Shown here in pieces: positions 1 to 64,000 of a stretch of DNA of 64,000 bases. The position numbers and the translations under genes were made by a program. A model generated the notes under the pieces. It saw only the letters and a list, made by a program, of their open reading frames with translations. It did not search any database and was not told the DNA's origin. The stretch spans positions 186,001 through 250,000 of the forward strand of contig NZ_JABENB010000002.1 of assembly GCF_013002715.1 (NCBI RefSeq). Reading direction: 5' to 3'. This DNA comes from Flexivirga aerilata (lineage in GTDB: Bacteria; Actinomycetota; Actinomycetes; Actinomycetales; Dermatophilaceae). Positions within the stretch are counted from its first letter, which is position 1. Each line of letters opens with the position of its first letter.

Positions 1-499
1 AGCCGTTGTCCTGCGGCGGGTTGTGGCTCGCGGTGACCATCACGCCCGCGTCCGCGCCGAGATGCCGGATCATGAATGCCAGCACGGGTGTCGGCAGCGG
101 GTGCGGCAGGATCATCGCGCGTCCGCCGGCGCCGACGACGACCGCCGCGGTGTCCCGCGCGAACGTGTCGGAGTGATGCCTTGCGTCATACCCGATGACG
201 AGGGTGACGTCGGGCTTGCCCAGCTCCTGCTGCAGGTATGACGTCAGTCCCGCCGCGGCGCGGATCACCACGACCCGGTTCATCCGCGCCGGGCCCGCGC
301 CGAGCGCGCCGCGCAGCCCCGCGGTGCCAAACTCCAGCAGTCCGGAGAAGCGGTCGGCGAGGTCGTCCAGCGCCGCCTGGTCGCCGGATTCGGCTGCTGT
401 TACTACTTTTTCGAGCTCCGCCCGGGTCGCCGCGTCGGGGTCGTCGGCCAGCCAGTCGCGCGCCTGCACGATGAGGTCGGCGCTCGCCGGGGTGCTCAC
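1..499 (-). CDS. pmmB: phospho-sugar mutase (phosphomannomutase/phosphoglucomutase), 5' part
   Basis: This is the N-terminal 166 residues of an alpha-D-phosphohexomutase; the 3' end lies off the left edge of the window. The enzyme interconverts hexose 1- and 6-phosphates in the cytosol, feeding mannose or glucose nucleotide-sugar synthesis. Visible motifs are FGTAGLRG near residue 46, typical of the mutase N-terminus, and TASHNPP close to the window edge, whose serine is the phosphorylated catalytic residue. The start is the GTG whose first bases overlap the TGA of the upstream punA gene (GTGA), implying translational coupling. The pairing with purine nucleoside phosphorylase fits: the mutase could also convert ribose 1-phosphate to the 5-phosphate, as in the M. 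tuberculosis Rv3307-Rv3308 pair. Family certain, substrate inferred. Confidence 0.9.
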   Translation of the reverse strand, partial: MSTPASADLIVQARDWLADDPDAATRAELEKVVTAAESGDQAALDDLADRFSGLLEFGTAGLRGALGAGPARMNRVVVIRAAAGLTSYLQQELGKPDVTLVIGYDARHHSDTFARDTAAVVVGAGGRAMILPHPLPTPVLAFMIRHLGADAGVMVTASHNPPQDNG

Positions 500-1344
500 C
501 GGTCGCCACCTTCGGCGATGCGGGCGACCACCTGCGCGAGCAGGGTGCCGCAGCGTTCGGCGGCGGCCTGCCCGGCCTCGATCACTTCCTGGTGCGAGAG
601 CGGCTGGTCGCTGATGCCGGCCGCGAGGTTGGTGACGAGGCTGACGCCGAGCACCTCGAGGCCGGACTGCCGCGCCGCGATTGCCTCCAGGGTCGTCGAC
701 ATGCCGACCAGATCGGCGCCCATCGCCTTGGCCATCTGCACCTCCGCCGGCGTCTCGTAGTGCGGCCCGCGGAACTGCGCGTAGACACCCTCGTCCAGAC
801 CGGGGTCCACCGACCGGGCGATCGCGCGCAGTTGCGGCGAGTAGAGGTCGGTGAGGTCGACGAAGTTGGCGCCCTCGATGGGGGAGGTGGCGGTGAGGTT
901 GAGGTGATCGCGGATCAGCACCGGGGTGCCGGGGCCCCACGCCGGGTTGAGTCCGCCGCAGCCGTTGGTCAGCACGATCGTGTGGCAGCCGGCGGCGGCC
1001 GCGGTGCGCACGCCGTGCACGACCGCCCGCACGCCCTTGCCCTCGTAATAGTGGGTGCGGGTGCCGAAGACGAGTGCGCGAGCGTCGCTGTCGCCGATCT
1101 GCACCGAGCGCATCGCGCTGGAGTGACCGGGCACCGCCGCCGCGGCGAAGCCCGGCACGTCGGCGTTGTCGACGGTCGCGACGGTCTGCCCGATCCGGTC
1201 GGCGGTCTGCCCCCAGCCGGACCCGAGCACGAGCGCGATGTCGTGGCGCGGGGTGCCGGTGCGGTCGGCGATCACCTCGGCGGCGGAACGGGCGACCTCG
1301 AACGGGTCGATCGACGGATCGGCAAGCGGCGCGGTGTCAGTCAC
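496..1344 (-). CDS. punA: purine nucleoside phosphorylase
   Basis: A 282-aa trimeric-type purine nucleoside phosphorylase. It cleaves (deoxy)inosine and (deoxy)guanosine with phosphate to give the base and (deoxy)ribose 1-phosphate in purine salvage. The phosphate-binding loop GSGWG is at 41-45 and GHSS at 73-76. The histidine-bearing THYYEG segment is near 97-102, GPHYETPAE at 193-201 contains the base-binding glutamate, GMST is at 214-217, and Asn239 is the usual base-contacting asparagine. Length is normal for the low-molecular-mass family. It is the first gene of a two-gene unit with the mutase downstream (4-bp overlap), and its start is 47 bp from the divergent lpdA. Confidence 0.95.
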   Translation of the reverse strand: MTDTAPLADPSIDPFEVARSAAEVIADRTGTPRHDIALVLGSGWGQTADRIGQTVATVDNADVPGFAAAAVPGHSSAMRSVQIGDSDARALVFGTRTHYYEGKGVRAVVHGVRTAAAAGCHTIVLTNGCGGLNPAWGPGTPVLIRDHLNLTATSPIEGANFVDLTDLYSPQLRAIARSVDPGLDEGVYAQFRGPHYETPAEVQMAKAMGADLVGMSTTLEAIAARQSGLEVLGVSLVTNLAAGISDQPLSHQEVIEAGQAAAERCGTLLAQVVARIAEGGDR

Positions 1345-1391
1345 GCGCGCCAGCGTATGCCGTGATCCGGCGGCGTGAAATGATGCGGGCC

Positions 1392-2831
1392 GTGAGTGGG
1401 CGTCAGAAGCAGGTCGTGATCATCGGCGGAGGCCCCGGCGGATACGAATCCGCGCTGGTCGCTGCGCAACTCGGCGCACAGGTGACGATCATCGAGGACG
1501 ACGGGCTGGGCGGCGCCGCAGTGCTGACCGACTGTGTCCCGAGCAAGGCGCTGATCGCCACGTCGGACTTCATGTCGCGCTTCGCGACCGCGGGCCGGCT
1601 CGGTGTCGGTTTCGAGGGCACCGAGGAGGACCAGCACGCCGAGGCCAACGTCGACCAGGTCAACCACCGCATCGTCGACCTGGCCAAGGCGCAGAGCACC
1701 GACATCAGGGCGCAGCTGGAGAGTGTCGGCGTGCGGGTGCGGCAGGGCCGCGGGCGGCTGCTCGGCAACGGCCGGGTGGCGGCGGAGCTCAGCTCCGGGC
1801 AGGCCGGGGTCTCCGGGAAGGCAGGGGCCACCGGGGGCACCGAGGAGTACGACGCCGACGTCATACTCGTGGCGACCGGGTGCAAGCCGCGGATCATGGA
1901 CACGGCCGTCCCGGACGGCGAGCGCATCCTCACCTGGCAGCAGATCTACGATCTGACCGAGCTACCCGAGCACCTGATCGTCGTCGGGTCCGGTGTGACC
2001 GGTGCCGAATTGGCGCATGCCTACTTGGGATTGGACTGCGAGGTCACGCTCGTGTCGTCGCGTGACCGCGTGCTGCCCGGTGAGGACGCCGACGCGGCGA
2101 CCGTCATCGAGAACGTCTTCCGGCGGCACGGGATGAAGGTGCTCAACCGCTCCCGCATGCAGTCGGTGCGGCGCGAGGGCGACGGTGTCGTCGTCACGCT
2201 GGAGGACGGCCGCGAGGTGTCCGGTTCGCACGCGCTGCTCGCGGTCGGTTCGGTGCCGCAGACCAAGGGCATCGGGCTGGAGGAAGCCGGCGTCGAGCTC
2301 AGTACGTCAGGGCACATCGTCGTCGACCGCGTCTCCCGCACCTCCGCCCAGGGCGTGTATGCCGCGGGCGACTGCACCGGCGTGCTCCCGTTGGCGTCGG
2401 TCGCCGCCATGCAGGGCCGCATCGCGATGGCGCACTCGCTCGGCGACGCGGTGGCTCCGCTGAACTTGCGCGGCGTGTGCGCGAACATCTTCACCGACCC
2501 CGAGATCGCGACCGTCGGCTACTCGCAGGCGGACGTCGAGGAGGGCCGGATCGAGGCGCGGGTCGTCACGCTGCCGCTGTCGACCAACCCGCGCGCCAAG
2601 ATGCGCAACATCCGCGACGGCTTCGTCAAGCTCTTCGCCCGCCCGGGCAGCAACACGATCGTCGGCGGCGTGGTCGTGGCGCCCCAGGCGTCCGAGCTGA
2701 TCTACCCGATCGGTCTGGCGGTGCAGAACCGCCTGACCGTGGACCAGCTCGCCAATACCTTCTCGGTCTACCCGTCGATGACCGGCTCGATCGCCGAGGC
2801 CGCCCGCCGGTTGCACTCACACGACGTGTAG
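1392..2831 (+). CDS. lpdA: NAD(P)H-quinone dehydrogenase LpdA (flavoprotein disulfide reductase family)
   Basis: About 479 aa with the fold of dihydrolipoamide dehydrogenases: FAD-binding GGGPGG near residue 12, a second nucleotide-binding GSGVTGAE motif mid-protein, the FAD motif ending AAGDCTG, and a C-terminal dimerisation domain. The redox-active site reads TDCVPSK with a single cysteine (about Cys48) instead of the CxxxxC pair, so it cannot be a true lipoamide dehydrogenase. This matches M. tuberculosis LpdA (Rv3303c), which reduces quinones. Much of the sequence (GAAVLTDCVPSK, ILTWQQIYDL, LPLASVAAMQGRIAM) resembles that protein. The GTG at 1392 puts the Rossmann motif at the usual distance; in-frame ATGs at 1380 and 1383 are alternatives. 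No clear Shine-Dalgarno is seen. Confidence 0.92.
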   Translation: MSGRQKQVVIIGGGPGGYESALVAAQLGAQVTIIEDDGLGGAAVLTDCVPSKALIATSDFMSRFATAGRLGVGFEGTEEDQHAEANVDQVNHRIVDLAKAQSTDIRAQLESVGVRVRQGRGRLLGNGRVAAELSSGQAGVSGKAGATGGTEEYDADVILVATGCKPRIMDTAVPDGERILTWQQIYDLTELPEHLIVVGSGVTGAELAHAYLGLDCEVTLVSSRDRVLPGEDADAATVIENVFRRHGMKVLNRSRMQSVRREGDGVVVTLEDGREVSGSHALLAVGSVPQTKGIGLEEAGVELSTSGHIVVDRVSRTSAQGVYAAGDCTGVLPLASVAAMQGRIAMAHSLGDAVAPLNLRGVCANIFTDPEIATVGYSQADVEEGRIEARVVTLPLSTNPRAKMRNIRDGFVKLFARPGSNTIVGGVVVAPQASELIYPIGLAVQNRLTVDQLANTFSVYPSMTGSIAEAARRLHSHDV

Positions 2832-2852
2832 TCCACGACGTGTAGTCGCCGC

Positions 2853-3035
2853 TCAGGGGCGCCGGGTGTCCGGGTCGTCGTCCTGGCGCGGCGCGTGCGG
2901 ATCGACCTGGTGGGGGAGCAGGCCGTCCCGCTCCCACGCGCGGTGCCGCTGCTCGCGCAGCTTCGGGCGGATCACCCGCAGGAAGCCGACGACCACGACG
3001 ACGGCGACGACGAGTGCGACCAGGCTCCAGAACAT
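2853..3035 (-). CDS. small single-span membrane protein
   Basis: A predicted 60-aa protein of unknown function. Residues 1-22 form one very hydrophobic valine-rich membrane span. A basic segment (RPKLREQRHRAWERDG) and a hydrophilic His/Asp/Pro-rich tail follow, so topology is probably N-out, C-in. It lies between lpdA (21 bp away, convergent) and the 59-aa membrane protein upstream on the same strand, separated from the latter by a strong hairpin. I do not recognise a family. The hydrophobicity pattern supports it being real; the weak ribosome-binding site (GGCGGG just before ATG) leaves doubt. Confidence 0.6.
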   Translation of the reverse strand: MFWSLVALVVAVVVVVGFLRVIRPKLREQRHRAWERDGLLPHQVDPHAPRQDDDPDTRRP

Positions 3036-3061
3036 CCCGCCAATCTACGCGGGCGCGCAGC

Positions 3062-3092
3062 AGGCCCGCGACCGGTCGGTCGCGGGCCTTTT
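3062..3092 (+). terminator. rho-independent terminator-like hairpin
   Basis: A perfect 12-bp inverted repeat (3062-3073 and 3078-3089) around a GGTC loop, followed on the plus strand by a short T-run. Read on the plus strand it would end a transcript running on from lpdA. It also separates the two small minus-strand membrane-protein genes, and actinobacterial hairpins can act without a U-tract, so the direction of use is uncertain. Confidence 0.65.
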
Positions 3093-3126
3093 CGCACGAG
3101 GTATGGCGGGAGTTCCCGCCGCGCGG

Positions 3127-3306
3127 TCAGTGACCGACCGCGAGCCCGCGGTAGTAGCTCACGAACGGCTCGTGACGAGCCAGGCGCTGCTTGCGGTTGG
3201 CGGTGAAGAACTTGGTGAGCTCGGTCGCGGCGAAGGCCACGAAGAGCGCGAGGGCGATGGCGTTGATGATCATGAAGCCGATGAAGAAGGTGGTGATGTC
3301 AGCCAT
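3127..3306 (-). CDS. 59-aa membrane protein under apparent TetR control
   Basis: A short gene, 60 codons with the stop. The ATG at 3306 is preceded by a strong AAGGAG ribosome-binding site (complement of 3314-3319) at 7-nt spacing. The product starts MADITTFFIG and has one long hydrophobic span at about residues 5-28. A basic cytoplasmic segment (TANRKQRLARHE, near 35-46) and a YYRG tail follow. Codon use is ordinary for the window. It is divergent from the TetR-type gene, and two matching palindromes occupy the shared upstream region, one of them about 20 bp from the ribosome-binding site. That arrangement makes this gene the likely target of the regulator. Function is unknown; it resembles no family I can name. 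Confidence 0.78.
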   Translation of the reverse strand: MADITTFFIGFMIINAIALALFVAFAATELTKFFTANRKQRLARHEPFVSYYRGLAVGH

Positions 3307-3339
3307 GACTCGACTCCTTGTCGAAGGTGGAGGATGACT

Positions 3340-3382
3340 ACTACGGGTGTAGTGGTCATGACAATGAAACTACGCCTGTAGT
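3340..3382. promoter_or_regulatory. twin TetR-type operator palindromes
   Basis: Two near-identical palindromes, ACTAC-N4-GTAGT, at 3340-3353 (spacer GGGT) and 3369-3382 (spacer GCCT), starting 29 bp apart. They sit between the 59-aa membrane gene and the divergent TetR-like gene. A TTGTCA -35-like element for the minus-strand gene lies between them (complement of 3359-3364), so occupancy should block that promoter. Binding by the adjacent regulator is inferred from position. Confidence 0.7.
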
Positions 3383-3450
3383 GTCGACTTTGCAACTCGG
3401 CGTGCGGTGTCCTCGCTCACACCGGCCACCACCCGTGAGAAAGTGAGCAA

Positions 3451-4104
3451 ATGCCGGTCTCCGCCAAGCGTCATCACCACCGTCGTCGCCGCAACGGCCA
3501 AGCACCGGAGGGTGCACAGGCCCGGCAGGAGCACCTGCTCAGCTGCGCGATAGCGGTCGTCGGCCAGTCGGGCATGCGGGGCCTGACCCACCGCGCGGTC
3601 GACCGGGAGGCGGGCCTGCCCGAGGGCACCTGCTCGGTCTACTACCGCACGCGGCTGGCGCTGCTCACCGCGCTCACCAACTTCGTGGCCGGCAAGCTCA
3701 ACGACGACGTCAAGCAGATGGCCTCCGCCCTGCCCGACCCGGGCACCGACGAGGGCCGCGACGCCGCGATCGAGGCCACCACCGACCTGCTGCTCGGCTG
3801 GTCGGTGCACCCCGAGCTCATCATCACCATCTCCGAACTCGCGCTGGAGGCCGCACGCAACCCCTCGCTCAGCGGCCCGATCACCGCCTGGCGCGAGGGA
3901 CTGACCGTGCTGGTGGAGGAGATCGTGCGGCGCGGGGACAGCAGCGAGCCCCGGCGCCGCGCCGAGGCCATCGTGGCCAGCCTCGACGGTGTCGTGCTGA
4001 GCGCACTGCTCGCCACCAACCCGGCGGATCGCCCGGCCTACCTGCGGTCCACCGTCGACCTGGTCCTGCGCGGTCTGATCGCCGGCGACGAGGGCGGCTG
4101 CTGA
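3451..4104 (+). CDS. TetR/AcrR-family transcriptional regulator
   Basis: A 217-aa regulator. After a basic His/Arg-rich leader, residues about 25-75 form the TetR helix-turn-helix (QEHLLSCAIAVVGQSGMRGL, then THRAVDREAGLPEGTCSVYY). The rest is an all-helical ligand-binding domain of about 130 residues. The ATG at 3451 follows a weak GTGAG element. It most likely represses the divergent 59-aa membrane protein gene, and possibly itself, through the two ACTAC-N4-GTAGT sites upstream. The inducer is unknown. The next gene downstream (accA) is convergent. Confidence 0.88.
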   Translation: MPVSAKRHHHRRRRNGQAPEGAQARQEHLLSCAIAVVGQSGMRGLTHRAVDREAGLPEGTCSVYYRTRLALLTALTNFVAGKLNDDVKQMASALPDPGTDEGRDAAIEATTDLLLGWSVHPELIITISELALEAARNPSLSGPITAWREGLTVLVEEIVRRGDSSEPRRRAEAIVASLDGVVLSALLATNPADRPAYLRSTVDLVLRGLIAGDEGGC

Positions 4105-4149
4105 CCGCCGCCACCCGCACCGACCTCACCGACCGCCGCCACCCACTTC

Positions 4150-4243
4150 GCCGAGAGGCTCACTTATCGCCGAAAGGCCCGCGTAAGCGGGGCGAAATGC
4201 GCCCGAACACGTGAGCCTCTGGGCGATAGGTGAGCCTGTCGGC
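4150..4243. repeat. long inverted repeat between convergent genes
   Basis: Positions 4150-4171 and 4222-4243 form 22-bp inverted arms that differ at only two positions, separated by about 50 bp that carry a further partial copy (GTGAGCCTC at 4211-4219). It fills the gap between the convergent tetR-like and accA genes. It may be a bidirectional terminator or a REP-like element; there is no T-run. Confidence 0.6.
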
Positions 4244-4262
4244 GGAGGGGGAGCGGAGCGGG

Positions 4263-6035
4263 TCAGTCCGTGATCTCGGCGAGGACCGCGCCGGCGGAGA
4301 CGGTTTCGCCGACCTTGGCGGTCAGGCCGCTGATCGTGCCGGCCTTGTGTGCGGTGATGGGCTGTTCCATCTTCATCGCCTCGAGTACCACGACGGTTTC
4401 ACCGGCCTCGACGGTCTGGCCGTCCTGCGCCACGAGTTTCACGATCGTGCCCTGCATGGGTGCGGTGAGGGAGTTGCCCGACGCGGCGGCGCCGCTACCG
4501 CCGGAGCGGGTGCGCTTGGGTGCCTTCTTGCGGGCCGGGCCGGCGCCGCCGCCACCGCCGAGTTGCAGGTCGCCGGGCAGGGAGACGTCGAGGCGTTTGC
4601 CGCCGACCTCGACCACGATGGTCTGCCGGGGCGTCTGCTCGGTGTTGGCGGAGGGGGTGCCGGCATACGGCTCGATCTGGTTGTCGAACTCGGTCTCGAT
4701 CCACCGGGTGTGCACGCTGAACGGCGTCTCGTCGTCGGTCGCGAATGCCGGGTCGGCGACGACCGCGCGGTGGAAGGGCAGCACGGTCGGCATGCCCTCG
4801 ACGACCATCTCGGCGAGCGCGCGGCGGGAGCGCTCGATCGCTTCGGCGCGGTTGCGGCCGGTGACGATGAGCTTGGCGAGCATCGAGTCGAAGGCGCCGC
4901 CGATGACGTCTCCGGAGACGACGCCGGAGTCGACGCGGACACCCGGGCCGCCGGGTGCTTTGAAGACCTCGACGGTGCCGGGCGCGGGCAGGAAGTTTCG
5001 GCCGGCGTCCTCGCCGTTGATGCGGAATTCGAAGGAGTGCGCGTGCGGCTCGGGGTCGGGGTAGCCCAGCTGTTCGCCCTGGGCGATGCGGAACTGTTCG
5101 CGCACCAGGTCGATGCCGGTGACCTCTTCGGAGACCGGGTGCTCGACCTGCAGACGGGTGTTGACCTCGAGGAAGCTGATCGCGCCGTCTTGCCCGATCA
5201 GGAACTCGCAGGTGCCGGCACCGACGTAGCCGGCCTCGGCGAGGATCGCCTTGGAGGCGCGCACCAGCTCGGCGTGCTGTGCTTCGGACAGGTATGGCGC
5301 AGGCGCCTCCTCGACCAGCTTCTGGTTGCGGCGCTGCAGCGAGCAGTCGCGGGTCGAGACCACGACCACGTTGCCGTGCTCGTCGGCCAGGCACTGCGTC
5401 TCGACGTGCCGCGGCTTGTCGAGGAAGCGCTCCACGAAGCACTCGCCGCGACCGAAGGCGGTGACCGCCTCGCGGACCGCGGAGTCGAACAGCTCGGGGA
5501 TCTCCTCGATCGTGCGGGCGACCTTCAGGCCGCGGCCGCCTCCGCCATAGGCGGCCTTGATCGCGACCGGCAGGCCGTGCTCCTTGGCGAAGGCCACGAC
5601 CTCGTCGGCGTCGGCGACCGGGTCCTTGGTGCCGGGCACGAGCGGGGCGCCGGCCTTGGTGGCGATGTGGCGGGCCTTGACCTTGTCGCCGAGGGAGTCG
5701 ATGGCCTGCGGCGGCGGGCCGATCCAGGTCAGCCCGGCGTCGATCACGGCCTGTGCGAACTCGGCGTTCTCGGAGAGGAAGCCATAGCCCGGGTGCACCG
5801 CGTCCGCGCCCGAATCCTGAGCAACCGCAAGCAGTTTCTCCTGCACGAGGTAGGAGTCGCCGGGCGTCGAACCGCCGAGGGAGTAGGCCTCGTCGGCGGC
5901 TGTGACGTGGACGGCGTCGCGGTCCGGGTCGGCATAGACGGCGACCGAACCGATACCGGCGTCCGCGCACGCGCGCGCGACACGGACGGCGATCTCGCCA
6001 CGGTTGGCGATCAGTACCTTGTGCAGTTGCGGCAT
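4263..6035 (-). CDS. accA: acyl-CoA carboxylase alpha chain (biotin carboxylase + biotin carboxyl carrier)
   Basis: A 590-aa AccA3/BccA-type subunit. The N-terminal biotin carboxylase (about 1-450) uses ATP to carboxylate biotin with bicarbonate. It opens with [21 protein letters not shown] and contains the glycine-rich ATP-grasp loop [10 protein letters not shown], and [13 protein letters not shown] and [15 protein letters not shown] Gly/Ala/Lys linker leads to a C-terminal biotinyl domain whose EAMKM motif puts the biotinylated lysine at residue 555. The start is set at the ATG whose product begins [13 protein letters not shown], the usual N-terminus; upstream in-frame codons would run into the promoter of the divergent aldo/keto reductase. 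Its partners are probably AccD5/AccE (35.5-37.4 kb) and perhaps the carboxyltransferase at 14.9 kb. The ligase domain at 37.5 kb should biotinylate it. Confidence 0.96.
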
Positions 6036-6150
6036 GGGCCCGACTCTAGCCAGCGACCGAATCCTCCGGTGACGCGGATCACGTGTTTCGGGTGGTGAGA
6101 CGATGCGCGTGTCCCGGCATACATCGACGACGAGTGAGGTTGGCACCGAC

Positions 6151-7011
6151 ATGACGGACAACACCACCAATCCTGTCCCGACAGTTCCGCTGCGCGCCGG
6201 CGAAGGCACCGTGGAGATCCCACAGCTCGGCTTCGGCGTCTGGCAGGTGCCCGACGACGAGGTCGGCGGCGCCGTGCAGACCGCGCTGCAGGACGGCTAT
6301 CGGCACATCGACACCGCGAAGGCCTACGAGAACGAGGCCGGCGTCGGCAAGGCGCTCGCGTCCACCGACGTGCCGCGCGACCAGATCTTCCTCACCACCA
6401 AGCTGTGGAACTCCGACCAGGGGTATGACGAGACCCTCGCGGCCTTCGAGGGCTCGCACGAGCGCCTCGGCAAGGACAACCCGGTCGACCTCTACCTGGT
6501 GCACTGGCCGACGCCGGAGCGCGACCGCTACGTCGACACCTTCCGGGCGCTGCTGAAGCTGCGTGACGAGGGCAAGATCCGCGTCGCGGGCGTGTGCAAC
6601 TTCGAGATCGAGCACCTGCAGCGGGTCAAGGACGAGCTCGGGGAGTTCCCCGCGGTCAACCAGATCGAGCTGCACCCCTACCTGCAGCAGCAGGAACTGC
6701 GCGACTTCCACGCGGCCAACGACATCGTCACCGAGGCGTGGAGCCCGCTGGCGTCCGGTGGCGATGTGCTGACCGACGAGACGATCAAGAGCATCGCCGA
6801 CAAGCACGGCAAGACCCCGGCCCAGGTCATCCTGCGCTGGCACCTGCAACTCGGCAACGTGGTGATCCCGAAGTCGGTGACGCCCGAGCGCATCGCGCAG
6901 AACTTCGACATCTTCGACTTCGAGCTGGACGAGCAGGACCTGGCCGCGATCAAGGGGCTGGACAAGGGTCAGCGCACCGGCCCGGACCCGAAGACGTTCA
7001 ACATGGCCTGA
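6151..7011 (+). CDS. aldo/keto reductase (2,5-diketo-gluconate reductase-like)
   Basis: A 286-aa single-domain NADPH-dependent aldo/keto reductase of the AKR5 type. The catalytic tetrad is complete: Asp54 and Tyr59 ([11 protein letters not shown]), Lys84 (LTTKLWN) and His118 (LVHWP). The NADPH-binding C-terminus includes [10 protein letters not shown]. The substrate cannot be told from sequence; relatives act on methylglyoxal, 2,5-diketo-gluconate and small aldehydes. The start is the ATG beginning MTDNTTNP, which precedes the conserved LGFGVWQV at the normal distance. The gene is divergent from accA and is followed by the GACTTGTCACG repeat block. Confidence 0.93.
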
Positions 7012-7051
7012 TCCGGCCGATTGAAAACGTGGCCTGACCCCGGCATCGCGG

Positions 7052-7145
7052 GACTTGTCACGCCATACGCGACTTGTCACGTAAAACGTGACTTGTCACG
7101 TCACACCCCGACTTGTCACGTGCTGTAGCACGTGACAAGTCGGGG
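7052..7145. repeat. four direct GACTTGTCACG repeats ending in a perfect 19-bp hairpin
   Basis: GACTTGTCACG occurs at 7052, 7071, 7090 and 7110, spaced 19, 19 and 20 bp, about two helical turns. The inverse copy is at 7131-7141. The fourth copy and the inverse copy form a perfect hairpin with 19-bp arms at 7106-7124 and 7127-7145 and a 2-nt loop, followed by TTT. The block lies between the aldo/keto reductase stop and the kinase start. It could be a terminator for the former, an operator array for the latter, or both. Confidence 0.75.
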
Positions 7146-7189
7146 TTTCGTGGTTGTAGTCCCGGGCCGACCTGGCATGCTGCTGACTC

Positions 7190-8452
7190 GTGGGAGAGGT
7201 TTTCGCGGGTCGGTACGAGCTCGTCGACATCATCGGCGAGGGCGGCATGGGCTCGGTCTGGCAGGTGCACGACCGCAAGCACGACCAGCTGCTGGCGGCC
7301 AAGGTGCTGCGGCAGTCGGACGCCGGCTCGCTGCTGCGCTTCATGCGCGAGCAGGGCGTGCGCATCCACCACCCCAACGTGGTCACGCCGCTCGGGTGGG
7401 CGGGTGAGGACGACCGCGTGCTGTTCACCATGCCGCTGGTCGACGGCGGCTCGGTGAGCGACCTGATGCGCGACGGACACCGCACCCTGCCGCCGCTCTA
7501 TGTCGCCGAGCTGGTCCGCCAGCTGCTCGCGGCGCTCGACGCGGTGCACCGGGCCGGTGTCGTCCACCGCGACGTCAAACCGGCCAACCTGCTGCTCGCC
7601 GCGACCGGCACCGACCGGCCGCAGCTGCGCCTCACCGACTTCGGCATCGCGGTGCCGGTCGATTCACCGCGTATGACGACACAGGCCGTCGTGCTGGGCA
7701 CCCCCGGATATCTCGCGCCCGAGCAACTTCGCGGTGGCGAGCCGGCACCGAGCTGGGATCTCTACGCGACGGGCATCGTTGCGCTGCAACTGCTTTCGGG
7801 GGAGAAGGCCGGCGACAACAGGCAGCACCGCGACGACCTTCCGATCCGGCCGCCGCACGTGCCCGACCAGCTGTGGCGAGTGGTCGTGGACCTCGCCGAC
7901 CCCGATCCGGCGGGCCGGCCGCCGTCGGCAGGAGCCGCTGCGGCGGCGCTCGCCGGGCCTGACGTCGCGTGGGTGCCACAGACCGCGATCAGCGTGCCGC
8001 GCCGGGTCGACGCGGACCCGGAGCGCACCAGGGCACAGAGCTTCGACGCGACCGGCACCGCGCCGTTCGGGCAGACCGCCAGCCCGGCGCAGGCGCCCGC
8101 GTCGCCCACCGCGGTGCAGGGCAATCAGCAGCCGGCCCAGGGTGCCGGCCGCACGAACGTCCCGGCGCCCGGCGCGGCCCCGGCCCCGGAAGGCGCCCCG
8201 GCGCGAGCGACGCCGGGCCGCCGGGCGAAGCTGGCCGGGCTGGTCGCGGCACCGCTCGTCGCGCTCGCTGCGCTGGCGTTCGTCTGGTGGCCGCAGGGCA
8301 GCGATGCGGGCAACCTGCCGCCCGGGGCCGCGAAGATCGGCGGCACCTGCCAGTGGCAGGACGCCGGCACCACCGAGGCCGACAGCGCCGGCAAGACACT
8401 GCTCGTGTGCACTGCGCAGGGCAGCGAATACACCTGGCAGCGCGTCAAATAA
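7190..8452 (+). CDS. transmembrane serine/threonine protein kinase (Pkn family)
   Basis: A 420-aa Hanks-type kinase. Residues 9-255 are the kinase domain: glycine loop GEGGMGSV 16-23, catalytic Lys38, HRDVKPAN with Asp128, DFG 150-152 and APE 176-178, so it should be active. A Pro/Ala-rich linker of about 80 residues leads to one membrane span (LAGLVAAPLVALAALAFVWW). A short extracytoplasmic tail of about 50 residues with two cysteines, perhaps disulfide-bonded, follows. It lacks PASTA repeats, so it is not PknB. The GTG at 7190 is directly followed by the conserved N-terminus, and no Shine-Dalgarno is visible, so the mRNA may be leaderless. The ligand and substrates are unknown. Confidence 0.93.
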   Translation: MGEVFAGRYELVDIIGEGGMGSVWQVHDRKHDQLLAAKVLRQSDAGSLLRFMREQGVRIHHPNVVTPLGWAGEDDRVLFTMPLVDGGSVSDLMRDGHRTLPPLYVAELVRQLLAALDAVHRAGVVHRDVKPANLLLAATGTDRPQLRLTDFGIAVPVDSPRMTTQAVVLGTPGYLAPEQLRGGEPAPSWDLYATGIVALQLLSGEKAGDNRQHRDDLPIRPPHVPDQLWRVVVDLADPDPAGRPPSAGAAAAALAGPDVAWVPQTAISVPRRVDADPERTRAQSFDATGTAPFGQTASPAQAPASPTAVQGNQQPAQGAGRTNVPAPGAAPAPEGAPARATPGRRAKLAGLVAAPLVALAALAFVWWPQGSDAGNLPPGAAKIGGTCQWQDAGTTEADSAGKTLLVCTAQGSEYTWQRVK

Positions 8453-8481
8453 CGCGACCGAGCCGGATCACGCCAAGCGGG

Positions 8482-9744
8482 TCAGCTCAGGCGGCGCAGC
8501 CAGATCAGCACGCCCGCGGCGGCGGCCACGATCAGTGCACTGATCCCGATCTTCGGCAGCACCGAGCCGCCGCCGTCCGCGTCGGCCCCGCCGACCGACA
8601 GCTGGCTGGCAGGGGGAGCGGTGACCGCTGCGCCGGCGGCATCGGCATACGTCGGCCCGGTGGTCGGGCTGCCGACCACGTCGAGGTTGAGCCGGGCCGG
8701 CACCGTGGTCGTCGGTTGGGGTTGCGTGTCGTCGGTGGCGCTGACGTAGATCGCCACCGTGTACCAGCCGGCCGCGGTCGTCCACTGGGCGGAACCGATG
8801 CCGATGTCGCCGGTCTTGTTGCCGTAGTCGAGTTGGCGGTTGGCGGCGTTGACCTGCGCGGTGTAGGTGGCGACGGTCTGCTGGTCCCCGCTGTTCTTGC
8901 TGATGATGCCGGTGGCGCTCGACCTGACCTGGGACAGTTGCGGACTGAAGAGGGTGAGCGCGACGTTGAGCGAGGTCGGCGGAGCGAAGTTGGTGCCGTT
9001 GCGCGGTGCGTCGACCGACGCCGCGAGGCGTTGCCCCCAGCCCACCCGCACCCGCGCGACGGCGAGCTTGCCGGGCTGCAGCGACACCGGGTAGCTGCCC
9101 GGTGTCAGCGTGTCCGGCGCGAGCAGCTTGTCGCTGAGCGTCCTGTCGTCGCCCGTGGTCGACTTGGATGCGGCGGTGATCTCGCTGAAACCCGTTGCCG
9201 GAGTGGCGGGTTCGAGCTTGGTGATCTTCGGCTCCTCGGTGAGCACGAGTTGCACGTCCCGGCTCGGCGGTGCCGAGCTCGAGGCGGAGGAGCTGGTGGT
9301 GTCCGGTGCCTTGAGGGTCAGCCGGAGGTCGGTCACGCTCTCGCAGCCGCTGTCGATGTAGGACTGCCGCTTGGTGGCGGCGCCGTCCAGGAAGATGAAG
9401 CGGTATCCGCCGACCGCCTCGAAGCTGCTGGTGTCGGACGAGGAGCAGTCGGTCTTGCCGTCGGCGGTGGTGATGGACGCCTGCACCGCCCCGAAGACGG
9501 CGACCGCCACCGAGCCGCCGGCCGGTCGCTTGATCGTCGCGTAGGTCGTGGTGTTGCCGGTCGGCGCCTGTGTCGTGATGCGGCCGGGGGAGAGCACCGG
9601 GGCGTCGCCCAGTGCGGTGCTGAACTCCACCGGCTGACTGCCGGGGGCGCCGCCCGGGCCCCCCGTCTCGGCGACCGCGACCGGGGCCGCCGCGAGTCCG
9701 GTCAGCAGTAGCGCGGGCACGGCGGCAAGTTTTCGCAGTCGCAT
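8482..9744 (-). CDS. secreted, C-terminally membrane-anchored protein of unknown function
   Basis: A 420-aa protein with a typical Sec signal peptide (basic MRLRK, hydrophobic core, cleavage near AVAET at about residue 25). A large extracytoplasmic part rich in Ser/Thr/Gly, probably beta-sheet, follows, then a low-complexity TTSSSASSSAPP stretch near 155. The C-terminus carries one membrane span and an RRLS cytoplasmic end, so it is a type I anchored surface protein. I recognise no enzyme motif. It lies 70 bp downstream of the VWA/MoxR pair on the same strand, so a shared role at the membrane is possible. It is convergent with the kinase gene, 29 bp away. Confidence 0.8.
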   Translation of the reverse strand: MRLRKLAAVPALLLTGLAAAPVAVAETGGPGGAPGSQPVEFSTALGDAPVLSPGRITTQAPTGNTTTYATIKRPAGGSVAVAVFGAVQASITTADGKTDCSSSDTSSFEAVGGYRFIFLDGAATKRQSYIDSGCESVTDLRLTLKAPDTTSSSASSSAPPSRDVQLVLTEEPKITKLEPATPATGFSEITAASKSTTGDDRTLSDKLLAPDTLTPGSYPVSLQPGKLAVARVRVGWGQRLAASVDAPRNGTNFAPPTSLNVALTLFSPQLSQVRSSATGIISKNSGDQQTVATYTAQVNAANRQLDYGNKTGDIGIGSAQWTTAAGWYTVAIYVSATDDTQPQPTTTVPARLNLDVVGSPTTGPTYADAAGAAVTAPPASQLSVGGADADGGGSVLPKIGISALIVAAAAGVLIWLRRLS

Positions 9745-9814
9745 GATGGGGCCAGTATGCCGGGGTCGCTTGCCGGGCTCAGCCGATGCCTCAAATGGGC
9801 TCTCAGATGGGCTC

Positions 9815-11326
9815 TCAGATGGGCAACGTCCGGGCGACGAAGTCGCGCAGTTGCTCCAGGTTGCGGCACTCGTGCATCGGCGCGATCCGGCCGTAGACCT
9901 GCGCCGCCGAATCTCCCTGCCGCCAGAGGACTTCCGGCTCCGGGTTGAGCCAGGTCAGGTGCCTGGCGCGGTCGGCGATGCGTTGCAGATCGGCGATGCC
10001 CGGGTCGGCGAAGTTGTTCCGGGCGTCGCCGAGCACCAGCACGGTCGAGCGCCGCCCGAGCGCGTCGAGGTGGCCGCGCACGAAGGTGCGCAGCGCCCAG
10101 CCGTAGTTGGAGTTGGTGCCGCGTGCGATGAGCTCCGGGGTGCCGAGGGCCCAGCTGGTGAGCGACGTGCCGGGCGGCAGGTCGTGCACCACGTCGGTGA
10201 TCTCCGCGGTGCTGCTCACGAAGCCGAAGATGCGCACCTTGCGGAAGTGCTGGTGCAGGGCCTGCATGAGCAGCATGGTGAAGCCGGAGAAGCCGCCGAC
10301 CGAGCCGGACAGGTCCGCGAGCAGCACCAGGTCCGGGCGATGTGGCGCGCGGCGCTGGTAGACCGGGTCGATCGGCACCCCGCCGGTCGACATCGACGCG
10401 CGCAGGGTGCGACGCACGTCGATCGCCCCACGTCCGGCCCGCTCGCGGGACGTCAGCCGGGCCGCGAGTTTGCGCGCCAGCGGGTCGAGTTCGCGCCGCA
10501 GCTGGTGCAGCTGGTCGCTGCCGGCGGTGAGGAAGTCGCGCTGCCGGATCGTGCGCGGTATGGCGAGCCGCGCCACTTGCTCCCGATCGCGCACCTCCGC
10601 GTTGCGGCGGCGGCTCTCGCTCTCGACCTGGCGGCGGAACGCCTCGACGCGGGCCCGCAGCTCGTCCCGGTCGATCCGGTCGGTGAAGCGCTCGGGGCGG
10701 CCCGGCTCCCGGTCCCAGGGGTTGATCGCCCAGTCGGTGTCGGTGGTCGCGCCCTGCGGCGATGCGGCCGCCATGCCGCCCGCGCCCTGGCCGCTGCCGG
10801 GTCCCGAGCCGGCGCCCTCGCCGGGAGCGTCACCGCGCAGGAGGTCCTGCGCCGCGGAGATCGCCCGCTGCGGCGCGAGCGCGTCGAGGGTGCGGGCGGC
10901 ACTCCATCCTGCGGCGTCGTCGCCGACCCTGCCGAGGAGCTCGACCGCGGCGGCCGCGAGTTGCTCCGCCGCTGCCGTGTCGCCGGCCGCGAGCGCGCGG
11001 GCGAGCCGGTCGCGCAACGCGTCGGCGTCCTCGGCGCCGCCCGCGGCTCCCGTCATACGGCGCCCGGCGGCAGCCGGGAAGTAGATGTCGAAGAGCTGGT
11101 CGAACGACGAGCGGTCGTCGCTGCGGCGCAACATCGCCGCGGCGACCCCCGCGCGCAACCGCTCGCGGTCGTCCAGTCCGAGTGCCTGCGCGACCCGGGC
11201 CGCGTCGGTCACCTCGCTGGTGCCGACCCGCATGCCGTGGGCGCGCATCGCCGCGCCCAGCGCGACGAATCGCGCTGGCAGTGTTTCGGTTTCAGCCGTC
11301 GCGGAGGAATCAGCCCGCGAGTTCAC
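9815..11326 (-). CDS. VWA domain-containing protein, CoxE-like
   Basis: About 503 aa. The C-terminal part (about 310-503) is a von Willebrand A domain with a MIDAS start DLSGSVGG after VLLA, as in CoxE-family proteins. The N-terminal part is helical and Arg/Ala-rich, with a Gly/Ser/Gln-rich linker near 185-215. CoxE-type proteins work with a MoxR AAA+ ATPase to insert metal or remodel a partner enzyme. Here the MoxR gene lies immediately upstream, and the chosen GTG overlaps its stop by 17 bp. No carbon-monoxide dehydrogenase or other obvious client is in the window. Codons upstream of the GTG extend into the MoxR gene and are not conserved-looking. Confidence 0.87.
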   Translation of the reverse strand: MNSRADSSATAETETLPARFVALGAAMRAHGMRVGTSEVTDAARVAQALGLDDRERLRAGVAAAMLRRSDDRSSFDQLFDIYFPAAAGRRMTGAAGGAEDADALRDRLARALAAGDTAAAEQLAAAAVELLGRVGDDAAGWSAARTLDALAPQRAISAAQDLLRGDAPGEGAGSGPGSGQGAGGMAAASPQGATTDTDWAINPWDREPGRPERFTDRIDRDELRARVEAFRRQVESESRRRNAEVRDREQVARLAIPRTIRQRDFLTAGSDQLHQLRRELDPLARKLAARLTSRERAGRGAIDVRRTLRASMSTGGVPIDPVYQRRAPHRPDLVLLADLSGSVGGFSGFTMLLMQALHQHFRKVRIFGFVSSTAEITDVVHDLPPGTSLTSWALGTPELIARGTNSNYGWALRTFVRGHLDALGRRSTVLVLGDARNNFADPGIADLQRIADRARHLTWLNPEPEVLWRQGDSAAQVYGRIAPMHECRNLEQLRDFVARTLPI

Positions 11327-12188
11327 GATCCAGGTCCAGCTTCGCGTGGGCGAGCTCGATGTCGCTCTGGTGCTTGAGCACCACACCGAGGCTGTCGCGC
11401 ACCAGCTGCGGGTCGAGCCGGTCGGCGCCGAGACTGATCAGCGTCCCGGCCCAATCGACGGTCTCGGCGACCGACGGTGCCTTGCGCAGCTCGAGCCCGC
11501 GCAGCGCGCCGACGACGCGCACCAGCGACGCGGCGAGCGTGTCGTCCAGATCGGGCACGTGGGACTGCACGATGCGTTGTTCGAGCGCGGCGTCCGGGTA
11601 GTCGATGTGCAGGAAGAGGCACCGGCGTCGCAGCGCCTCGGAGAGTTCGCGGGTGGCGTTGGAGGTCAGCACCACCAGGGGCCGGTGCCGGGCGTGGATC
11701 GTCCCGAGCTCGGGGATGGTGACCTGAAACTCCGAGAGCAGCTCCAGCAGCAGGCCCTCCATCTCCTCGTCGGCCTTGTCGAGCTCGTCGACGAGCAGCA
11801 CGACCGGCCGCTCGCTGCGCACCGCGGTCAGCAGCGGCCGGGCGAGCAGGAACTCCTCGCCGAAGATGTCGGTGCGCACGTCGTCCCAGCCGCCGCTCTG
11901 CTCGGCGGAGATGCGCAGCAACTGCTTGGCGTGGTTCCACTCATAGAGGGCGCGTGCCTCGTCGACGCCCTCGTAGCACTGCAGCCGCACCAGGTCGTTG
12001 CCGGTGGCCGCGGCGAGTGCGCCGGCGAGCGCGGTCTTGCCGACACCGGCCGGGCCCTCGATGAGCAGCGGCCGGCCGAGGGTGGCCGCGAGGTAGACCG
12101 TGGTGGCGATCGCGTCCGACGGCAGGTAGCCGGTCTCGGCGAGCCGGTCGCGGGTGTCGTCCACGCTGGTGAAGACGGGCGTACTCAT
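11310..12188 (-). CDS. MoxR-family AAA+ ATPase
   Basis: A 292-aa MoxR ATPase. Walker A is GPAGVGKTA near residues 44-52, Walker B LLVDELDKAD near 129-138, and sensor-1 Asn lies in VLTSNATRELSEALRRRC, with the arginine finger at its end. MoxR proteins act as chaperones for cofactor insertion or complex assembly with VWA-domain partners, here the downstream gene that overlaps its stop. The start is the ATG giving MSTPVFTSVDD; an upstream in-frame codon would add 13 atypical residues. It is 52 bp upstream, in genome order, of the cutinase-like gene, which is read in the same direction. Confidence 0.92.
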   Translation of the reverse strand: MSTPVFTSVDDTRDRLAETGYLPSDAIATTVYLAATLGRPLLIEGPAGVGKTALAGALAAATGNDLVRLQCYEGVDEARALYEWNHAKQLLRISAEQSGGWDDVRTDIFGEEFLLARPLLTAVRSERPVVLLVDELDKADEEMEGLLLELLSEFQVTIPELGTIHARHRPLVVLTSNATRELSEALRRRCLFLHIDYPDAALEQRIVQSHVPDLDDTLAASLVRVVGALRGLELRKAPSVAETVDWAGTLISLGADRLDPQLVRDSLGVVLKHQSDIELAHAKLDLDRELAG

Positions 12189-12240
12189 GAGTACATCCTC
12201 GCGTATGGCGCGACACCCGCGCGGCATACGCGCTCGCGCC

Positions 12241-13203
12241 TCAGCCGCCGGCCTCGGCGATCAGCCCGTCGATGGGCGCGGCGAGCCCGTCCGCGCCGGG
12301 CACCCCGAACCTCGCCAGCAGTCCGGCGGCGACCGCACCGTCGATGGCGTCGCCGATCGCCCGCACCGTGGCGTTCCAGAGGAGGTTGTGCCTGAGCAGG
12401 GCGTTGGGGGTGGGCATCGGGACCGGCAGCGGCGCGCCATACCCGATCCGGGGTGTCTGCGGCTGGTAGTGGTCGCCCGGGCGGGCGTCCGCGCCGAAGG
12501 GGTCGAACCGGTAGGCGTGGTCCCCGCTGCGATAGCCCTGCACGCCGTTGGCGACCGCGAGCGCATTGGTGAACGGGTTGGCGGCGTTGCAGATGACGTC
12601 GTTCTGGTTGCAGACCTCGCTCACGGCGACGTCGCGGAAGTTGCGCGGCCCGGGTGCGTCGATCGTCGGCAGGTTGGGCAGCATCGTCAGCACCCCGCCG
12701 GCGGGTCCCTCGATGCCCTTGGTCTGCGGTGCCCGGCGCGGGTCGCCGTAGAGCACGGCGCTCAGCTGGTTGTGCGGGATGTCGCTCTTGCCGGCCAGGG
12801 ACTCGACCACGTTGCCGGCCACGAGCGCGCCGAACGAATAGCCCATGAACGCGATGCGTGCGCTCGGGCAGGCGCGGTGGTAGTCGATCGCCGCGCGTTC
12901 CAGGCTCGGGACCGCCCTGGCGACGGTGTTGTTGAGTGTCGTGGGGTCGAGCACCGGGATGATGCCGTTGCGGTAGTAGAAGATCTCCCGGTCCCAGCCG
13001 GGCGCGGACGCAACGTTGCTCAGGCTGGGTCCGCCGAAGCTCGCGGCCGACTCGCCGCTCTTGTAGCCGTCGACGAGGAAGATCTTGTTGCCGCAGCCGG
13101 CGGCGCCCGCGGCGGGTGCCGTGGGCAGCGCCAGGGCGGTCATCCCGGTGGTGGCGAGGGCGGCCGCTGCGGCGGCGGTGGCGATGCTGCGAGGGCTGCG
13201 CAT
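12241..13203 (-). CDS. secreted cutinase-like serine esterase
   Basis: A 320-aa exported alpha/beta-hydrolase. An N-terminal signal peptide (MRSPRS, Ala-rich core, cleavage near 34) precedes a mature domain. This carries the nucleophile motif MGYSFGALVAG (GxSxG), a CNQNDVICN segment with the usual cutinase aspartate between cysteines, and a likely catalytic His in GDHAYRF. It resembles the cutinase and PE-PPE-type esterases of mycobacteria and relatives, which hydrolyse lipid or polyester esters outside the cell. The substrate is unknown. The start is the ATG directly before the signal peptide; the longer open frame upstream reads through the MerR gene. It ends 52 bp before the MoxR start. 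Confidence 0.86.
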   Translation of the reverse strand: MRSPRSIATAAAAAALATTGMTALALPTAPAAGAAGCGNKIFLVDGYKSGESAASFGGPSLSNVASAPGWDREIFYYRNGIIPVLDPTTLNNTVARAVPSLERAAIDYHRACPSARIAFMGYSFGALVAGNVVESLAGKSDIPHNQLSAVLYGDPRRAPQTKGIEGPAGGVLTMLPNLPTIDAPGPRNFRDVAVSEVCNQNDVICNAANPFTNALAVANGVQGYRSGDHAYRFDPFGADARPGDHYQPQTPRIGYGAPLPVPMPTPNALLRHNLLWNATVRAIGDAIDGAVAAGLLARFGVPGADGLAAPIDGLIAEAGG

Positions 13204-13237
13204 GTGCCCTGACGCTAGCGCTGATCGGGCGGCAGGA

Positions 13238-13633
13238 TCAGCTTTGCAGCCGACGCAGATCTGCCCGGCAGCGCCGCTCCATCGACTCCATCTCGGCGAG
13301 GGTGCGGTCGATGTCCGCGCGGCGCTGCTCCAGCTCGGCGCGGCGGGCGGCGATCTGGTCGAGCAGGTAGACGAGCTGGCCGGACTCGCCGGGAGTCTCG
13401 TCATACATGTCGATGATCGTGCGAATCTCCTCCAGCGGGAAGCCGATTCGCTTGCCCCGCACGATGAGCTCGAGCCGGGTGCGGTCGCGCCGGTGGAAGA
13501 CCCGCACGGTGCCGCGGCGCTCGGGGGAGAGGAGGCCGAGCTCCTCGTAGTGCCGGATCGTGCGGTGGGTCAGCCCGAACTCCTCGGCCAGCTGCGCGAT
13601 CGACCAGGTGGCCTCGACGTGCGGGGTTGTCAT
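13238..13633 (-). CDS. MerR-family regulator, LiuR-like
   Basis: A 131-aa MerR regulator. The winged HTH is at about 9-55 (WSIAQLAEEFGLTHRTIRHY, EELGLLSPERRGTVRVF), followed by a long dimerisation helix (residues about 75-125, rich in Arg/Glu/Leu). No metal-binding cysteine pair is present. It is divergent from an acyl-CoA dehydrogenase and carboxyltransferase, the context of LiuR regulators of branched-chain amino-acid and acyl-CoA catabolism. A 24-bp palindrome of the LiuR type abuts the gene. An ATG at 13645 is an alternative start but leaves only one base before the palindrome, so the ATG at 13633 is preferred. Confidence 0.87.
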   Translation of the reverse strand: MTTPHVEATWSIAQLAEEFGLTHRTIRHYEELGLLSPERRGTVRVFHRRDRTRLELIVRGKRIGFPLEEIRTIIDMYDETPGESGQLVYLLDQIAARRAELEQRRADIDRTLAEMESMERRCRADLRRLQS

Positions 13634-13646
13634 GGCGGCGATCATG

Positions 13647-13670
13647 CTTTACGTTTACGTCAACGTCAAG
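13647..13670. promoter_or_regulatory. LiuR-type operator palindrome
   Basis: A 24-bp imperfect palindrome built from ACGTTTACGT and CAACGT halves, matching its complement at 20 of 24 positions. It lies between the divergent MerR gene and the acyl-CoA dehydrogenase. It resembles the TTTACGT-type sites known for LiuR. Autoregulation and control of the divergent operon are inferred. Confidence 0.72.
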
Positions 13671-13713
13671 CGTTGTGTGACGGGCCACACACTCGAGATT
13701 GCGAAGGACGAGG

Positions 13714-14895
13714 ATGTTCGAGCTGAGCAAGGAGCACGAGGAATTCCGGCAGCTGGTGCGGGATTTCGCCGAGCGTGAGGTCGCGCCGCACGTCGCGCAG
13801 TGGGACAAGGAGCACCACTTCCCGACCGACCTGGTCCCGAAGATGGGCGAGCTCGGGCTCTTCGGCCTGGTCGTGCCGGAGGAGTATGGCGGTGCCGGCC
13901 TCGACGAGGGCAGCTTCACCTACCTCTGCCTCGCGATCGAGGAGCTCGGCCGGGTGGACCAGTCCATCGGGATCACGTTGTCGGCCGGTGTCGGCCTCGG
14001 CATCAACCCGATCCTGACCTACGGCGACGACGAGCAGAAGCAGCGCTTCCTGCCCGACCTGGTGGCCGGCCGCGCCCTGGCCGGCTTCGGCCTTACCGAG
14101 CCGGACGCCGGCTCCGACGCCGGGGCCACCCGCACCAAGGCGACGCTCGCTGACGGCAACTGGACGATCAACGGCGCCAAGGCGTTCATCACCAACTCCG
14201 GCACCGACATCACCTCGGTGGTCACGGTCACCGCCCGCACCGGCACCGACGACAACGGCCGCGCCGAGATCAGCGCGATCATGGTGCCGGCCGGCACTCC
14301 GGGCTTCACCGCCGAGCCCGCCTACGACAAGCTCGGCTGGCACATCTCCGACACCCACGGCCTCACCTTCTCCGACTGCGTGGTGCCCGAGAGCAACCTG
14401 CTCGGCCGCCGCGGGCAGGGCTTCAAGCAGTTCCTCAAGACGCTGGACGACGGCCGCATCGCGATCTCTGCGCTCGCAGTCGGGCTGTCGCAGGCGTGTC
14501 TGGAGGCGGTCACCGAATATGCAAAGACGCGAACGGCTTTCGGCAAGCCGATCGCGGTCAACCAAGGTGTGTCCTTCCAGATCGCGGACCTCGCCGTCAT
14601 GGTCGAGGCATCCCGGCAGCTGACCTACAAGGCCGCCTGGCTCAAGGACGAGCTGGAGGCTGGCCGTCGATCCGTCGCCGAAGTGAAGCAGGCCGCGGCC
14701 ATCGCCAAGCTCTACTCCACCGAGGCCGCGGTCAGCGCGACCCGCATCGCCACGCAGATCTTCGGCGGCAACGGGTTCATGGAGGAATATCCCGTCGCGC
14801 GCTTCTACCGCGACGCCAAGATCCTGGAGATCGGCGAGGGCACCTCTGAGGTGCAGCGCATGGTGATCGCACGCGGGCTCGGGCTGCCGGCATGA
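13714..14895 (+). CDS. acyl-CoA dehydrogenase (short/branched chain type)
   Basis: A 393-aa FAD acyl-CoA dehydrogenase that oxidises acyl-CoA to 2-enoyl-CoA with ETF as acceptor. It shows GFGLTEPDAGSDAG (FAD/substrate loop), KAFITNSG, the LGRRGQGFKQF helix and QIFGGNGFMEEYPVARFYRD. The catalytic base Glu375 is in EGTSEVQR. Isovaleryl-CoA dehydrogenases place the base elsewhere and lack this Glu, so the substrate is more likely a straight short-chain or 2-methyl-branched acyl-CoA despite the LiuR-like context. The ATG at 13714 has a good AAGGA ribosome-binding site. The stop overlaps the carboxyltransferase start by ATGA, so the two are co-translated and probably under the MerR regulator. Confidence 0.94.
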   Translation: MFELSKEHEEFRQLVRDFAEREVAPHVAQWDKEHHFPTDLVPKMGELGLFGLVVPEEYGGAGLDEGSFTYLCLAIEELGRVDQSIGITLSAGVGLGINPILTYGDDEQKQRFLPDLVAGRALAGFGLTEPDAGSDAGATRTKATLADGNWTINGAKAFITNSGTDITSVVTVTARTGTDDNGRAEISAIMVPAGTPGFTAEPAYDKLGWHISDTHGLTFSDCVVPESNLLGRRGQGFKQFLKTLDDGRIAISALAVGLSQACLEAVTEYAKTRTAFGKPIAVNQGVSFQIADLAVMVEASRQLTYKAAWLKDELEAGRRSVAEVKQAAAIAKLYSTEAAVSATRIATQIFGGNGFMEEYPVARFYRDAKILEIGEGTSEVQRMVIARGLGLPA

Positions 14896-16460
14896 GTGAG
14901 CAGGTCACCACCGAGGTGAGCGGCGACCCGCGAGTCGCCGATGTGCGTGAGCGGCTGGCGGCGGCCTACGAAGCGTCGGCCGCGGCGCCCGAGCGGGCCC
15001 AGGCCAAGCTGGACTCGCAGGGCAAACTGTATGTCCGCGAACGGATTTCACTGCTCTTCGACGAGGGGTCCTTCGTCGAGGACGGTCGGTACGCCAACGC
15101 CACCGCTGGCAACCTGCCGGCCGACGGGGTCGTCACCGGCCGGGGCACGGTCGAGGGGCGTCCGGCGATCGTGGTCGCCAACGATCCGACCGTGAAGGCG
15201 GGCTCCTGGGGCGCGCGCACGGTCGAGAAGATCGTGCGGGCGACGGAGGCCGCGCTGCGGGAGGAGCTGCCGGTCTTCTGGTTCGTCGACTCGGCCGGCG
15301 CCCGCATCACCGACCAGGTCGAACTCTTCCCCGGCCGCCGCGGCGCGGGACGCATCTTCCACAACCAGGTCGCGTTGTCGGGCAAGGTGCCGCAGATCTG
15401 CTGCTTGTTCGGGCCGTCGGCCGCCGGCGGTGCCTACATCCCGAGCTTCACCGACATCCTCATCATGGTCGAGGGCAACGCGTCGATGTATCTCGGCAGC
15501 CCGCGAATGGCGGAAATGGTTGTCGGAGAGAAGGTTTCGCTCGAGGAGATGGGCGGCGCACGGATGCACTGCACCGTCAGCGGCGTCGGTGACCTACTCG
15601 CCTCCGACGACGCCGAGGCGATCGAGCTCGCCAAGCTCTTCTTCTCCTACGTGCCGTCCACCTGGCACGACGAGCCCCCGTCATACGTGGGGGAGGAGCC
15701 GGCGACCGAGCTCACCGAGCACACCGTGCCGGAGATCGAGAGCCAGCCGTTCGACGTGCACGAGGTCATCGACGGGCTGATCGACGACGACTCGTTCTTC
15801 GAGATCAAGCCGCTCTTCGCGCCCGAGCTGGTGATCGGCTTCGGCCGCATGGACGGCAAAACCGTTGGCATCGTTGCCAACAACTCGATGGTCAAGGGCG
15901 GCGTGCTCTTCACCGACAGTGCCGACAAGGCCGCACGCTTCATCTGGATGTGCGACGCCTACTCCATCCCGCTGATCTACCTGGCCGACGTGCCCGGCTT
16001 CATGATCGGGTCCGAGGTGGAGCGCGGCGGCATCATCCGGCACGGCGCCAAGATGGTGTCGGCGGTGTCCGAGGCGACCGTCCCGCAGTTCTGCATCGTG
16101 GTCCGCAAGGCGTATGGCGCAGGCCTCTACGCCATGGGCGGCCCCGGCTTCGGACCGGACGCCACCCTCGCGCTGCCGACCGCTCGCATCGCGGTGATGG
16201 GCCCGGAGGCCGCGGTCAACGCCGTGTATGCCGGCAAGATCGCCGAGATCGAGGACCCCGCCGAGCAGGAGGCCTTCGTGCAGGCCAAGCGCGAGGGATA
16301 CCTCGAGGACGTCGATCTGGAGCGGTTGGCGTCCGACCTGGTCATCGACGGGGTTGTCGAGGCGTCGTCGCTGCGCACCGAGCTGCTGCACCGGCTGGCC
16401 TATGCCTGCCGCCGGGACCGGCGCTTCAGCGAGCGCCGCCGCGCCATACCGCCGGTTTAG
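14892..16460 (+). CDS. acyl-CoA carboxylase carboxyltransferase (beta) subunit
   Basis: A 522-aa biotin-dependent carboxyltransferase. It moves CO2 from carboxybiotin on an alpha chain to an acyl-CoA. It has two crotonase-like halves: the N-half carries VDSAGARI and the oxyanion loop FGPSAAGGAYIPSF, the C-half VPGFMIGSEVERGGIIRHG and RKAYGAGLYAMGG. It is distinct from the AccD5 gene at 35.7 kb and closer to AccD1/AccD3-like or methylcrotonyl/geranyl types. It overlaps the acyl-CoA dehydrogenase by 4 bp. No dedicated alpha chain lies nearby, so AccA (4.3 kb) or one elsewhere must supply biotin. The exact substrate is unresolved. Confidence 0.92.
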   Translation: MSEQVTTEVSGDPRVADVRERLAAAYEASAAAPERAQAKLDSQGKLYVRERISLLFDEGSFVEDGRYANATAGNLPADGVVTGRGTVEGRPAIVVANDPTVKAGSWGARTVEKIVRATEAALREELPVFWFVDSAGARITDQVELFPGRRGAGRIFHNQVALSGKVPQICCLFGPSAAGGAYIPSFTDILIMVEGNASMYLGSPRMAEMVVGEKVSLEEMGGARMHCTVSGVGDLLASDDAEAIELAKLFFSYVPSTWHDEPPSYVGEEPATELTEHTVPEIESQPFDVHEVIDGLIDDDSFFEIKPLFAPELVIGFGRMDGKTVGIVANNSMVKGGVLFTDSADKAARFIWMCDAYSIPLIYLADVPGFMIGSEVERGGIIRHGAKMVSAVSEATVPQFCIVVRKAYGAGLYAMGGPGFGPDATLALPTARIAVMGPEAAVNAVYAGKIAEIEDPAEQEAFVQAKREGYLEDVDLERLASDLVIDGVVEASSLRTELLHRLAYACRRDRRFSERRRAIPPV

Positions 16461-16507
16461 AGTCCGAGCCGCACGGATGCGGGTCGAGTAGGCCGAGCCC
16501 GCTGAGT

Positions 16508-17112
16508 GCTGGTCGAGTAGGCCGAGCCCCCAGGGGCGAGGCCGTATCGAGACCAGCCCGCGGGCGCTGGTTTCGATACGCGCTTCCCCCGCTTCGCTCC
16601 TCCGCGCTACTCAACCAGCGACACCGCTGGTCGAGTGGGCCGAGCCCCCAGGGGCGAGGCCGTATCGAGACCAGCTCACGGGCGCTGGTTTCGATACGCG
16701 CTTCCCCCGCTTCGCTCCTCCGCGCTACTCAACCAGCGACACCGCTGGTCGAGTGGGGCGAGTCCCCAGGGGCGAGGCCGTATCGAGACCAGCGACCGAG
16801 CGGGGGAGCGCTGGTTTCGATACGCGCTTCCCCCGCTTCGCTCCTCCGCGGTACTCGGGCCAGCGACACCGCTGGTCGAGTGGGCCGAGCCCGCAGGGGC
16901 GAGGCCGTATCGAGACCAGCCCGCGGGCTGGTCTCGATACGCGCTTCCCCCGCTTCGCTCCTCCGCGGTACTCGGGCCAGCGACACCGCTGGTCGAGTAG
17001 GGCGAGCCCCCAGGGGCGAGGCCGTATCGAGACCAGCGACCGAGCGGGCGAGCGCTGGTTTCGATACGCGCTCCCCCGCTTCGCTCCTCCGCGCTACTCG
17101 GGCCAGCGACAC
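16508..17112. repeat. five tandem copies of a ~117-bp palindromic repeat
   Basis: Copies begin at 16508, 16626, 16744, 16871 and 16988 (spacing 118, 118, 127, 117). Each unit has two inverted halves: one runs from GCTGGTCGAGT through CCGTATCGAGACCAG, the other from CTGGTTTCGATACG through CTACTCAACCAGCG, so every unit can fold on itself and pair with neighbours. Two variants of the right half occur (ACTCAACCAGCG and ACTCGGGCCAGCG). The block fills the gap between the carboxyltransferase and the YihY gene. Open frames across it are an artefact of composition. Similar TATCGAGACC-type intergenic repeats occur, as far as I recall, in other actinobacteria. Confidence 0.85.
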
Positions 17113-17203
17113 CGTCCAGCGACACTGCGACTCACCCCACCGAAGTTCCCGACCACGCGTGGGGTGAGCGGGACTCACGCCTGCCGCCGGTACCGTTGAG
17201 CCC

Positions 17204-18433
17204 GTGAGCGTCGTCGCATCCATCGACCGGACCCAGCGGAGGTTCCCGCCGCTGGGCTACCCGATCGCGGTCGTCTACAAGTTCTTCGACGACCTCGGCA
17301 ACTTCATGGCGGCGCTGTTCGCCTACTACGCGTTCGTGTCGCTCTTCCCGATGCTGATCCTCGCGACCACGATCCTCGGTGTGGTGCTGGAGGGAAACCC
17401 CGGCCTGCAGCAGGAGCTGATCAGGTCGGCACTCAGCGAGTTCCCGATCGTCGGTGACGAGATCAAGGCACCGAGCGCCTCCACCGGCAGCTGGATCTCG
17501 ATCGCGGTCAGTGCGCTGGTGGCGCTCTACGGTGCGCTCGGTGCGGCACAGGCGTTCCAGTACATCGCCAACTCGGTATGGCAGGTGCCGCGCAACTCGC
17601 GGCCCAATCCCTTTGCGGCGCGCGGGAAGTCGGTCGGTCTGATCGCCGTGCTCGGCACCACGCTGCTGGCGACGATCGGCCTGACATCGGTGGTGCCACG
17701 AGTCATCCACCTGGCGGGCCTGGCGGCATTCGGGGTCAGGGTCGGCACCATCTGCGTCGACATCCTCGCGATCACCTTCGCCTTCCGCATCGCGACCGCA
17801 CGGCGCATCAAGACCCGCGACCTGCTGCCCGGCGCGGTGTTTGCCGGGCTGATGTGGCAGGTCCTGCAGACCGTCGGCGGGATCTACGTCGAGCACGTGG
17901 TGCAGCGCAACACGGCCATCGCCGGACAGTTCGCCGTCGTCGTCGGCCTGATGATCTTCCTCTACATCGCCGGGGTCGCGATCGCGATGAGCATGGAGAT
18001 CGACGCGGTGCGGGTGCTGCGGCTCTGGCCGCGGGCGCTGCTCACGCCGTTCACCGACAACGTGCGGTTGACCGCCGGCGACATCCGGGCCTACACGGGG
18101 CTGGCCGAGGCGACCCGGCTCAAAGGCTTCGAGCGGATCAATGTCACCTTCGACCGGTCGACCGACCCCGTCGAGGACAGCGCCGACCACGAAGAGGTCG
18201 AGCTGCCACTCGATTTCGACGACGACGGCTCACCGGGCAACGAGGTCGAGGCCGTCCCGCCGCACCCCAGCACACCCCAGCACCGGTTGCCCGAGCGGCC
18301 CGCGTCGGATGACGACGACGACTTCGATCCGGGCAGCCAGCCGACCATCCCGCTGGTCACCCGGCGCCGACCCGCCGAAGCGGACTCCGACGACTCGTCG
18401 ATCGTGCGCGGGCCGTGGTCCAAGGGCGGCTGA
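17204..18433 (+). CDS. YihY/BrkB-family inner membrane protein
   Basis: A 409-aa polytopic membrane protein of the YihY/UPF0761 family. About six membrane spans lie between residues 25 and 270, with the family signature AYYAFVSLFPMLI near 45, GAAQAFQYIANSVW near 115, and late helices ending IAMSMEIDAVRVL. After residue about 300 an acidic, Pro-rich cytoplasmic tail follows (runs of Asp/Glu). The tail is longer than in E. coli YihY and may be a regulatory or scaffold region. Function in the family is unsettled; early claims of RNase BN activity were not upheld. The GTG at 17204 is the start. It is convergent with ectD, 18 bp away. Confidence 0.9.
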   Translation: MSVVASIDRTQRRFPPLGYPIAVVYKFFDDLGNFMAALFAYYAFVSLFPMLILATTILGVVLEGNPGLQQELIRSALSEFPIVGDEIKAPSASTGSWISIAVSALVALYGALGAAQAFQYIANSVWQVPRNSRPNPFAARGKSVGLIAVLGTTLLATIGLTSVVPRVIHLAGLAAFGVRVGTICVDILAITFAFRIATARRIKTRDLLPGAVFAGLMWQVLQTVGGIYVEHVVQRNTAIAGQFAVVVGLMIFLYIAGVAIAMSMEIDAVRVLRLWPRALLTPFTDNVRLTAGDIRAYTGLAEATRLKGFERINVTFDRSTDPVEDSADHEEVELPLDFDDDGSPGNEVEAVPPHPSTPQHRLPERPASDDDDDFDPGSQPTIPLVTRRRPAEADSDDSSIVRGPWSKGG

Positions 18434-18451
18434 CCGACCCGCGACATGCCC

Positions 18452-19348
18452 TCAGCGCAGCGGGGTGAAGTCCCGCGCGCCGAGGAACGACGGGCGAGGG
18501 GCCGGCGCGGCATACGGTGCGACACAGGTGTTTTCGACGCTGTTGTAGACGATGAACACGTTGGACCGCGGGAACGGCGTGACGTTGCCGTTCGAGGCGT
18601 GCATGCAGTTGGAGTCGAACATGATCGCGCCGCCCGCGCTGCCCTCGAGTACGTCGATGCCGTGCTCGTCGGCGAGTGCCGTGAGGGTCTGCCGGTCGGG
18701 GGTGCCGGCTCCCTGCATCACCAGCGAGCTCTTGTAGTTGTCCTCCGGGGTGCCACCGACGCAGGAGACGTAGTGGCGGTGTGACCCCGGCATGATCATC
18801 AGCGGGCCGTTGAACGAGTGGTTGTCGGTCAACGAGATCGAGATGCTGACCGCCCGCGGGGTGGGCATGCCGTCCTCGGCGTGCCAGGTCTCGAAGTCGG
18901 AGTGCCAGAAGAAGTCCTTGCCCTCGAACGCCGGCTTGGCATTCACCCGGCTCTGGTGGATGTAGACATCCGAGCCGAGGAGCTGCCGTGCGCGAGCCAC
19001 CACGCGCGGGTCGCGCGCGATCGCGCCGAAGACCGGGCTGGTCAGGTGCACGTCGAAGATGCTGCGCACCTCCTGCGACGTCGCCTCGATCACCGTGCGT
19101 TCGTCGGCCCGTATGGCGTCGTCCGAGGCCATCCGAGTGAGTTCCCTTCGCATTGCTGCGAGTTCGTCACCGGTCAGCAGCTGGTCGATCAGCAGGTAGC
19201 CGCGGTCGTCGAAGTCGCGCAGCGTCTCGGCGTCGAGCGGTCCGTCGCCGGCCGATCCGTGCACGACCGGGCCGGTGCGCGGCAGCACGCGCGGGCGGTC
19301 GTCGGTGCGGGTCGGGTAGTCGTCGGTCGGTCTGGTGGTCGTCGTCAC
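18452..19348 (-). CDS. ectD: ectoine hydroxylase
   Basis: A 298-aa Fe(II)/2-oxoglutarate dioxygenase that converts ectoine to 5-hydroxyectoine. The EctD signature FFWHSDFETWHAEDGMP is at about 147-161 and supplies His149 and Asp151 of the iron triad. The third ligand His250 is in CMHASNGN, and the 2-oxoglutarate-binding arginine is near 261. The GTG start at 19348 has an AGGAG ribosome-binding site. It is the last gene of ectABCD, 19 bp after ectC, so hydroxyectoine is probably the final solute. Confidence 0.97.
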   Translation of the reverse strand: MTTTTRPTDDYPTRTDDRPRVLPRTGPVVHGSAGDGPLDAETLRDFDDRGYLLIDQLLTGDELAAMRRELTRMASDDAIRADERTVIEATSQEVRSIFDVHLTSPVFGAIARDPRVVARARQLLGSDVYIHQSRVNAKPAFEGKDFFWHSDFETWHAEDGMPTPRAVSISISLTDNHSFNGPLMIMPGSHRHYVSCVGGTPEDNYKSSLVMQGAGTPDRQTLTALADEHGIDVLEGSAGGAIMFDSNCMHASNGNVTPFPRSNVFIVYNSVENTCVAPYAAPAPRPSFLGARDFTPLR

Positions 19349-19367
19349 GGGGTCTCCTCTCGGGGCG

Positions 19368-19769
19368 TCAGGCGGTGGCTGCTTCCTCGTGGATCACGGG
19401 GTAGACGCCGTGCTCGTCGTGCACCTCCCGGCCGGTGACCGGCGGGTTGAAGACGCAGGCGCAGTGGATCTCCTCCTCGACGCGGACGGTGTGCTTGTCG
19501 TGCTTGTCGAGCAGGTAGACCGTGCCCGGCGCGAGCGGGAACTCCTCGCCGGTGTCGCGGTTGAGCAGGGTGCCGCTGCCGGCATAGACGTAGACGCACT
19601 CGACGTGGTGGGCATACCAGAAGTCCGACTCCGTGCCGGCGTAGAGCACGGTGTCGTGGAAGGAGAAGCCGACGCCGTCCTTGGCGAGCACGAACCGGCG
19701 GCTGCGCCAGTTGCCGTGCTCGACGTCATGCTCGGTGTCGTCGAGATCGTGCAGGTTGATGACTTTCAT
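19368..19769 (-). CDS. ectC: L-ectoine synthase
   Basis: A 133-aa cupin that cyclises N-gamma-acetyl-2,4-diaminobutyrate to ectoine with loss of water. The sequence begins MKVINLHDLDDTEHDV and includes the conserved HHVECVYVYAGSG and LDKHDKHTVR segments that hold the active-site metal and substrate. Length is standard. AAAGGG upstream of the ATG serves as ribosome-binding site. It lies between ectB (48-bp gap) and ectD. Confidence 0.97.
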   Translation of the reverse strand: MKVINLHDLDDTEHDVEHGNWRSRRFVLAKDGVGFSFHDTVLYAGTESDFWYAHHVECVYVYAGSGTLLNRDTGEEFPLAPGTVYLLDKHDKHTVRVEEEIHCACVFNPPVTGREVHDEHGVYPVIHEEAATA

Positions 19770-19817
19770 GGGTTCCCTTTCAACGCAGTCATTTTCGAGA
19801 TGTATGACGGGGCTCGC

Positions 19818-21113
19818 TCAGCCGACGAGTGCCGACTCACGGACCGGCGTGGTCACCGCCGCGCATGCCTGCGTCAGCAGCTCCAGGCCCTCCTCGAGCT
19901 CGGTCTCGGTGACCGTGAGCGGAGGCATCACCTTGACCACCTCGCCGCTCGGGCCGGACGTCTCGACCAGCAGCCCGCGCTCGAACGCCGCGGCCTGGAC
20001 CCGGCCGGCGGTCTCGACGTCCTCGAAGGCGATGCCGGCGAGCAGCCCGCGGCCGCGCACCCAGGCGCCCTCGTGGCTGTCGGCGATGTGCTGCAGGCCG
20101 GTGTGCAGTTGCTCGGCGCGGGAGGCCACCTGCTGCTGGAAGCGGTCGTCGGCCCAGAAGAGTGCGAGGGCGGCGGTGGCGGTGACGAACGCCGGGTTGT
20201 GACCGCGGAAGGTGCCGTTGTGCTCGCCCGGCTCCCACTGGTCCAACTCGGGACGCAGCAGGGTGAGCGCCATCGGCAGCCCGTAGCCGGAGATCGACTT
20301 CGACAGGCAGATGATGTCCGGGGTGATGCCGGCCTCCTCGAAGGAGAAGAAGGTGCCGGTGCGGCCGCAGCCGGCCTGCACGTCGTCGACGATCAGGAGC
20401 ACCCCGTGGCGGCGGCAGAGCGACTCCAGCTCGCGCAACCACTCGGCCCGGGCCGCCTTGAGTCCGCCCTCGCCCTGCACGGTCTCCACGATCACGGCGG
20501 CGGGCAGCTCCAGGCCGGAGCCGCTGTCGCTCCACGTGCGGTCCAGCCAGAGGAAGTCCGGCGTCTCGCCGTCGAAGTAGTCGTCGTAGGGCGCGACGTC
20601 CGAGTGGTAGAGCGGAGTGCCGGCGCCCGCGCGCTTCATCGAGTTGCCGGTGACGGCGAGAGAGCCGAGCGTCATACCGTGAAAAGCGTTGGTGAAGCTG
20701 ACGATCGCCTGACGTCCGGTGCACTTGCGGGCGATCTTGAGTGCCGCCTCGACCGAGTTGGTGCCGGTCGGTCCGGGGAACTGCACGACGTGGTCGAGCC
20801 CGCGAGGCGTGAGGATGAGGTCCTGGAAGGTCTGCAGGAAGTCGCGCTTGGCGACGGTGTGGGTGTCGAGCGAGTGCACGACGTGGTCGCCGGTGAGGTA
20901 GTCGATCAGACGCTTCTTCAGCTCGGGGTGGTTGTGCCCGTAGTTGAGTGCGCCGGCGCCGGAGAAGAAGTCGAGGTAGCGGCGGCCGTCCTCGGTCCAC
21001 TGGTGGGCGCCCTGCGCGCGGTCGAAGACCGCGGGCCACTCGCGGCAGTAGCTGCGCACCTGGGATTCGCGCGTCTCGAAGATCGTGGTGTCCGTGTTTC
21101 TCATGCTCGTCAT
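19818..21113 (-). CDS. ectB: diaminobutyrate-2-oxoglutarate transaminase
   Basis: A 431-aa class III PLP aminotransferase. It makes L-2,4-diaminobutyrate from aspartate semialdehyde and glutamate, the first ectoine-specific step. It shows the phosphate-binding GPTGTNSVEAALK near 114-126, Asp244 in DDVQAGCGRTG, and the PLP lysine Lys272 in LSKSISGYG. The ATG at 21113 is preceded by GGAAGGAAA. A second ATG three codons later is possible. It lies 57 bp downstream of ectA. Confidence 0.97.
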   Translation of the reverse strand: MTSMRNTDTTIFETRESQVRSYCREWPAVFDRAQGAHQWTEDGRRYLDFFSGAGALNYGHNHPELKKRLIDYLTGDHVVHSLDTHTVAKRDFLQTFQDLILTPRGLDHVVQFPGPTGTNSVEAALKIARKCTGRQAIVSFTNAFHGMTLGSLAVTGNSMKRAGAGTPLYHSDVAPYDDYFDGETPDFLWLDRTWSDSGSGLELPAAVIVETVQGEGGLKAARAEWLRELESLCRRHGVLLIVDDVQAGCGRTGTFFSFEEAGITPDIICLSKSISGYGLPMALTLLRPELDQWEPGEHNGTFRGHNPAFVTATAALALFWADDRFQQQVASRAEQLHTGLQHIADSHEGAWVRGRGLLAGIAFEDVETAGRVQAAAFERGLLVETSGPSGEVVKVMPPLTVTETELEEGLELLTQACAAVTTPVRESALVG

Positions 21114-21170
21114 GCTCGTATTTCCTTCCGTGGCAAGCAGATGCAGCGCAGGTTCAACGTCAGCGCAGGT

Positions 21171-21689
21171 TCAGTGCAGCGGCGCGATGCGGTAGAGCCG
21201 CTCGGCGGAATGCGCGTCGGGAAAGTGGCCCCTGCCGAAGAGCTCGCGCTGGTCGATCGCGGCGTCACGCTCACCGGCGAAGCGGGTGAAAAGCCCGATC
21301 GACGCGGTGTTGTCGTCGGTGATGGTCGTCTCCATGGCCGACGCCTCGCCGACCCGGTCGGTCAGCTCGTGCAGCATGCGACGTGCGATGCCCTGCCCGC
21401 GGAAGCCCGGATCGACGGCGACCTGCCAGATCATGAGTGTCTGCGGGTCCTCCGGCCTGAGATAGCCGCTCACGAATCCTGTTGCCACCCCGCCGGATTC
21501 GGCGATCAGCGAGGTGCGAGCGAAGTCGCGTGCCCAGAGCAGGTAGGCGTAGGACGTGTTGACGTCGAGCTCACCGGCGCCTCTCGCGAGCATCCAGAGC
21601 GCGCCGCCGTCGGTCACCTCGGGTGCTCGGAAGGTGATCGTCGAGGTCGAGGCGAGCGGACGGGTGGGCGTTGTCGTCGGGCTGTTCAC
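21171..21689 (-). CDS. ectA: L-2,4-diaminobutyrate acetyltransferase
   Basis: A 172-aa GNAT enzyme that acetylates diaminobutyrate to the direct ectoine precursor. The acetyl-CoA loop is VDPGFRGQGIARRML (around 110-124), preceded by IWQVAV. The conserved EctA segment WMLARGAGELDVNTSYAYLL is at about 30-50, and DNTASIGLFTRFA follows later. The GTG at 21689 gives the usual N-terminus; no ATG is available upstream. It is the first gene of ectABCD, and a sigma70-like promoter ends 8 nt before the start codon, so the transcript may be nearly leaderless. Confidence 0.95.
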   Translation of the reverse strand: MNSPTTTPTRPLASTSTITFRAPEVTDGGALWMLARGAGELDVNTSYAYLLWARDFARTSLIAESGGVATGFVSGYLRPEDPQTLMIWQVAVDPGFRGQGIARRMLHELTDRVGEASAMETTITDDNTASIGLFTRFAGERDAAIDQRELFGRGHFPDAHSAERLYRIAPLH

Positions 21690-21697
21690 GCTCAACG

Positions 21698-21725
21698 AAC
21701 GTAACGACTCGTCGGTAACAATCAA
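21698..21725 (-). promoter_or_regulatory. putative ectABCD promoter
   Basis: On the minus strand TTGATT (complement of 21720-21725) and TACGTT (complement of 21698-21703) are 16 bp apart, a plausible -35/-10 pair. A GTTAC direct repeat lies inside it (13-bp period). The -10 ends 8 nt before the ectA GTG. The assignment rests on consensus similarity only. Confidence 0.4.
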
Positions 21726-21905
21726 CCGTCATGCGACGAGATCGCACGCCTGGCGGTCGACCAGTGCGGGGTCGCTGAGCGTAGTGAGCGGCGGCATCTC
21801 AGGCAATGCCCGGGCCGCGGTCCGGACCGGGGAAAAATCTCGGACGCACCGTCCACGATATGGACGGCCGGGTCGAATTGTGTGACGGGTCACAGCGATT
21901 CGAGC

Positions 21906-23852
21906 TCAGCGCGGGTCGGGTGCGCTCCACTCGCGCTCGCGCAACAGCCGCAGGCTGTTGAGTCCGACGATGACCGTCGAGCCCTCGTGGCCGAGCACCC
22001 CCAGGGGGAGGGGCAGGGTGCCGATCAGGTCCCACAGCACCAGGCCGCCGATGAAGACTGCTGCGATCACGAGGTTCTGGAGGACGACCCGGCGCGCGCG
22101 TCGTGACAGTCGCACCGCGGCGGGGATGGCGGCCAGGTTGTCGCGCACGACCACTGCGTCCGCGGCGTCCAGGGTCAGATCCGACCCGCCGCCCCCCATT
22201 GCCACGCCGGCGTGGGCGGTGGCCAGTGCGGGTGCGTCGTTGACCCCGTCGCCGACGGCAAGGACCCGATGTCCGGCGACCTGGGCGGCTGCGATCGCGT
22301 GCACCTTGTCCTCCGGCAGCAGGCCGGCGCGCACGTCGGCGATGCCGACGACGGCCGCCAACTGCGTTGCCGCCGCCTGGTTGTCACCGGTGAGCAATAC
22401 CGGCGGCGCCGCGGTGAGTTCGGCCAGGGACTGCACCGCAGCGGGTGCGTCGTGCCGCACCCGGTCGGTCAGCCCGATCGCGCCCACGGCCGCGCCGTCG
22501 CGCAGCACGATCACCACGGTGCGGCCGGCGGCTTCGAGACGCCGCACCGTCATACCCAGTGACGCCGGCAGGATGGCGGTCACGGCAGATGGTGAGACCA
22601 CAGCGGTGCGCACGCCTTCGACCACACCTTCGACGCCGCGGCCGGGCACCGAGGAGAAGTCTTCGGCCGGAGCCGGACTACCGGCGGCGTCGACGATCGC
22701 CCGCGCGAGCGGGTGCTCACTGAGATGTTCGACCGCGGCAGCCCAGGCCAGCACCTGTGCTCGCGTCGGCAGGTCGGGCCCGGCGGCCGCCTCGACCTCG
22801 CTCACCGCCGGGCTGCCTTCGGTGAGGGTGCCCGTCTTGTCGAAGGCGACCTGGTCGACGTGTCCGAGTTGTTCCATCACCACCGCGGACTTGACCAGCA
22901 CGCCGTGCCGTCCGGCATTCGCGATCGCCGACAGCAGCGGAGGCATCGTGGACAGCACGATCGCGCAGGGCGAGGCCACGATCATGAACGTCATCGCACG
23001 CAGCAGGGCATCGGTGAGATCGGCTCCGAACAGCAGGGGCACGGCGAACACCGCGACGGTCACGGTGACCATGCCGATCGAGTAGCGCTGCTCGACCTTC
23101 TCGATGAACAGTTGGGTCGGCGCCTTGGTCTGCGAGGCCTGCTCGACGAGCGCGACGATGCGGGCGATAACCGAGTCCTGCGGGTCCCGCCCGACCTCGA
23201 CCCGGAGAGTGCCGGTGGTGTTGAGAGTGCCGGCGAACACCTCGTCACCGGTGGACTTGTATGCCGGCAGCGGCTCCCCGGTGATGCCGGCCTGGTCGAC
23301 GTCACTGGCACCACCCGTGACGACGCCGTCGGCGGCGATGAGTTCGCCGGGACGCACCAGGATGACGTCTCCGATCCGCAACTCCTTCGCCGGCATCGTG
23401 CGCTCGCCGCCCTCGGCGTCGAGCACGGTGGCGGTGGCCGGCGTGAGGTCGAGCAGCCCACGGATGGAGTCCTGCGTGCGCGCGGTGGCGACAGCTTCGA
23501 GGGCGCCCGACGTGGCGAAGATGACGATGAGCAACGCGCCGTCCATCACCTGACCGATGGCCGCGGCTCCGAGGGCGGCGACGATCATCAGCAGGTCGAC
23601 GTCGAGTGTCTTCTCGCGCAGCGCCTGGAGGCCGGCCCACGCCGGGTCCCAGCCGCCGGTGACGTAGACGGCGGCATACAGCGTCGCCCAGAGCGGGGTG
23701 GGAGCGCCCGCGAGGTGCAGGGGCAGCGCCACGAGAAACAGCAGCAGCGCGGCGGTCGCCCAGCGCACCTCGGCGACCGCGAACAGACGGGTCCGGCGTC
23801 GCGGAGGGGACAGCGTGTCCGGCATGTGCGGGAGCGTCGTGGTCGTCGTCAC
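21906..23852 (-). CDS. P1B-4-type heavy-metal efflux ATPase (CtpD/CtpJ-like)
   Basis: A 648-aa P-type ATPase. It has the ITGEP loop, the phosphorylated Asp in DKTGTLTEG, and the hinge GDGVNDAPALA. The membrane metal site is SPC (ASPCAIVLS) with HEGST followed by NSLRLLR near the C-terminus. SPC plus HEGS/T is the signature of subgroup P1B-4, which exports Co2+, Fe2+ or Zn2+ rather than Cu+. No N-terminal heavy-metal-binding domain is present, as usual for this subgroup. The start is the GTG at 23852; an ATG at 23825 (MPDTLSPP) is equally plausible. It is divergent from an ArsR regulator with an operator palindrome between them. Confidence 0.93.
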   Translation of the reverse strand: MTTTTTLPHMPDTLSPPRRRTRLFAVAEVRWATAALLLFLVALPLHLAGAPTPLWATLYAAVYVTGGWDPAWAGLQALREKTLDVDLLMIVAALGAAAIGQVMDGALLIVIFATSGALEAVATARTQDSIRGLLDLTPATATVLDAEGGERTMPAKELRIGDVILVRPGELIAADGVVTGGASDVDQAGITGEPLPAYKSTGDEVFAGTLNTTGTLRVEVGRDPQDSVIARIVALVEQASQTKAPTQLFIEKVEQRYSIGMVTVTVAVFAVPLLFGADLTDALLRAMTFMIVASPCAIVLSTMPPLLSAIANAGRHGVLVKSAVVMEQLGHVDQVAFDKTGTLTEGSPAVSEVEAAAGPDLPTRAQVLAWAAAVEHLSEHPLARAIVDAAGSPAPAEDFSSVPGRGVEGVVEGVRTAVVSPSAVTAILPASLGMTVRRLEAAGRTVVIVLRDGAAVGAIGLTDRVRHDAPAAVQSLAELTAAPPVLLTGDNQAAATQLAAVVGIADVRAGLLPEDKVHAIAAAQVAGHRVLAVGDGVNDAPALATAHAGVAMGGGGSDLTLDAADAVVVRDNLAAIPAAVRLSRRARRVVLQNLVIAAVFIGGLVLWDLIGTLPLPLGVLGHEGSTVIVGLNSLRLLREREWSAPDPR

Positions 23853-23874
23853 GCGGGACAGCGTAACGGAACAA

Positions 23875-23890
23875 TTGAACAGTTATTCAA
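23875..23890. promoter_or_regulatory. ArsR/SmtB-type operator palindrome
   Basis: TTGAA-N6-TTCAA, an AT-rich palindrome in very GC-rich surroundings, sits in the 61-bp gap between the divergent metal ATPase and arsR genes. Sites of this kind are bound by SmtB/NmtR-type repressors and released by metal. It would control both promoters. Confidence 0.7.
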
Positions 23891-23913
23891 GTGTCGGAGG
23901 CTAGGCTCGCTGC

Positions 23914-24255
23914 ATGGGACATCGCACGGGCGTCGTATCCGCCACGATCGAGCAGCGACTCGATCGGGTCGGGGCCGGGGAGGTCGCCACCACATTGCAG
24001 GCGCTCGCGACGCCGTCCCGACTGCGGATCCTCGCCACCCTCGTGGAAGGGCCGTGCGCGGCAGGTGTGCTTGCGGAGCGCGCGGGCCTCGAGGCGTCCG
24101 CCTGCTCGCACCAGCTGCGACTGTTGCGGCATCTGGGCCTGGTGAGCGGCGTGCGCGACGGGCGCTCGATGATCTACTCGCTTGCCGACCAGCACGTCGC
24201 GGACCTGCTCGAGCAGGCGATCGGCCACGCCGAGCACCAGCGCGACGGTCGCTGA
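23914..24255 (+). CDS. ArsR/SmtB-family metal-responsive repressor
   Basis: A 113-aa winged-helix repressor. The ArsR HTH spans about 35-85 (LATPSRLRILATLVEGP, then SACSHQLRLLRHLGLVSGVRDGRS). The C-terminus carries a metal-ligand-like pattern: Asp and His in LADQHVADLLEQAIGHAEHQ match the alpha-5 site (DxH...H..E/H) of SmtB/NmtR sensors for Zn, Ni or Co. That agrees with the Co/Fe/Zn-type ATPase it faces. One cysteine in the HTH region (ACSHQ) is also seen in CmtR-like proteins. Confidence 0.9.
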   Translation: MGHRTGVVSATIEQRLDRVGAGEVATTLQALATPSRLRILATLVEGPCAAGVLAERAGLEASACSHQLRLLRHLGLVSGVRDGRSMIYSLADQHVADLLEQAIGHAEHQRDGR

Positions 24256-24270
24256 CGTCGGCGGGCGCTC

Positions 24271-25554
24271 TCAGCCGGCCTCTGCCACCGCACTGGTGCG
24301 CCGGGTGCCGAACTCGACGCCCCTGCGCTCCTTGCCGATCAGCGTCAGCACGATCACCGCGACGAACACCGGCACCATCGTCGCGGCGAGTGCGAACGGG
24401 TAGCCGTGGCGGGACGCGAGCGACTCCTGGATGGGCAGGTTGAACGCGGCCAGGCAGTTGCCGAGCTGGTAGGTCACCCCCGGGTAGAAGCCGCGGATCT
24501 CGTCCGGTGACATCTCGGTCAGGTGCGCCGGTATGACGCCCCACGCGCCCTGCACCATCACCTGCATCAGGAACGAGCCGAGGATGACCATCCCGACGGT
24601 CGTCGAGTAGGCGAACAGCGGGATGATCGGCAGCGCGACCGCCGCGCAGACCACGATGATGATCTTGCGGCCGTACCGCTCCGAGAGGGCACCCGCGATC
24701 GCCCCGCCGGTGATGGCGCCGACGTTGTAGATCACCGCGATCCAGGTCGCGGTGGAGCCGGCGAACCCGAGCCCGTCGTCGACGTGTTCCTTGAGGAAGG
24801 TGGGGTAGACGTCCTGCGTGCCGTGGCTCATCCAGTTGAACGCGGTCATCAGCAGGACCAGGAAGATGAACCGTTTCCAGATGGCCGGGTTCTTGAGGAT
24901 GTCGGAGGCCTTGGTGGTGCTCTGCCGGAAGCGTTGCCGCGTCGACTCCCAGACCTCGGACTCCTCGACCCGCGAGCGGATGATCAGCGAGATCAGCGCC
25001 GGGATGATCGACAGCGCGAACATCCACCGCCAGGACAGGCCCCACCAGGTGTTGACCACGAGGAAGGCGAGCGCGGCGAGCAGGTAGCCCATCGAGTAAC
25101 CGCCCTGCAGGATGCCGGAGAACAGGCCGCGCCGTCGGCTCGGAATCTTCTCCATCGCCAGGGCCGCGCCGAGGCCCCACTCGCCGCCCATGCCCAGTCC
25201 GTAGAGCATGCGCAGCACCATCAGCACGGTGAAATTCGGCGCGAACGCGCAGAGGAAGCCGACGATCGAGTAGAAGATCACGTCGACCATCAGCGGGATC
25301 CGTCGCCCGACGCGGTCTGCCCAGAGACCGAAGAGGAACGCCCCGACCGGCCGCATGATCAGCGTCATCGTGGTGATGAGCGACATCTCGGTGAGCGACT
25401 TGCCGAAGTCCTTGGCGATCTGCGCGTAGATCAGCACAACCAGGAAGTAGTCGAACGCGTCCATCGCCCAGCCGAGGTATGCCGCGGCGAACGCGTTGCG
25501 CTGGTCCGCGGTCAGCTTCGGCGGCGCTCCGGCGGTGGCGGCTGGGGACGACAT
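24271..25554 (-). CDS. MFS transporter, carboxylate:H+ symporter (SHS/AAHS type)
   Basis: A 427-aa major facilitator with 12 predicted spans. The first helix holds [12 protein letters not shown], whose aspartates mark the sialate/shikimate/lactate and aromatic-acid symporter families. The loop 2-3 motif is [14 protein letters not shown], and [20 protein letters not shown] after helix 4 is also family-typical. The substrate is likely a monocarboxylate such as lactate or pyruvate; a sugar acid cannot be excluded. It stands alone between arsR (convergent, 15 bp) and the first 51-bp repeat array. Confidence 0.88.
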
Positions 25555-25695
25555 ACGGCTCCTTCGGCAGGGTGCCTCGGTGCGGCAGAGTGCATAGTTT
25601 GACGAAGGGTCACCGTAGACCCGTCACCTGGAAATCCGGGCGATCCGGGGCAGCCGATTTCGGGCGGGTGGGGAGTGGCGCGAGCGCGGCGTATG

Positions 25696-26011
25696 GCGTG
25701 CAGAAGTCGCGACGGTTGCGCCGTACGCACGCGGGGCCGGCGTATGGCGTGCAGAAGTCGCGACGCTTGCGCCGTACGCACGCGGGATCGGCGTGTGGCG
25801 TGCAGAAGTCGCGACGGTCGCGGGGTGTGCACGCGGGATCGGCGTGAGGCGTGCAGAAGTCGCGACGGTCGCGGGTTACGCACGCGAGGCCGGGGCGGGA
25901 TCGGCGTATGCCGTGCAGAAGTCGCGACGGTTGCGCCGTACGCACGCGGGGCCGGTGTATGGCGTGCAGAAGTCGCGACGGTCGCGCCGTCGGTCGCGGG
26001 TTGCGCACGCG
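25696..26011. repeat. 51-bp repeat array 1 (six copies)
   Basis: Six copies of a ~37-bp core of the type GCGTGC-AGAAGTCGCGACGG...GCACGC. GTGCAG begins at 25698, 25749, 25800, 25851, 25913 and 25964, so spacing is 51, 51, 51, 62 and 51. The 14-bp gaps vary little (GGCCGGCGTATG-like). Each core has a 6-7-bp closing stem GCGTGC(A)/(T)GCACGC with the palindrome TCGCGA inside. The last copy carries an internal partial duplication. The array occupies the gap between maf and the MFS gene; the ~100 bp between the MFS start and the array hold nothing recognised. Because 51 is a multiple of three, the array is open in several frames, but I see no coding signal. Confidence 0.9.
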
Positions 26012-26042
26012 GGCCGGCCGAAGAATCAGCCGGGGTGCCGGA

Positions 26043-26675
26043 CTACCCGCGCAGGTCGTGGAATCCGATCCCGAGCTCGGCGAGCATCTCGCGCAGCACC
26101 GGCAGGCTGAGCCCGACGACGTTGTGGTGATCGCCCTCGATGCGTGTCACGTAGGGGCCGCCGAGGCCGTCGATGGTGAAAGCGCCTGCGACGTGGAGGG
26201 GTTCGCCGGTGGCGACATACGCGTCGATCTCGTCGTCGGTCAGGTCGGCGAAGTGCACGACGGTCGAGGCGACCACTCCGAAGGTCGCGCCCGACGACTC
26301 GTCGCGGGCGTCGATCAGCCAGTGGCCGGTGTGGAGCGTGCCGGACCTGCCGCGCATGGCCTTCCATCGCGCGGTTGCCTCGGCGGCGTCAGCGGGCTTG
26401 CCGAAGGTCTCCCCGTCGAACTCCAGCACCGAATCGCAGCCCAGCACAAGGGAATCCGACTCGACCTGCGAGGCGACGTCCTCGCCCTTCGCGCGGGCGA
26501 GCAGTAATGCGACGTCAGCAGGGTCGAGGCTGCCCAACGACTTCTCGGCATCGGCAACGACGGCCGGCTCGTCGACCGACGAGACGACGACCTCGGGCGC
26601 GACACCCGCCGATCGCAGGGTCGTCAAGCGGGCGGGGGAGGCGGAGGCGAGCACGAGTGAGACGGTCACCCGCAC
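26043..26675 (-). CDS. maf: Maf-family nucleotide pyrophosphatase
   Basis: A 210-aa Maf/YhdE-type nucleoside triphosphate pyrophosphatase that hydrolyses non-canonical or excess NTPs. It has the N-terminal LVLASASPARLTTLRSAG, the VDEPAV loop, the catalytic CDSVLEFDGETFGKP segment, and AGAFTIDGLGGPYV near the C-terminus. In M. tuberculosis the gene sits next to accE5 (Rv3281-Rv3282); here the two are about 9 kb apart. Its start is 8 bp from the stop of the antiporter gene upstream on the same strand, so they probably form a transcription unit. Confidence 0.94.
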   Translation of the reverse strand: MRVTVSLVLASASPARLTTLRSAGVAPEVVVSSVDEPAVVADAEKSLGSLDPADVALLLARAKGEDVASQVESDSLVLGCDSVLEFDGETFGKPADAAEATARWKAMRGRSGTLHTGHWLIDARDESSGATFGVVASTVVHFADLTDDEIDAYVATGEPLHVAGAFTIDGLGGPYVTRIEGDHHNVVGLSLPVLREMLAELGIGFHDLRG

Positions 26676-26682
26676 AGGCTAG

Positions 26683-28569
26683 TCACCCCAGCCGGTCGTC
26701 CACGAAACACCAGCGCCACGCCTCGCCCGGCTCGAACGAGCGCATCACCGGGTGGCCGTGCTGCTCGAAGTGCTTGCTCGCGTGCCGGCCGACCGAGGAG
26801 TCGCAGCAGCCGACGTTGCCGCACTGCAGGCACAGCCGCAGATGGACCCAGGTCAGTCCCTCGCGCAGGCAGTCGGCACAGCCCTGCGGGGTGAGCGGGT
26901 CGATGGCGAGCGGCGCGGCCGCCAAGTGTTCACAACCGAATTGGCGCTCTTCGGGGGTGAGGAGCAACCGGTCGGAGGCCTCGGCGTTGGCGGTCTGATA
27001 GCGGGTGATCATGGACTCCTCGACGTCGAGGTTGTCCATCACCGCATTCAGCACCTCGTGGTCCATGACGCCCTTGTCGCGCAGCCGCAGCACCTTGCAG
27101 CGTTCGGCGTCGAGCATCGCCGCTCGCAGGCGCCGGTAGGCGTCGCCGGGTGTCTCGACCGAGACGTCGTTGTTGCCGAGACGCTCCCACGCGAGGTTGG
27201 CCCGGCGGCTGCCCTGGTTGCGCAGCGCGGTGACGACCTCCTCGGGCACCTCGTGCTCGCCGTCGTCGAGCTCCTGGTCGAGGCGCTCGGCGCCGGCCGT
27301 CACGGTCGCCTGCATGAGTTGCGCGGTCTGCAGCGCGTCCTCCCGCGGATCCGGCCCGTGCAGGTTGAGCCTGCGCGCGACCCAGCCGAGCGAATACCCT
27401 TGGATCACAAGGGTGCCCACCGTCACCGTCAGGGCGATGAAGACCATCGACTGCCGGTGCGGCGTGTCGGTCGGCAGCAGCGACGCCGCCGCCAGCGTGA
27501 CCACGCCCCGCATGCCCGCCCACGACGCGATCGCCGACTCCTTGCCGGTCAGCGTGGTGTTGGTCCAGCCCATCACCCGGCTCACCGAGGCAAGGCCGAG
27601 CAGCCAGATCGGACGCAGCAGCATCACTGTCGCGAGCACCGCCAGCGCGATCAGCGACGTCTCGGCGAGGCCCGGGTCGGAGTCGCGCACCTCGTCGACG
27701 ATCGTGCGGGTCTGCAGACCGATCAGCAGGAAGACCATGTTCTCCAGCAGGAAGGTCATCGACACCCAGTTGAGCCGCTCGGACACGCGTGCCTGCGCGG
27801 TCTGGATCACCGGTGCCGAATGGCCGAGCGCCACCCCGCACACCACGGCGGCGATGACACCGGAGGCGTGCACCTCCTCAGCCGGCAGGTAGGCGACCCA
27901 CGGGCTGAGGAAGCTGATCGCGACGCTCGGCACGGCGTCGGTGACGTAACGCCATACGAGAGAGACGAGACGGTAGGCGAGATAGCCGATCAACGCGCCG
28001 CCGAGCGAGGCCCACAGGAAATCCCGGCCCGCGGTGAGCACGGTGGCCGCGCCCGCGCCTCCGGCGATCAGCCCCTTGGCGGTGTTGACCGTCACCAGCG
28101 CGGTCGCGTCGTTGAAGAGCGACTCGCCCTCCAGCACCGACACCACCCGGCGCGGCAGGCCGATGCGCCGCGCGACCGCCGTCGCCGCGACCGCGTCCGG
28201 GGGCGCGACGACACCACCCAGCGCGACGGCCGCCGCGAACGGGATGTCGAGCAGCTTCCACACCACGAGCGCCACCCCGAACGCCGTGAACAGCACCAGC
28301 AGCACCGACAGGCTGAGGATCTGCCGCCGCTCCCGGCGCAGATCGATCAGCGAGGTGTTGCTGGCGGCGCCGAAGAGCAGCGGCGGCAGGAAGCCGAGCA
28401 GGATGATCTCCGGCTCGACCTCGAACGGGTGCGGCACCAGCGGCAGGAACGACGCGGCCGCGCCGAGCGCGGTCAGCAGCAGCGGTGCCGAGAGCCCGTA
28501 ACGGCGGGCGCAGGTGGCCACCACGACGACGAAGGCCGCGAGCAGGAAGATGGGTAGTGCGACGTCCAC
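26683..28569 (-). CDS. Na+/H+ antiporter (CPA1) with C-terminal UBP-type zinc finger
   Basis: A 628-aa fusion. Residues about 1-420 are a CPA1 sodium/proton exchanger with about 12 spans; motifs include PPDAVAATAVARRIGLPRRV and EGESLFNDATALV with the ion-binding aspartate. A cytoplasmic helical linker (about 420-540) follows. The last ~85 residues form a UBP zinc finger with conserved Cys and His: CADC, CLQCGNVGC, then GRHASKHFEQHGHPV. UBP fingers in eukaryotes bind the ubiquitin C-terminus; in actinobacteria they occur fused to antiporters, with unknown role. The start is the GTG giving VDVALPIFLLA; the open frame upstream belongs to the opposite phase of the next gene. The DUF885 gene ends 25 bp upstream. 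Confidence 0.9.
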   Translation of the reverse strand: MDVALPIFLLAAFVVVVATCARRYGLSAPLLLTALGAAASFLPLVPHPFEVEPEIILLGFLPPLLFGAASNTSLIDLRRERRQILSLSVLLVLFTAFGVALVVWKLLDIPFAAAVALGGVVAPPDAVAATAVARRIGLPRRVVSVLEGESLFNDATALVTVNTAKGLIAGGAGAATVLTAGRDFLWASLGGALIGYLAYRLVSLVWRYVTDAVPSVAISFLSPWVAYLPAEEVHASGVIAAVVCGVALGHSAPVIQTAQARVSERLNWVSMTFLLENMVFLLIGLQTRTIVDEVRDSDPGLAETSLIALAVLATVMLLRPIWLLGLASVSRVMGWTNTTLTGKESAIASWAGMRGVVTLAAASLLPTDTPHRQSMVFIALTVTVGTLVIQGYSLGWVARRLNLHGPDPREDALQTAQLMQATVTAGAERLDQELDDGEHEVPEEVVTALRNQGSRRANLAWERLGNNDVSVETPGDAYRRLRAAMLDAERCKVLRLRDKGVMDHEVLNAVMDNLDVEESMITRYQTANAEASDRLLLTPEERQFGCEHLAAAPLAIDPLTPQGCADCLREGLTWVHLRLCLQCGNVGCCDSSVGRHASKHFEQHGHPVMRSFEPGEAWRWCFVDDRLG

Positions 28570-28594
28570 CGCACCATCCTTGCAGCGAGTCCGG

Positions 28595-30247
28595 CTACAA
28601 CGTGCCGAGGACAGCCCCTCGCAAGGTGTCCAGCCCGACCGAGCCGATGTCGAGCGCGCGGCGGTGGAACGCCTTGAGGTCGAAGCCGGCGCCCTCGCGC
28701 TCCTTGACCTCGTCGCGCAGCTGCATCCAGATGCGCTCGCCCACCTTGTATGACGGTGCCTGTCCCGGCCAGCCGAGGTAGCGGTCGAGCTCGAAACGCA
28801 GGAACCCCTCGGCCATGTCCGCATGCGCGGTCAGGAACTGCCACGCCTTGTCGTAGGTCCACTCGCCGCCGCCGACCTCTGCCGGCGCCTCGAAGCCGCA
28901 GTGCACCCCGATGTCGAGGACTACGCGCGCCGCCCGCAGGGACTGTCCGTCGAGCATGCCCATCCGGTCTCCGGGGTCGGTGAGGTAGCCGAGTTCGTCC
29001 ATCAGGCGCTCGGCATACAGCGCCCAGCCCTCCCCGTGCCCGGAGCACCAGACATCCATGCGGCGCCAGTTGTTGAGCAGCCCGGAGCGGTAGATCGTCT
29101 GGCCGCACTGGAGGTGATGGCCGGGCACGCCCTCGTGGTAGACGGTGGTCAGCTCGCGCCAGGTGCCGAAGTGGTCGACGCCCTTGGGCACTGCCCACCA
29201 CATGCGGCCGGGGCGCTCGAAACCGTCGCTCGGCGGCGTGTAGTAGATGCCGCCGGATTGCGTTGGGGCGATGCAACATTCGATGGTGCGCACCGGCTCC
29301 GGCACGTCGAAGTGGGTGTCGGCCAGCTCGGCGATCGCCGCGTCGGCCTTCTCCTGCATCCAGCGCTGCAGGGCGTCGGTGCCCTGCAGCGTGTATGCCG
29401 GGTCGTTGTCGAGCGCGTCCATCGCCTCGCGCACGCTCGCGCCCGGCTTGACCTGGTCGGCGACGCGGGCCATCTCGGCCGTGATGCGCGCGAGCTCCTC
29501 CTGACCCCAGGCGTAGGTCTCCTCGAGGTCGATCTCCGCGCCGAGGAAGGCGCGCGAGTGCAGCGGATACTTGTCGCGGCCCACCCCGTCCGCCTCGGGC
29601 GCCTTCGGCAGGATCTCCTCGCGCAGCCGGTCGCCCGCCCTGGCGTATGCCGCGGCCGCCTCGTCGATCGCGTCCCCGATCTGCGGGTGCTGCTTCTTCA
29701 GCGTCGCGAAGTAGCCGTCGGAGGCGGTGTGGTCCTTGGTCTGCTGGATGCACGCAGTCACCTGCCGCACCGGGCTGACCATCCCGCGCCCGGCGGCCTC
29801 GTGCAACGACTCGAACCACTGGTCGAGCGCCCGCGGCACGGCGCGCATCCGGCGGCCGACCGTCTCGACCTGGTCCGGGGTGTCGGTCGGCATCAGGTCG
29901 AAGATGTCGCGGATCCCCTGCAGCGGTGACTCGATCACGTTGAGCGATGCGTGCTGGATGCCGGCGTCGTAGACCTCGACGTCGAGACCGAGGCGCTCAC
30001 GCATCGCGTCGATCGTCACCCGGTCCACGTCGTCCTGGGGCTGCGCCGCGCCGATCTGCGCCAACGCCTCCCGGGTGGCGGCGTCGCGGGCGGCCAGGCC
30101 CTCGGGGGAGAAGTCGTCGAGTGCGTCCTGGTGCTCGTCGAGCCCCAGGTAGGTGGCCATCATCGGGCTGAGGGCGACGGCCTGCTCGTGGTAACGGTCG
30201 GCGATGGCGTCGACGGGCGTGGGTGTGCGCGTGGTGTCTTCAGTCAC
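28595..30247 (-). CDS. DUF885 family protein (putative metallopeptidase-like)
   Basis: A 550-aa DUF885 protein, a family with a thermolysin/M32-like helical fold. The key motif is YHEGVPGHHLQ (HExxxxHH-like). It also has FPSEGLAARDA-type N-terminal helices and a C-terminal YPGQ-like segment (LGWPGQAPSYKVGE). Members are usually cytosolic and are suspected peptidases or carboxypeptidases; no signal peptide is seen here. The GTG at 30247 (product starting MTEDTTRTPTPVDAIADRYH) is chosen because the longer frame upstream lies inside the divergent MOSC gene's region. Confidence 0.88.
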   Translation of the reverse strand: MTEDTTRTPTPVDAIADRYHEQAVALSPMMATYLGLDEHQDALDDFSPEGLAARDAATREALAQIGAAQPQDDVDRVTIDAMRERLGLDVEVYDAGIQHASLNVIESPLQGIRDIFDLMPTDTPDQVETVGRRMRAVPRALDQWFESLHEAAGRGMVSPVRQVTACIQQTKDHTASDGYFATLKKQHPQIGDAIDEAAAAYARAGDRLREEILPKAPEADGVGRDKYPLHSRAFLGAEIDLEETYAWGQEELARITAEMARVADQVKPGASVREAMDALDNDPAYTLQGTDALQRWMQEKADAAIAELADTHFDVPEPVRTIECCIAPTQSGGIYYTPPSDGFERPGRMWWAVPKGVDHFGTWRELTTVYHEGVPGHHLQCGQTIYRSGLLNNWRRMDVWCSGHGEGWALYAERLMDELGYLTDPGDRMGMLDGQSLRAARVVLDIGVHCGFEAPAEVGGGEWTYDKAWQFLTAHADMAEGFLRFELDRYLGWPGQAPSYKVGERIWMQLRDEVKEREGAGFDLKAFHRRALDIGSVGLDTLRGAVLGTL

Positions 30248-30311
30248 ACCGCCGAACGTATCGCGAGCAAATGCGGGTGCGCTCGCGGATTCGGTCGGGG
30301 ACAATGCTCGC

Positions 30312-31016
30312 ATGCAGCACGGAGCCTCTGCGTCATACGGGATCGGGAGAGTGCTGTCGGTGAATATCGGCCGGCGGCAACCCAATTCGGCCAAGGACAC
30401 CGCAACCGGCATCGACAAGCAGGCGGTGGACTCCGCGCAGCTGCGAGCGCCGGGGCCGAAGCACGGTGGCCTCGGCAGCGGCGTCGTCGGTGACTTCGTG
30501 GGCGACACCCGCCACCACGGCGGCGACGACCAGGCCGTGTATGCCGTGGCGCGCGAGGAACTCGACTGGTGGTCGGCGCAATTGGGCCGCGACCTGCGCA
30601 ACGGCACCTTCGGGGAGAACCTCACGACGTCGGAGCTCGACGTCGACCACGCCCTGATCGGGGAGCGCTGGCAGGTCGGTGACGAGGTGGTGTTGCGGGT
30701 CGCCGGGCCACGCATCCCGTGCGGCACGTTCCGGATGCACATGGGGGAGCGGGGCTGGCTGAAAAAGTTTGTCGCGCATGGGCTTTCGGGTGCCTACCTG
30801 GCGGTGGAGGCACCGGGCACGGTGCGGCCGGGCGACGCGATCCGCGTGCTGTCGCGACCCGGCCACGACGTCGACGTGCCGACCACCTTCCGGGCGTTCT
30901 ACGACGACATCGACGCGGTGCGTGCGGTCGTCGACGCGCGCGCTTTCGGCGACGGCGAGCACGAGGCGATGGTGAGCCGCCTGGCGAAGCTGGAGCGCCG
31001 AGCGGCGCGGGCCTGA
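30312..31016 (+). CDS. MOSC domain-containing protein (YiiM-like)
   Basis: A 234-aa MOSC (molybdenum cofactor sulfurase C-terminal) protein. It shows DTRHHGGDDQAVYAVAREEL, then NGTFGENLTT, and the conserved cysteine in RIPCGTFRMHM, which may bind molybdenum cofactor or sulfur. YiiM-like relatives reduce N-hydroxylated compounds. The start is the ATG beginning MQHGASASYG; a GTG about 14 codons later (VLSVNIGRR), nearer the conserved domain, is possible. It is divergent from the DUF885 gene. Confidence 0.9.
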   Translation: MQHGASASYGIGRVLSVNIGRRQPNSAKDTATGIDKQAVDSAQLRAPGPKHGGLGSGVVGDFVGDTRHHGGDDQAVYAVAREELDWWSAQLGRDLRNGTFGENLTTSELDVDHALIGERWQVGDEVVLRVAGPRIPCGTFRMHMGERGWLKKFVAHGLSGAYLAVEAPGTVRPGDAIRVLSRPGHDVDVPTTFRAFYDDIDAVRAVVDARAFGDGEHEAMVSRLAKLERRAARA

Positions 31017-31101
31017 ACCGGCCGAAACCTCACCAAGTCTTGACCCGCCACTGACCCGGAGTTCACCTGCGGCGCTGGGCGCGTCGCTAGCGTCGTCATA
31101 C

Positions 31102-31791
31102 ATGAAACGTCGCACCCTCATTGCGTTTTCGTTGACAACTGTCCTGGCCGCGGCGACCGTCACGCCGGCGCAGGCATCCCAGATCGGCACGGTCTCCGGC
31201 ACGACCGCCGCCAACCAGCTGAAGCTCGGCATGAGCGGCACCTCGACGCAGGCCACGTCGGACCTGACGACGCTCACCGTCAAGGCGCAGGACCCGATGA
31301 CCGGCTACTCGCGCGACCTCTTCCCGCACTGGCGGGACGCCTCCACGTGGGGCTGGCCGGTCGCGCCCAACGACGCCTGCAACGCCCGCAACGCGGCGCT
31401 CTACCGGGACGGGCAGAACGTGCAGATGTCGTCCACCTGCACCAACCTGACCGGCACGTGGGTCGACCCCTACGGCGCGGGCAAGTACAACGCCGCGTCC
31501 GACATCGACATCGACCACATGGTGCCGCTCGGCAACGCGTGGGCGACCGGTGCGGACAGCTGGACAACCACCAAGCGCACGCAATATGCCAACGACCCGC
31601 TGGTGCTGGTGTCGGCCAAGGACACCCTCAACCAGAGCAAGGGCGACAAGGACCCGTCGGTCTGGAAGCCGCCGAACACTTCGGCATACTGCCTCTACGC
31701 GACCCGGTGGGTGCTGGTGAAGAAGAAGTACAACCTGTGGGTGACGAGCGCCGAGAAGTCCGCGCTCAACATGATGCTGGGTGGTTGCTGA
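31102..31791 (+). CDS. secreted HNH (DUF1524-type) nuclease
   Basis: A 229-aa exported protein. The signal peptide (MKRRTLIAFS, then a hydrophobic core) ends near the ALA-type site at QAS (residue 26). The mature part has the DUF1524/GmrSD-C nuclease motif DIDHMVPLGNAW with Asp138-His139, then DTLNQSKGDK with Asn177 and Lys180, and conserved tryptophans. Cysteines at about 93, 113 and near the C-terminus probably form disulfides. Such secreted nucleases degrade extracellular DNA for nutrients or competition. The TGA overlaps the start of the next small gene (TGATG), an unusual coupling for an exported nuclease. Confidence 0.9.
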   Translation: MKRRTLIAFSLTTVLAAATVTPAQASQIGTVSGTTAANQLKLGMSGTSTQATSDLTTLTVKAQDPMTGYSRDLFPHWRDASTWGWPVAPNDACNARNAALYRDGQNVQMSSTCTNLTGTWVDPYGAGKYNAASDIDIDHMVPLGNAWATGADSWTTTKRTQYANDPLVLVSAKDTLNQSKGDKDPSVWKPPNTSAYCLYATRWVLVKKKYNLWVTSAEKSALNMMLGGC

Positions 31792-32054
31792 TGGCGCAGG
31801 ACAAGCGCGACTTCACCGCGCCTCCCGGCGGCGTGATGACCGACGAGGTCGGCGCGATCACCGGTGACCTGTCGACCTGGCTGGACCCGGAGGAGACCGG
31901 CGCCGTGCGGGTGTCGTATGCCGGGGCGCTCGACACCTACACGGTCACCGGTTCGCCGGTCGCCGACCTGACCATCGACCAGGTCGTGGAGCGACTGTCG
32001 AAGGATCCCGGGCCGGACGAGACCGGCAACCCGGGCAGCGCCGACCTGCGCTGA
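31791..32054 (+). CDS. small acidic cytosolic protein coupled to the secreted nuclease
   Basis: An 87-aa acidic protein rich in Asp, Glu and Gly, with no signal peptide or membrane span. Its ATG shares a base with the nuclease stop (TGATG), so translation should be coupled. I recognise no family. Two readings fit: an inhibitor that protects the cytosol from mis-targeted nuclease, or an unrelated conserved small protein. There is no separate promoter or strong ribosome-binding site, and codon use matches neighbours. Confidence 0.7.
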   Translation: MAQDKRDFTAPPGGVMTDEVGAITGDLSTWLDPEETGAVRVSYAGALDTYTVTGSPVADLTIDQVVERLSKDPGPDETGNPGSADLR

Positions 32055-32090
32055 CGGTCAGCTGTTCACGCAGCCGGGCCGGGGAGCCGC

Positions 32091-32699
32091 TCAGCCACGA
32101 ATCGCGTTGACGGCGCTGAGGATTCCGAGCACGACCATCACGACGGCCGCCGCGCGGGTGATCCACTTGATCGGCAGGAATTTCAGCAGCGTCCGGCCGC
32201 CGAGCAGCGCGATCAGGCTGACCGCCCACAGGCCGAGCACGGCGCCGATGCCCACCGACAGCGGGTCGTGATACTTGGCCGCCAGGTTGGCCGTCATGAT
32301 CTGGGTCAGGTCGCCCCACTCGGCCACGAAGATCACGCCGAAGCCCACCGAGGCGACCTTCCAGAAGCCGGCGCCGTCGGCGACCGACGTCGCGGCCTCC
32401 TCGGCGTCGTCTTCTTCGCCCTCGTCGTCCTCCTGACCTTCCCGCCAGATGAGGAACGCGCCGAGCAGGAAGAGCACCGCGATCACCGCCTCCAGCAGTT
32501 GCGCGGGCAGCAGGTGCAGCAACTGGCCGGCCGCGAGGGCGACCAGGACGTGCACCACGAACGCGGCCCCGGTGCCGGCGAAGACCCAGATCCAGGGGAA
32601 GCGGGTGCCGAGCACCAGGCTGGCGATCGCGGTCTTGTCGGGCAGCTCCGCGACGAAGACGAGCGCGAAGACGGTGAGGATGATGCCGATGTCGAGCAC
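32091..32699 (-). CDS. TMEM165/GDT1-family Mn2+ exporter
   Basis: A 202-aa membrane protein of the GDT1/UPF0016 family with six predicted spans in two inverted halves. Each half carries the cation motif: ELPDKT near residue 16 and EWGDLTQ near 135. A long acidic cytoplasmic loop (runs of Glu/Asp near 100-115) separates them. Bacterial members export Mn2+. The GTG at 32699 (product VLDIGIILTVF) starts right before helix 1; the longer frame upstream runs into the riboswitch. Control by the yybP-ykoY element at 32791-32890 supports the manganese assignment. Confidence 0.93.
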   Translation of the reverse strand: MLDIGIILTVFALVFVAELPDKTAIASLVLGTRFPWIWVFAGTGAAFVVHVLVALAAGQLLHLLPAQLLEAVIAVLFLLGAFLIWREGQEDDEGEEDDAEEAATSVADGAGFWKVASVGFGVIFVAEWGDLTQIMTANLAAKYHDPLSVGIGAVLGLWAVSLIALLGGRTLLKFLPIKWITRAAAVVMVVLGILSAVNAIRG

Positions 32700-32740
32700 G
32701 GGAATCCTTGCGGTCGAGCCGGCCGCCGCGCTCGCTGGCA

Positions 32741-32767
32741 AACAAAAAAGAACGAGCGCGTCGAACC
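32741..32767 (-). promoter_or_regulatory. probable riboswitch expression platform
   Basis: On the minus-strand RNA, GGUUCGA (complement of 32761-32767) can pair with UCGAACC, which includes part of the 3' strand of aptamer helix P1 (complement of about 32787-32793). A U-rich run follows (complement of 32743-32751). Closing P1 on Mn2+ binding would prevent this hairpin and allow read-through, an ON switch. A further 8-bp hairpin (CGCGCUCG with CGAGCGCG) encloses the U-run, so the mechanism is uncertain. Confidence 0.45.
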
Positions 32768-32790
32768 GGCAGCGGAAAACACTGATGGTT

Positions 32791-32890
32791 CGAACGTCTC
32801 GTCCGGTCACCTGCTGTCGCTGGTGACCCCGGACACCGGGCGGCGGACCGCCAGTATGTCGACATCCGGTCGAGGGACTACTCCCGTTCG
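32791..32890 (-). ncRNA. yybP-ykoY manganese riboswitch aptamer
   Basis: The leader of the GDT1-family gene contains the conserved core elements of the yybP-ykoY class in order. GGGAGUAG comes right after the P1 5' strand CGAAC, then UGUCGACAUACUGG. A GUCACC...GGUGAC hairpin (with extra pairs) follows, then the GGACGAGAC segment and the P1 3' strand GUUCG. The class senses Mn2+ and controls Mn exporters. The start codon is 91 nt beyond the aptamer. Identification is from memory of the consensus and from pairing. Confidence 0.82.
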
Positions 32891-32926
32891 GGGAGGGAGC
32901 TTAGCGGGCCGGCGCGCTCGCACGCA

Positions 32927-32969
32927 AAAGTCCGTCACCCCGCCGGGTGTGGTGGGGGTGACGGACTTT
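32927..32969. terminator. strong bidirectional hairpin terminator
   Basis: Perfect 15-bp arms at 32927-32941 and 32955-32969 with a 13-nt loop, A-rich at the left and T-rich at the right end. It lies just downstream of the alcohol dehydrogenase stop on the minus strand, so it should end that transcript before the riboswitch leader. Confidence 0.88.
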
Positions 32970-32996
32970 CGCGGGGTCAGTGGGTCAGTGGGTCAG

Positions 32997-34010
32997 TCAG
33001 TAGGTCACGACCGCCCGGAAGCGGACATCGCCGGCGGTCACCTTGTCGACCGCCTCGGTGATCCGCTCCTTCGGGAAGACCTCGATCATCGGCTTCACCG
33101 CGCCCGACGCGGCGATGTCGAGCGCCTCGGTGAGGTAGTTGAGGCCGTTGTGGGTCGCGCCGATCACCTTCTGCCGCTGGGCGAAGAACGGCTGCGGCTC
33201 GGTGGGGATGGTGAAGTCGGCGAACGGGTCCAGCCCGACGAGCACCGCGCGCCCGTCGTGTCGCAGACCCTTGAACGCGTCGCGGCCTGCGTCATACGAG
33301 TTGGAGCAGAGGAGGAGCACGTCGGCGCCGCCGGCGGCCTGGAGCTCGGCACCGTTCGCGACGACGAGGTCGGCCCCGAGCTCCCGCGCCAGGTCGTGCT
33401 TGTCGGGGGAGTGGGTGACGGCGATCGTCTCGTGCCCGGCCGCCTTCGCGTACTGCACGGCGAGGTGCCCGAGGCCGCCGATGCCGACCACCGCGATCTT
33501 CTCGTGCGGCTGCGGCTCGGCGGCGCGCAGGCCGCTCCAGACGGTGTAACCGGCGCAGAAGATCGGCGCGGCCTCCTCATAGGACAGGCCGTCCGGGATC
33601 AGGACGGTGCCGGTCGCGGTCGCGGCGAGGTATTCGGCGTGGCCACCCTGGGTGGTGAAGCCGGTGAGGCGCGCATTGGGACAGTTGACTGCCGCCTGGC
33701 CGGACAGCGGGAGGTTTTCGCGGCAGTAGTCGCAGCGGCCGCAGGTCGACTGGACCCAGGTGGTGCCCACCCGGTCGCCGACCTTGCGGCTGATGACGCC
33801 TTCGCCGACCTCGACGACCTCCCCGACCACCTCGTGGCCGGGGGTGTTGGGGAAGAGGTCGCCGGCGGCGCCGCGGGTGGTCCAGATGTCGGTGAAGCAG
33901 ATGCCGGTGGCGTGCACCTTGATCAGCACTTGCCCCGGCTCGGCCTTCGGGGTCGGGATGTCGCGCAGTTCCCAGGTGCCGTTGAGCTCCGGGATGACGG
34001 CTGCCTTCAT
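32997..34010 (-). CDS. zinc-dependent alcohol dehydrogenase
   Basis: A 337-aa medium-chain dehydrogenase of the bacterial AdhP/AdhA type. Catalytic zinc ligands are Cys in GICFTD (normally GICHTD, here Phe follows the Cys), His and Glu in TPGHEVVGEV, and a later Cys. The structural zinc cysteines are in CGRCDYCRENL with a further Cys in NCPNARL. The NAD-binding loop is VGIGGLGHLAVQYA. CAGYTVWSGL supplies the third active-site cysteine. It oxidises primary alcohols or reduces aldehydes with NAD(H). The ATG giving MKAAVIPELNG is the start. It is divergent from an AraC regulator, the likely controller. Confidence 0.94.
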   Translation of the reverse strand: MKAAVIPELNGTWELRDIPTPKAEPGQVLIKVHATGICFTDIWTTRGAAGDLFPNTPGHEVVGEVVEVGEGVISRKVGDRVGTTWVQSTCGRCDYCRENLPLSGQAAVNCPNARLTGFTTQGGHAEYLAATATGTVLIPDGLSYEEAAPIFCAGYTVWSGLRAAEPQPHEKIAVVGIGGLGHLAVQYAKAAGHETIAVTHSPDKHDLARELGADLVVANGAELQAAGGADVLLLCSNSYDAGRDAFKGLRHDGRAVLVGLDPFADFTIPTEPQPFFAQRQKVIGATHNGLNYLTEALDIAASGAVKPMIEVFPKERITEAVDKVTAGDVRFRAVVTY

Positions 34011-34114
34011 GATCGGTTCCTCTCGTCGCGTTGCACCGAATGTGTTGGTGAGCAAGAAATTACGTCGTACGCCGGGCAAAGCCACTGGCATCGAACGCCA
34101 GGTTGCTTGCAGTT

Positions 34115-34137
34115 CGCGCCACTTCAGTGGTGGCGCG
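34115..34137. promoter_or_regulatory. palindrome between adh and araC-like genes
   Basis: CGCGCCAC-N7-GTGGCGCG, perfect 8-bp arms, in the 193-bp region between the divergent alcohol dehydrogenase and AraC genes, about 105 bp from the first and 67 bp from the second. It may be the regulator's site or a hairpin; AraC proteins usually prefer direct repeats, so the assignment is tentative. Confidence 0.4.
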
Positions 34138-34203
34138 GATTGCGAGTGGCGCGGCGGCCGATGTAGGTCCATGGCGGCGCGCGGCTGAGTAGGGTCTCGC
34201 CGC

Positions 34204-35220
34204 ATGGCGGGTGACAACTTCGACCTCGACCCGAGCTTCACGGTGCTGCTGCGTGATCTCGGCATACGTCCTGCGCAGGTGCTGCGGCGGGCAGGACTGC
34301 CCGGGGACACCTTCGCTCGGCAGCCGGCCGAGCTGAGCGTCGCCGACTACTACCGCTTCTGGGCGGCGATCGAGGCCGAGGGCGGGTCCGGTGGCTCGGG
34401 TGACGGGGTCGGCGGCGGGGCCGACGACCTCGCGGTCGCCATCGGCGAGGCGATCTCGGTGGAGCACTTCTCGCCGCCGATCTTCGCCGCGATGTGCAGT
34501 CCGGATCTGCGCAGTGCGGCCGGTCGCCTCGCCCGCTACAAGCCGCTGATCGGGCCCGTGCGGCTCGAGGTCGACGCAGGCAGCGAGCTGACTATCGGCT
34601 ACCGCTGGCCCGCGGGGCAGACTCCGCCCGCGCTTCTCGCCAGTGCCGAACTCGTCTTCTGGGTCGCCCTCGCCCGGATTGCGACCCGCGAGCAGGTGCG
34701 TGCCGCACGGGTCACCATGCCTGAGCCGCCCGCAAACCCCGCGGCCCTGGAGCGCTACCTCGGCTGCCGGGTGCGCGCCGGCAGCACCTACTCGGTGGCC
34801 TTCGCAGCGGCCGACGCGGTGCGCCCGTTCCTCACCGAGAACGACGCCATGTGGCGGATCTTCCGCCCCGACCTGCGTCGCCGGCTCGCCGACCTGCAGG
34901 CGAACGCAACCACCGCCGAACGGGTGCGCGCCGCGCTGGTCGAGACGTTGCCGGCCGGTGACGCCTCGATCGACGCCGTCACCGGACAACTCGCGGTCAG
35001 CTCACGCACCCTGCAGCGCGCGCTGCACCAGGAGGGCACGTCGTTCAAGGCCGTGCTCGCCAGCACCCGGGAGAACCTCGCGCGGCATTACCTGACGCGT
35101 GACGACCTGCGCACCGCCGAGATCGCCTTCCTGCTCGGCTACAACGACACCACCTCGTTCTACCGCGCCTTCAAGACCTGGACCGGCGTCACACCGGACA
35201 CTGCGCGCCAGGGCCGGTAG
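34204..35220 (+). CDS. AraC-family transcriptional regulator
   Basis: A 338-aa regulator. The N-terminal ~190 residues match the arabinose-binding-like domain of OruR/ArgR-type AraC proteins (VLLRDLGIRPAQVLRRAGLP at the start, then LSVADYYRFWAAIE). The C-terminal ~95 residues carry the double HTH: SIDAVTGQLAVSSRTLQRAL with HQEGTSFKAVL, then AEIAFLLGYNDTTSFYRAFK. A Gly/Ser insert near residue 60-75 is not typical. It probably activates the divergent alcohol dehydrogenase in response to an alcohol or aldehyde. Repeat array 2 begins 9 bp after its stop. Confidence 0.92.
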   Translation: MAGDNFDLDPSFTVLLRDLGIRPAQVLRRAGLPGDTFARQPAELSVADYYRFWAAIEAEGGSGGSGDGVGGGADDLAVAIGEAISVEHFSPPIFAAMCSPDLRSAAGRLARYKPLIGPVRLEVDAGSELTIGYRWPAGQTPPALLASAELVFWVALARIATREQVRAARVTMPEPPANPAALERYLGCRVRAGSTYSVAFAAADAVRPFLTENDAMWRIFRPDLRRRLADLQANATTAERVRAALVETLPAGDASIDAVTGQLAVSSRTLQRALHQEGTSFKAVLASTRENLARHYLTRDDLRTAEIAFLLGYNDTTSFYRAFKTWTGVTPDTARQGR

Positions 35221-35228
35221 CGGCGGGG

Positions 35229-35470
35229 GCGTGCAGAAGTCGCGACGGTTGCGGGGTGTGCGCGCGATTCGGGGCGGGGGCGTGCAGAAGTCGCGACGGT
35301 TGCGGGGTGTGTGCGCGGATCGGGGCGGGGGCGTGCAGAAGTCGCGACGGTTGCGGGGTGCGCACGCGGATCGGGGCGGGGGCGTGCAGAAGTCGCGACG
35401 GTCGCGGGGTGCGCACGCGGATCGGGGCGGGGGCGTGCAGAAGTCGCGACGGTTGCGGGGTGTGCACGCG
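35229..35470. repeat. 51-bp repeat array 2 (five copies, exact period)
   Basis: Five copies of the same core as array 1, with GTGCAG at 35231, 35282, 35333, 35384 and 35435, exactly 51 bp apart. The 14-15-bp gaps are almost constant here (ATCGGGGCGGGG-like), so this is the most homogeneous of the three arrays. It lies between the AraC gene and the convergent accE. Confidence 0.9.
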
Positions 35471-35495
35471 TGGCGCGTATGGCGTGACGCGTCGG

Positions 35496-35731
35496 TCAGC
35501 GCGGCAGCGCCGGAGACCGCCAGCCGGTGCGCGCGCGGCCGGTCCAGGCCGATCCGCGGGATGGCTCCGGTGCCTCGTCGCCGCCACCGACCGCGGAGAG
35601 CACGGCGACGACGGCCGCGATCTCCGCGGCCGTCGCGTTGCCCGAAAGCACCTGCAGCTGAGGCGTTTTCGCCGCTTCGGCTGCCGCCTCGGATGTCGTG
35701 TCGGGAGCCGACTCGGGCGTCTGCTGGTCGC

Positions 35732-35735
<4 letters not shown>
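35496..35735 (-). CDS. accE: acyl-CoA carboxylase epsilon subunit
   Basis: A 79-aa AccE. After a variable Glu/Ala/Thr-rich N-terminus comes the family core [20 protein letters not shown] and a C-terminal tail with [14 protein letters not shown], whose tryptophans and arginines are typical. Epsilon subunits bind AccD5 and raise holoenzyme activity. The start overlaps the accD stop by 4 bp, so it is translated with accD5. Confidence 0.92.
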
Positions 35736-37372
<1,637 letters not shown>

Positions 37373-37481
37373 GACGACTCACAGTAGTGCGGGCTCCGCG
37401 AGCACAGTGAGGGCGGTCACGTACTGATCGGTTCGGTGCTGTGACCGGAGTCTCCGGGTGCGCGGACTAATCTTCTATGGC

Positions 37482-39287
37482 GTGAGCCACTTCCTCGACC
37501 GCGCCGAGATGAACGACCGGCTGGCGGACACCCCGTGGGAAGATCTCGACGTGACCCCGCAGATCGGCTCCACCAACGCCGAGCTGCTCGCCGACCCGCA
37601 CCCGTGGCGGGCGCTGGTCACCGACAACCAGACCGCCGGCCGGGGCCGGCTCGATCGCGCCTGGGTCGCCGAGCCCGGTCAGTCGATCGCGCTGTCCGCG
37701 ACCCTGCCGCTGCCGGACGACGCGACCCGCTGGGGGTGGGTGCCGCTGCTCGTCGGGGTCGCCGTGCGCCGTGCGCTGCGTGAGGTCGCGCCGCTCGACG
37801 TGGGCCTGAAGTGGCCCAACGACGTGCTGGCGCGGCCCGACGCCGACACCGACTGGGGCAAGATCGCCGGCATCCTGTGCAATGCGACCGGCGGCGCCGC
37901 GCCGACCGTCGTCGTCGGCATCGGCATCAACGTGCACCAGGAGCCGGGCGACCTGCCGGTCGACACCGCGACCTCGGTGCGCATCTGCGGGGCCGACGTG
38001 CGCTGCGAGGACCTGGTGGTCGCACTGCTGCGACAACTCGCCGACATACAACGGCAGTGGGACCTGCCGACGCTGGACGACGCCTACCGGGCCGCCTGCC
38101 TGACGATCGGCCAGGAGGTGCGCATCGAGCTGGCCGGGGACGAGGTCGCCTCCGGCCGGGCGATCGACGTCGACGTCATGGGCCGGCTGGTCATCGAGAC
38201 CGCGGACGGCCCGGTGCCCCATGCCGCGGGCGACGTCGTGCACGTGCGCCCGAGCGGGCCGGCCACCCGCCCGCTCGCCGGGCCGCACGACCGCGCCGCC
38301 TTCGTCGACGGGCTGGAGGAGCGGCTGGTCGGCGAGCCCCGCACCCTGCGCCGCGCGGAGGTCGCCGACGCCGCGGGCGTCACCACCGACGACACGCGGA
38401 AGCTCTGGCGCGCTCTCGGCTTCGCCAACGCCCGCGACGACGACGTGGTGTTCACCGCGAGCGACGTGGAGGCGCTGCGCTCGGTGGTGGCGACCATCCG
38501 CGACGGCGAACTCGACGAGACCACCGCGCTCGGGCTGGCCCGCGCGGTCGGCCGGTCCACCGACCGGCTGGCGATGTGGTCGCTGCAGCTGATCACCGAC
38601 ATGGTCAGCGGCGGCCAGGGCCTCGGCGTCGACAGTCACATCGCGCAACTGGCCGCCGAGCGTGCCGTCGAGCTGTCCGACCAGATGGGCCCCCTCATCG
38701 ACTACGTATGGCGGCGCAACCTCGCCGTCGCGATCTCGCGCATGATCGCCGACTCCGAGCCGGAGTCGCACGTCGGCGTCATCCGGACGATCGGATTCGC
38801 CGACCTGGTCAACTTCACCCAGCTCGTCCGTCAGCTCAGTGAGCGCGAACTCGCAACGCTGGTGCTGCGATTCGAGTCGCTCGCCTCCGACGTGGTGAGC
38901 GCGCACGGTGGCGCCATCGTCAAGACGGTCGGCGACGAGGTGCTCTTCTCGCACACCACCGTCGAGGGCGCGATCGCGATCGCGTTCGACCTGCTCGACC
39001 AGGCCGCGGCCGACGACCTCATCCCGAGGATGCGCGTCGGTGTCGCGACCGGCCGTGTGCTGGCCCGTCTCGGCGACGTCTACGGCAACACCGTCAACCG
39101 GGCGAGCCGGCTGACCGCGGCCGCGGATCCCGGCACGGTGCTGGCGGATTCGGACGTCGCGGCCGCGCTCGCCGACAACGACGACGTGCGCACGATCGCC
39201 CGGGAAGCCATCCAGTTGCCCGGCATCGGACAGATCACGCCATGGGTGCTGTCCCGGCGTGGGGGAGAACTACTATCGCCACCATGA
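37482..39287 (+). CDS. birA: biotin protein ligase fused to class III adenylate cyclase
   Basis: One 601-aa ORF with three parts. Residues 1-257 are a complete group I biotin ligase (no HTH): biotinyl-AMP loop GRGRLDR 53-59, KWPND 110-114, GKIAGIL 126-132, and a C-terminal SH3-like domain ending GDVVHVRP. Residues about 280-430 resemble the autoinhibitory regulatory domain of pH-sensing mycobacterial cyclase Rv1264. Residues about 432-600 are a class III cyclase with the full catalytic set: metal Asp441 and Asp485, adenine-selecting Lys481 and Asp532, Asn539 and Arg543. The junction has no stop, and I find no good separate start or ribosome-binding site for the cyclase. In related genomes these are, to my knowledge, usually two adjacent genes. 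The start is the GTG at 37482; GTG 37458 is possible. The stop overlaps the response regulator by ATGA. Confidence 0.9.
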   Translation: MSHFLDRAEMNDRLADTPWEDLDVTPQIGSTNAELLADPHPWRALVTDNQTAGRGRLDRAWVAEPGQSIALSATLPLPDDATRWGWVPLLVGVAVRRALREVAPLDVGLKWPNDVLARPDADTDWGKIAGILCNATGGAAPTVVVGIGINVHQEPGDLPVDTATSVRICGADVRCEDLVVALLRQLADIQRQWDLPTLDDAYRAACLTIGQEVRIELAGDEVASGRAIDVDVMGRLVIETADGPVPHAAGDVVHVRPSGPATRPLAGPHDRAAFVDGLEERLVGEPRTLRRAEVADAAGVTTDDTRKLWRALGFANARDDDVVFTASDVEALRSVVATIRDGELDETTALGLARAVGRSTDRLAMWSLQLITDMVSGGQGLGVDSHIAQLAAERAVELSDQMGPLIDYVWRRNLAVAISRMIADSEPESHVGVIRTIGFADLVNFTQLVRQLSERELATLVLRFESLASDVVSAHGGAIVKTVGDEVLFSHTTVEGAIAIAFDLLDQAAADDLIPRMRVGVATGRVLARLGDVYGNTVNRASRLTAAADPGTVLADSDVAAALADNDDVRTIAREAIQLPGIGQITPWVLSRRGGELLSPP

Positions 39288-39964
39288 CGAGCGTGCTGCT
39301 GGCCGAGGACGATCCGGCGATCTCCGAGCCCCTCGCCCGTGCCTTACGCCGCGAGGGCTACCAGGTCGACGTCCGCGAGGACGGCGTCGCCGCGCTGGAC
39401 GGGGCGCAGAGCGGCCCTGACCTGGTCATCCTCGACCTCGGACTGCCGGCCCTCGATGGCCTCGAGGTGTGCCGTCGGCTGCGGTCCTCCGGCAGCTCGG
39501 TCCCGGTGCTGATCCTCACCGCCCGCGCCGACGAGGTCGACACCGTGGTCGGTCTCGACGCCGGCGCCGACGACTACGTCACGAAGCCGTTCCGTCTTGC
39601 CGAGCTGCTCGCCCGGGCGCGGGCGCTGCTGCGCCGTACCCCGCCCGACGAGGTGGTCACCACCCCGCTAGTGCGGCTCGACGCCGAAGCACGCCGCGCG
39701 TTCCTCGGCGACAACGAAATCCAGCTCACCGCAAAGGAATTCGAGCTGCTGCGAGTGCTGGTGCGCGAGCAGGGCAAGGTGGTCTCGCGCGAGCAGCTGA
39801 TGCACGAGATCTGGGACACCGCCTGGCTCGGCTCGACCAAGACCCTGGACATGCACGTGTCGGTGCTGCGCCGCAAGCTCGGCGACGACGCCACCCGGCC
39901 GCGCTTCATCACCACGGTCCGCGGGGTCGGCTTCCGCTTCGAGTCCGCCGGCGGGGCGGACTGA
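39284..39964 (+). CDS. OmpR-family response regulator
   Basis: A 226-aa regulator with a receiver domain (residues 1-120: acidic pair EDD 8-10, phosphoacceptor Asp in ILDLGLP near 51, Lys in YVTKPF). The winged-helix DNA-binding domain has EIQLTAKEFELLRVL, LGSTKTLDMHVSVLRRKL, and ends FITTVRGVGFRF. The ATG overlaps the stop of the biotin-ligase/cyclase gene by 4 bp, so expression is coupled to it. The next gene, 4 bp on, is the cognate kinase. The regulon is unknown. Confidence 0.95.
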   Translation: MTSVLLAEDDPAISEPLARALRREGYQVDVREDGVAALDGAQSGPDLVILDLGLPALDGLEVCRRLRSSGSSVPVLILTARADEVDTVVGLDAGADDYVTKPFRLAELLARARALLRRTPPDEVVTTPLVRLDAEARRAFLGDNEIQLTAKEFELLRVLVREQGKVVSREQLMHEIWDTAWLGSTKTLDMHVSVLRRKLGDDATRPRFITTVRGVGFRFESAGGAD

Positions 39965-39968
39965 TCCG

Positions 39969-40994
39969 TTGCGCGGCCGACTGGTCCGGACCGGCTGGCG
40001 GATCGCGCTGCCGGCGATGCTGCTGGTGGTGGTGCCCGCGCTACTGCTCGTCCCGGGCTGGTGGCAGCGGGCGGTGATCGTCGCCTGCGCGGTCGCCGCA
40101 GGTGTGCTCGTATGGCGGGTCAGTCTCGCCGAGGCAGCGGCGACCGCCGCCCCGGTCGAGGAGCTCACCCGCCGCGCCGAGCGGGTCGAGGACGGCCCGG
40201 TCATCTTCGAGCCGCTGCGCAGCGGCATCGACGAGATCGACCGCATCTCACAGGTTTTCGAGGGGCGCGCCGCCGAGCTGACCCGCACGCTCGCTGCCGA
40301 ACGCGAGTTTGCCTCCGACGCCAGTCACCAACTGCGCACCCCGCTGACCGCGCTGCTGATCCGGCTCGACGAGATCTCGATGAGCGAGGAGATCGCCGAG
40401 GTGCACGGCGAGGCGATGGTCGCCATCGACCAGGTCGAGCGGCTCACCGGCGTGGTCGACAAGCTGCTGCAACGCGCACGGGAGACCCCGGGCGGCGGGC
40501 CGCTGCCGACCATCTCGCTGGACTCGGTGATCGCCGAGCTGCAACGCGAGTGGCAGCCGTCCTTCGCCTCGGCCCGGCGCAGCGTGAAGGTGAGCGGCGA
40601 GCGCGGCCTGCAGGTGATCTCCACCCGCAGCGGGCTGTTGCAGATCCTCGCCACGCTCCTGGAGAACACCCTGCACCACGGGGACGGCACGGTCGAGGTG
40701 ATGGCTCGCCGCAACGGGCCGTCGGTGGTGGTCGAGGTCAGCGACGCCGGCAAGGGTGTCGACCCGTCGCTCGCGCCGCACATCTTCAAGCGGCGGGTGA
40801 GCACGGGCGGCACCGGCCTCGGGCTGGCGCTGGCCCGCGACCTGGCGCAGGCCAACGGCGGGCGGCTGGAGCTGCGCAGCTCGCAGCCCGCGGTGTTCGC
40901 GCTCTTCCTCTCCGAGGGGACGCCGGTGCGCTCGACCCTGCCCGACCGGCCCGCGACGAGCGCGGAGCTGGGGGCGCCGGGTCAGGCGGAGTGA
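39969..40994 (+). CDS. sensor histidine kinase
   Basis: A 341-aa kinase. Two N-terminal spans at about 10-30 and 33-52 are separated by only a few residues, so it has almost no extracellular sensor domain and may sense membrane state or a partner. A HAMP-like stretch precedes the H-box ASDASHQLRTPLTALL (His near 119). The ATPase domain has the N-box LENTLHHGDG, DAGKGVDP, and TGLGLALARDLAQANGG. TTG is the only suitable start (39969). It pairs with the response regulator and converges with GtrA, overlapping by 13 bp. Confidence 0.93.
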   Translation: MRGRLVRTGWRIALPAMLLVVVPALLLVPGWWQRAVIVACAVAAGVLVWRVSLAEAAATAAPVEELTRRAERVEDGPVIFEPLRSGIDEIDRISQVFEGRAAELTRTLAAEREFASDASHQLRTPLTALLIRLDEISMSEEIAEVHGEAMVAIDQVERLTGVVDKLLQRARETPGGGPLPTISLDSVIAELQREWQPSFASARRSVKVSGERGLQVISTRSGLLQILATLLENTLHHGDGTVEVMARRNGPSVVVEVSDAGKGVDPSLAPHIFKRRVSTGGTGLGLALARDLAQANGGRLELRSSQPAVFALFLSEGTPVRSTLPDRPATSAELGAPGQAE

Positions 40995-41524
40995 CGCTGG
41001 CGCTGGCCGGGCTCGGCGGTGTCCTGCAGCGGCTCGGTGAGTGCCTCGGTGGCGGGCTCGGAGTCGATCGGCTCGTTGGCGAAGACATATTTCTTGTAGG
41101 CCCAGAAGCGGAAGATCGTGCCGAGGCCGATGCCGATGAACGCGTTGACGTTGAGCCAGAGCGTGCCGCGCATGTCGAGCGTGTAGTGCGCGAAGGCCAC
41201 CCACAGCGCCGAGATGCCGAGGGCGATGCCGTTGACCACGAAGAAGAGCACGACCTCGTGGTGCACCGGACGGTTGCGGCGGTGCCGGAAGGTCCAGTAG
41301 CGGTTGCCGATCCAGGCCAGCACCGTGGCGACCCCACCGCTGATGATCTTGGCGGTGGTCACCTTGTCGTTCATCGGGCCGTCAACGAGCAGGTTGAACA
41401 GGCCGATGTCGACGAAGGTGTTGAGGACGCCGATCACGCCGAACTTGGCCGCTTCACGCCATACCGAGCGGACCAGCGTCTGGATACGTTGCACTAGCAC
41501 ACGCTCCAGCCTACGGGCAGCCAC
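40982..41524 (-). CDS. GtrA-family membrane protein
   Basis: A 180-aa GtrA-like protein with four predicted spans from residue about 28 to 148. It has the family pattern KFGVIGVLNTFVDIGLFNLL, WIGNRYWTF, and GTIFRFWAYKKYVF. GtrA proteins move polyprenyl-phosphate-linked sugars across the membrane for cell-wall glycan modification. The M. tuberculosis counterpart Rv3277 is in the same place beside purK. The GTG at 41524 is used; the GTG at 41500 is nearer the conserved region. It overlaps the kinase 3' end. Confidence 0.92.
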   Translation of the reverse strand: MAARRLERVLVQRIQTLVRSVWREAAKFGVIGVLNTFVDIGLFNLLVDGPMNDKVTTAKIISGGVATVLAWIGNRYWTFRHRRNRPVHHEVVLFFVVNGIALGISALWVAFAHYTLDMRGTLWLNVNAFIGIGLGTIFRFWAYKKYVFANEPIDSEPATEALTEPLQDTAEPGQRQRHSA

Positions 41525-41567
41525 TGGATGGTTGCTGTCAAGAACGAGCGCACCGGCGGATTAAGGT

Positions 41568-42749
41568 GTGCGGGTGACAGCACCGAAGCGCGCCCCCGGA
41601 GGGTTCCCGGTCGTCGGCATCATCGGGGGCGGTCAGCTCGCCCGCATGTGTCAGCCCGCGGCGGAGAACCTCTCGATCACCCTCAGTGTCCTCGCCGAAT
41701 CCCCAGACGCCGCAGCGGCATTGGTCATTCCGTCCGCGCCCGTCGGGTCACACCTCGACGTCGACGAGGTGCTCGCCTTTGCCCGCGACTGCGACGTGGT
41801 CACCTTCGACCACGAGCACGTGCCGGCCCCGGTGTTGCACGCGCTGGTCGAGGCCGGGGTGCCGGTCCACCCGAAGCCCGAGGCGCTGGTCTACGCACAG
41901 GACAAGCTCGCCATGCGAGAGCGGCTGACCGAGCTCGGCATCCCCTGCCCGGCGTGGGCGCAGGTGCACGACACCGTCGAGCTGGCCGCGTTCGGCGACC
42001 TGCACGGCTGGCCGGTCGTGCTCAAGACCCCACGCGGCGGGTATGACGGCAAGGGCGTCCGCGTGGTCGACTCCGCGACCGAGGCGCAGGACTGGTTCGA
42101 CCGCGGCGAGCCGCTGCTCGCCGAGGCGAAGGTGCCGTTCACCCGCGAGCTCGCGGTGCTCGCCGCCCGCAGCCCGTCGGGGCAGGCGGCGGTGTGGCCG
42201 GTCGTGCAGACGGTGCAGACCGACGGCATCTGCACCGAGGTGCTCGCACCGGCGCCCGGCCTCGACCCCGACCTGCAGGCACAGATCGCGCAGGCGGCGC
42301 TGCGCCTGGCCGGGGAGCTCGACATCACCGGGGTGTTCGCGGTCGAGGTCTTCGAGGTGCCCGGCGTAGCCGGCGGGCCCCCGTCATACGTGGTGAACGA
42401 GCTGGCGATGCGTCCGCACAACAGCGGGCACTGGACGATGGACGGGTCGGTGACCTCGCAGTTCGAGCAGCATCTGCGGGCGGTGCTGGACCTGCCGCTC
42501 GGCGAGGTGGCGCCGCGCGCGCCCTGGACGGTGATGGGCAACGTGCTCGGCGGCGCGGACGAGGAGCTCTACTCCACCTACCGGCACCTGCTCGCCCGCG
42601 ACCCCGGGCTGAAGGTGCACCTCTACGGCAAGGCGGTCCGGCCGGGCCGCAAGATCGGGCACGTCAACGTCTACGGCGACGATCTTGACCAGTTGCGGGC
42701 CCGGGCGCAGCACGCCGCCGACTATCTGGAAGGCACGGTCCGGCAATGA
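41568..42749 (+). CDS. purK: N5-carboxyaminoimidazole ribonucleotide synthase
   Basis: A 393-aa ATP-grasp enzyme that carboxylates AIR with ATP and bicarbonate in purine synthesis. N-terminal [24 protein letters not shown], the ATP-grasp [16 protein letters not shown], and FAVEVFEV...[17 protein letters not shown] (metal and ATP ligands) are clear. GTG at 41568, or two codons later, is the start; the mRNA may be leaderless because TTAAG lies just upstream. Its stop overlaps purE by ATGA. Confidence 0.96.
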
Positions 42750-43246
42750 CCGCAGTGGGCATCGTGATGGGCAGCGACTCCGACTGGCCGGTGATGAGCG
42801 CGGCCGCCGAGGCGCTGGACGAGTTCGAGGTGTCCTACGAGGCCGACGTCGTGTCGGCGCACCGGATGCCCGCCGAGATGATCGCGTATGGCGAGCAGGC
42901 CGCGGGCCGCGGGCTGCGGGTGATCATCGCCGGCGCCGGGGGAGCGGCGCACCTGCCCGGCATGCTCGCGTCGGTGACCACGCTGCCGGTGATCGGGGTG
43001 CCGGTGCCACTGAAGTATCTCGACGGGATGGACTCGCTGCTGTCGATCGTCCAGATGCCCGCCGGCGTGCCGGTCGCGACCGTCTCGATCGGCGGTGCCC
43101 GCAACGCCGGGCTGCTCGCCGTCCGGATGCTCGCTGCCGCCGGTGACGCGGAAGGCGAACGCCTCACCGCCGCGATGCGCGACTTCCAGACCGCGCTGCG
43201 CGATCAGGCGCACGCCAAGGGGGCGAAGCTGCGCGAGCAGCTCTAG
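42746..43246 (+). CDS. purE: N5-carboxyaminoimidazole ribonucleotide mutase
   Basis: A 166-aa PurE class I mutase that turns N5-CAIR into [14 protein letters not shown] near 8-17, SAHRMP with the catalytic His, [15 protein letters not shown], and GVPV follow the family exactly. It is coupled to purK by a 4-bp overlap. Repeat array 3 begins 12 bp after its stop. Confidence 0.97.
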
Positions 43247-43257
43247 CTCGCGCCGGG

Positions 43258-43449
43258 GCGTGCAGAAGTCGCGACGGTCGCGGGGTACGCACGCGAAAGT
43301 GGCCTGGGGGCGTGCAGAAGTCGCGACGGTTGCGCCGTGCGCACGCGAAGTGGCGCGGGGGCGTGTAGAAGTCGCGACGGTTGCGGCGTGTGCACGCGAA
43401 ACGTGCTGGTCGCGTGCACAAGTCGCGACGGTCGCGCCGTACGCACGCG
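43258..43449. repeat. 51-bp repeat array 3 (four copies)
   Basis: Four copies of the 37-bp core with GTGCAG-type starts at 43260, 43312, 43363 and 43414 (52, 51, 51). The third has GTGTAG and the fourth GTGCAC, so this array is the most degenerate. It lies between the convergent purE and UDP-sugar dehydrogenase genes. Confidence 0.88.
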
Positions 43450-43514
43450 GCAACTCTCCCCAAGCGGCGACCAGGGCACTCCCGGCTCGCGGGACGACAG
43501 CTGTTCGCGAGACG

Positions 43515-44696
43515 TCAGCTGTCGGAGCCGAAAAGGTCTCGGGTGTATACCTTTTCGGCGACATCCGCCAGGTCGTCGGTGCGCCGGTTGGCGACGATCA
43601 GGTCGGCCCGCTGCTTCAGCTCGGCCAGGTCGTGGGTGACCTTCGACCCGAAGAACTCGGTCTCCTCCAGTTCGGGCTCGTAGACCAGCACCTCGACGCC
43701 CTTGGCCTTCAGGCGCTTCATGATGCCCTGCACGCTGCTGGCCCGGAAGTTGTCGGAGCCGGACTTCATGATCAGCCGGTGGATGCCGACCACCTTGGGC
43801 CGGCGGGAGAGGATGTCGGTCGCGACGTAGTCCTTGCGGGTGGTGTTGGCGCTCACGATCGCGCTGATCAGGGTCTGCGGCACGTCGGTGTAGTTGGCGA
43901 GCAGCTGCTTGGTGTCCTTGGGCAGGCAGTAGCCGCCGTAGCCGAACGACGGGTTGTTGTAGTGCCGCCCGATGCGCGGGTCGAGGCCGACGCCCTCGAT
44001 GATCTGCTTGGTGTCGAGCCCGTGCCGGGAGGCGAAGGTGTCGAGCTCGTTGAAGTAGGCCACGCGCATCGCCAGGTAGGTGTTGGCGAACAGTTTGATG
44101 GCCTCGGCCTCGGTGGAGTCGGTGAGCAGCACCGGCACCTCGGTGTCCTCGGCGGCCTCGACCAGCAGGTCGGCGAAGCGCTGCGCGCGGTCGCTGACCT
44201 CGCCGACCACGATCCGCGACGGGTGCAGGTTGTCGAGCAGCGCCTTGCCCTCGCGCAGGAACTCCGGGGAGAAGACGACGTTGCCGGTGCCGAGCTTCTT
44301 GGACACCTCGGCGGTGTAGCCCACCGGCACCGTCGACTTGATCACCATCGTCGCGGTCGGGTTGAGCGCCGCGACGTCGGCGATCACGCTCTCGACCGTG
44401 GAGGTGTCGAAGTAGTTGGTCTGCGGGTCGTAGTCGGTCGGGGTCGCGATGATCACGAACTCCGCGCCGTCGTACGCCGACCGCTTGTCGAGGGTGAACG
44501 TCAGCGACAGGTCGGCGTGCGCGAGCTGGTCCTCGATCTCCGCGTCGCTGATCGGGCTGCGCTTCTGCTGCAGCATCGCGACCCGGTCGGCGTCGATGTC
44601 GAACGCCACGACGTCGGCCACCGACGCCAGCAGGACCGCCATCGAGAGGCCGACATACCCGGTGCCGACCACGGTGATCCTGCTGCGCGAAGACAT
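43515..44696 (-). CDS. nucleotide-sugar (UDP-glucose type) 6-dehydrogenase
   Basis: A 393-aa UDP-glucose/GDP-mannose dehydrogenase. It oxidises the C6 hydroxyl of a nucleotide sugar to a uronate with two NAD+. The Rossmann start is [35 protein letters not shown], and the catalytic cysteine in [12 protein letters not shown] are present. Length matches bacterial Ugd of the shorter class (Streptococcus HasB-like). The ATG ([10 protein letters not shown]) is preferred to the longer frame. The product, probably UDP-glucuronate, would feed surface polysaccharide made by the region to the right. Confidence 0.93.
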
Positions 44697-44896
44697 GCGC
44701 CCAAAGGTACCCGGCACCGCGTGATTCCTCCGCAATGGGAACGCAACAGCATGTGAAGTTCGGCGGACCGCCACGTGGCCGGCACCCTGCCCGTGCGGTG
44801 GACGACCGCGGCGACCCCGTGCGATCGGGGCGTGAGATTATGCCGGGGATGGACCGGTGAGCCAGCCGTTTGAGAGATGAGTAGGAACTGCCAATC

Positions 44897-46063
44897 GTGA
44901 GTCAGACCGACGACCTCTACCCGCTGTTCAAGACCTCCGAGGACCACGACGCGCTCCGCGACGCCGTGCGTGCCGTCGCCGAGGACAAGATCGCCCCGCA
45001 CGCCGCGGAGGTCGACGAGAAGAGCGAGTTCCCGCAGGCTGCGCTGGATGCCCTTGTCGCCTCCGACTTCCACGCGCCGCACATCGCCGAGGAGTATGAC
45101 GGCGTCGGCGCCGACGCGCTCGCGACCTGCATCGTGATCGAGGAGGTCGCCCGGGCGTGCGCGTCGTCCTCGCTGATCCCGGCGGTCAACAAGCTCGGCT
45201 CGATGCCGGTGATCCTGGCCGCGAACGACGAGATCAAGAGCAAGTACCTCCCGCCGGTCGCCCGCGGCGAGGCGATGTTCTCCTACGGTCTGTCCGAGCG
45301 GGAGGCGGGCTCCGACACCGCGTCGATGCGGTGCAAGGCGATCGCGGACGGCGACGACTTCGTGCTGAACGGCCAGAAGTCGTGGATCACCAACGCCGGC
45401 GTCTCGCAGTTCTACACGGTGCTCGCGGTCACCGACCCCGCCGGCGAGCGCGGCCGCAACATCAGCGCGTTCGTGGTGGAGAAGTCCGACGAGGGCTTCG
45501 GCTTCGGTGAGCCCGAGCGCAAGCTCGGCATCAAGGGCTCGCCGACCCGGGAGCTGCACTTCGACAACTGCCGCATCCCCGGCGACCGGATGGTCGGCAA
45601 CCCTGGCGAGGGCCTGAAGATCGCGCTGCGCACCCTCGACCACACCCGCGTCACGATCGGCGCCCAGGCGGTCGGCATCGCCCAGGGGGCGCTCGACTAC
45701 GCGATCGGCTACGTCAAGGAGCGCAAGCAGTTCGGCAAGGCGATCGCGGAGTTCCAGGGGCTGCAGTTCATGCTCGCCGACATGGCGATGAAGCTGGAGA
45801 CCGCGCGGCAGATGGTCTACGTCGCCGCGGCCAAGTCCGAGCGCGGCGACGCCGACCTGCCGTTCTTCGGTGCGGCCGCCAAGTGCTACGCCTCGGACGT
45901 CGCGATGGAGATCACCACCGACGCGGTGCAGCTGCTCGGCGGCGCCGGCTACGTCAAGGACCACCCGGTGGAGCGGATGATGCGCGACGCCAAGATCACC
46001 CAGATCTACGAGGGCACCAACCAGATCCAGCGCATGGTGATGGCGCGCCAGCTGCTGAAGTAG
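44897..46063 (+). CDS. acyl-CoA dehydrogenase, FadE25-like
   Basis: A 388-aa acyl-CoA dehydrogenase. It shows YGLSEREAGSDTASM, KSWITNAG, ERKLGIKGSPTRELHFDNC, and QLLGGAGYVKDHPVERMMRD. The catalytic Glu372 is in YEGTNQIQR, the short/medium-chain position. Position next to purE/purK matches fadE25 (Rv3274c) of M. tuberculosis. It stands alone: divergent from the sugar dehydrogenase with ~200 bp between, which hold only a likely promoter (AT-richer GAGATTATG at about 44832), and followed by a hairpin terminator. Confidence 0.94.
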   Translation: MSQTDDLYPLFKTSEDHDALRDAVRAVAEDKIAPHAAEVDEKSEFPQAALDALVASDFHAPHIAEEYDGVGADALATCIVIEEVARACASSSLIPAVNKLGSMPVILAANDEIKSKYLPPVARGEAMFSYGLSEREAGSDTASMRCKAIADGDDFVLNGQKSWITNAGVSQFYTVLAVTDPAGERGRNISAFVVEKSDEGFGFGEPERKLGIKGSPTRELHFDNCRIPGDRMVGNPGEGLKIALRTLDHTRVTIGAQAVGIAQGALDYAIGYVKERKQFGKAIAEFQGLQFMLADMAMKLETARQMVYVAAAKSERGDADLPFFGAAAKCYASDVAMEITTDAVQLLGGAGYVKDHPVERMMRDAKITQIYEGTNQIQRMVMARQLLK

Positions 46064-46079
46064 GGCCGGCTCGTACGAC

Positions 46080-46181
46080 GCGCCCGGAGGCGACCCGAGA
46101 GGTCACTTCCGGGCGCGTTTGTCGTATGCCGGCGCCTGCGACCGACCTGAGAGGTCACTTCCGGGTGCACTCGTATGCCGG
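46080..46181. terminator. hairpin and 48-bp direct duplication between convergent genes
   Basis: GCGCCCGGA (46080-46088) and TCCGGGCGC (46108-46116) form a 9-bp stem followed by GTTTGT, a likely terminator for the acyl-CoA dehydrogenase. A related copy of the sequence from GCGACC through GTATGCCGG follows (46090-46132 and 46138-46181), about 48 bp apart and about 85 percent alike by eye. Confidence 0.6.
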
Positions 46182-46193
46182 GGCGGCCGCCCG

Positions 46194-47606
46194 CTACTGG
46201 CTGACGCTGATCGACCGGTCGTTGTTGAGGTCGTCGAAGAGTTTCTTCGCGCGGGAGCTGTCCCACAACACGCCGGATTCGCCGCCGACGTAGTAGTTGG
46301 CGTCGGCCACCGGCACCTGCACCGACTGGCCGCCGCTGGTGATGCCCTTGAGCGTCCACATGATCTTGAGCGCGCGGAGCGGCGACATGCCTTGGTCGAC
46401 CGCGATGCCCTGGGCGCCGGACTCGCCGACGCTCTTCAGCCGCCACGGCACGAGCAGGTTGGCCGGGCTCGCGACCTTCTTCATCAGCGCACCGAGGAAC
46501 TCGCGCTGGTGCTGGGCGCGGGCGAGGTCGCCGGTGGCGAAGGCGTGCCGCGACCGCACGTAACCCAGGGCGTCGGCGCCCTGGAGGTTCTGGCATCCCT
46601 TCGGCAGGTTGATGTGCGCGTAGGGGTCGTTGACCGCCTCCGGCAGGCACATCCGCACGCCGCCGACCGCGTCGACGACGCCGGCGAAGCCGCCGAAGCC
46701 GATTTCCATGTAGTTGTCGACCCGCAGCCCGGTGGCCTGCTCCACGGTCTGCACCAGCAGCTTCGGGCCGCCGATCGAGAACGCGGAGTTGATCTTGTTG
46801 CGGCCGTGGCCGGGGATCTGCACCCAGCTGTCGCGCTGCATGCTGATCAGCGTCGGCTTCCCGCTGTCGGGCACGTGCAGCAGCATGATCGAGTCGGTGC
46901 GCGACGTGCCGCCGCCCACGTTGCTGCCGCCGGTGCGCAGCTTCTTGGCCTCTGCACTGGTCATGCCGGCGCGGGAGTCCGAGCCGACGAGCAGCACGTT
47001 GGTGCCCTTCCCGCCACCGGGCCGATCGCCGGCGGGGAACGCGTCGACCTTGCGCACCTTGCCCCACGCGGACAGGCCGGCCCAGACCAGCAGCCCGGCC
47101 CAGAGCGCGACGATCACCGCGAGTACGACGAGCACCCGCAGCCAGGTCCGCTTGCGACGCGGCGGGCGGGTGGCGGCCGGCGGCGTCGTGTCGGGGCGTG
47201 GTCCGCGCGGCCCCCGCGGTCCGTCCGGACCCGGCGGGCGACCGGGACCACCCGGACCACCCGGGCGGCCAGGTCCACCCGAACCACCCGGCCCCCCCGG
47301 GCGGCCCGGACCACCCGGCCGCTGCGCGGGCATCGGCACCCCGTCCTGCGGGTAGGACGCGGGCCGGGTCGGCATGACCCGCGTCGAGTCGTAGGCAGGC
47401 GGCGCGGGCGCCGGCTCCTCCCGGCGCGGCGGTCGGGCACCCGGTAGCGGCGCTTGCCGCCGCTCGTCCGCGCCCGGGCGCACCGGGATCTGCTGCGGCT
47501 CCTCCGCCGGGCGTCGGCGAGGTCGCCGCGGGGCGTCCTTGCCTCGTCGGGTGTCGATGATGATCGGCTCGTCGTCGTCCGGCACCGGACGAGGGTAACG
47601 TCCCAT
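46194..47606 (-). CDS. LytR-CpsA-Psr (LCP) family glycopolymer transferase
   Basis: A 470-aa LCP protein that attaches lipid-linked glycopolymers to peptidoglycan outside the membrane. Residues 1-150 are a cytosolic, disordered tail rich in Arg/Pro, including a run of Gly-x-Pro triplets (about 95-135) like a short collagen segment. One span follows at about 155-180 (TWLRVLVVLAVIVALWAGLL). The LCP domain has TNVLLVGSDSRAG, GGTSRTDSIMLLHV (phosphate/metal Asp), SMQRDSWV, and GYVRSRHAF with the prenyl-phosphate arginines. It corresponds to Rv3267 of M. tuberculosis. The start is the ATG beginning MGRYPRPVPDDD. It is divergent from a GT2 gene. Confidence 0.93.
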   Translation of the reverse strand: MGRYPRPVPDDDEPIIIDTRRGKDAPRRPRRRPAEEPQQIPVRPGADERRQAPLPGARPPRREEPAPAPPAYDSTRVMPTRPASYPQDGVPMPAQRPGGPGRPGGPGGSGGPGRPGGPGGPGRPPGPDGPRGPRGPRPDTTPPAATRPPRRKRTWLRVLVVLAVIVALWAGLLVWAGLSAWGKVRKVDAFPAGDRPGGGKGTNVLLVGSDSRAGMTSAEAKKLRTGGSNVGGGTSRTDSIMLLHVPDSGKPTLISMQRDSWVQIPGHGRNKINSAFSIGGPKLLVQTVEQATGLRVDNYMEIGFGGFAGVVDAVGGVRMCLPEAVNDPYAHINLPKGCQNLQGADALGYVRSRHAFATGDLARAQHQREFLGALMKKVASPANLLVPWRLKSVGESGAQGIAVDQGMSPLRALKIMWTLKGITSGGQSVQVPVADANYYVGGESGVLWDSSRAKKLFDDLNNDRSISVSQ

Positions 47607-47634
47607 GCTGGGTGTCTCATGTAGCCTGGAGAGC

Positions 47635-48654
47635 GTGCCCAAATCCGAAACACCCTCCGCTGACGGCGTTTCGGTGATCATGCCGATCCTCGACGAGGAG
47701 CGGCATCTGGCCGAGTCGGTGGCCGCCGTCCTCGCGCAGGACGTGCCGTGCCCGCTGGAGGTCATCCTCGCGCTGGGACCGTCCGGCGACCGCACCGACG
47801 AGGTCGCCGAGGCGCTCGCGAGGGCCGACGACCGGGTCACACTGGTGGCCAACCCGAGCGGGCGCACCCCCGAAGGACTCAACGCCGCGATCGGCGCCGC
47901 GTCATACGACGTGGTCGCGCGGGTGGACGGTCACGGGATCCTCTCCGACGGTTATCTGGCCACGGCGCTGCGCACTCTTGCCGAGACCGAGGCGGCCAAC
48001 GTCGGCGGCATCATGGACGCCGAGGGCACCACCGACTTCGAGCGCGCGGTCGCGGTGGCGATGAAGTCCAAGCTCGGCGTCGGGGGAGTGAAGTTCAAGC
48101 AGGGCGGCGCGGCCGGTCCGGCCGACACCGTCTACCTCGGCGTCTTCCGGCGGTCCTGGCTGGACAAGGTCGGCGGCTACGACCCGCGCTTCACCCGCGC
48201 CCAGGACTGGGAGATGAACTACCGCATCCGGTCCGCCGGGGGCGCGGTGTGGTTCACCCCGCAGCTCAAGGTCACCTACCGGCCGCGCGGCTCCTTCCGC
48301 GCCCTCGCGCGGCAATATCGGCAGTACGGCCAGTGGCGCCGCGTCGTCGCCCGGCAGCACAAGGGGTCGATCAACGCCCGCTACCTGGCCCCGCCCACGG
48401 CGCTGGTCGCGATCGCGGTCGGCACCGTCGGCGGGTTCGTATGGCGCCCGCTCTGGGTGGTTCCGGCCGGCTACCTCGGGGCCATCACCGCCGGTGGCGC
48501 CGCCATCTCGCGCGGTGCCGGCCCGGCGGTGCGGGTGCGGGTGCCCCCGGTCCTTGCGACCATGCACCTCAGCTGGGGCTGGGGCTTCCTGACCAGTCGC
48601 ATCCGTCTCACCGAAGACGTTCAGCGGACGTCCAGTGACCGGCGGGTAGCCTGA
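47635..48654 (+). CDS. family 2 glycosyltransferase, membrane-associated
   Basis: A 339-aa GT-A enzyme. It has VSVIMPILDEERHLAESVAAVLAQ at the N-terminus, a DxD-like RVDGHG near 100, and YLGVFRRSWLDKVGGYDPRF, AQDWEMNYRIR (acceptor ED) in the catalytic half. One or two hydrophobic helices near 250-290 fix it to the membrane. It resembles enzymes that extend cell-wall or exported glycans. The GTG at 47635 has GGAG upstream. It leads a same-strand series with the ABC exporter, 58 bp on. Confidence 0.9.
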   Translation: MPKSETPSADGVSVIMPILDEERHLAESVAAVLAQDVPCPLEVILALGPSGDRTDEVAEALARADDRVTLVANPSGRTPEGLNAAIGAASYDVVARVDGHGILSDGYLATALRTLAETEAANVGGIMDAEGTTDFERAVAVAMKSKLGVGGVKFKQGGAAGPADTVYLGVFRRSWLDKVGGYDPRFTRAQDWEMNYRIRSAGGAVWFTPQLKVTYRPRGSFRALARQYRQYGQWRRVVARQHKGSINARYLAPPTALVAIAVGTVGGFVWRPLWVVPAGYLGAITAGGAAISRGAGPAVRVRVPPVLATMHLSWGWGFLTSRIRLTEDVQRTSSDRRVA

Positions 48655-48712
48655 CGACGCTCCAGTCCGGGCGCGCCCCGCGCCATACCGACCGACGATC
48701 AACGAGGAACCG

Positions 48713-49540
48713 ATGAACATGGCTGTGCGCCTACGGCGCATCGTCGAGCACCGCAAGGTGCTCTGGACGCTGGTCAAGCGCGACCTGCGGGTGCGATACG
48801 CCCGCAGTGTGCTCGGTTACCTCTGGACGCTGATCGACCCGCTGGCGATGGCGCTGGTCTACTGGTTCGTCTTCGGCGTGATCTACAAGACCCGCTCGGA
48901 GCTGAGCAGTGACGGTGCGCCGTTCGTGCTCTTCCTGGTGGCCGGGCTGCTGCCGTGGAACTGGTTCAACATGTCGATCAACGAGTCCGCCCGGGCGCTG
49001 TATGCCGAGCGACTGCTCGTCCGGTCCACCAACCTGCCGCGCGAGCTGTGGGTGATCCGGCTGGTGATCGCCAAGGGCATCGAGTTCGTTATGTCGCTGC
49101 CGATCCTCATCGGGTTCATGCTCTACTTCCGCTTCGGCACCGACCAGATCTACATCCACCCGGAGAAGTTCCTCTACTGGATCCCGGCGCTGGTGCTGGA
49201 GTTCCTGCTCTGTGTGGGGCTCGGCTTCGTGATGGCGCCGGTGACCGCCCTGGTCGACGACTTCGTCCGGCTGGTGCGGATCGGCTTGCGGGTGCTGTTC
49301 TATCTGACCCCGATCGTGTACTCGACGCAGATCCTCTCCGATCGCGCGCCGTGGGCGCGGCACATCCAGCAGTTCAACCCGCTGACCGGCATCAACGACA
49401 TGTTCCGGCAGGTCTTCCTCACCCACGTCACCCCCGACTACCACGCCTGGATCTTCGCCGCGGTGGTCACCGTCTTCTGGTTGTTCGTCGGCATGTGGGT
49501 GTTCAAGAAGCTCGAACCGGCGGTTCTGAAGGAGATCTGA
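48713..49540 (+). CDS. polysaccharide ABC exporter, permease (Wzm/TagG type)
   Basis: A 275-aa ABC-2 permease with six predicted spans. The N-terminal amphipathic LVKRDLRVRYARSVLGYLWT is the TagG/Wzm signature, and LNPLTG-type NPLTGINDMFR lies near the end. It exports lipid-linked wall glycopolymer such as teichoic-acid-like chains across the membrane. AGGAA lies just upstream of the ATG. It is one base from the ATPase gene. Confidence 0.94.
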   Translation: MNMAVRLRRIVEHRKVLWTLVKRDLRVRYARSVLGYLWTLIDPLAMALVYWFVFGVIYKTRSELSSDGAPFVLFLVAGLLPWNWFNMSINESARALYAERLLVRSTNLPRELWVIRLVIAKGIEFVMSLPILIGFMLYFRFGTDQIYIHPEKFLYWIPALVLEFLLCVGLGFVMAPVTALVDDFVRLVRIGLRVLFYLTPIVYSTQILSDRAPWARHIQQFNPLTGINDMFRQVFLTHVTPDYHAWIFAAVVTVFWLFVGMWVFKKLEPAVLKEI

Positions 49541-49541
49541 G

Positions 49542-50591
49542 ATGTCCGACGCCACCCCGCAACTCGGCCCGGTCGGCGACCTCGTCCTGGGCGAGAACGG
49601 CAAGCCGCGCTGGCGCCCCGAGCGTCGGCCGAACGACCCGCCCGGCTACGACCCCGAGCACAAGCGCACCCTTGCCGACTACCACTTCCCGCCGGTGCCG
49701 AGCACCGTCGACTGGAAGTCGCAGCCCGGCGAACCGGTGATCGAGGTCGAAAACCTCGGCATCGAGTTCCTGCGCGGGCGCAAGCGCAACCTGTCGCTGC
49801 GCGAGATCGTCTTCCGCGGGGGCAGCGCGCACGACCGGGAGACGTTCTGGGCGCTGCGCAATCTCAACTTCACGGTGGGCCGCGGCGAGGCCGTCGGCCT
49901 GGTCGGCGGCAACGGCGGCGGCAAGTCCACCTTGCTGAAGATGATCGCCGGGACTCTGTTGCCCGACGAGGGTCGCGCGCTCGTCCGCGACGGCGTCGCC
50001 CCGCTGATCGAGCTGACCGGTGGCTTTATCGGGGAGCTCTCGGCCCGGGAGAACGTCTACCTCACCGCCGGCCTGCACGGGATGTCCCGTGAGGAGATCG
50101 ACGAGCGCTTCGACGACATCGTCGACTTCGCCGGACCGCAGGTGCGAGCCGGGCTCGACGTGCCCTACCGGCACTTCAGCTCCGGTATGCAGGTGCGGCT
50201 CGGCTTCGCGGTCATCACCTGCCTCGACGAGCCGATCATCCTCGTCGACGAGGTGCTCGCCGTCGGCGACGCCGCGTTCCGCGAGAAGTGCTACAACCGC
50301 ATGGAGAACCTGCTCGACCAGGGGCGCACGCTCTTCCTGGTCTCGCACTCCTCCGGCGACCTCCTGCGGTTCTGCACCCGCGGCCTCTACCTCAACGGCG
50401 GCGAACTCGTCGGCGACGGACCGATGGACGAGATCATGGACCGCTACATGAGCGACCTCATGGGCAAGGCGCACCAGAGCCCGACCCCGGAGGAGATGGC
50501 CGACCAGCGGCTGGCGCGGGAGGACGGTCAGATCAAGCGCCGGCTGCAGCGGGAAGAGGACCGCCGGGCGCGGCTGGGTAGCACCATCTGA
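49542..50591 (+). CDS. polysaccharide ABC exporter, ATPase (Wzt/TagH type)
   Basis: A 349-aa ATP-binding subunit. Walker A is GGNGGGKST (the usual GxNGAGKST with Gly for Ala), signature HFSSGMQVRLGF, Walker B IILVDEVLAVGD, and H-loop LVSHSSGD. An ~65-residue N-terminal extension (PNDPPGYDPEHKRTLADYHF) precedes the ABC domain, and a charged C-terminal helix follows. There is no Wzt-C carbohydrate-binding domain, so chain-terminus recognition is unlikely. Its start is 2 bp after the permease stop. Confidence 0.94.
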   Translation: MSDATPQLGPVGDLVLGENGKPRWRPERRPNDPPGYDPEHKRTLADYHFPPVPSTVDWKSQPGEPVIEVENLGIEFLRGRKRNLSLREIVFRGGSAHDRETFWALRNLNFTVGRGEAVGLVGGNGGGKSTLLKMIAGTLLPDEGRALVRDGVAPLIELTGGFIGELSARENVYLTAGLHGMSREEIDERFDDIVDFAGPQVRAGLDVPYRHFSSGMQVRLGFAVITCLDEPIILVDEVLAVGDAAFREKCYNRMENLLDQGRTLFLVSHSSGDLLRFCTRGLYLNGGELVGDGPMDEIMDRYMSDLMGKAHQSPTPEEMADQRLAREDGQIKRRLQREEDRRARLGSTI

Positions 50592-50666
50592 CCCGCTGGC
50601 CGACCTGCTGACTCGCTCGCAGACCTGCTGACCTGACCTGCTGACCGTCAAGCTGCCGCGGGGCGC

Positions 50667-51293
50667 TCAGAGCAGGGGCGCGGCGGTCTTGTCGCGAACC
50701 TCGTCCTCGGTGACGCCGTCGGCCACCTCGACGAGTTTCAGCCCGTCCGGGGTCACGTCGATGACTGCGAGGTCGGTGATGATCCGCTGCACGACCTGCT
50801 TGCCGGTGAGCGGCAGCGAGCACTCGGCGAGGATCTTGGCCGAGCCGTCCTTGGCGACGTGCTCCATGAGGACGATGACCTTGCGGGCGCCGTGCACCAG
50901 GTCCATCGCGCCGCCCATGCCCTTGACCATCTTGCCGGGGATCATCCAGTTGGCGATGTCCCCGGTCTGCGACACCTGCATGGCGCCGAGGATGGCTGCG
51001 TCGACCTTGCCGCCGCGGATCATGCCGAAGCTGGTGGCGGAGTCGAAGATCGACGCGCCGCGGCGCAGCGTGACGGTCTCCTTGCCGGCGTTGATCAGGT
51101 CGGGGTCGACCTGATCGGCGGTCGGGTAGGCGCCGACGCCGAGAAGGCCGTTCTCGGACTGCAGCACCAGCTCGACGTCGTCGGCCACGAAGTTGGGCAC
51201 CAGGGTCGGCAGACCGATCCCGAGGTTGACGTAGTCGCCGTCGGCGAGCTCGCGGGCCGCGCGGGCGGCCATCTCGTTGCGGGTGAGCGCCAT
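50667..51293 (-). CDS. scoB: 3-oxoacid CoA-transferase subunit B
   Basis: A 208-aa beta subunit. The catalytic glutamate is in LQSENGLLG (SENG motif), with [12 protein letters not shown] at the N-terminus and [26 protein letters not shown], as in succinyl-CoA:3-ketoacid (or acetate:acetoacetyl) CoA-transferases. It activates acetoacetate or 3-oxoadipate with CoA from succinyl-CoA. It follows subunit A with a 2-bp gap. The ATG at 51293 gives the normal N-terminus. Confidence 0.95.
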
Positions 51294-51295
51294 GT

Positions 51296-52069
51296 CTACT
51301 GACCGTCCTTGGTGGTGACCTTCTCGATGCGCTTGTCGGCGGCCTGCTCGGGGGTCAGGGCGACCACGCGCTGCACGTAGATGCCGGGCAGGTGCACCTC
51401 GTCGGGCTCGATGTCGCCCGGATCGACCAGCTGCTCGACCTCGGCGATCGTCAGCCGGCCGGCCATCGCGCACAGCGGGTTGAAGTTGCGGGCGCTGGAG
51501 TGGAAGACCAGGTTGCCGTGCCGGTCGCCCTTGGCGGCGCGCACCAGCCCGAAGTCGGTGGCGATGGAGCGCTCGAGCACGTAGGGCCGGGTCTGGCCGA
51601 GGAAGTCGAAGTCGCGGGTCTCCTTCGGCGGGGACGCCAGCTCGACCGAGCCGTCGGCGGCATAGCGCCACGGCATGCCGCCGTCGGCGACCTGGGTGCC
51701 GACGCCGGTCGCGGTGTAGAACGCCGGGATGCCGGCGCCGCCGGCCCGCAGCTTCTCGGCGAGCGTGCCCTGCGGGGTCAGCTCGACCTCGAGCTCACCC
51801 TCGAGGTATTGCCGCGCGAACTCCTTGTTCTCGCCGACGTATGACGCGATGATGCGCCGAATCCGCTTGTCCCGCAGCAGGATTCCCAGACCCCAGTCGT
51901 CGACTCCGCAGTTGTTGGAGACGACCTCGAGGTCGGTCGCCGTGCCCTTGTGGAGAGCATCGATCAGCACGCTGGGGATGCCGCAGAGACCGAATCCACC
52001 GACCGCGAGCGAGGATCCGCTGGCGATGTCGGCGACGGCCTCGGCCGCGGAGGAGACAACCTTGTCCAT
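51296..52069 (-). CDS. scoA: 3-oxoacid CoA-transferase subunit A
   Basis: A 257-aa alpha subunit with the CoA-binding [16 protein letters not shown] near residue 24, [23 protein letters not shown], and [16 protein letters not shown]. With subunit B it forms the ketoacid CoA-transferase. Branched-chain catabolism by the genes at 13.7-16.5 kb could supply acetoacetate, but no direct link is visible. It lies 10 bp after the TIGR03089 gene on the same strand. Confidence 0.95.
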
Positions 52070-52079
52070 GTGATGGAGA

Positions 52080-52715
52080 TTACAAGACGGTGGTCACGCC
52101 CTCGGCGGCGAGGCGGTCCTCCCGGCGGCTCGCGTCGGGGGAGCGCTGCAGCACCACCGACCCTCCGGCGAGCAGCACGCGCGCAGCCGTCGTGAGCAGC
52201 CCCGCGACCGGCGATTCGACGAGCACCCTTGTGCCGTGCGGGATTTCGGCTGCCGACACACCGGAGTAGGGCGTGGTCGCCGAGTTCGTGGCCGCGGCCA
52301 CGGTGGTGCCGTCGAACGCTCCCACGCCCTGCGGCGGCGCGTCGGGCATCGCCTGCAGCGGGCTGGCCGCGAGCGAGGCCGTGGGTTCGACGAGGTCGGC
52401 GCCGGCCGGGTCGGTGTCGAGCGCGACGACCGCGTCCGCGGCGCCGCCGGTCAGGTCGAGGGTCAGTCCCCGGGTCCAGGCGGCCAGCGCCCAGTAGACC
52501 GCTCGCCAGTGGTCCGGCGGTATGGCGAGGCCCACCACCTCACCGGGCTGCAGCGCGGCCTCGAGGTCGAGCCAGTTGCCGGCCTTGGCCACCCAGTTGC
52601 CGAGCGTGCGGGAGGACAGCTCGATCCGCTCGCCGGAGCTGTCGTCATACCAGGTGAGGAGTGGGCGGCCGGGGTCATCGGTCCGCAGCGCGGCACGCAG
52701 GTCGTCGGGGGTCAC
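52080..52715 (-). CDS. TIGR03089 family protein (truncated AMP-binding-like)
   Basis: A 211-aa protein of the actinobacterial TIGR03089 family. It resembles the N-terminal half of AMP-forming acyl ligases, with the conserved start (LRAALRTDDPGRPLLTWYDD, SGERIELSSRTLGNWVAK), but it lacks the P-loop and C-terminal lid, so it cannot be a full ligase. Function is unknown; in several genomes it lies beside LCP genes. GTG start at 52715. It is divergent from the cytidylyltransferase fusion, 41 bp away. Confidence 0.82.
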   Translation of the reverse strand: MTPDDLRAALRTDDPGRPLLTWYDDSSGERIELSSRTLGNWVAKAGNWLDLEAALQPGEVVGLAIPPDHWRAVYWALAAWTRGLTLDLTGGAADAVVALDTDPAGADLVEPTASLAASPLQAMPDAPPQGVGAFDGTTVAAATNSATTPYSGVSAAEIPHGTRVLVESPVAGLLTTAARVLLAGGSVVLQRSPDASRREDRLAAEGVTTVL

Positions 52716-52756
52716 CTGTGCACTGTAGGCAACCGGTGGGGATAGCGTCCTACCCC

Positions 52757-54397
52757 ATGCGCGTACGTGTGGTGATCCAGTCGCGGCTGTCCTCCAGCCG
52801 GTTGCCCGGCAAGGCGATGCTGACCCTGGCCGGGATGCCCGCGGTGGTGCTCGCCGCGCGCCGGGCCGGCAACTCCGGCCTCGAGGTGGTGGTCGCCACC
52901 AGCGACCAGTCCGACGACGACGTGCTGGCCGCAGCGGTGAGCGGCGCCGGGATCCCGGTGTTCCGCGGGTCGCTCCACGACCCGCTCGACCGCTTCGTCC
53001 GGGCGACCGACGACCTCGCCGACGACGACCTGGTGGTGCGGCTGACCGGGGACAACGCAGTGCCCGACGGAGAGTTCCTCGGCGAGCTGATCGACACGAT
53101 GACCGCGGCGGGGGAGGGCTACATCCGGGTGACGATGGCCGACATCTACGGCGTCGGCGCGGAGGTCATCCGGGTGGGGCTGCTGCGCGCCGCCGCGGCC
53201 GACGCGACCGACCCCTACGACCGCGAGCACGTCACGCCGTGGATCCGCCGGCACACCGATGATCTCGACTTCGTGCCGACCCTCGCGCCGGGCGACCCGG
53301 CCCGGGTGCGCTGCACGATCGACACCCTGCAGGACTACATCGTGGCCGCGACCGCGCTCGGCACCGTGGACGACGCGGTGTCCGCGCCGTGGCGCTCGCT
53401 GCTGCGGGCCTGGGCGGCCGCCGGGGGCAGGCTGCCGGAGCCGCTGGCCGGGGGCCGGGACAACGCGATCGGCCAGGGGCCGTGGGTGCTCGGTGCCGTC
53501 CAGATCGGCGTCGCCTACGGCGTCGCCAACCGCACCGGCCGGCCCGATCCGGTCGGCGCCGCCCGCATCCTCGCGATCGCCGCCGCGTCCGGTGTCACCC
53601 ACGTGGACACCGCCCGCGCGTACGGCGACAGCGAGAGCCGCATCGGCAGCTCCCTCGCGCACGGCCTGTCCGAACGCATCGGTGTCGTCACCAAGATCCG
53701 GCCCCTCGACGACCTGCCGGTCGACGCCGGTGCCGCGGCGGCCCGTGACGCGGTCGCCGCGTCGGTGCAGGAGTCGCTGCGACTGTTGCGGTCGAGCAGC
53801 GTCGGCGCTCTGCTGGTGCACCGCTGGGCTGACTGGTCCCGCGGCCAGGGCGGGGTCGCCGACGCGATGGTCCGCCTGCGCGAGGACGGCGTCGCGCGGG
53901 TGGTCGGCGTCTCGCTGTCCACCCCGCAGGAACTGCTCGAGGCGCTCGCCGACGACCGCGTCGGCTACGTGCAGTTGCCGTTCAACCTGCTCGATCGCCG
54001 GTGGGTCGGCCCGCGGATCCGGCAGGCGCTGCGCGACCGCCCCGACGTCGTCGTGACCGTGCGCAGCGTCTTCCTGCAGGGGCTGCTGGTCGGCAGTGCC
54101 GACGCCCGCTGGCCGGACAACGTGGAGGACGACCGCGCCCGTCTGGAGGAGGCGCTCGCCGCACTGGTCGCCGAGTTGGGCAGGGAGAGCCAGATCGACC
54201 TGGCCCTGGCCTATGTGCGGGGCCAGGACTTCGTGACGTCGGTCGTGCTCGGTGCCGAGTCGCCGGACCAGGTGCTGGAGCACGCGCGGCTGATGCAGCG
54301 AGAACCGTTGACACCAGCGCAGATCGAGCGGGTGCACGAGGTGCTCCCCGCCGGGAGTGCGACCCTGGTCGACCCGAGCAGTTGGAAGGTGGCGTGA
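52757..54397 (+). CDS. cytidylyltransferase (SpsF/PseF-like) fused to aldo/keto reductase
   Basis: A 546-aa two-domain protein. Residues 1-235 are a sugar nucleotidyltransferase of the SpsF/CMP-nonulosonate family: the nucleotide loop IQSRLSSSRLPGKAM at 7-21, RLTGDNAVPD near 98 (metal Asp), and REHVTPWIRRH. Residues about 244-546 are an aldo/keto reductase with a complete tetrad: HVDTARAYGDSE (Asp, Tyr), VTKIRP (Lys), LLVHRW (His). Joined domains suggest one activates and the other reduces the same nonulosonate or a precursor. It stands beside pseG, pseB and pseC homologues. The ATG at 52757 is the start; its stop overlaps the SDR gene by one base (TGATG). Confidence 0.88.
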   Translation: MRVRVVIQSRLSSSRLPGKAMLTLAGMPAVVLAARRAGNSGLEVVVATSDQSDDDVLAAAVSGAGIPVFRGSLHDPLDRFVRATDDLADDDLVVRLTGDNAVPDGEFLGELIDTMTAAGEGYIRVTMADIYGVGAEVIRVGLLRAAAADATDPYDREHVTPWIRRHTDDLDFVPTLAPGDPARVRCTIDTLQDYIVAATALGTVDDAVSAPWRSLLRAWAAAGGRLPEPLAGGRDNAIGQGPWVLGAVQIGVAYGVANRTGRPDPVGAARILAIAAASGVTHVDTARAYGDSESRIGSSLAHGLSERIGVVTKIRPLDDLPVDAGAAAARDAVAASVQESLRLLRSSSVGALLVHRWADWSRGQGGVADAMVRLREDGVARVVGVSLSTPQELLEALADDRVGYVQLPFNLLDRRWVGPRIRQALRDRPDVVVTVRSVFLQGLLVGSADARWPDNVEDDRARLEEALAALVAELGRESQIDLALAYVRGQDFVTSVVLGAESPDQVLEHARLMQREPLTPAQIERVHEVLPAGSATLVDPSSWKVA

Positions 54398-55173
54398 TGT
54401 CCGACCTGTTCCGCCTCGACGGCGCGACCGCCGTGCTGAGCGGCGCGTCCGGCTGGCTCGGCGTGAGTATGACGGGAGCCCTGCTCGACGCCGGGGCGCA
54501 CGTGCACGCGCTGGGCCGCGACGAGGGAAGGCTGCGTGCCGCGCTCGGTGCGGCCGCCGATCACGACCGGCTGACCCTGCACGCGATCGACGTCACCACT
54601 CCGGAGTGGCCGGACTTCCTGGCCGGGCTGCCGCGGGTGGACGTGCTGGTCAACAACGCCCACGTCGGCCGCGGCGGGTCGCTGCGGACCGCGACCGCGG
54701 ACAACTTCGACGAGGCGTTCGACCTGGCGGTGAAGGCGGCCTGGGCCGGCCTCAACGCCGCACGCCCCGGGCTTGCCGCGTCGGTGGCGGCCGGGTGGTC
54801 GCCGAGCGTGGTCAACGTGGCGTCGATGTACGGAATGGTGTCGCCGGACCCGGCGATGTACGCGACCGAGGAGGGCCGCAACCCGCCGTTCTACGGCGCG
54901 GCCAAGGCGGCCCTGCTGCAGCTGACCCGTTATGCCGCAGGCGAGCTCGGCCCCGAGGGCATCCGCGTCAACTCGCTGACACCGGGTCCGTTCCCGTCCT
55001 CCGCCGCGCAGGAGAACGCCGCACTCGTCGAGCAGTTGCGCAGCCGCACGATGACCGGCACGTTCGGTGAGCCGGACGACATCGCGACGGCGCTGCTCTT
55101 CCTCGCCTCGCCGCACTCCCGCTTCGTGACCGGGAGCAATGTCGTCGTGGACGGCGGCTGGACCGCGCGTTAG
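54397..55173 (+). CDS. short-chain dehydrogenase/reductase
   Basis: A 258-aa classical SDR. Cofactor loop SGASGWLGVSM near 18-28 (TGxxxGxG type), NNAHVG, catalytic Ser in NVASMYG and Tyr-Lys in FYGAAKAALL, C-terminal GSNVVVDGGW. Acceptor sugar is unknown; it may modify the side chain or ring of the nonulosonate or its precursor. It is translationally coupled to the fusion gene upstream and is followed by an inverted repeat. Confidence 0.92.
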   Translation: MSDLFRLDGATAVLSGASGWLGVSMTGALLDAGAHVHALGRDEGRLRAALGAAADHDRLTLHAIDVTTPEWPDFLAGLPRVDVLVNNAHVGRGGSLRTATADNFDEAFDLAVKAAWAGLNAARPGLAASVAAGWSPSVVNVASMYGMVSPDPAMYATEEGRNPPFYGAAKAALLQLTRYAAGELGPEGIRVNSLTPGPFPSSAAQENAALVEQLRSRTMTGTFGEPDDIATALLFLASPHSRFVTGSNVVVDGGWTAR

Positions 55174-55188
55174 CGCGCTCGGTGTCGC

Positions 55189-55245
55189 CGAGGTAGCACT
55201 CGCTGTCGCAATGACCTGCTCATAAGGACACGGAGTACTACCTCG
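55189..55245. terminator. inverted repeat between convergent SDR and pseG genes
   Basis: 13-bp arms at 55189-55201 and 55233-55245 (12 of 13 match) around a 31-nt loop, 16 bp after the SDR stop and 22 bp before the pseG stop. Probably a bidirectional terminator; no T-run. Confidence 0.6.
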
Positions 55246-55267
55246 CGGGCCGGGCCGCCCGCAACGG

Positions 55268-56314
55268 TCAGCGCGGCCCGCCAGGCCGGGCGTCGAGCGC
55301 GTCGGCGACCCGCCGGCGGCCGTCCCCGTCGAACATCGCCTGGCCGCGCCGTGCCATGGCGGCGGCCGCGCCGGGGTCGGCGATGAGCGCCGCCAGCCGG
55401 TCGGTCGCGACAGCCCGGTCGAAGCCGTCGAGCAGGCCCAGAGGCGCTACGACGCCCGCCTGGGCCGTCTGCTGGTAGCCCAGCTCCTGGTTGTCGGCGA
55501 CGCAGACGACCGCGGTCGGCACGCCGATCGCGAGCAACTCCCACACCGACGACCCGGAGGCGCTGATCGCCAGGTCGGCTGACGCGGCCAGCCCGGCGAG
55601 GTCCGGACTGGGCGGGATCGTCCGAAGGGTCTGCCCGTCGGACGGGACGAGCGCGGCGAGTCGCTCGGCGATTTCGGGGTTTCCGGCAATCACGGTGATG
55701 TCGAGCGGTCGTCCCGTCGCGAGCAGCGCTGGTATGACGACGGGCGCCGCGCCCATCGGGTCCGTGCCGCCGAAAACAGCCAGCACCGAACGGATTTCGC
55801 CGGGCGTGCCGCTGAGGTCGCGCCGCCGGTCGAGGACCGAGTCGCGGAAGAGCGCATAGTCGGCCCCGGCCAGAGCCACCGATCCGGGCGGCCCGCCGCG
55901 GTGCGGGAGGGAGCCGAGGTTCTGGTCGACATAGAGGTCGGCCTCCTGCCCGGCACCGTAATCGCCGTCGACCATCGCCAGGACCGTCCGGCCGTCCGCG
56001 CGCAGCCGTGCGCCGGCGTCGGCCGGCAGGTCGTAGCCGTCGAGCACGACCGCGCCGAAGCCGGCCGCGGCCGCCTGTCCGGCGAGGGCCGGGCCGGTCG
56101 TGGCTGCCGTCATACGGCCGAAACCGGCGCGTGCGACGAGCGGTTCGAGCCAGCCGGCGCCGCCGAGATCGCCCCACAGGGTGACCGGGTGACCGCGGTG
56201 CCGGAGTTCCTCGCCGAGCGCGATGCAGCGCACCGCGTGTCCCACCCCGATGCGGGCGCCGGCGTCGCAGCGCAGGGCGACATGCGCGGGCGGCGCAGCG
56301 GGACGGGAGGGCAT
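55268..56314 (-). CDS. pseG: PseG-like UDP-sugar hydrolase
   Basis: A 348-aa protein with the N-terminal signature RCDAGARIGVGHAVRCIALGEEL of PseG (RxDxxxxIGxGHxxRC; the His is catalytic). A GT28-like C-terminal half has VFGGTDPMGA, SADLAISASGSSVWELLA and VADNQE. PseG removes UDP from the 2,4-diacetamido-trideoxyhexose in pseudaminic acid synthesis; the SpsG and legionaminate enzymes are alike, so the exact sugar is open. The ATG at 56314 leads directly into the fold. It is on the opposite strand to pseB, 77 bp away. Confidence 0.85.
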   Translation of the reverse strand: MPSRPAAPPAHVALRCDAGARIGVGHAVRCIALGEELRHRGHPVTLWGDLGGAGWLEPLVARAGFGRMTAATTGPALAGQAAAAGFGAVVLDGYDLPADAGARLRADGRTVLAMVDGDYGAGQEADLYVDQNLGSLPHRGGPPGSVALAGADYALFRDSVLDRRRDLSGTPGEIRSVLAVFGGTDPMGAAPVVIPALLATGRPLDITVIAGNPEIAERLAALVPSDGQTLRTIPPSPDLAGLAASADLAISASGSSVWELLAIGVPTAVVCVADNQELGYQQTAQAGVVAPLGLLDGFDRAVATDRLAALIADPGAAAAMARRGQAMFDGDGRRRVADALDARPGGPR

Positions 56315-56391
56315 CGCCCGAAATGTTAACCTCGTGGGTGGTCCGCGCCTCCTGCGCGACCTCTTGTTCCCTTGGATCGCCAGGAGTTTGT

Positions 56392-57381
56392 GTGTCTGAA
56401 TTGCAGGGTTCGTCGGTTCTCGTCACCGGTGGCACCGGGTCGTTCGGCAAGGCGTTCATCCGACGGTTGCTCGATGACATCAAGCCCAAGCGCGTCATCG
56501 TCTACTCGCGGGACGAGTTGAAGCAGTGGGAGGTCCGTCAGCACTTCGGTGACGACCCCCGCCTGCGCTGGTTCATCGGCGACGTGCGGGACCTGCCGCG
56601 GCTGCAGCGGGCGATGCACCAGGTCGACTATGTCGTGCACGCCGCGGCGCTGAAGCAGGTCGACACCGGCGAGTACAACCCGTTCGAGTTCGTCAAGACC
56701 AACGTGCTCGGCTCGCAGAACGTCATCGAGGCCGCGATCGACGCCGGCGTGAAGAAGGTCGTCGCCCTCTCGACCGACAAGGCGTCCAGCCCGATCAACC
56801 TGTATGGCGCAACGAAGCTCTCGGCCGACAAGCTCTTCATCCTCGGCAACCACTACGCGGCCGCCTACCCGACCCGCTTCGCGGTGGTGCGCTACGGCAA
56901 CGTGACCGGTTCGCGCGGCTCGATCGTGCCGAAGTTCCGCGCGCTGGCCGAGGCCGGCGAGTCGCTGCCGATCACCGACCTGCGCTGCACCCGCTTCCTC
57001 ATCACGCTGCCCGACGCGGTGCAGATGGTGCTCGACACCTTCGACATGATGCAGGGCGGCGAGCTGGTGGTGCCGCACATCCCGTCGCACAAGGTGACCG
57101 ACCTGGCCCAGGCGATCGCGCCCGGCGCCAAGATGCACGACATCGGCCTGCGCCCCGGCGAGAAGCTGCACGAGGAGATGATCTCCCCGGAGGAGGGGCG
57201 TCGCGCGGTCATCGTCCAGGACGGCAAGTACTACGTGCTGCAGCCGGAGCTGGCCAGCTGGGGTTACAAGCCGATCGAGAACGCCACGCCGGTGCCGGAG
57301 GGCTTCCACTGCTCGTCGGACAAGAACGACATCTGGATCGACGCCGACGACATCCGCAAGATCCTCGACTCGGGCGTCTGA
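56392..57381 (+). CDS. pseB: UDP-GlcNAc 4,6-dehydratase (inverting), PseB type
   Basis: A 329-aa extended SDR that begins pseudaminic-acid synthesis from UDP-GlcNAc. TGGTGSFGKAFI near 12-23, AALKQVDTGEYNPFE, STDKASSPINLYGATK (Thr, Asp, Lys, Tyr), and RYGNVTGSRGS are the PseB/FlaA1 short-form pattern. It is soluble, unlike the membrane FlaA1-long types. The GTG at 56392 has CAGGAG six bases upstream. It is 90 bp before pseC. Confidence 0.93.
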   Translation: MSELQGSSVLVTGGTGSFGKAFIRRLLDDIKPKRVIVYSRDELKQWEVRQHFGDDPRLRWFIGDVRDLPRLQRAMHQVDYVVHAAALKQVDTGEYNPFEFVKTNVLGSQNVIEAAIDAGVKKVVALSTDKASSPINLYGATKLSADKLFILGNHYAAAYPTRFAVVRYGNVTGSRGSIVPKFRALAEAGESLPITDLRCTRFLITLPDAVQMVLDTFDMMQGGELVVPHIPSHKVTDLAQAIAPGAKMHDIGLRPGEKLHEEMISPEEGRRAVIVQDGKYYVLQPELASWGYKPIENATPVPEGFHCSSDKNDIWIDADDIRKILDSGV

Positions 57382-57471
57382 TCGGGCGTCCAGTCACCCC
57401 GACGACGTTCTCCGCTCGTTCCGCGCAGCGACCCGTTGCGGGGCCGGCATGACTCAAGGAGCCTTTCCACC

Positions 57472-58605
57472 GTGCTGAACTACGGCCGCCAGTCGATCAA
57501 CGACGAGGACATCGAAGCGGTCGCCGCGGTGCTGCGCGGCGACTGGCTGACCACCGGCCCGGCGGTGACCGCGTTCGAGCGCGATGTCGCCGACACCGCG
57601 GGGGTGGCCGAGCCGGCCGTGTCGGTCACGTCCGGCACCGCCGCGCTCCACACGGCATACGCCGGCCTCGGTGTCGGGCCGGGCGACGAGGTGATCACCA
57701 CCCCGCTCACGTTCTTCGCCACCGCCACCTGTGCGATGTGGCAGGGCGCGAAGATCGTCTTCGCCGACGTGAGTGAGGACACCGGCAACCTCGATCCGCA
57801 GGCGGTCGAGGCGGCAATCACCGGCAACACCAAGGTGATTGCCGGTGTCGACTACGCCGGCCACCCGATCGACGCGCCGGCACTCGGCAAGCTCGCGCAC
57901 GACAACGGCGCGCTGCTGCTCGAGGACGCCGCGCACTCGATCGGCGGCACGCTCGACGGTGTGCCGGTCGGCTCGCTCGCCGATGTCACGACCTTCTCGT
58001 TCTTCCCGACCAAGAACCTCACCACCGCAGAGGGCGGCGCGGTGGTCGGCACCGACCCGGAAGTGCTCGAGCGGGCCCGGATGTTCAAGAGCATCGGCTA
58101 CACGCGCGACCCGGAGCGGTTGCGCAACCCGCAGGGGCAGGGCGGCTGGTACTACGAGGTGCACGAGCTCGGCCTCAACTACCGCCTGCCCGACGTGCTC
58201 GCCGCGCTCGGCTCCAACCAGCTGAAGCGGCTGGCCGACTTCAAGAAGCGCCGCGCCGAGGTGACCGCGCGCTACAACGAGGGCTTCGCCGGCATCGACG
58301 CGCTGCGCACCCCGGCCCAGCGCGAGGGCGCCGACCCGATGTGGCACCTCTACCCGCTGCGGATCCTCGACGGCCGCCGCCGGGAGCTGTTCGACCACCT
58401 GCGGGCGAACGAGATCGGCGCGCAGGTCAACTACATCCCGGTGCACCACCAGCCGATCTTCGCCGAACTCGGCTGGCGGCAGGGGCAGTTCCCGGTCGCC
58501 GAGGCCTACTCCAGCGGCGAGATCAGCCTGCCGATGTTCGCCGGGCTCACCGACGGCGACGTCGACCGGGTGATCGAGCTGGTGCGCGACTTCGTCAGCG
58601 GCTGA
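57472..58605 (+). CDS. pseC: UDP-4-amino sugar transaminase, PseC type
   Basis: A 377-aa DegT/DnrJ aminotransferase. It adds an amino group from glutamate at C4 of the PseB product. It opens NYGRQSINDEDIEAV; it has VTSGTAALHTAY (PLP phosphate), EDAAHSIGG (Asp-His), the PLP lysine in FFPTKNLTTAEGGA, and NYRLPDVLAALG. The GTG at 57472 lies 10 nt after AAGGAG. Together with pseB and pseG this gives three of the six Pse enzymes; the acetyltransferase (PseH) and synthase (PseI) are not in the window. Confidence 0.92.
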   Translation: MLNYGRQSINDEDIEAVAAVLRGDWLTTGPAVTAFERDVADTAGVAEPAVSVTSGTAALHTAYAGLGVGPGDEVITTPLTFFATATCAMWQGAKIVFADVSEDTGNLDPQAVEAAITGNTKVIAGVDYAGHPIDAPALGKLAHDNGALLLEDAAHSIGGTLDGVPVGSLADVTTFSFFPTKNLTTAEGGAVVGTDPEVLERARMFKSIGYTRDPERLRNPQGQGGWYYEVHELGLNYRLPDVLAALGSNQLKRLADFKKRRAEVTARYNEGFAGIDALRTPAQREGADPMWHLYPLRILDGRRRELFDHLRANEIGAQVNYIPVHHQPIFAELGWRQGQFPVAEAYSSGEISLPMFAGLTDGDVDRVIELVRDFVSG

Positions 58606-58622
58606 CCGGCGCGCTGACCGCG

Positions 58623-59429
58623 ATGCATCACGCCAACGTCTTCTACGGGCACGCCGCGATCCTGGCGCGCTACTGCGGACTGAGCGATCCGGGGCCGATC
58701 CAGGGCTACCTGCAGCACGGTTGGAACTTCCACGACGGCTTCGCCGTGGGGCACGAATTCGTCCCTGGCACACCGAAATTCGTCTGGTCGGAGACTGTGC
58801 GTCGACGCGGCTGGTCACTCGGGTTGCGCGACTACTACGTCGTCGGTGCACCCTGGGCATACCTGGTCGCGATGCAGGAGGACCCGCCGCCGCCCGGCGA
58901 CGGCACGATCGTCTATCCGTTCCACGGCTGGGAGGGGCAGCAGATCATCGGCGACCACGCGGCATACGCCGACGAGGTGCGCGCGATGGAGGGCGACGTT
59001 CCCCTCACGATGTGTCTCTACTGGAACGACTACGACAAGCCCGAGGTCCGAAAGGTGTATGCCGACAAGGGTTTTCGGGTGATCACCCACGGTCGCCGGG
59101 GTCACATGTACATCGGTGGCGACACGGACTTCCTGGACAACCAGCTGCTCGAGCTCCGGCGCCATCGTCGGGTGGTCAGTAACCGGCTCGGTTCGGCGCT
59201 GCTCTATGGCGCGTCGCTGGGCCGGGAGATCGGCGTCTATGGCGATCCGATGGTGTTGCGCAACGATCACGCGGTGCTGGGTGGCATGGCACGGCAGCAG
59301 CGACTCTTTCCGCAATTGCACCGCGCGCAGGTCGATCCGGGCGTCGCGGCGGGCGTGGTCCGCGCCGAGCTCGGGACTGAGCTGTTGCTGCCGCCGGGCG
59401 CGCTGGCGGCCCGGCTCGGCTGGGCGTGA
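58623..59429 (+). CDS. unknown protein, paralogue A of the HGW family
   Basis: A 268-aa soluble protein of unknown family, starting MHHANVFYGHAAIL. It is clearly related to the protein at 61321-62169: both share YGHA at the N-terminus, GYLQHGWN, FVWS, FHGWEG, GRRG, and HRRV followed by NRL, YGAS and VYGDPM near the C-terminus. The C-terminal block with a conserved YGDP recalls GT-B type polymerases and capsule export/synthase proteins, so a glycosyltransferase using CMP-nonulosonate is possible. This is an inference; no motif settles it. It is 17 bp after pseC and convergent with the 624-aa gene. Confidence 0.75.
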   Translation: MHHANVFYGHAAILARYCGLSDPGPIQGYLQHGWNFHDGFAVGHEFVPGTPKFVWSETVRRRGWSLGLRDYYVVGAPWAYLVAMQEDPPPPGDGTIVYPFHGWEGQQIIGDHAAYADEVRAMEGDVPLTMCLYWNDYDKPEVRKVYADKGFRVITHGRRGHMYIGGDTDFLDNQLLELRRHRRVVSNRLGSALLYGASLGREIGVYGDPMVLRNDHAVLGGMARQQRLFPQLHRAQVDPGVAAGVVRAELGTELLLPPGALAARLGWA

Positions 59430-59453
59430 GAGCCCGGCCGAGCCGGCCGTGTC

Positions 59454-61328
59454 CTACTTCTTGTTCTTCGCCGCCCGGGTGCGCTGAGCGCGTTTGACGA
59501 CGCGGTCGACACCGGCGGTGAGTTCGCCGAAGCTGCGCACCTGCGCGGTCCGCTTCACCAGCCGCGCGGCGACTCCCGCACGGGTCGGAGCAGCCGCGGC
59601 GCCTGCGCCACCGCCGCCGCCGGGCCGCATGTTGCGGATCACCTGCTCGCGGGTGCGCAGTTGCTTGTCCCGGAAGCCGATCGTGCGTTCCAGTCCGAAG
59701 ATGTGCCCCTGCGCCTCGGCCAGCTCGCGGCGGGCCTGCGCTGCGTCGGCGAAGGCGGTGCGCAGGTCCGGCACCGTGCCGGACGGCTGCGGCCGCGACC
59801 GGCCGATGGCGTCGGCGAGTGCGCGGGCCTGCGCGATCTCCTCGCGGGCCGGTTCGGCACCGGACGCCATCTCGACCCACATCCCGACGAGGGCCTCCCC
59901 CTGCACGTGATCGGGCCACGGCTGCCGGACGTGCTCGCGGCGGAGCCGGTCCTGCAACAGCCAGAACGCGGCGGCGAGGGCGTCGGTCGTGCCCACGCTC
60001 TCGGTCCACCGGGCTCCGTCGGCGCCCGGGGCGAAATCGCGCCCGGTGACGTGCAGGTTGTCGAAGGTGATCACCCGGCGCTCAGTCACCGGCACCGACT
60101 GCACGTAGGCACCCACGGCCTGCGCGAGCTCGCGGAAGGCCGGCACGTCGCCGGCCGTCGCCTGGTCGACGAACAGGTCCTCGACGGTGGCGGTCAGGTG
60201 CAGCTGTGGCGGCACGAGCTCCGGGTCGATGTCGACCCGGGCGTCGGCGTCACGCTGTGGTGCGGTCTGCGCGGACAGGTAGTGCGCCGTCTCGGACGGC
60301 TGGGCGGTGTCGCGTTCCTCGACCTCGGTCGCGGCGTCGTCCGGCCACTCGGCGGAGCGCACGTCGGCCGCCGACAACACGGCGAGATTGCCTGTGGTGT
60401 CGTCGAATTCGCCGATCACCAGGGTGCCGTCGGGAGACACCCGTGCGAGGTCGAAGTCGGCCGATGTCCCGAGCAGGACCAGGCCCCCGTCGGCCGCGTC
60501 GGCCAGGCGGCGGCCGCGAGCCAGGGTGCGGATCAGCTCGTCCGGCTGCGCGAGCAGCGGGCGCCGATGCGCGTGCGCCGCATCGATCGCATAACCGGTG
60601 ATCGCCGGGGGCGCCTGGTCCAGCGTCTCGGGCGCCCCACTCGCCAGCAGCCGCGGGGCGGCCGTCGGGCCGAACACGGCGACCAGGTCGCCGGCTGCGT
60701 CGCCGGTCACCGTGGCGACGAGCGCGAGCAGGCCCTCCGCGGTGGTCGGCCGGGTCGGGTCGGCGTGGAAGGCGCGGAACTCGTCGTCGCCGTGCCGATC
60801 CTTGGCCGGCCGGGCATCCAGCACGTTGACCGGCGCCGCGTCGTAGGCGTGGGTGAAGGCGACACGGGCGTCCGGCGTCGCCAGGCCCAGCAGCAGCCGG
60901 AGGGTGTCGTCGAAGGGGAGTGGCTCGGAGTCGTAGGACAGCACCCGGTCGAGCCCGTCGAGCGCGACGACGACCGAGAACGGTTCCGGCGCGGACTCCA
61001 CGAAGCCGTCCAGGCTGCCCGCGACGACCTCCGCCGGCAGCCCCTGCGAGGCCAGGGCAGTCGCGTCCGGGGTGCCGCGGACCAGCACGGTCGGTGTGGA
61101 GTCGGTGGCCGCCGCGACGGCGGAAACGAGTGCGGGGGAGTGCGGGCCGACGATCAGCACCCGGTCGGCCGCGCCGAGGCCGAGCCGCTGCACCACCGAC
61201 TCCAGCAGCGGGCCGCCGGCGGCATACGACCGGCCGGAGTAGTCGCTCCAGGGGTCCTGCATCGTCCCGCGGACCACCGCGGGCATCGTCGGTGCGACCT
61301 CGAGGGTCGTGGCGTCCGGCTCAGTCAT
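59454..61328 (-). CDS. unknown 624-aa protein with Rossmann-like N-terminus
   Basis: A 624-aa protein. Residues about 25-160 look like a degenerate SAM-methyltransferase/Rossmann domain (RSYAAGGPLLESVVQRLG, RVLIVGPHSPALV, VVALDGLDRVLSYDSEPLPF). A central beta-rich part follows. The C-terminal quarter is charged and helical (AQARRELAEAQGHIFGLERT), with a Gly/Ala linker and a Lys/Arg-rich end finishing AAKNKK, which could bind membrane or nucleic acid. It has no signal peptide. Its start overlaps the stop of the HGW-family gene by 8 bp, so it belongs to the surface-glycan operon. I cannot name a function. Confidence 0.78.
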   Translation of the reverse strand: MTEPDATTLEVAPTMPAVVRGTMQDPWSDYSGRSYAAGGPLLESVVQRLGLGAADRVLIVGPHSPALVSAVAAATDSTPTVLVRGTPDATALASQGLPAEVVAGSLDGFVESAPEPFSVVVALDGLDRVLSYDSEPLPFDDTLRLLLGLATPDARVAFTHAYDAAPVNVLDARPAKDRHGDDEFRAFHADPTRPTTAEGLLALVATVTGDAAGDLVAVFGPTAAPRLLASGAPETLDQAPPAITGYAIDAAHAHRRPLLAQPDELIRTLARGRRLADAADGGLVLLGTSADFDLARVSPDGTLVIGEFDDTTGNLAVLSAADVRSAEWPDDAATEVEERDTAQPSETAHYLSAQTAPQRDADARVDIDPELVPPQLHLTATVEDLFVDQATAGDVPAFRELAQAVGAYVQSVPVTERRVITFDNLHVTGRDFAPGADGARWTESVGTTDALAAAFWLLQDRLRREHVRQPWPDHVQGEALVGMWVEMASGAEPAREEIAQARALADAIGRSRPQPSGTVPDLRTAFADAAQARRELAEAQGHIFGLERTIGFRDKQLRTREQVIRNMRPGGGGGAGAAAAPTRAGVAARLVKRTAQVRSFGELTAGVDRVVKRAQRTRAAKNKK

Positions 61329-62169
61329 TGGTGCTCCCGTCGAACATGGTGTGTCGGACCTCGTACGGCGTGAGTCGGAAGTCGGCTCCGAGCTCGTGCC
61401 GGGTGATCTGTGCGGCGGCGTTCTGGTCGATGTCCTTGCCGATCAGCTCCGGCCACTGACGCTCGACGCGGGCATTGCCGCCGAAGCGCGCGTCCTCCCC
61501 GTCCATCAGCATCGGATCGCCGTAGACCGCGACCTCGCAACCCGCGGACGCGCCGTAGAGGATCGCGCTCGACAGCCGGTTGGCCGCGACGCGCCGGTGC
61601 CGGCGGATCGCGGCGAGTTGCTTGTAGAGAAAGTCGGGGTCGGTGCCGAGGTAGGAGAAGCCGCGACGCCCGAAGCTGATGACGTCGAAACCGGCGTCGA
61701 GGTAACGGTTGCGCACCTCCGGCCGGTCGTACTCGGTGTAGTAGAGCGAGAACGTCACCGGGCCGTCCTCGGTCTCGCGGATCTCGTCGATCAGGCGCTG
61801 GTGGTCGCCGTGGATCTTGCCGCCCTCCCACCCGTGGAACAGGAACCACAAGGTCCCCTCGCGCTCGATCGGCTTGCCGTTGTCCTCGTCGAAGAGGCCG
61901 AGCGTCGGCTCGAGCTCCTGCAGGTAGAGCCAGGGCGAGCCGACGACGTGGTAGTTGCGTCGCCCGAGAGCGTAGCCGCGCTGCGCGACGTCCGGGCTCC
62001 ACACGAATCGCGTTGCGCCGTCGAAGAACTCGTGCGTGGGGTTGAAACCGTCGGCGACGTTCCAGCCGTGCTGGAGATAGCCGCGGATCCGTGGGGGCGC
62101 CGCGTCGTCGAGACCGGCGTAACGAGCCATGATGTGCGCGTGGCCGTAGTAGTGGTTGTGGTGGTGCAT
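61321..62169 (-). CDS. unknown protein, paralogue B of the HGW family
   Basis: A 282-aa protein related to the one at 58623. Shared pieces are YGHAHIMARYAGLDD, GYLQHGWN, FVWSPDV, VVGSPWLYL, FHGWEGGKIHGDH, FGRRGFSYLGTD, HRRV, YGAS and VYGDPM. Two copies in one locus suggest two linkages or substrates of the same enzymatic type. The ATG at 62169 (MHHHNHYYG) is 4 bp after the stop of the upstream glycosyltransferase; the longer frame belongs to that gene. Function unknown; GT-B-like enzyme possible. Confidence 0.76.
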   Translation of the reverse strand: MHHHNHYYGHAHIMARYAGLDDAAPPRIRGYLQHGWNVADGFNPTHEFFDGATRFVWSPDVAQRGYALGRRNYHVVGSPWLYLQELEPTLGLFDEDNGKPIEREGTLWFLFHGWEGGKIHGDHQRLIDEIRETEDGPVTFSLYYTEYDRPEVRNRYLDAGFDVISFGRRGFSYLGTDPDFLYKQLAAIRRHRRVAANRLSSAILYGASAGCEVAVYGDPMLMDGEDARFGGNARVERQWPELIGKDIDQNAAAQITRHELGADFRLTPYEVRHTMFDGSTND

Positions 62170-62173
62170 CAGC

Positions 62174-64000
62174 TCACTTTCCTCCGGACTGCGGGGCCCG
62201 AGCGGCGGTCGCGGGCACGTCGAACCGGACGTCGACCTGCAGTGTGTCACCGTGCGGACGCAGCGTGCCGCGTCGCCGGTCGCCGGTGCAGACCAGCGGC
62301 AGACGGCTGACGAGCAACGTCTCCGGCAGCACCGCGGTCGACAGGTCGTTCTCGGCGCTGGTGCTGAAGAGTGTCCAGGTGACGAGGCTGGCGAGCGGGT
62401 CCACCTCGTGCGGGACCCCCTCCACGTCGAGCAGGTCGGCGACCGGCACCCGGACCGTCCAGTCCGTGCCGGTGACGCTCGTCGCCGCCACCTCGACGTA
62501 GTCCTCGGTGCCGGGCAGGTAGCGCCGCCAGGAGAGCACCCAGTCGCCGTCGGCAGCAAGCGACCGCCCGCGGACCACCAGGTCCGGGCCGTCGAGCTCC
62601 GCGCTGTCGGCGACCAGCCGGACTGCGGATTCCCAGAGGTTGGCGTAACCGGCAGCGGACCGGGTCAACCGGAACTGGTTGTCCCCGACCCGGCTGATCA
62701 CACTGCGCCGTCCGGCGTCCCAGAGCAGCGGGTGGTGCTTGCCGCCGGCGCGCACCTGGATGCCGCGGGTGGTGATCCGCAGGAACGGATCGTCGTCATC
62801 GGTGCGTGCGGCGACTTCGGACAGCGGGATGCGGCCGATCAGGTGGGTCGCGCCGCCGTCGATGCGACAGGTCGCCGGGTAGCGCAGGTCCTCGGCGTAG
62901 CGGTTGCCGGGCAGGACGAACTGCGCGACCTGCAGCGGGCGCGGGGCGCGGGCGGTGAGCACCAGGTCGTCGCCGTCCACCTCGCCGGCGGTGATGGTCC
63001 ACGGCGCGACGTGCCAGCTGAGGAGAAGCTCCCCGCTGCGGTTCGAACTCGGCTGGACCCACAGCTGATCGGTGAGAAACCCGCCCTCGGGGAAGGTCGC
63101 GCTGCCGGGTCGCAGACCACGCAGCAGGCCGTTGCGTCGCGCACCGCCGCTGCTCAGCTGAAGGTCGAATCGCACCGGCGCCTCCGCGGCACCCCATCGG
63201 GCGAGCGTCGCGCGGTCGATGACCATCTCGAAGCCGCAGTAGGCGAGTTGGCCGTGCGAGTCGACGTCCTCGAACCGGCGGACCGGGACCTGCTCGCGGA
63301 TCGCGCTGGACACCGCGAACACCCGCAGCGAGCTGTCGGCACCGGTCGGCAGGTGCCGGACCTCGGCGACCGCACGGACATGCAGACCGTCGTCCTCCCA
63401 GCGGACCGCGTTGACGGTCGTGCGCAGGGCCAGATCCTTGGCCGGGGAGAGGAAGACGTCCTTCGGCAGATAGGACCTGCCGTGGCCGGGGTAGGCGTAC
63501 TCGTATCGGCCGAGGCTGCGCGGCACCTTGAACGCGCGGGCGCCGCCGCGCAGTCCGCCGTCGCGGCGGAACACCGCGAGCTCACGCAGGAGTTCGACGT
63601 CCCGGGCGAGCATCGCGTGATACTGCAGCTGGTCGTAGCGGGTGCGCTGCTGCAATGCGTCGATGCCGAGTCGCTCAACGAGCTCGTGGCCGAGGTCGAT
63701 GAGTTGATAGCACTCATCCTCGGTGGCGGTCGCGAACGCCTGCACGATCGAGACGAAGTCGGACTCCGCGAGCATGACGTGGGTGCGCAGGCGCACGGGT
63801 TTCGGCGCGGCGGCGACGAGGTCGACGACCATGCTCGCCGACCGGACGCGATCGAGCAGGTTGTCGTAGCGGAAGACCTGCTGGGTGATCGAGTCGCCTG
63901 ATTCACGCTCCCGCCAGTAGTAGACCGGCTGGGAGAGGATGTCCACGGTCACCGCATCGAGGTGGGCCTTGAGCGTGACCGGGTAGTCCTCGTAGCGGAT
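62174..64000 (-). CDS. large family 2 glycosyltransferase/polymer synthase, C-terminal part
   Basis: The visible 608 residues are the C-terminal part of a larger protein whose start lies beyond the right edge. The first visible residues (IRYEDYPVTLKAHLDAVTVD, then YYWRERESGDSITQ) are the conserved end of a GT2 catalytic domain of TarS/TarP-like and actinobacterial teichoic-acid enzymes, with a likely acceptor-site Glu-Asp. A long beta-rich region follows that is probably substrate-binding or trimerising, like the C-terminal modules of TarS. It heads the three-gene minus-strand operon and likely builds or decorates the wall glycopolymer. Confidence 0.85.
   Translation of the reverse strand: MRYEDYPVTLKAHLDAVTVDILSQPVYYWRERESGDSITQQVFRYDNLLDRVRSASMVVDLVAAAPKPVRLRTHVMLAESDFVSIVQAFATATEDECYQLIDLGHELVERLGIDALQQRTRYDQLQYHAMLARDVELLRELAVFRRDGGLRGGARAFKVPRSLGRYEYAYPGHGRSYLPKDVFLSPAKDLALRTTVNAVRWEDDGLHVRAVAEVRHLPTGADSSLRVFAVSSAIREQVPVRRFEDVDSHGQLAYCGFEMVIDRATLARWGAAEAPVRFDLQLSSGGARRNGLLRGLRPGSATFPEGGFLTDQLWVQPSSNRSGELLLSWHVAPWTITAGEVDGDDLVLTARAPRPLQVAQFVLPGNRYAEDLRYPATCRIDGGATHLIGRIPLSEVAARTDDDDPFLRITTRGIQVRAGGKHHPLLWDAGRRSVISRVGDNQFRLTRSAAGYANLWESAVRLVADSAELDGPDLVVRGRSLAADGDWVLSWRRYLPGTEDYVEVAATSVTGTDWTVRVPVADLLDVEGVPHEVDPLASLVTWTLFSTSAENDLSTAVLPETLLVSRLPLVCTGDRRRGTLRPHGDTLQVDVRFDVPATAARAPQSGGK

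Follow-up and report, generated by a model that had tools for sequence, protein, structure and literature searches.

The window analysed here, a stretch of 64,000 nucleotides of Flexivirga aerilata DNA, carries a single open reading frame (37482..39287, +) of 601 codons, which runs from a GTG at 37482 to a TGA at 39285-39287 and encodes a biotin protein ligase (BPL), a linker, a regulatory domain and a class III adenylate cyclase, in this order. Another in-frame GTG lies upstream at 37458; we favour 37482 as the start because several relatives begin with MSH(F/Y)LD. The ligase module (37482..38252, +; residues 1-257) is followed by a linker (38253..38282, +; residues 258-267) that varies in length among relatives and has a block mean pLDDT of 57, by a helical Rv1264-like regulatory domain (38283..38765, +; about residues 268-428), recognised by phmmer, Foldseek and a sub-threshold Pfam match, and by the cyclase catalytic domain (38766..39260, +; about residues 429-593). 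Three Pfam domains exceeded their cut-offs on the 601-aa protein: BPL_LplA_LipB (35-150), BPL_C (208-254) and Guanylate_cyc (436-591). Among PDB entries, phmmer gave the best matches to the M. tuberculosis biotin ligase, over residues 5-256 (E 5.5e-36), and to Rv1264 (1y10), over residues 281-567 (E 1.4e-19). The original prediction of a complete ligase, an Rv1264-like domain and a cyclase with all six catalytic residues in one frame, with no stop across the junction, is borne out: the residues lie where they had been placed, the domains are matched by Pfam and phmmer, and the frame is uninterrupted from 37482 to 39287.

A protein-level search for the full architecture, as had been proposed, was run against a database of 5.8 billion proteins. 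It returned 388 relatives among 7993 scored candidates, and the best 120 of the 388 were examined. Among these, the fusion was found in 48 further proteins (P0003-P0051 without P0020, which is a fragment of the window's own protein); together with the window's protein they form the 49 fusion rows used below, a few of them N-terminally incomplete. These data bear on the possibility, named beforehand as a refuter, that a sequencing or assembly error masks a stop or a frameshift. The DNA is rich in GC, and two apparent chimeras from the same search, P0102 and P0111, do look like frameshift artefacts, but 13 genomes of 7 genera share the open frame, and distinct database proteins with identities down to 52-53% have the same architecture. 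An error of this kind is therefore ruled out, and we assign it next to no probability.

The ligase half

The N-terminal half contains GRGRLDR starting at residue 53 (GRGR 53-56) and KWPND at residue 110 (110-114). It scored 109.7 bits with TIGR00121 birA_ligase against a curated cut-off of 83.1, and 38.4 and 38.5 bits with PF03099 and PF02237, respectively, against 21. Conservation of the motifs is nearly complete: K110 of KWPND is kept in 49/49 fusion rows, R54, G55 and R56 are each found in 46/46 non-gap rows, and position 53 is Gly in 45 of 46. The N-terminal helix-turn-helix domain of bifunctional BirA is absent according to the structure model and the profile search, the ligase fold starting at residue 1. 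Model residues 1-261 align to E. coli BirA (2ewn) from 2ewn residue 63 onwards, and the match to NF008848 (112.9 bits, cut-off 362) also starts at profile position 63.

TIGR00121 has a single match in each of the 13 fused genomes, namely the fused ligase itself; the other PF03099 match in the window's genome is a lipoate ligase. The N-terminal half would thus be the cell's biotin protein ligase, loading biotin onto acyl-CoA carboxylases. The genome has eight biotin/lipoyl domain matches, one of which lies inside the window at about 4272-4472 (-).

The cyclase half and its regulatory domain

The cyclase half scored 52.7 bits with PF00211, against a cut-off of 21.9. Its six catalytic residues, that is two metal-binding Asp, the substrate-binding Lys and Asp, and the transition-state Asn and Arg (D441, K481, D485, D532, N539 and R543), are present in all 49 fusion rows. 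The split relatives compared (P0052-P0121 except P0102 and P0111) number 68; all of them have five of these residues, and 67 have D532. The original prediction had also suggested that the bicarbonate state could be tied to cAMP synthesis. Bicarbonate-stimulated class IIIb cyclases carry a Thr at the substrate-specifying position. This link appears weak, because the corresponding residue 532 is Asp, not Thr, in 49/49 fusion rows. Rv1264-type cyclases belong to class IIIc.

For the regulatory domain, Ad_Cy_reg (PF16701) matched residues 280-410 with 20.2 bits, which is under the cut-off of 28.6, and the precomputed domain list has PF16701 in two fused relatives, P0022 and P0047. Foldseek aligned the model to 1y11 over 347 columns with a TM (target) of 0.68. 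The assignment rests on Foldseek and phmmer, since the VIA-align structure rows are mostly limited to residues 1-259.

The AlphaFold2 single-chain model of the fusion (mean pLDDT 92.2, pTM 0.61) consists of two confident modules with a weak linker between them, and places the ligase directly ahead of the regulatory domain's first helix. In the 49 fusion rows, 12-45 aa (median 17) lie between residues 257 and 274, with many Ala, Pro, Asp and Arg residues among them. Such a short linker, variable among relatives and modelled with low confidence, points to tethering rather than to a rigid allosteric joint. The fusion would set a 1:1 ratio of the two halves, with the ligase just ahead of the first regulatory-domain helix and dimerisation presumably occurring through the cyclase half.

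Genomic neighbourhood

As had been predicted, the fusion faces accD/accE. The acyl-CoA carboxylase carboxyltransferase subunit gene accD/pccB (35732..37372, -; Pfam Carboxyl_trans, 681.6 bits) and the epsilon subunit gene accE (35496..35735, -; ACC_epsilon, 41.9 bits against 25) are divergent to it, with 109 bp in between. On the 3' side, an OmpR-type response regulator gene (39284..39964, +) follows, whose ATG at 39284 overlaps the fusion stop (39285-39287) as ATGA, in agreement with the earlier reading; its partner histidine kinase (39969..40994, +; Pfam), gtrA (-), purK and purE come next. In a set of 20 context loci (L153-L172), accD is divergent to the ligase-cyclase pair in 15, and L166 has a weaker match in that place; in the other four (L154, L155, L156 and L167) no accD was found next to the pair, two of these loci, L155 and L156, starting at a contig end. 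The search for accE covered the window. A response regulator also lies 3' of the cyclase in the context loci, in some with an intervening enoyl-CoA hydratase gene. Such a hydratase-like gene occupies the interval between cyclase and regulator in L164 (9363-10142, +; the locus covered by the Pfam scan) and in L162 (9250-10029, +), one of these genomes being split and the other fused; it is absent from the window, where the regulator directly overlaps the fusion.

Between accD and the fusion, a GTGA-N6-TCAC sequence is found at 37407-37420, which we take to be a CRP-like core. Exact copies were detected upstream in 5 of 93 loci, namely in 4 of 13 fused loci (two of them near-identical) and in 1 of 80 split loci, with a search span of 350 nt (3.3 kb for the single split locus matched). 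Shuffled controls gave a mean of 0.5 loci and the cyclase coding sequence none. The positions differ among the fused loci (5, 46, 75 and 75 nt). Since the motif was picked after viewing the sequence, a possible CRP feedback on the fusion gene is only a hint.

A 51-nt direct repeat around GTGCAGAAGTCGCGACGGTTGCG additionally forms arrays in the window, at 25698-25986, 35213-35470 and 43245-43449, with 15 matches at no more than 3 mismatches where 0 are expected. Genome-wide, an exact 19-nt core of this repeat has 86 copies (59 on the + and 27 on the - strand), which tend to keep to one strand over long distances: those on contig C1 all lie on the - strand up to 741 kb and, with one exception, on the + strand from 1.06 Mb on, as if the repeat were oriented along chromosome arms.

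One product or two

The original prediction had found no good internal start or ribosome-binding site at the junction, and this holds for the genome under study: none of the three in-frame junction GTG codons of the window's gene is preceded by a Shine-Dalgarno-like word of at least 4 bases. This speaks against two products arising instead of, or in addition to, the single chain through internal initiation or linker cleavage. Across the 13 fused loci, however, 13 of 53 junction start codons have such a word; the background over the rest of these genes is 81 of 514. At residue 245, inside BPL_C, the codon is a GTG in 9 of the 13 fused loci and is preceded by a Shine-Dalgarno-like word in five of these nine, among them the near relative G027, although not in the window's genome; in the remaining 4 of 13 loci, position 245 has no start codon. 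Moreover, one database entry for this locus, P0020 (369 aa), starts at residue 233, a Met kept in 21 of 49 fusions. A product from residue 233 or 245 would nevertheless start within the ligase's C-terminal domain, and we regard a two-product outcome as quite improbable. The single chain with two enzymes predicted to work is well supported, although both activities are deduced from sequence.

Distribution

Among the matches listed, the fusion is named in Flexivirga, Rudaeicoccus, Leekyejoonella, Calidifontibacter, Allobranchiibius and Yimella, while entries from Luteipulveratus, Demetria and Dermacoccus are cyclases of 333-353 aa lacking a ligase; the NCBI family of all nine genera is Dermacoccaceae. 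For a census, 99 genomes of the window's family were used, leaving out G029, G047, G080, G085 (which had no match) and G086. Of the resulting 94 loci, 13 are fused, 80 are split with the ligase upstream, adjacent and on the same strand, and one is a cyclase at a contig end. Full-length stop-free matches among those listed came from G000, G010 and G059 in an order-wide sample (396) and from G000 in a class-wide sample (246). Thirty loci outside the family, which are the best matches of the order- and class-wide searches and thus top-scoring rather than random, comprise 24 with a separate ligase upstream on the same strand and none with a fusion; the other six have the cyclase only, and in three of them the contig ends within about 0.7 kb upstream. 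A birA-cyclase pair is also present in Kineosporia mesophila, G484 and G680, with spacings of 320 to 1007 nt. Separate neighbouring genes are hence the usual arrangement, as had been supposed, both in the family (80/94 loci) and in other actinomycete families (24/30).

Two candidates for further fusions were dropped: both P0111, in which the cyclase would be joined to an enoyl-CoA hydratase, and P0102 run into apparently out-of-frame stretches and have the look of frameshift artefacts. In the open full-text literature, whose coverage leaves aside most subscription journals, no paper was found that describes a BPL-cyclase fusion or pair in its title or abstract, and the fusion apparently represents a new architecture as far as the literature could be searched.

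Origin and selection

In a tree of BPL plus cyclase, which was built by a quick method from 91 of 93 loci (G056 and G060 were dropped for short matches), the 13 fused rows form one clade with an SH-aLRT of 99. A tree of rpoB plus rpoC (20 genomes, 12 fused, 2475 columns) likewise unites the fused genomes in one clade (support 100/100), sister to split genera. In contrast, the purK/purE/accD tree (21 rows, 12 fused; some rows had only part of accD or none, and G019 entered without it) places the fused rows in two groups, corresponding to two label changes; a branch uniting three fused and four split rows has a support of 82/94, and a topology with one change occurred in only 2% of 200 bootstrap trees. 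We prefer a single origin, as the longer rpoB+rpoC alignment and the BPL+cyclase tree both give one fused clade; it is the more likely history on these trees, though not proven.

Of eight split relatives inspected, five have a 4-nt overlap (ATGA or GTGA) between the stop of the ligase gene and a possible start of the cyclase gene. Because the overlapping genes lie in different frames, the fusion probably needed a frame change in addition to the loss of the stop. Most likely, an ancient, translationally coupled birA-cya pair lost its intervening stop and came into one frame once, in the ancestor of the seven sampled Dermacoccaceae-type genera, and the fusion was then kept in the sampled descendants. 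Overall, we consider it quite probable that the gene encodes one bifunctional protein that derives from an old birA-cya operon pair and was fused most likely once.

Both halves of the fusion are under purifying selection. Among six fused pairs, dN/dS was 0.07-0.34 for the ligase, 0.06-0.27 for the regulatory part and 0.04-0.25 for the cyclase, values that are rough as several dS are near or above 0.7. Ten split pairs gave 0.17-0.42 for the ligase and 0-0.16 for the cyclase, so the fusion did not tighten the constraint on the cyclase.

Proposed consequences: tethering or biotin-gated cAMP synthesis

The fusion might have been neutral, in that an overlapping, co-transcribed pair lost its stop and gained equal dosage only, with no cross-talk between the enzymes. 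Adjacent overlapping genes in sister genomes would ease such an accident, the linker is variable and of low model confidence, and the domains resemble an ordinary stand-alone BPL and an Rv1264-type cyclase. On the other hand, the pair stays adjacent far beyond the fused clade, and the fusion is retained in all 13 sampled genomes of that clade in the BPL+cyclase tree, even if neither observation in itself amounts to cross-talk. We give neutral fusion close to an even chance.

Where two proteins are fused in one lineage and encoded by neighbouring genes in others, they are often functional partners. Fusion here and adjacency elsewhere thus point to a link of protein biotinylation, and hence acyl-CoA carboxylation, with cAMP signalling. 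A control of cAMP synthesis by the state of the ligase (biotin-, biotinyl-AMP- or apo-carboxylase-bound) is plausible from gene order, fusion and retention. In such a biotin-gated cyclase, the ligase would sense biotin supply or apo-carboxylase and relay this through the regulatory domain to the cyclase, whose cAMP would presumably be read by a CRP-type receptor. By analogy, the cyclase could stand to the ligase as the DNA-binding domain does in bifunctional BirA, with a second messenger as the output. Several observations are consistent with gating: the model puts the ligase immediately in front of the regulatory domain's first helix, accD is divergent to the pair in 15 of the 20 context loci, each fused genome has one ligase match, and a CRP relative is encoded in the genome. 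This CRP/Fnr-family protein matches 3i54 (E 2.1e-74) and 3r6s (E 6.1e-73), presumably M. tuberculosis CRP and C. glutamicum GlxR. The proximity of cya (SCO4928) to pccB (SCO4926) in S. coelicolor, as given in PMC7674942 and PMC10302056, points in the same direction. Against gating stand the flexible linker, the split state with which most relatives manage, and the fact that the genome encodes two more class III cyclase domains, both in open frames of more than 1000 aa. With these, the cell has other possible sources of cAMP, and the fusion need not set the cellular cAMP level. Tethering with equal dosage, at nearly even chances, is the safest view, and ligase-gated cAMP a bold one that we hold to be rather unlikely.

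The two extra cyclase domains are located in neighbouring long frames (G000:C2:118263-121839), in one of which an ATPase-like region follows, and a match to a cNMP-binding domain lies nearby (C2:117737-117967, -).

If gating holds true, acyl-CoA carboxylase status would be broadcast to CRP-controlled genes via cAMP, and other actinomycetes that encode birA and cya separately, among them Streptomyces, would run the same circuit with two proteins. The arrangement hints that fat-building metabolism has an old connection to cell signalling, apparently one not described so far. The fusion further offers a concrete candidate input for Streptomyces Cya, as well as a single purifiable protein.

Comparison with known systems

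The class I BPL BirA of M. tuberculosis (PDB 3rux, 4op0) is about 40% identical to the fusion over the whole ligase fold, shares its motifs and also has no DNA-binding domain; however, it stands alone, whereas the ligase of the fusion continues into a regulatory domain and a cyclase. Its gene, too, presumably adjoins an accD. Bifunctional BirA of the E. coli type likewise joins a ligase to a signalling output domain, but there the output is an N-terminal DNA-binding domain and here a C-terminal cyclase. Fusion of a biotin ligase with a different enzyme has a precedent in the type III pantothenate kinase fusion (NCBIfam NF009862, by its model name), whose partner is a kinase of CoA synthesis rather than a cyclase; over the ligase part of our protein, this model scored 46.4 bits where its cut-off is 761. 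Rv1264-type class III cyclases (PDB 1y10, 1y11) resemble the fusion in their helical regulatory and catalytic domains and in the six aligned catalytic residues, yet Rv1264, with a length of 407, has no ligase ahead of the regulatory domain.

By gene order, S. coelicolor Cya (SCO4928) is probably the split counterpart of the fusion, its locus tag being two from pccB (SCO4926; PMC5311964, PMC10302056). As SCO4926 is pccB and SCO4928 is cya, and as the genome G484, taken as Streptomyces-like, has the order accD, birA, cyclase, SCO4927 is probably the biotin ligase. Deletion of SCO4928, which is also named in PMC6585502, abolished antibiotic production according to PMC7674942. In contrast to the cyclase fused to its ligase here, Cya of S. 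coelicolor is encoded by a separate gene.
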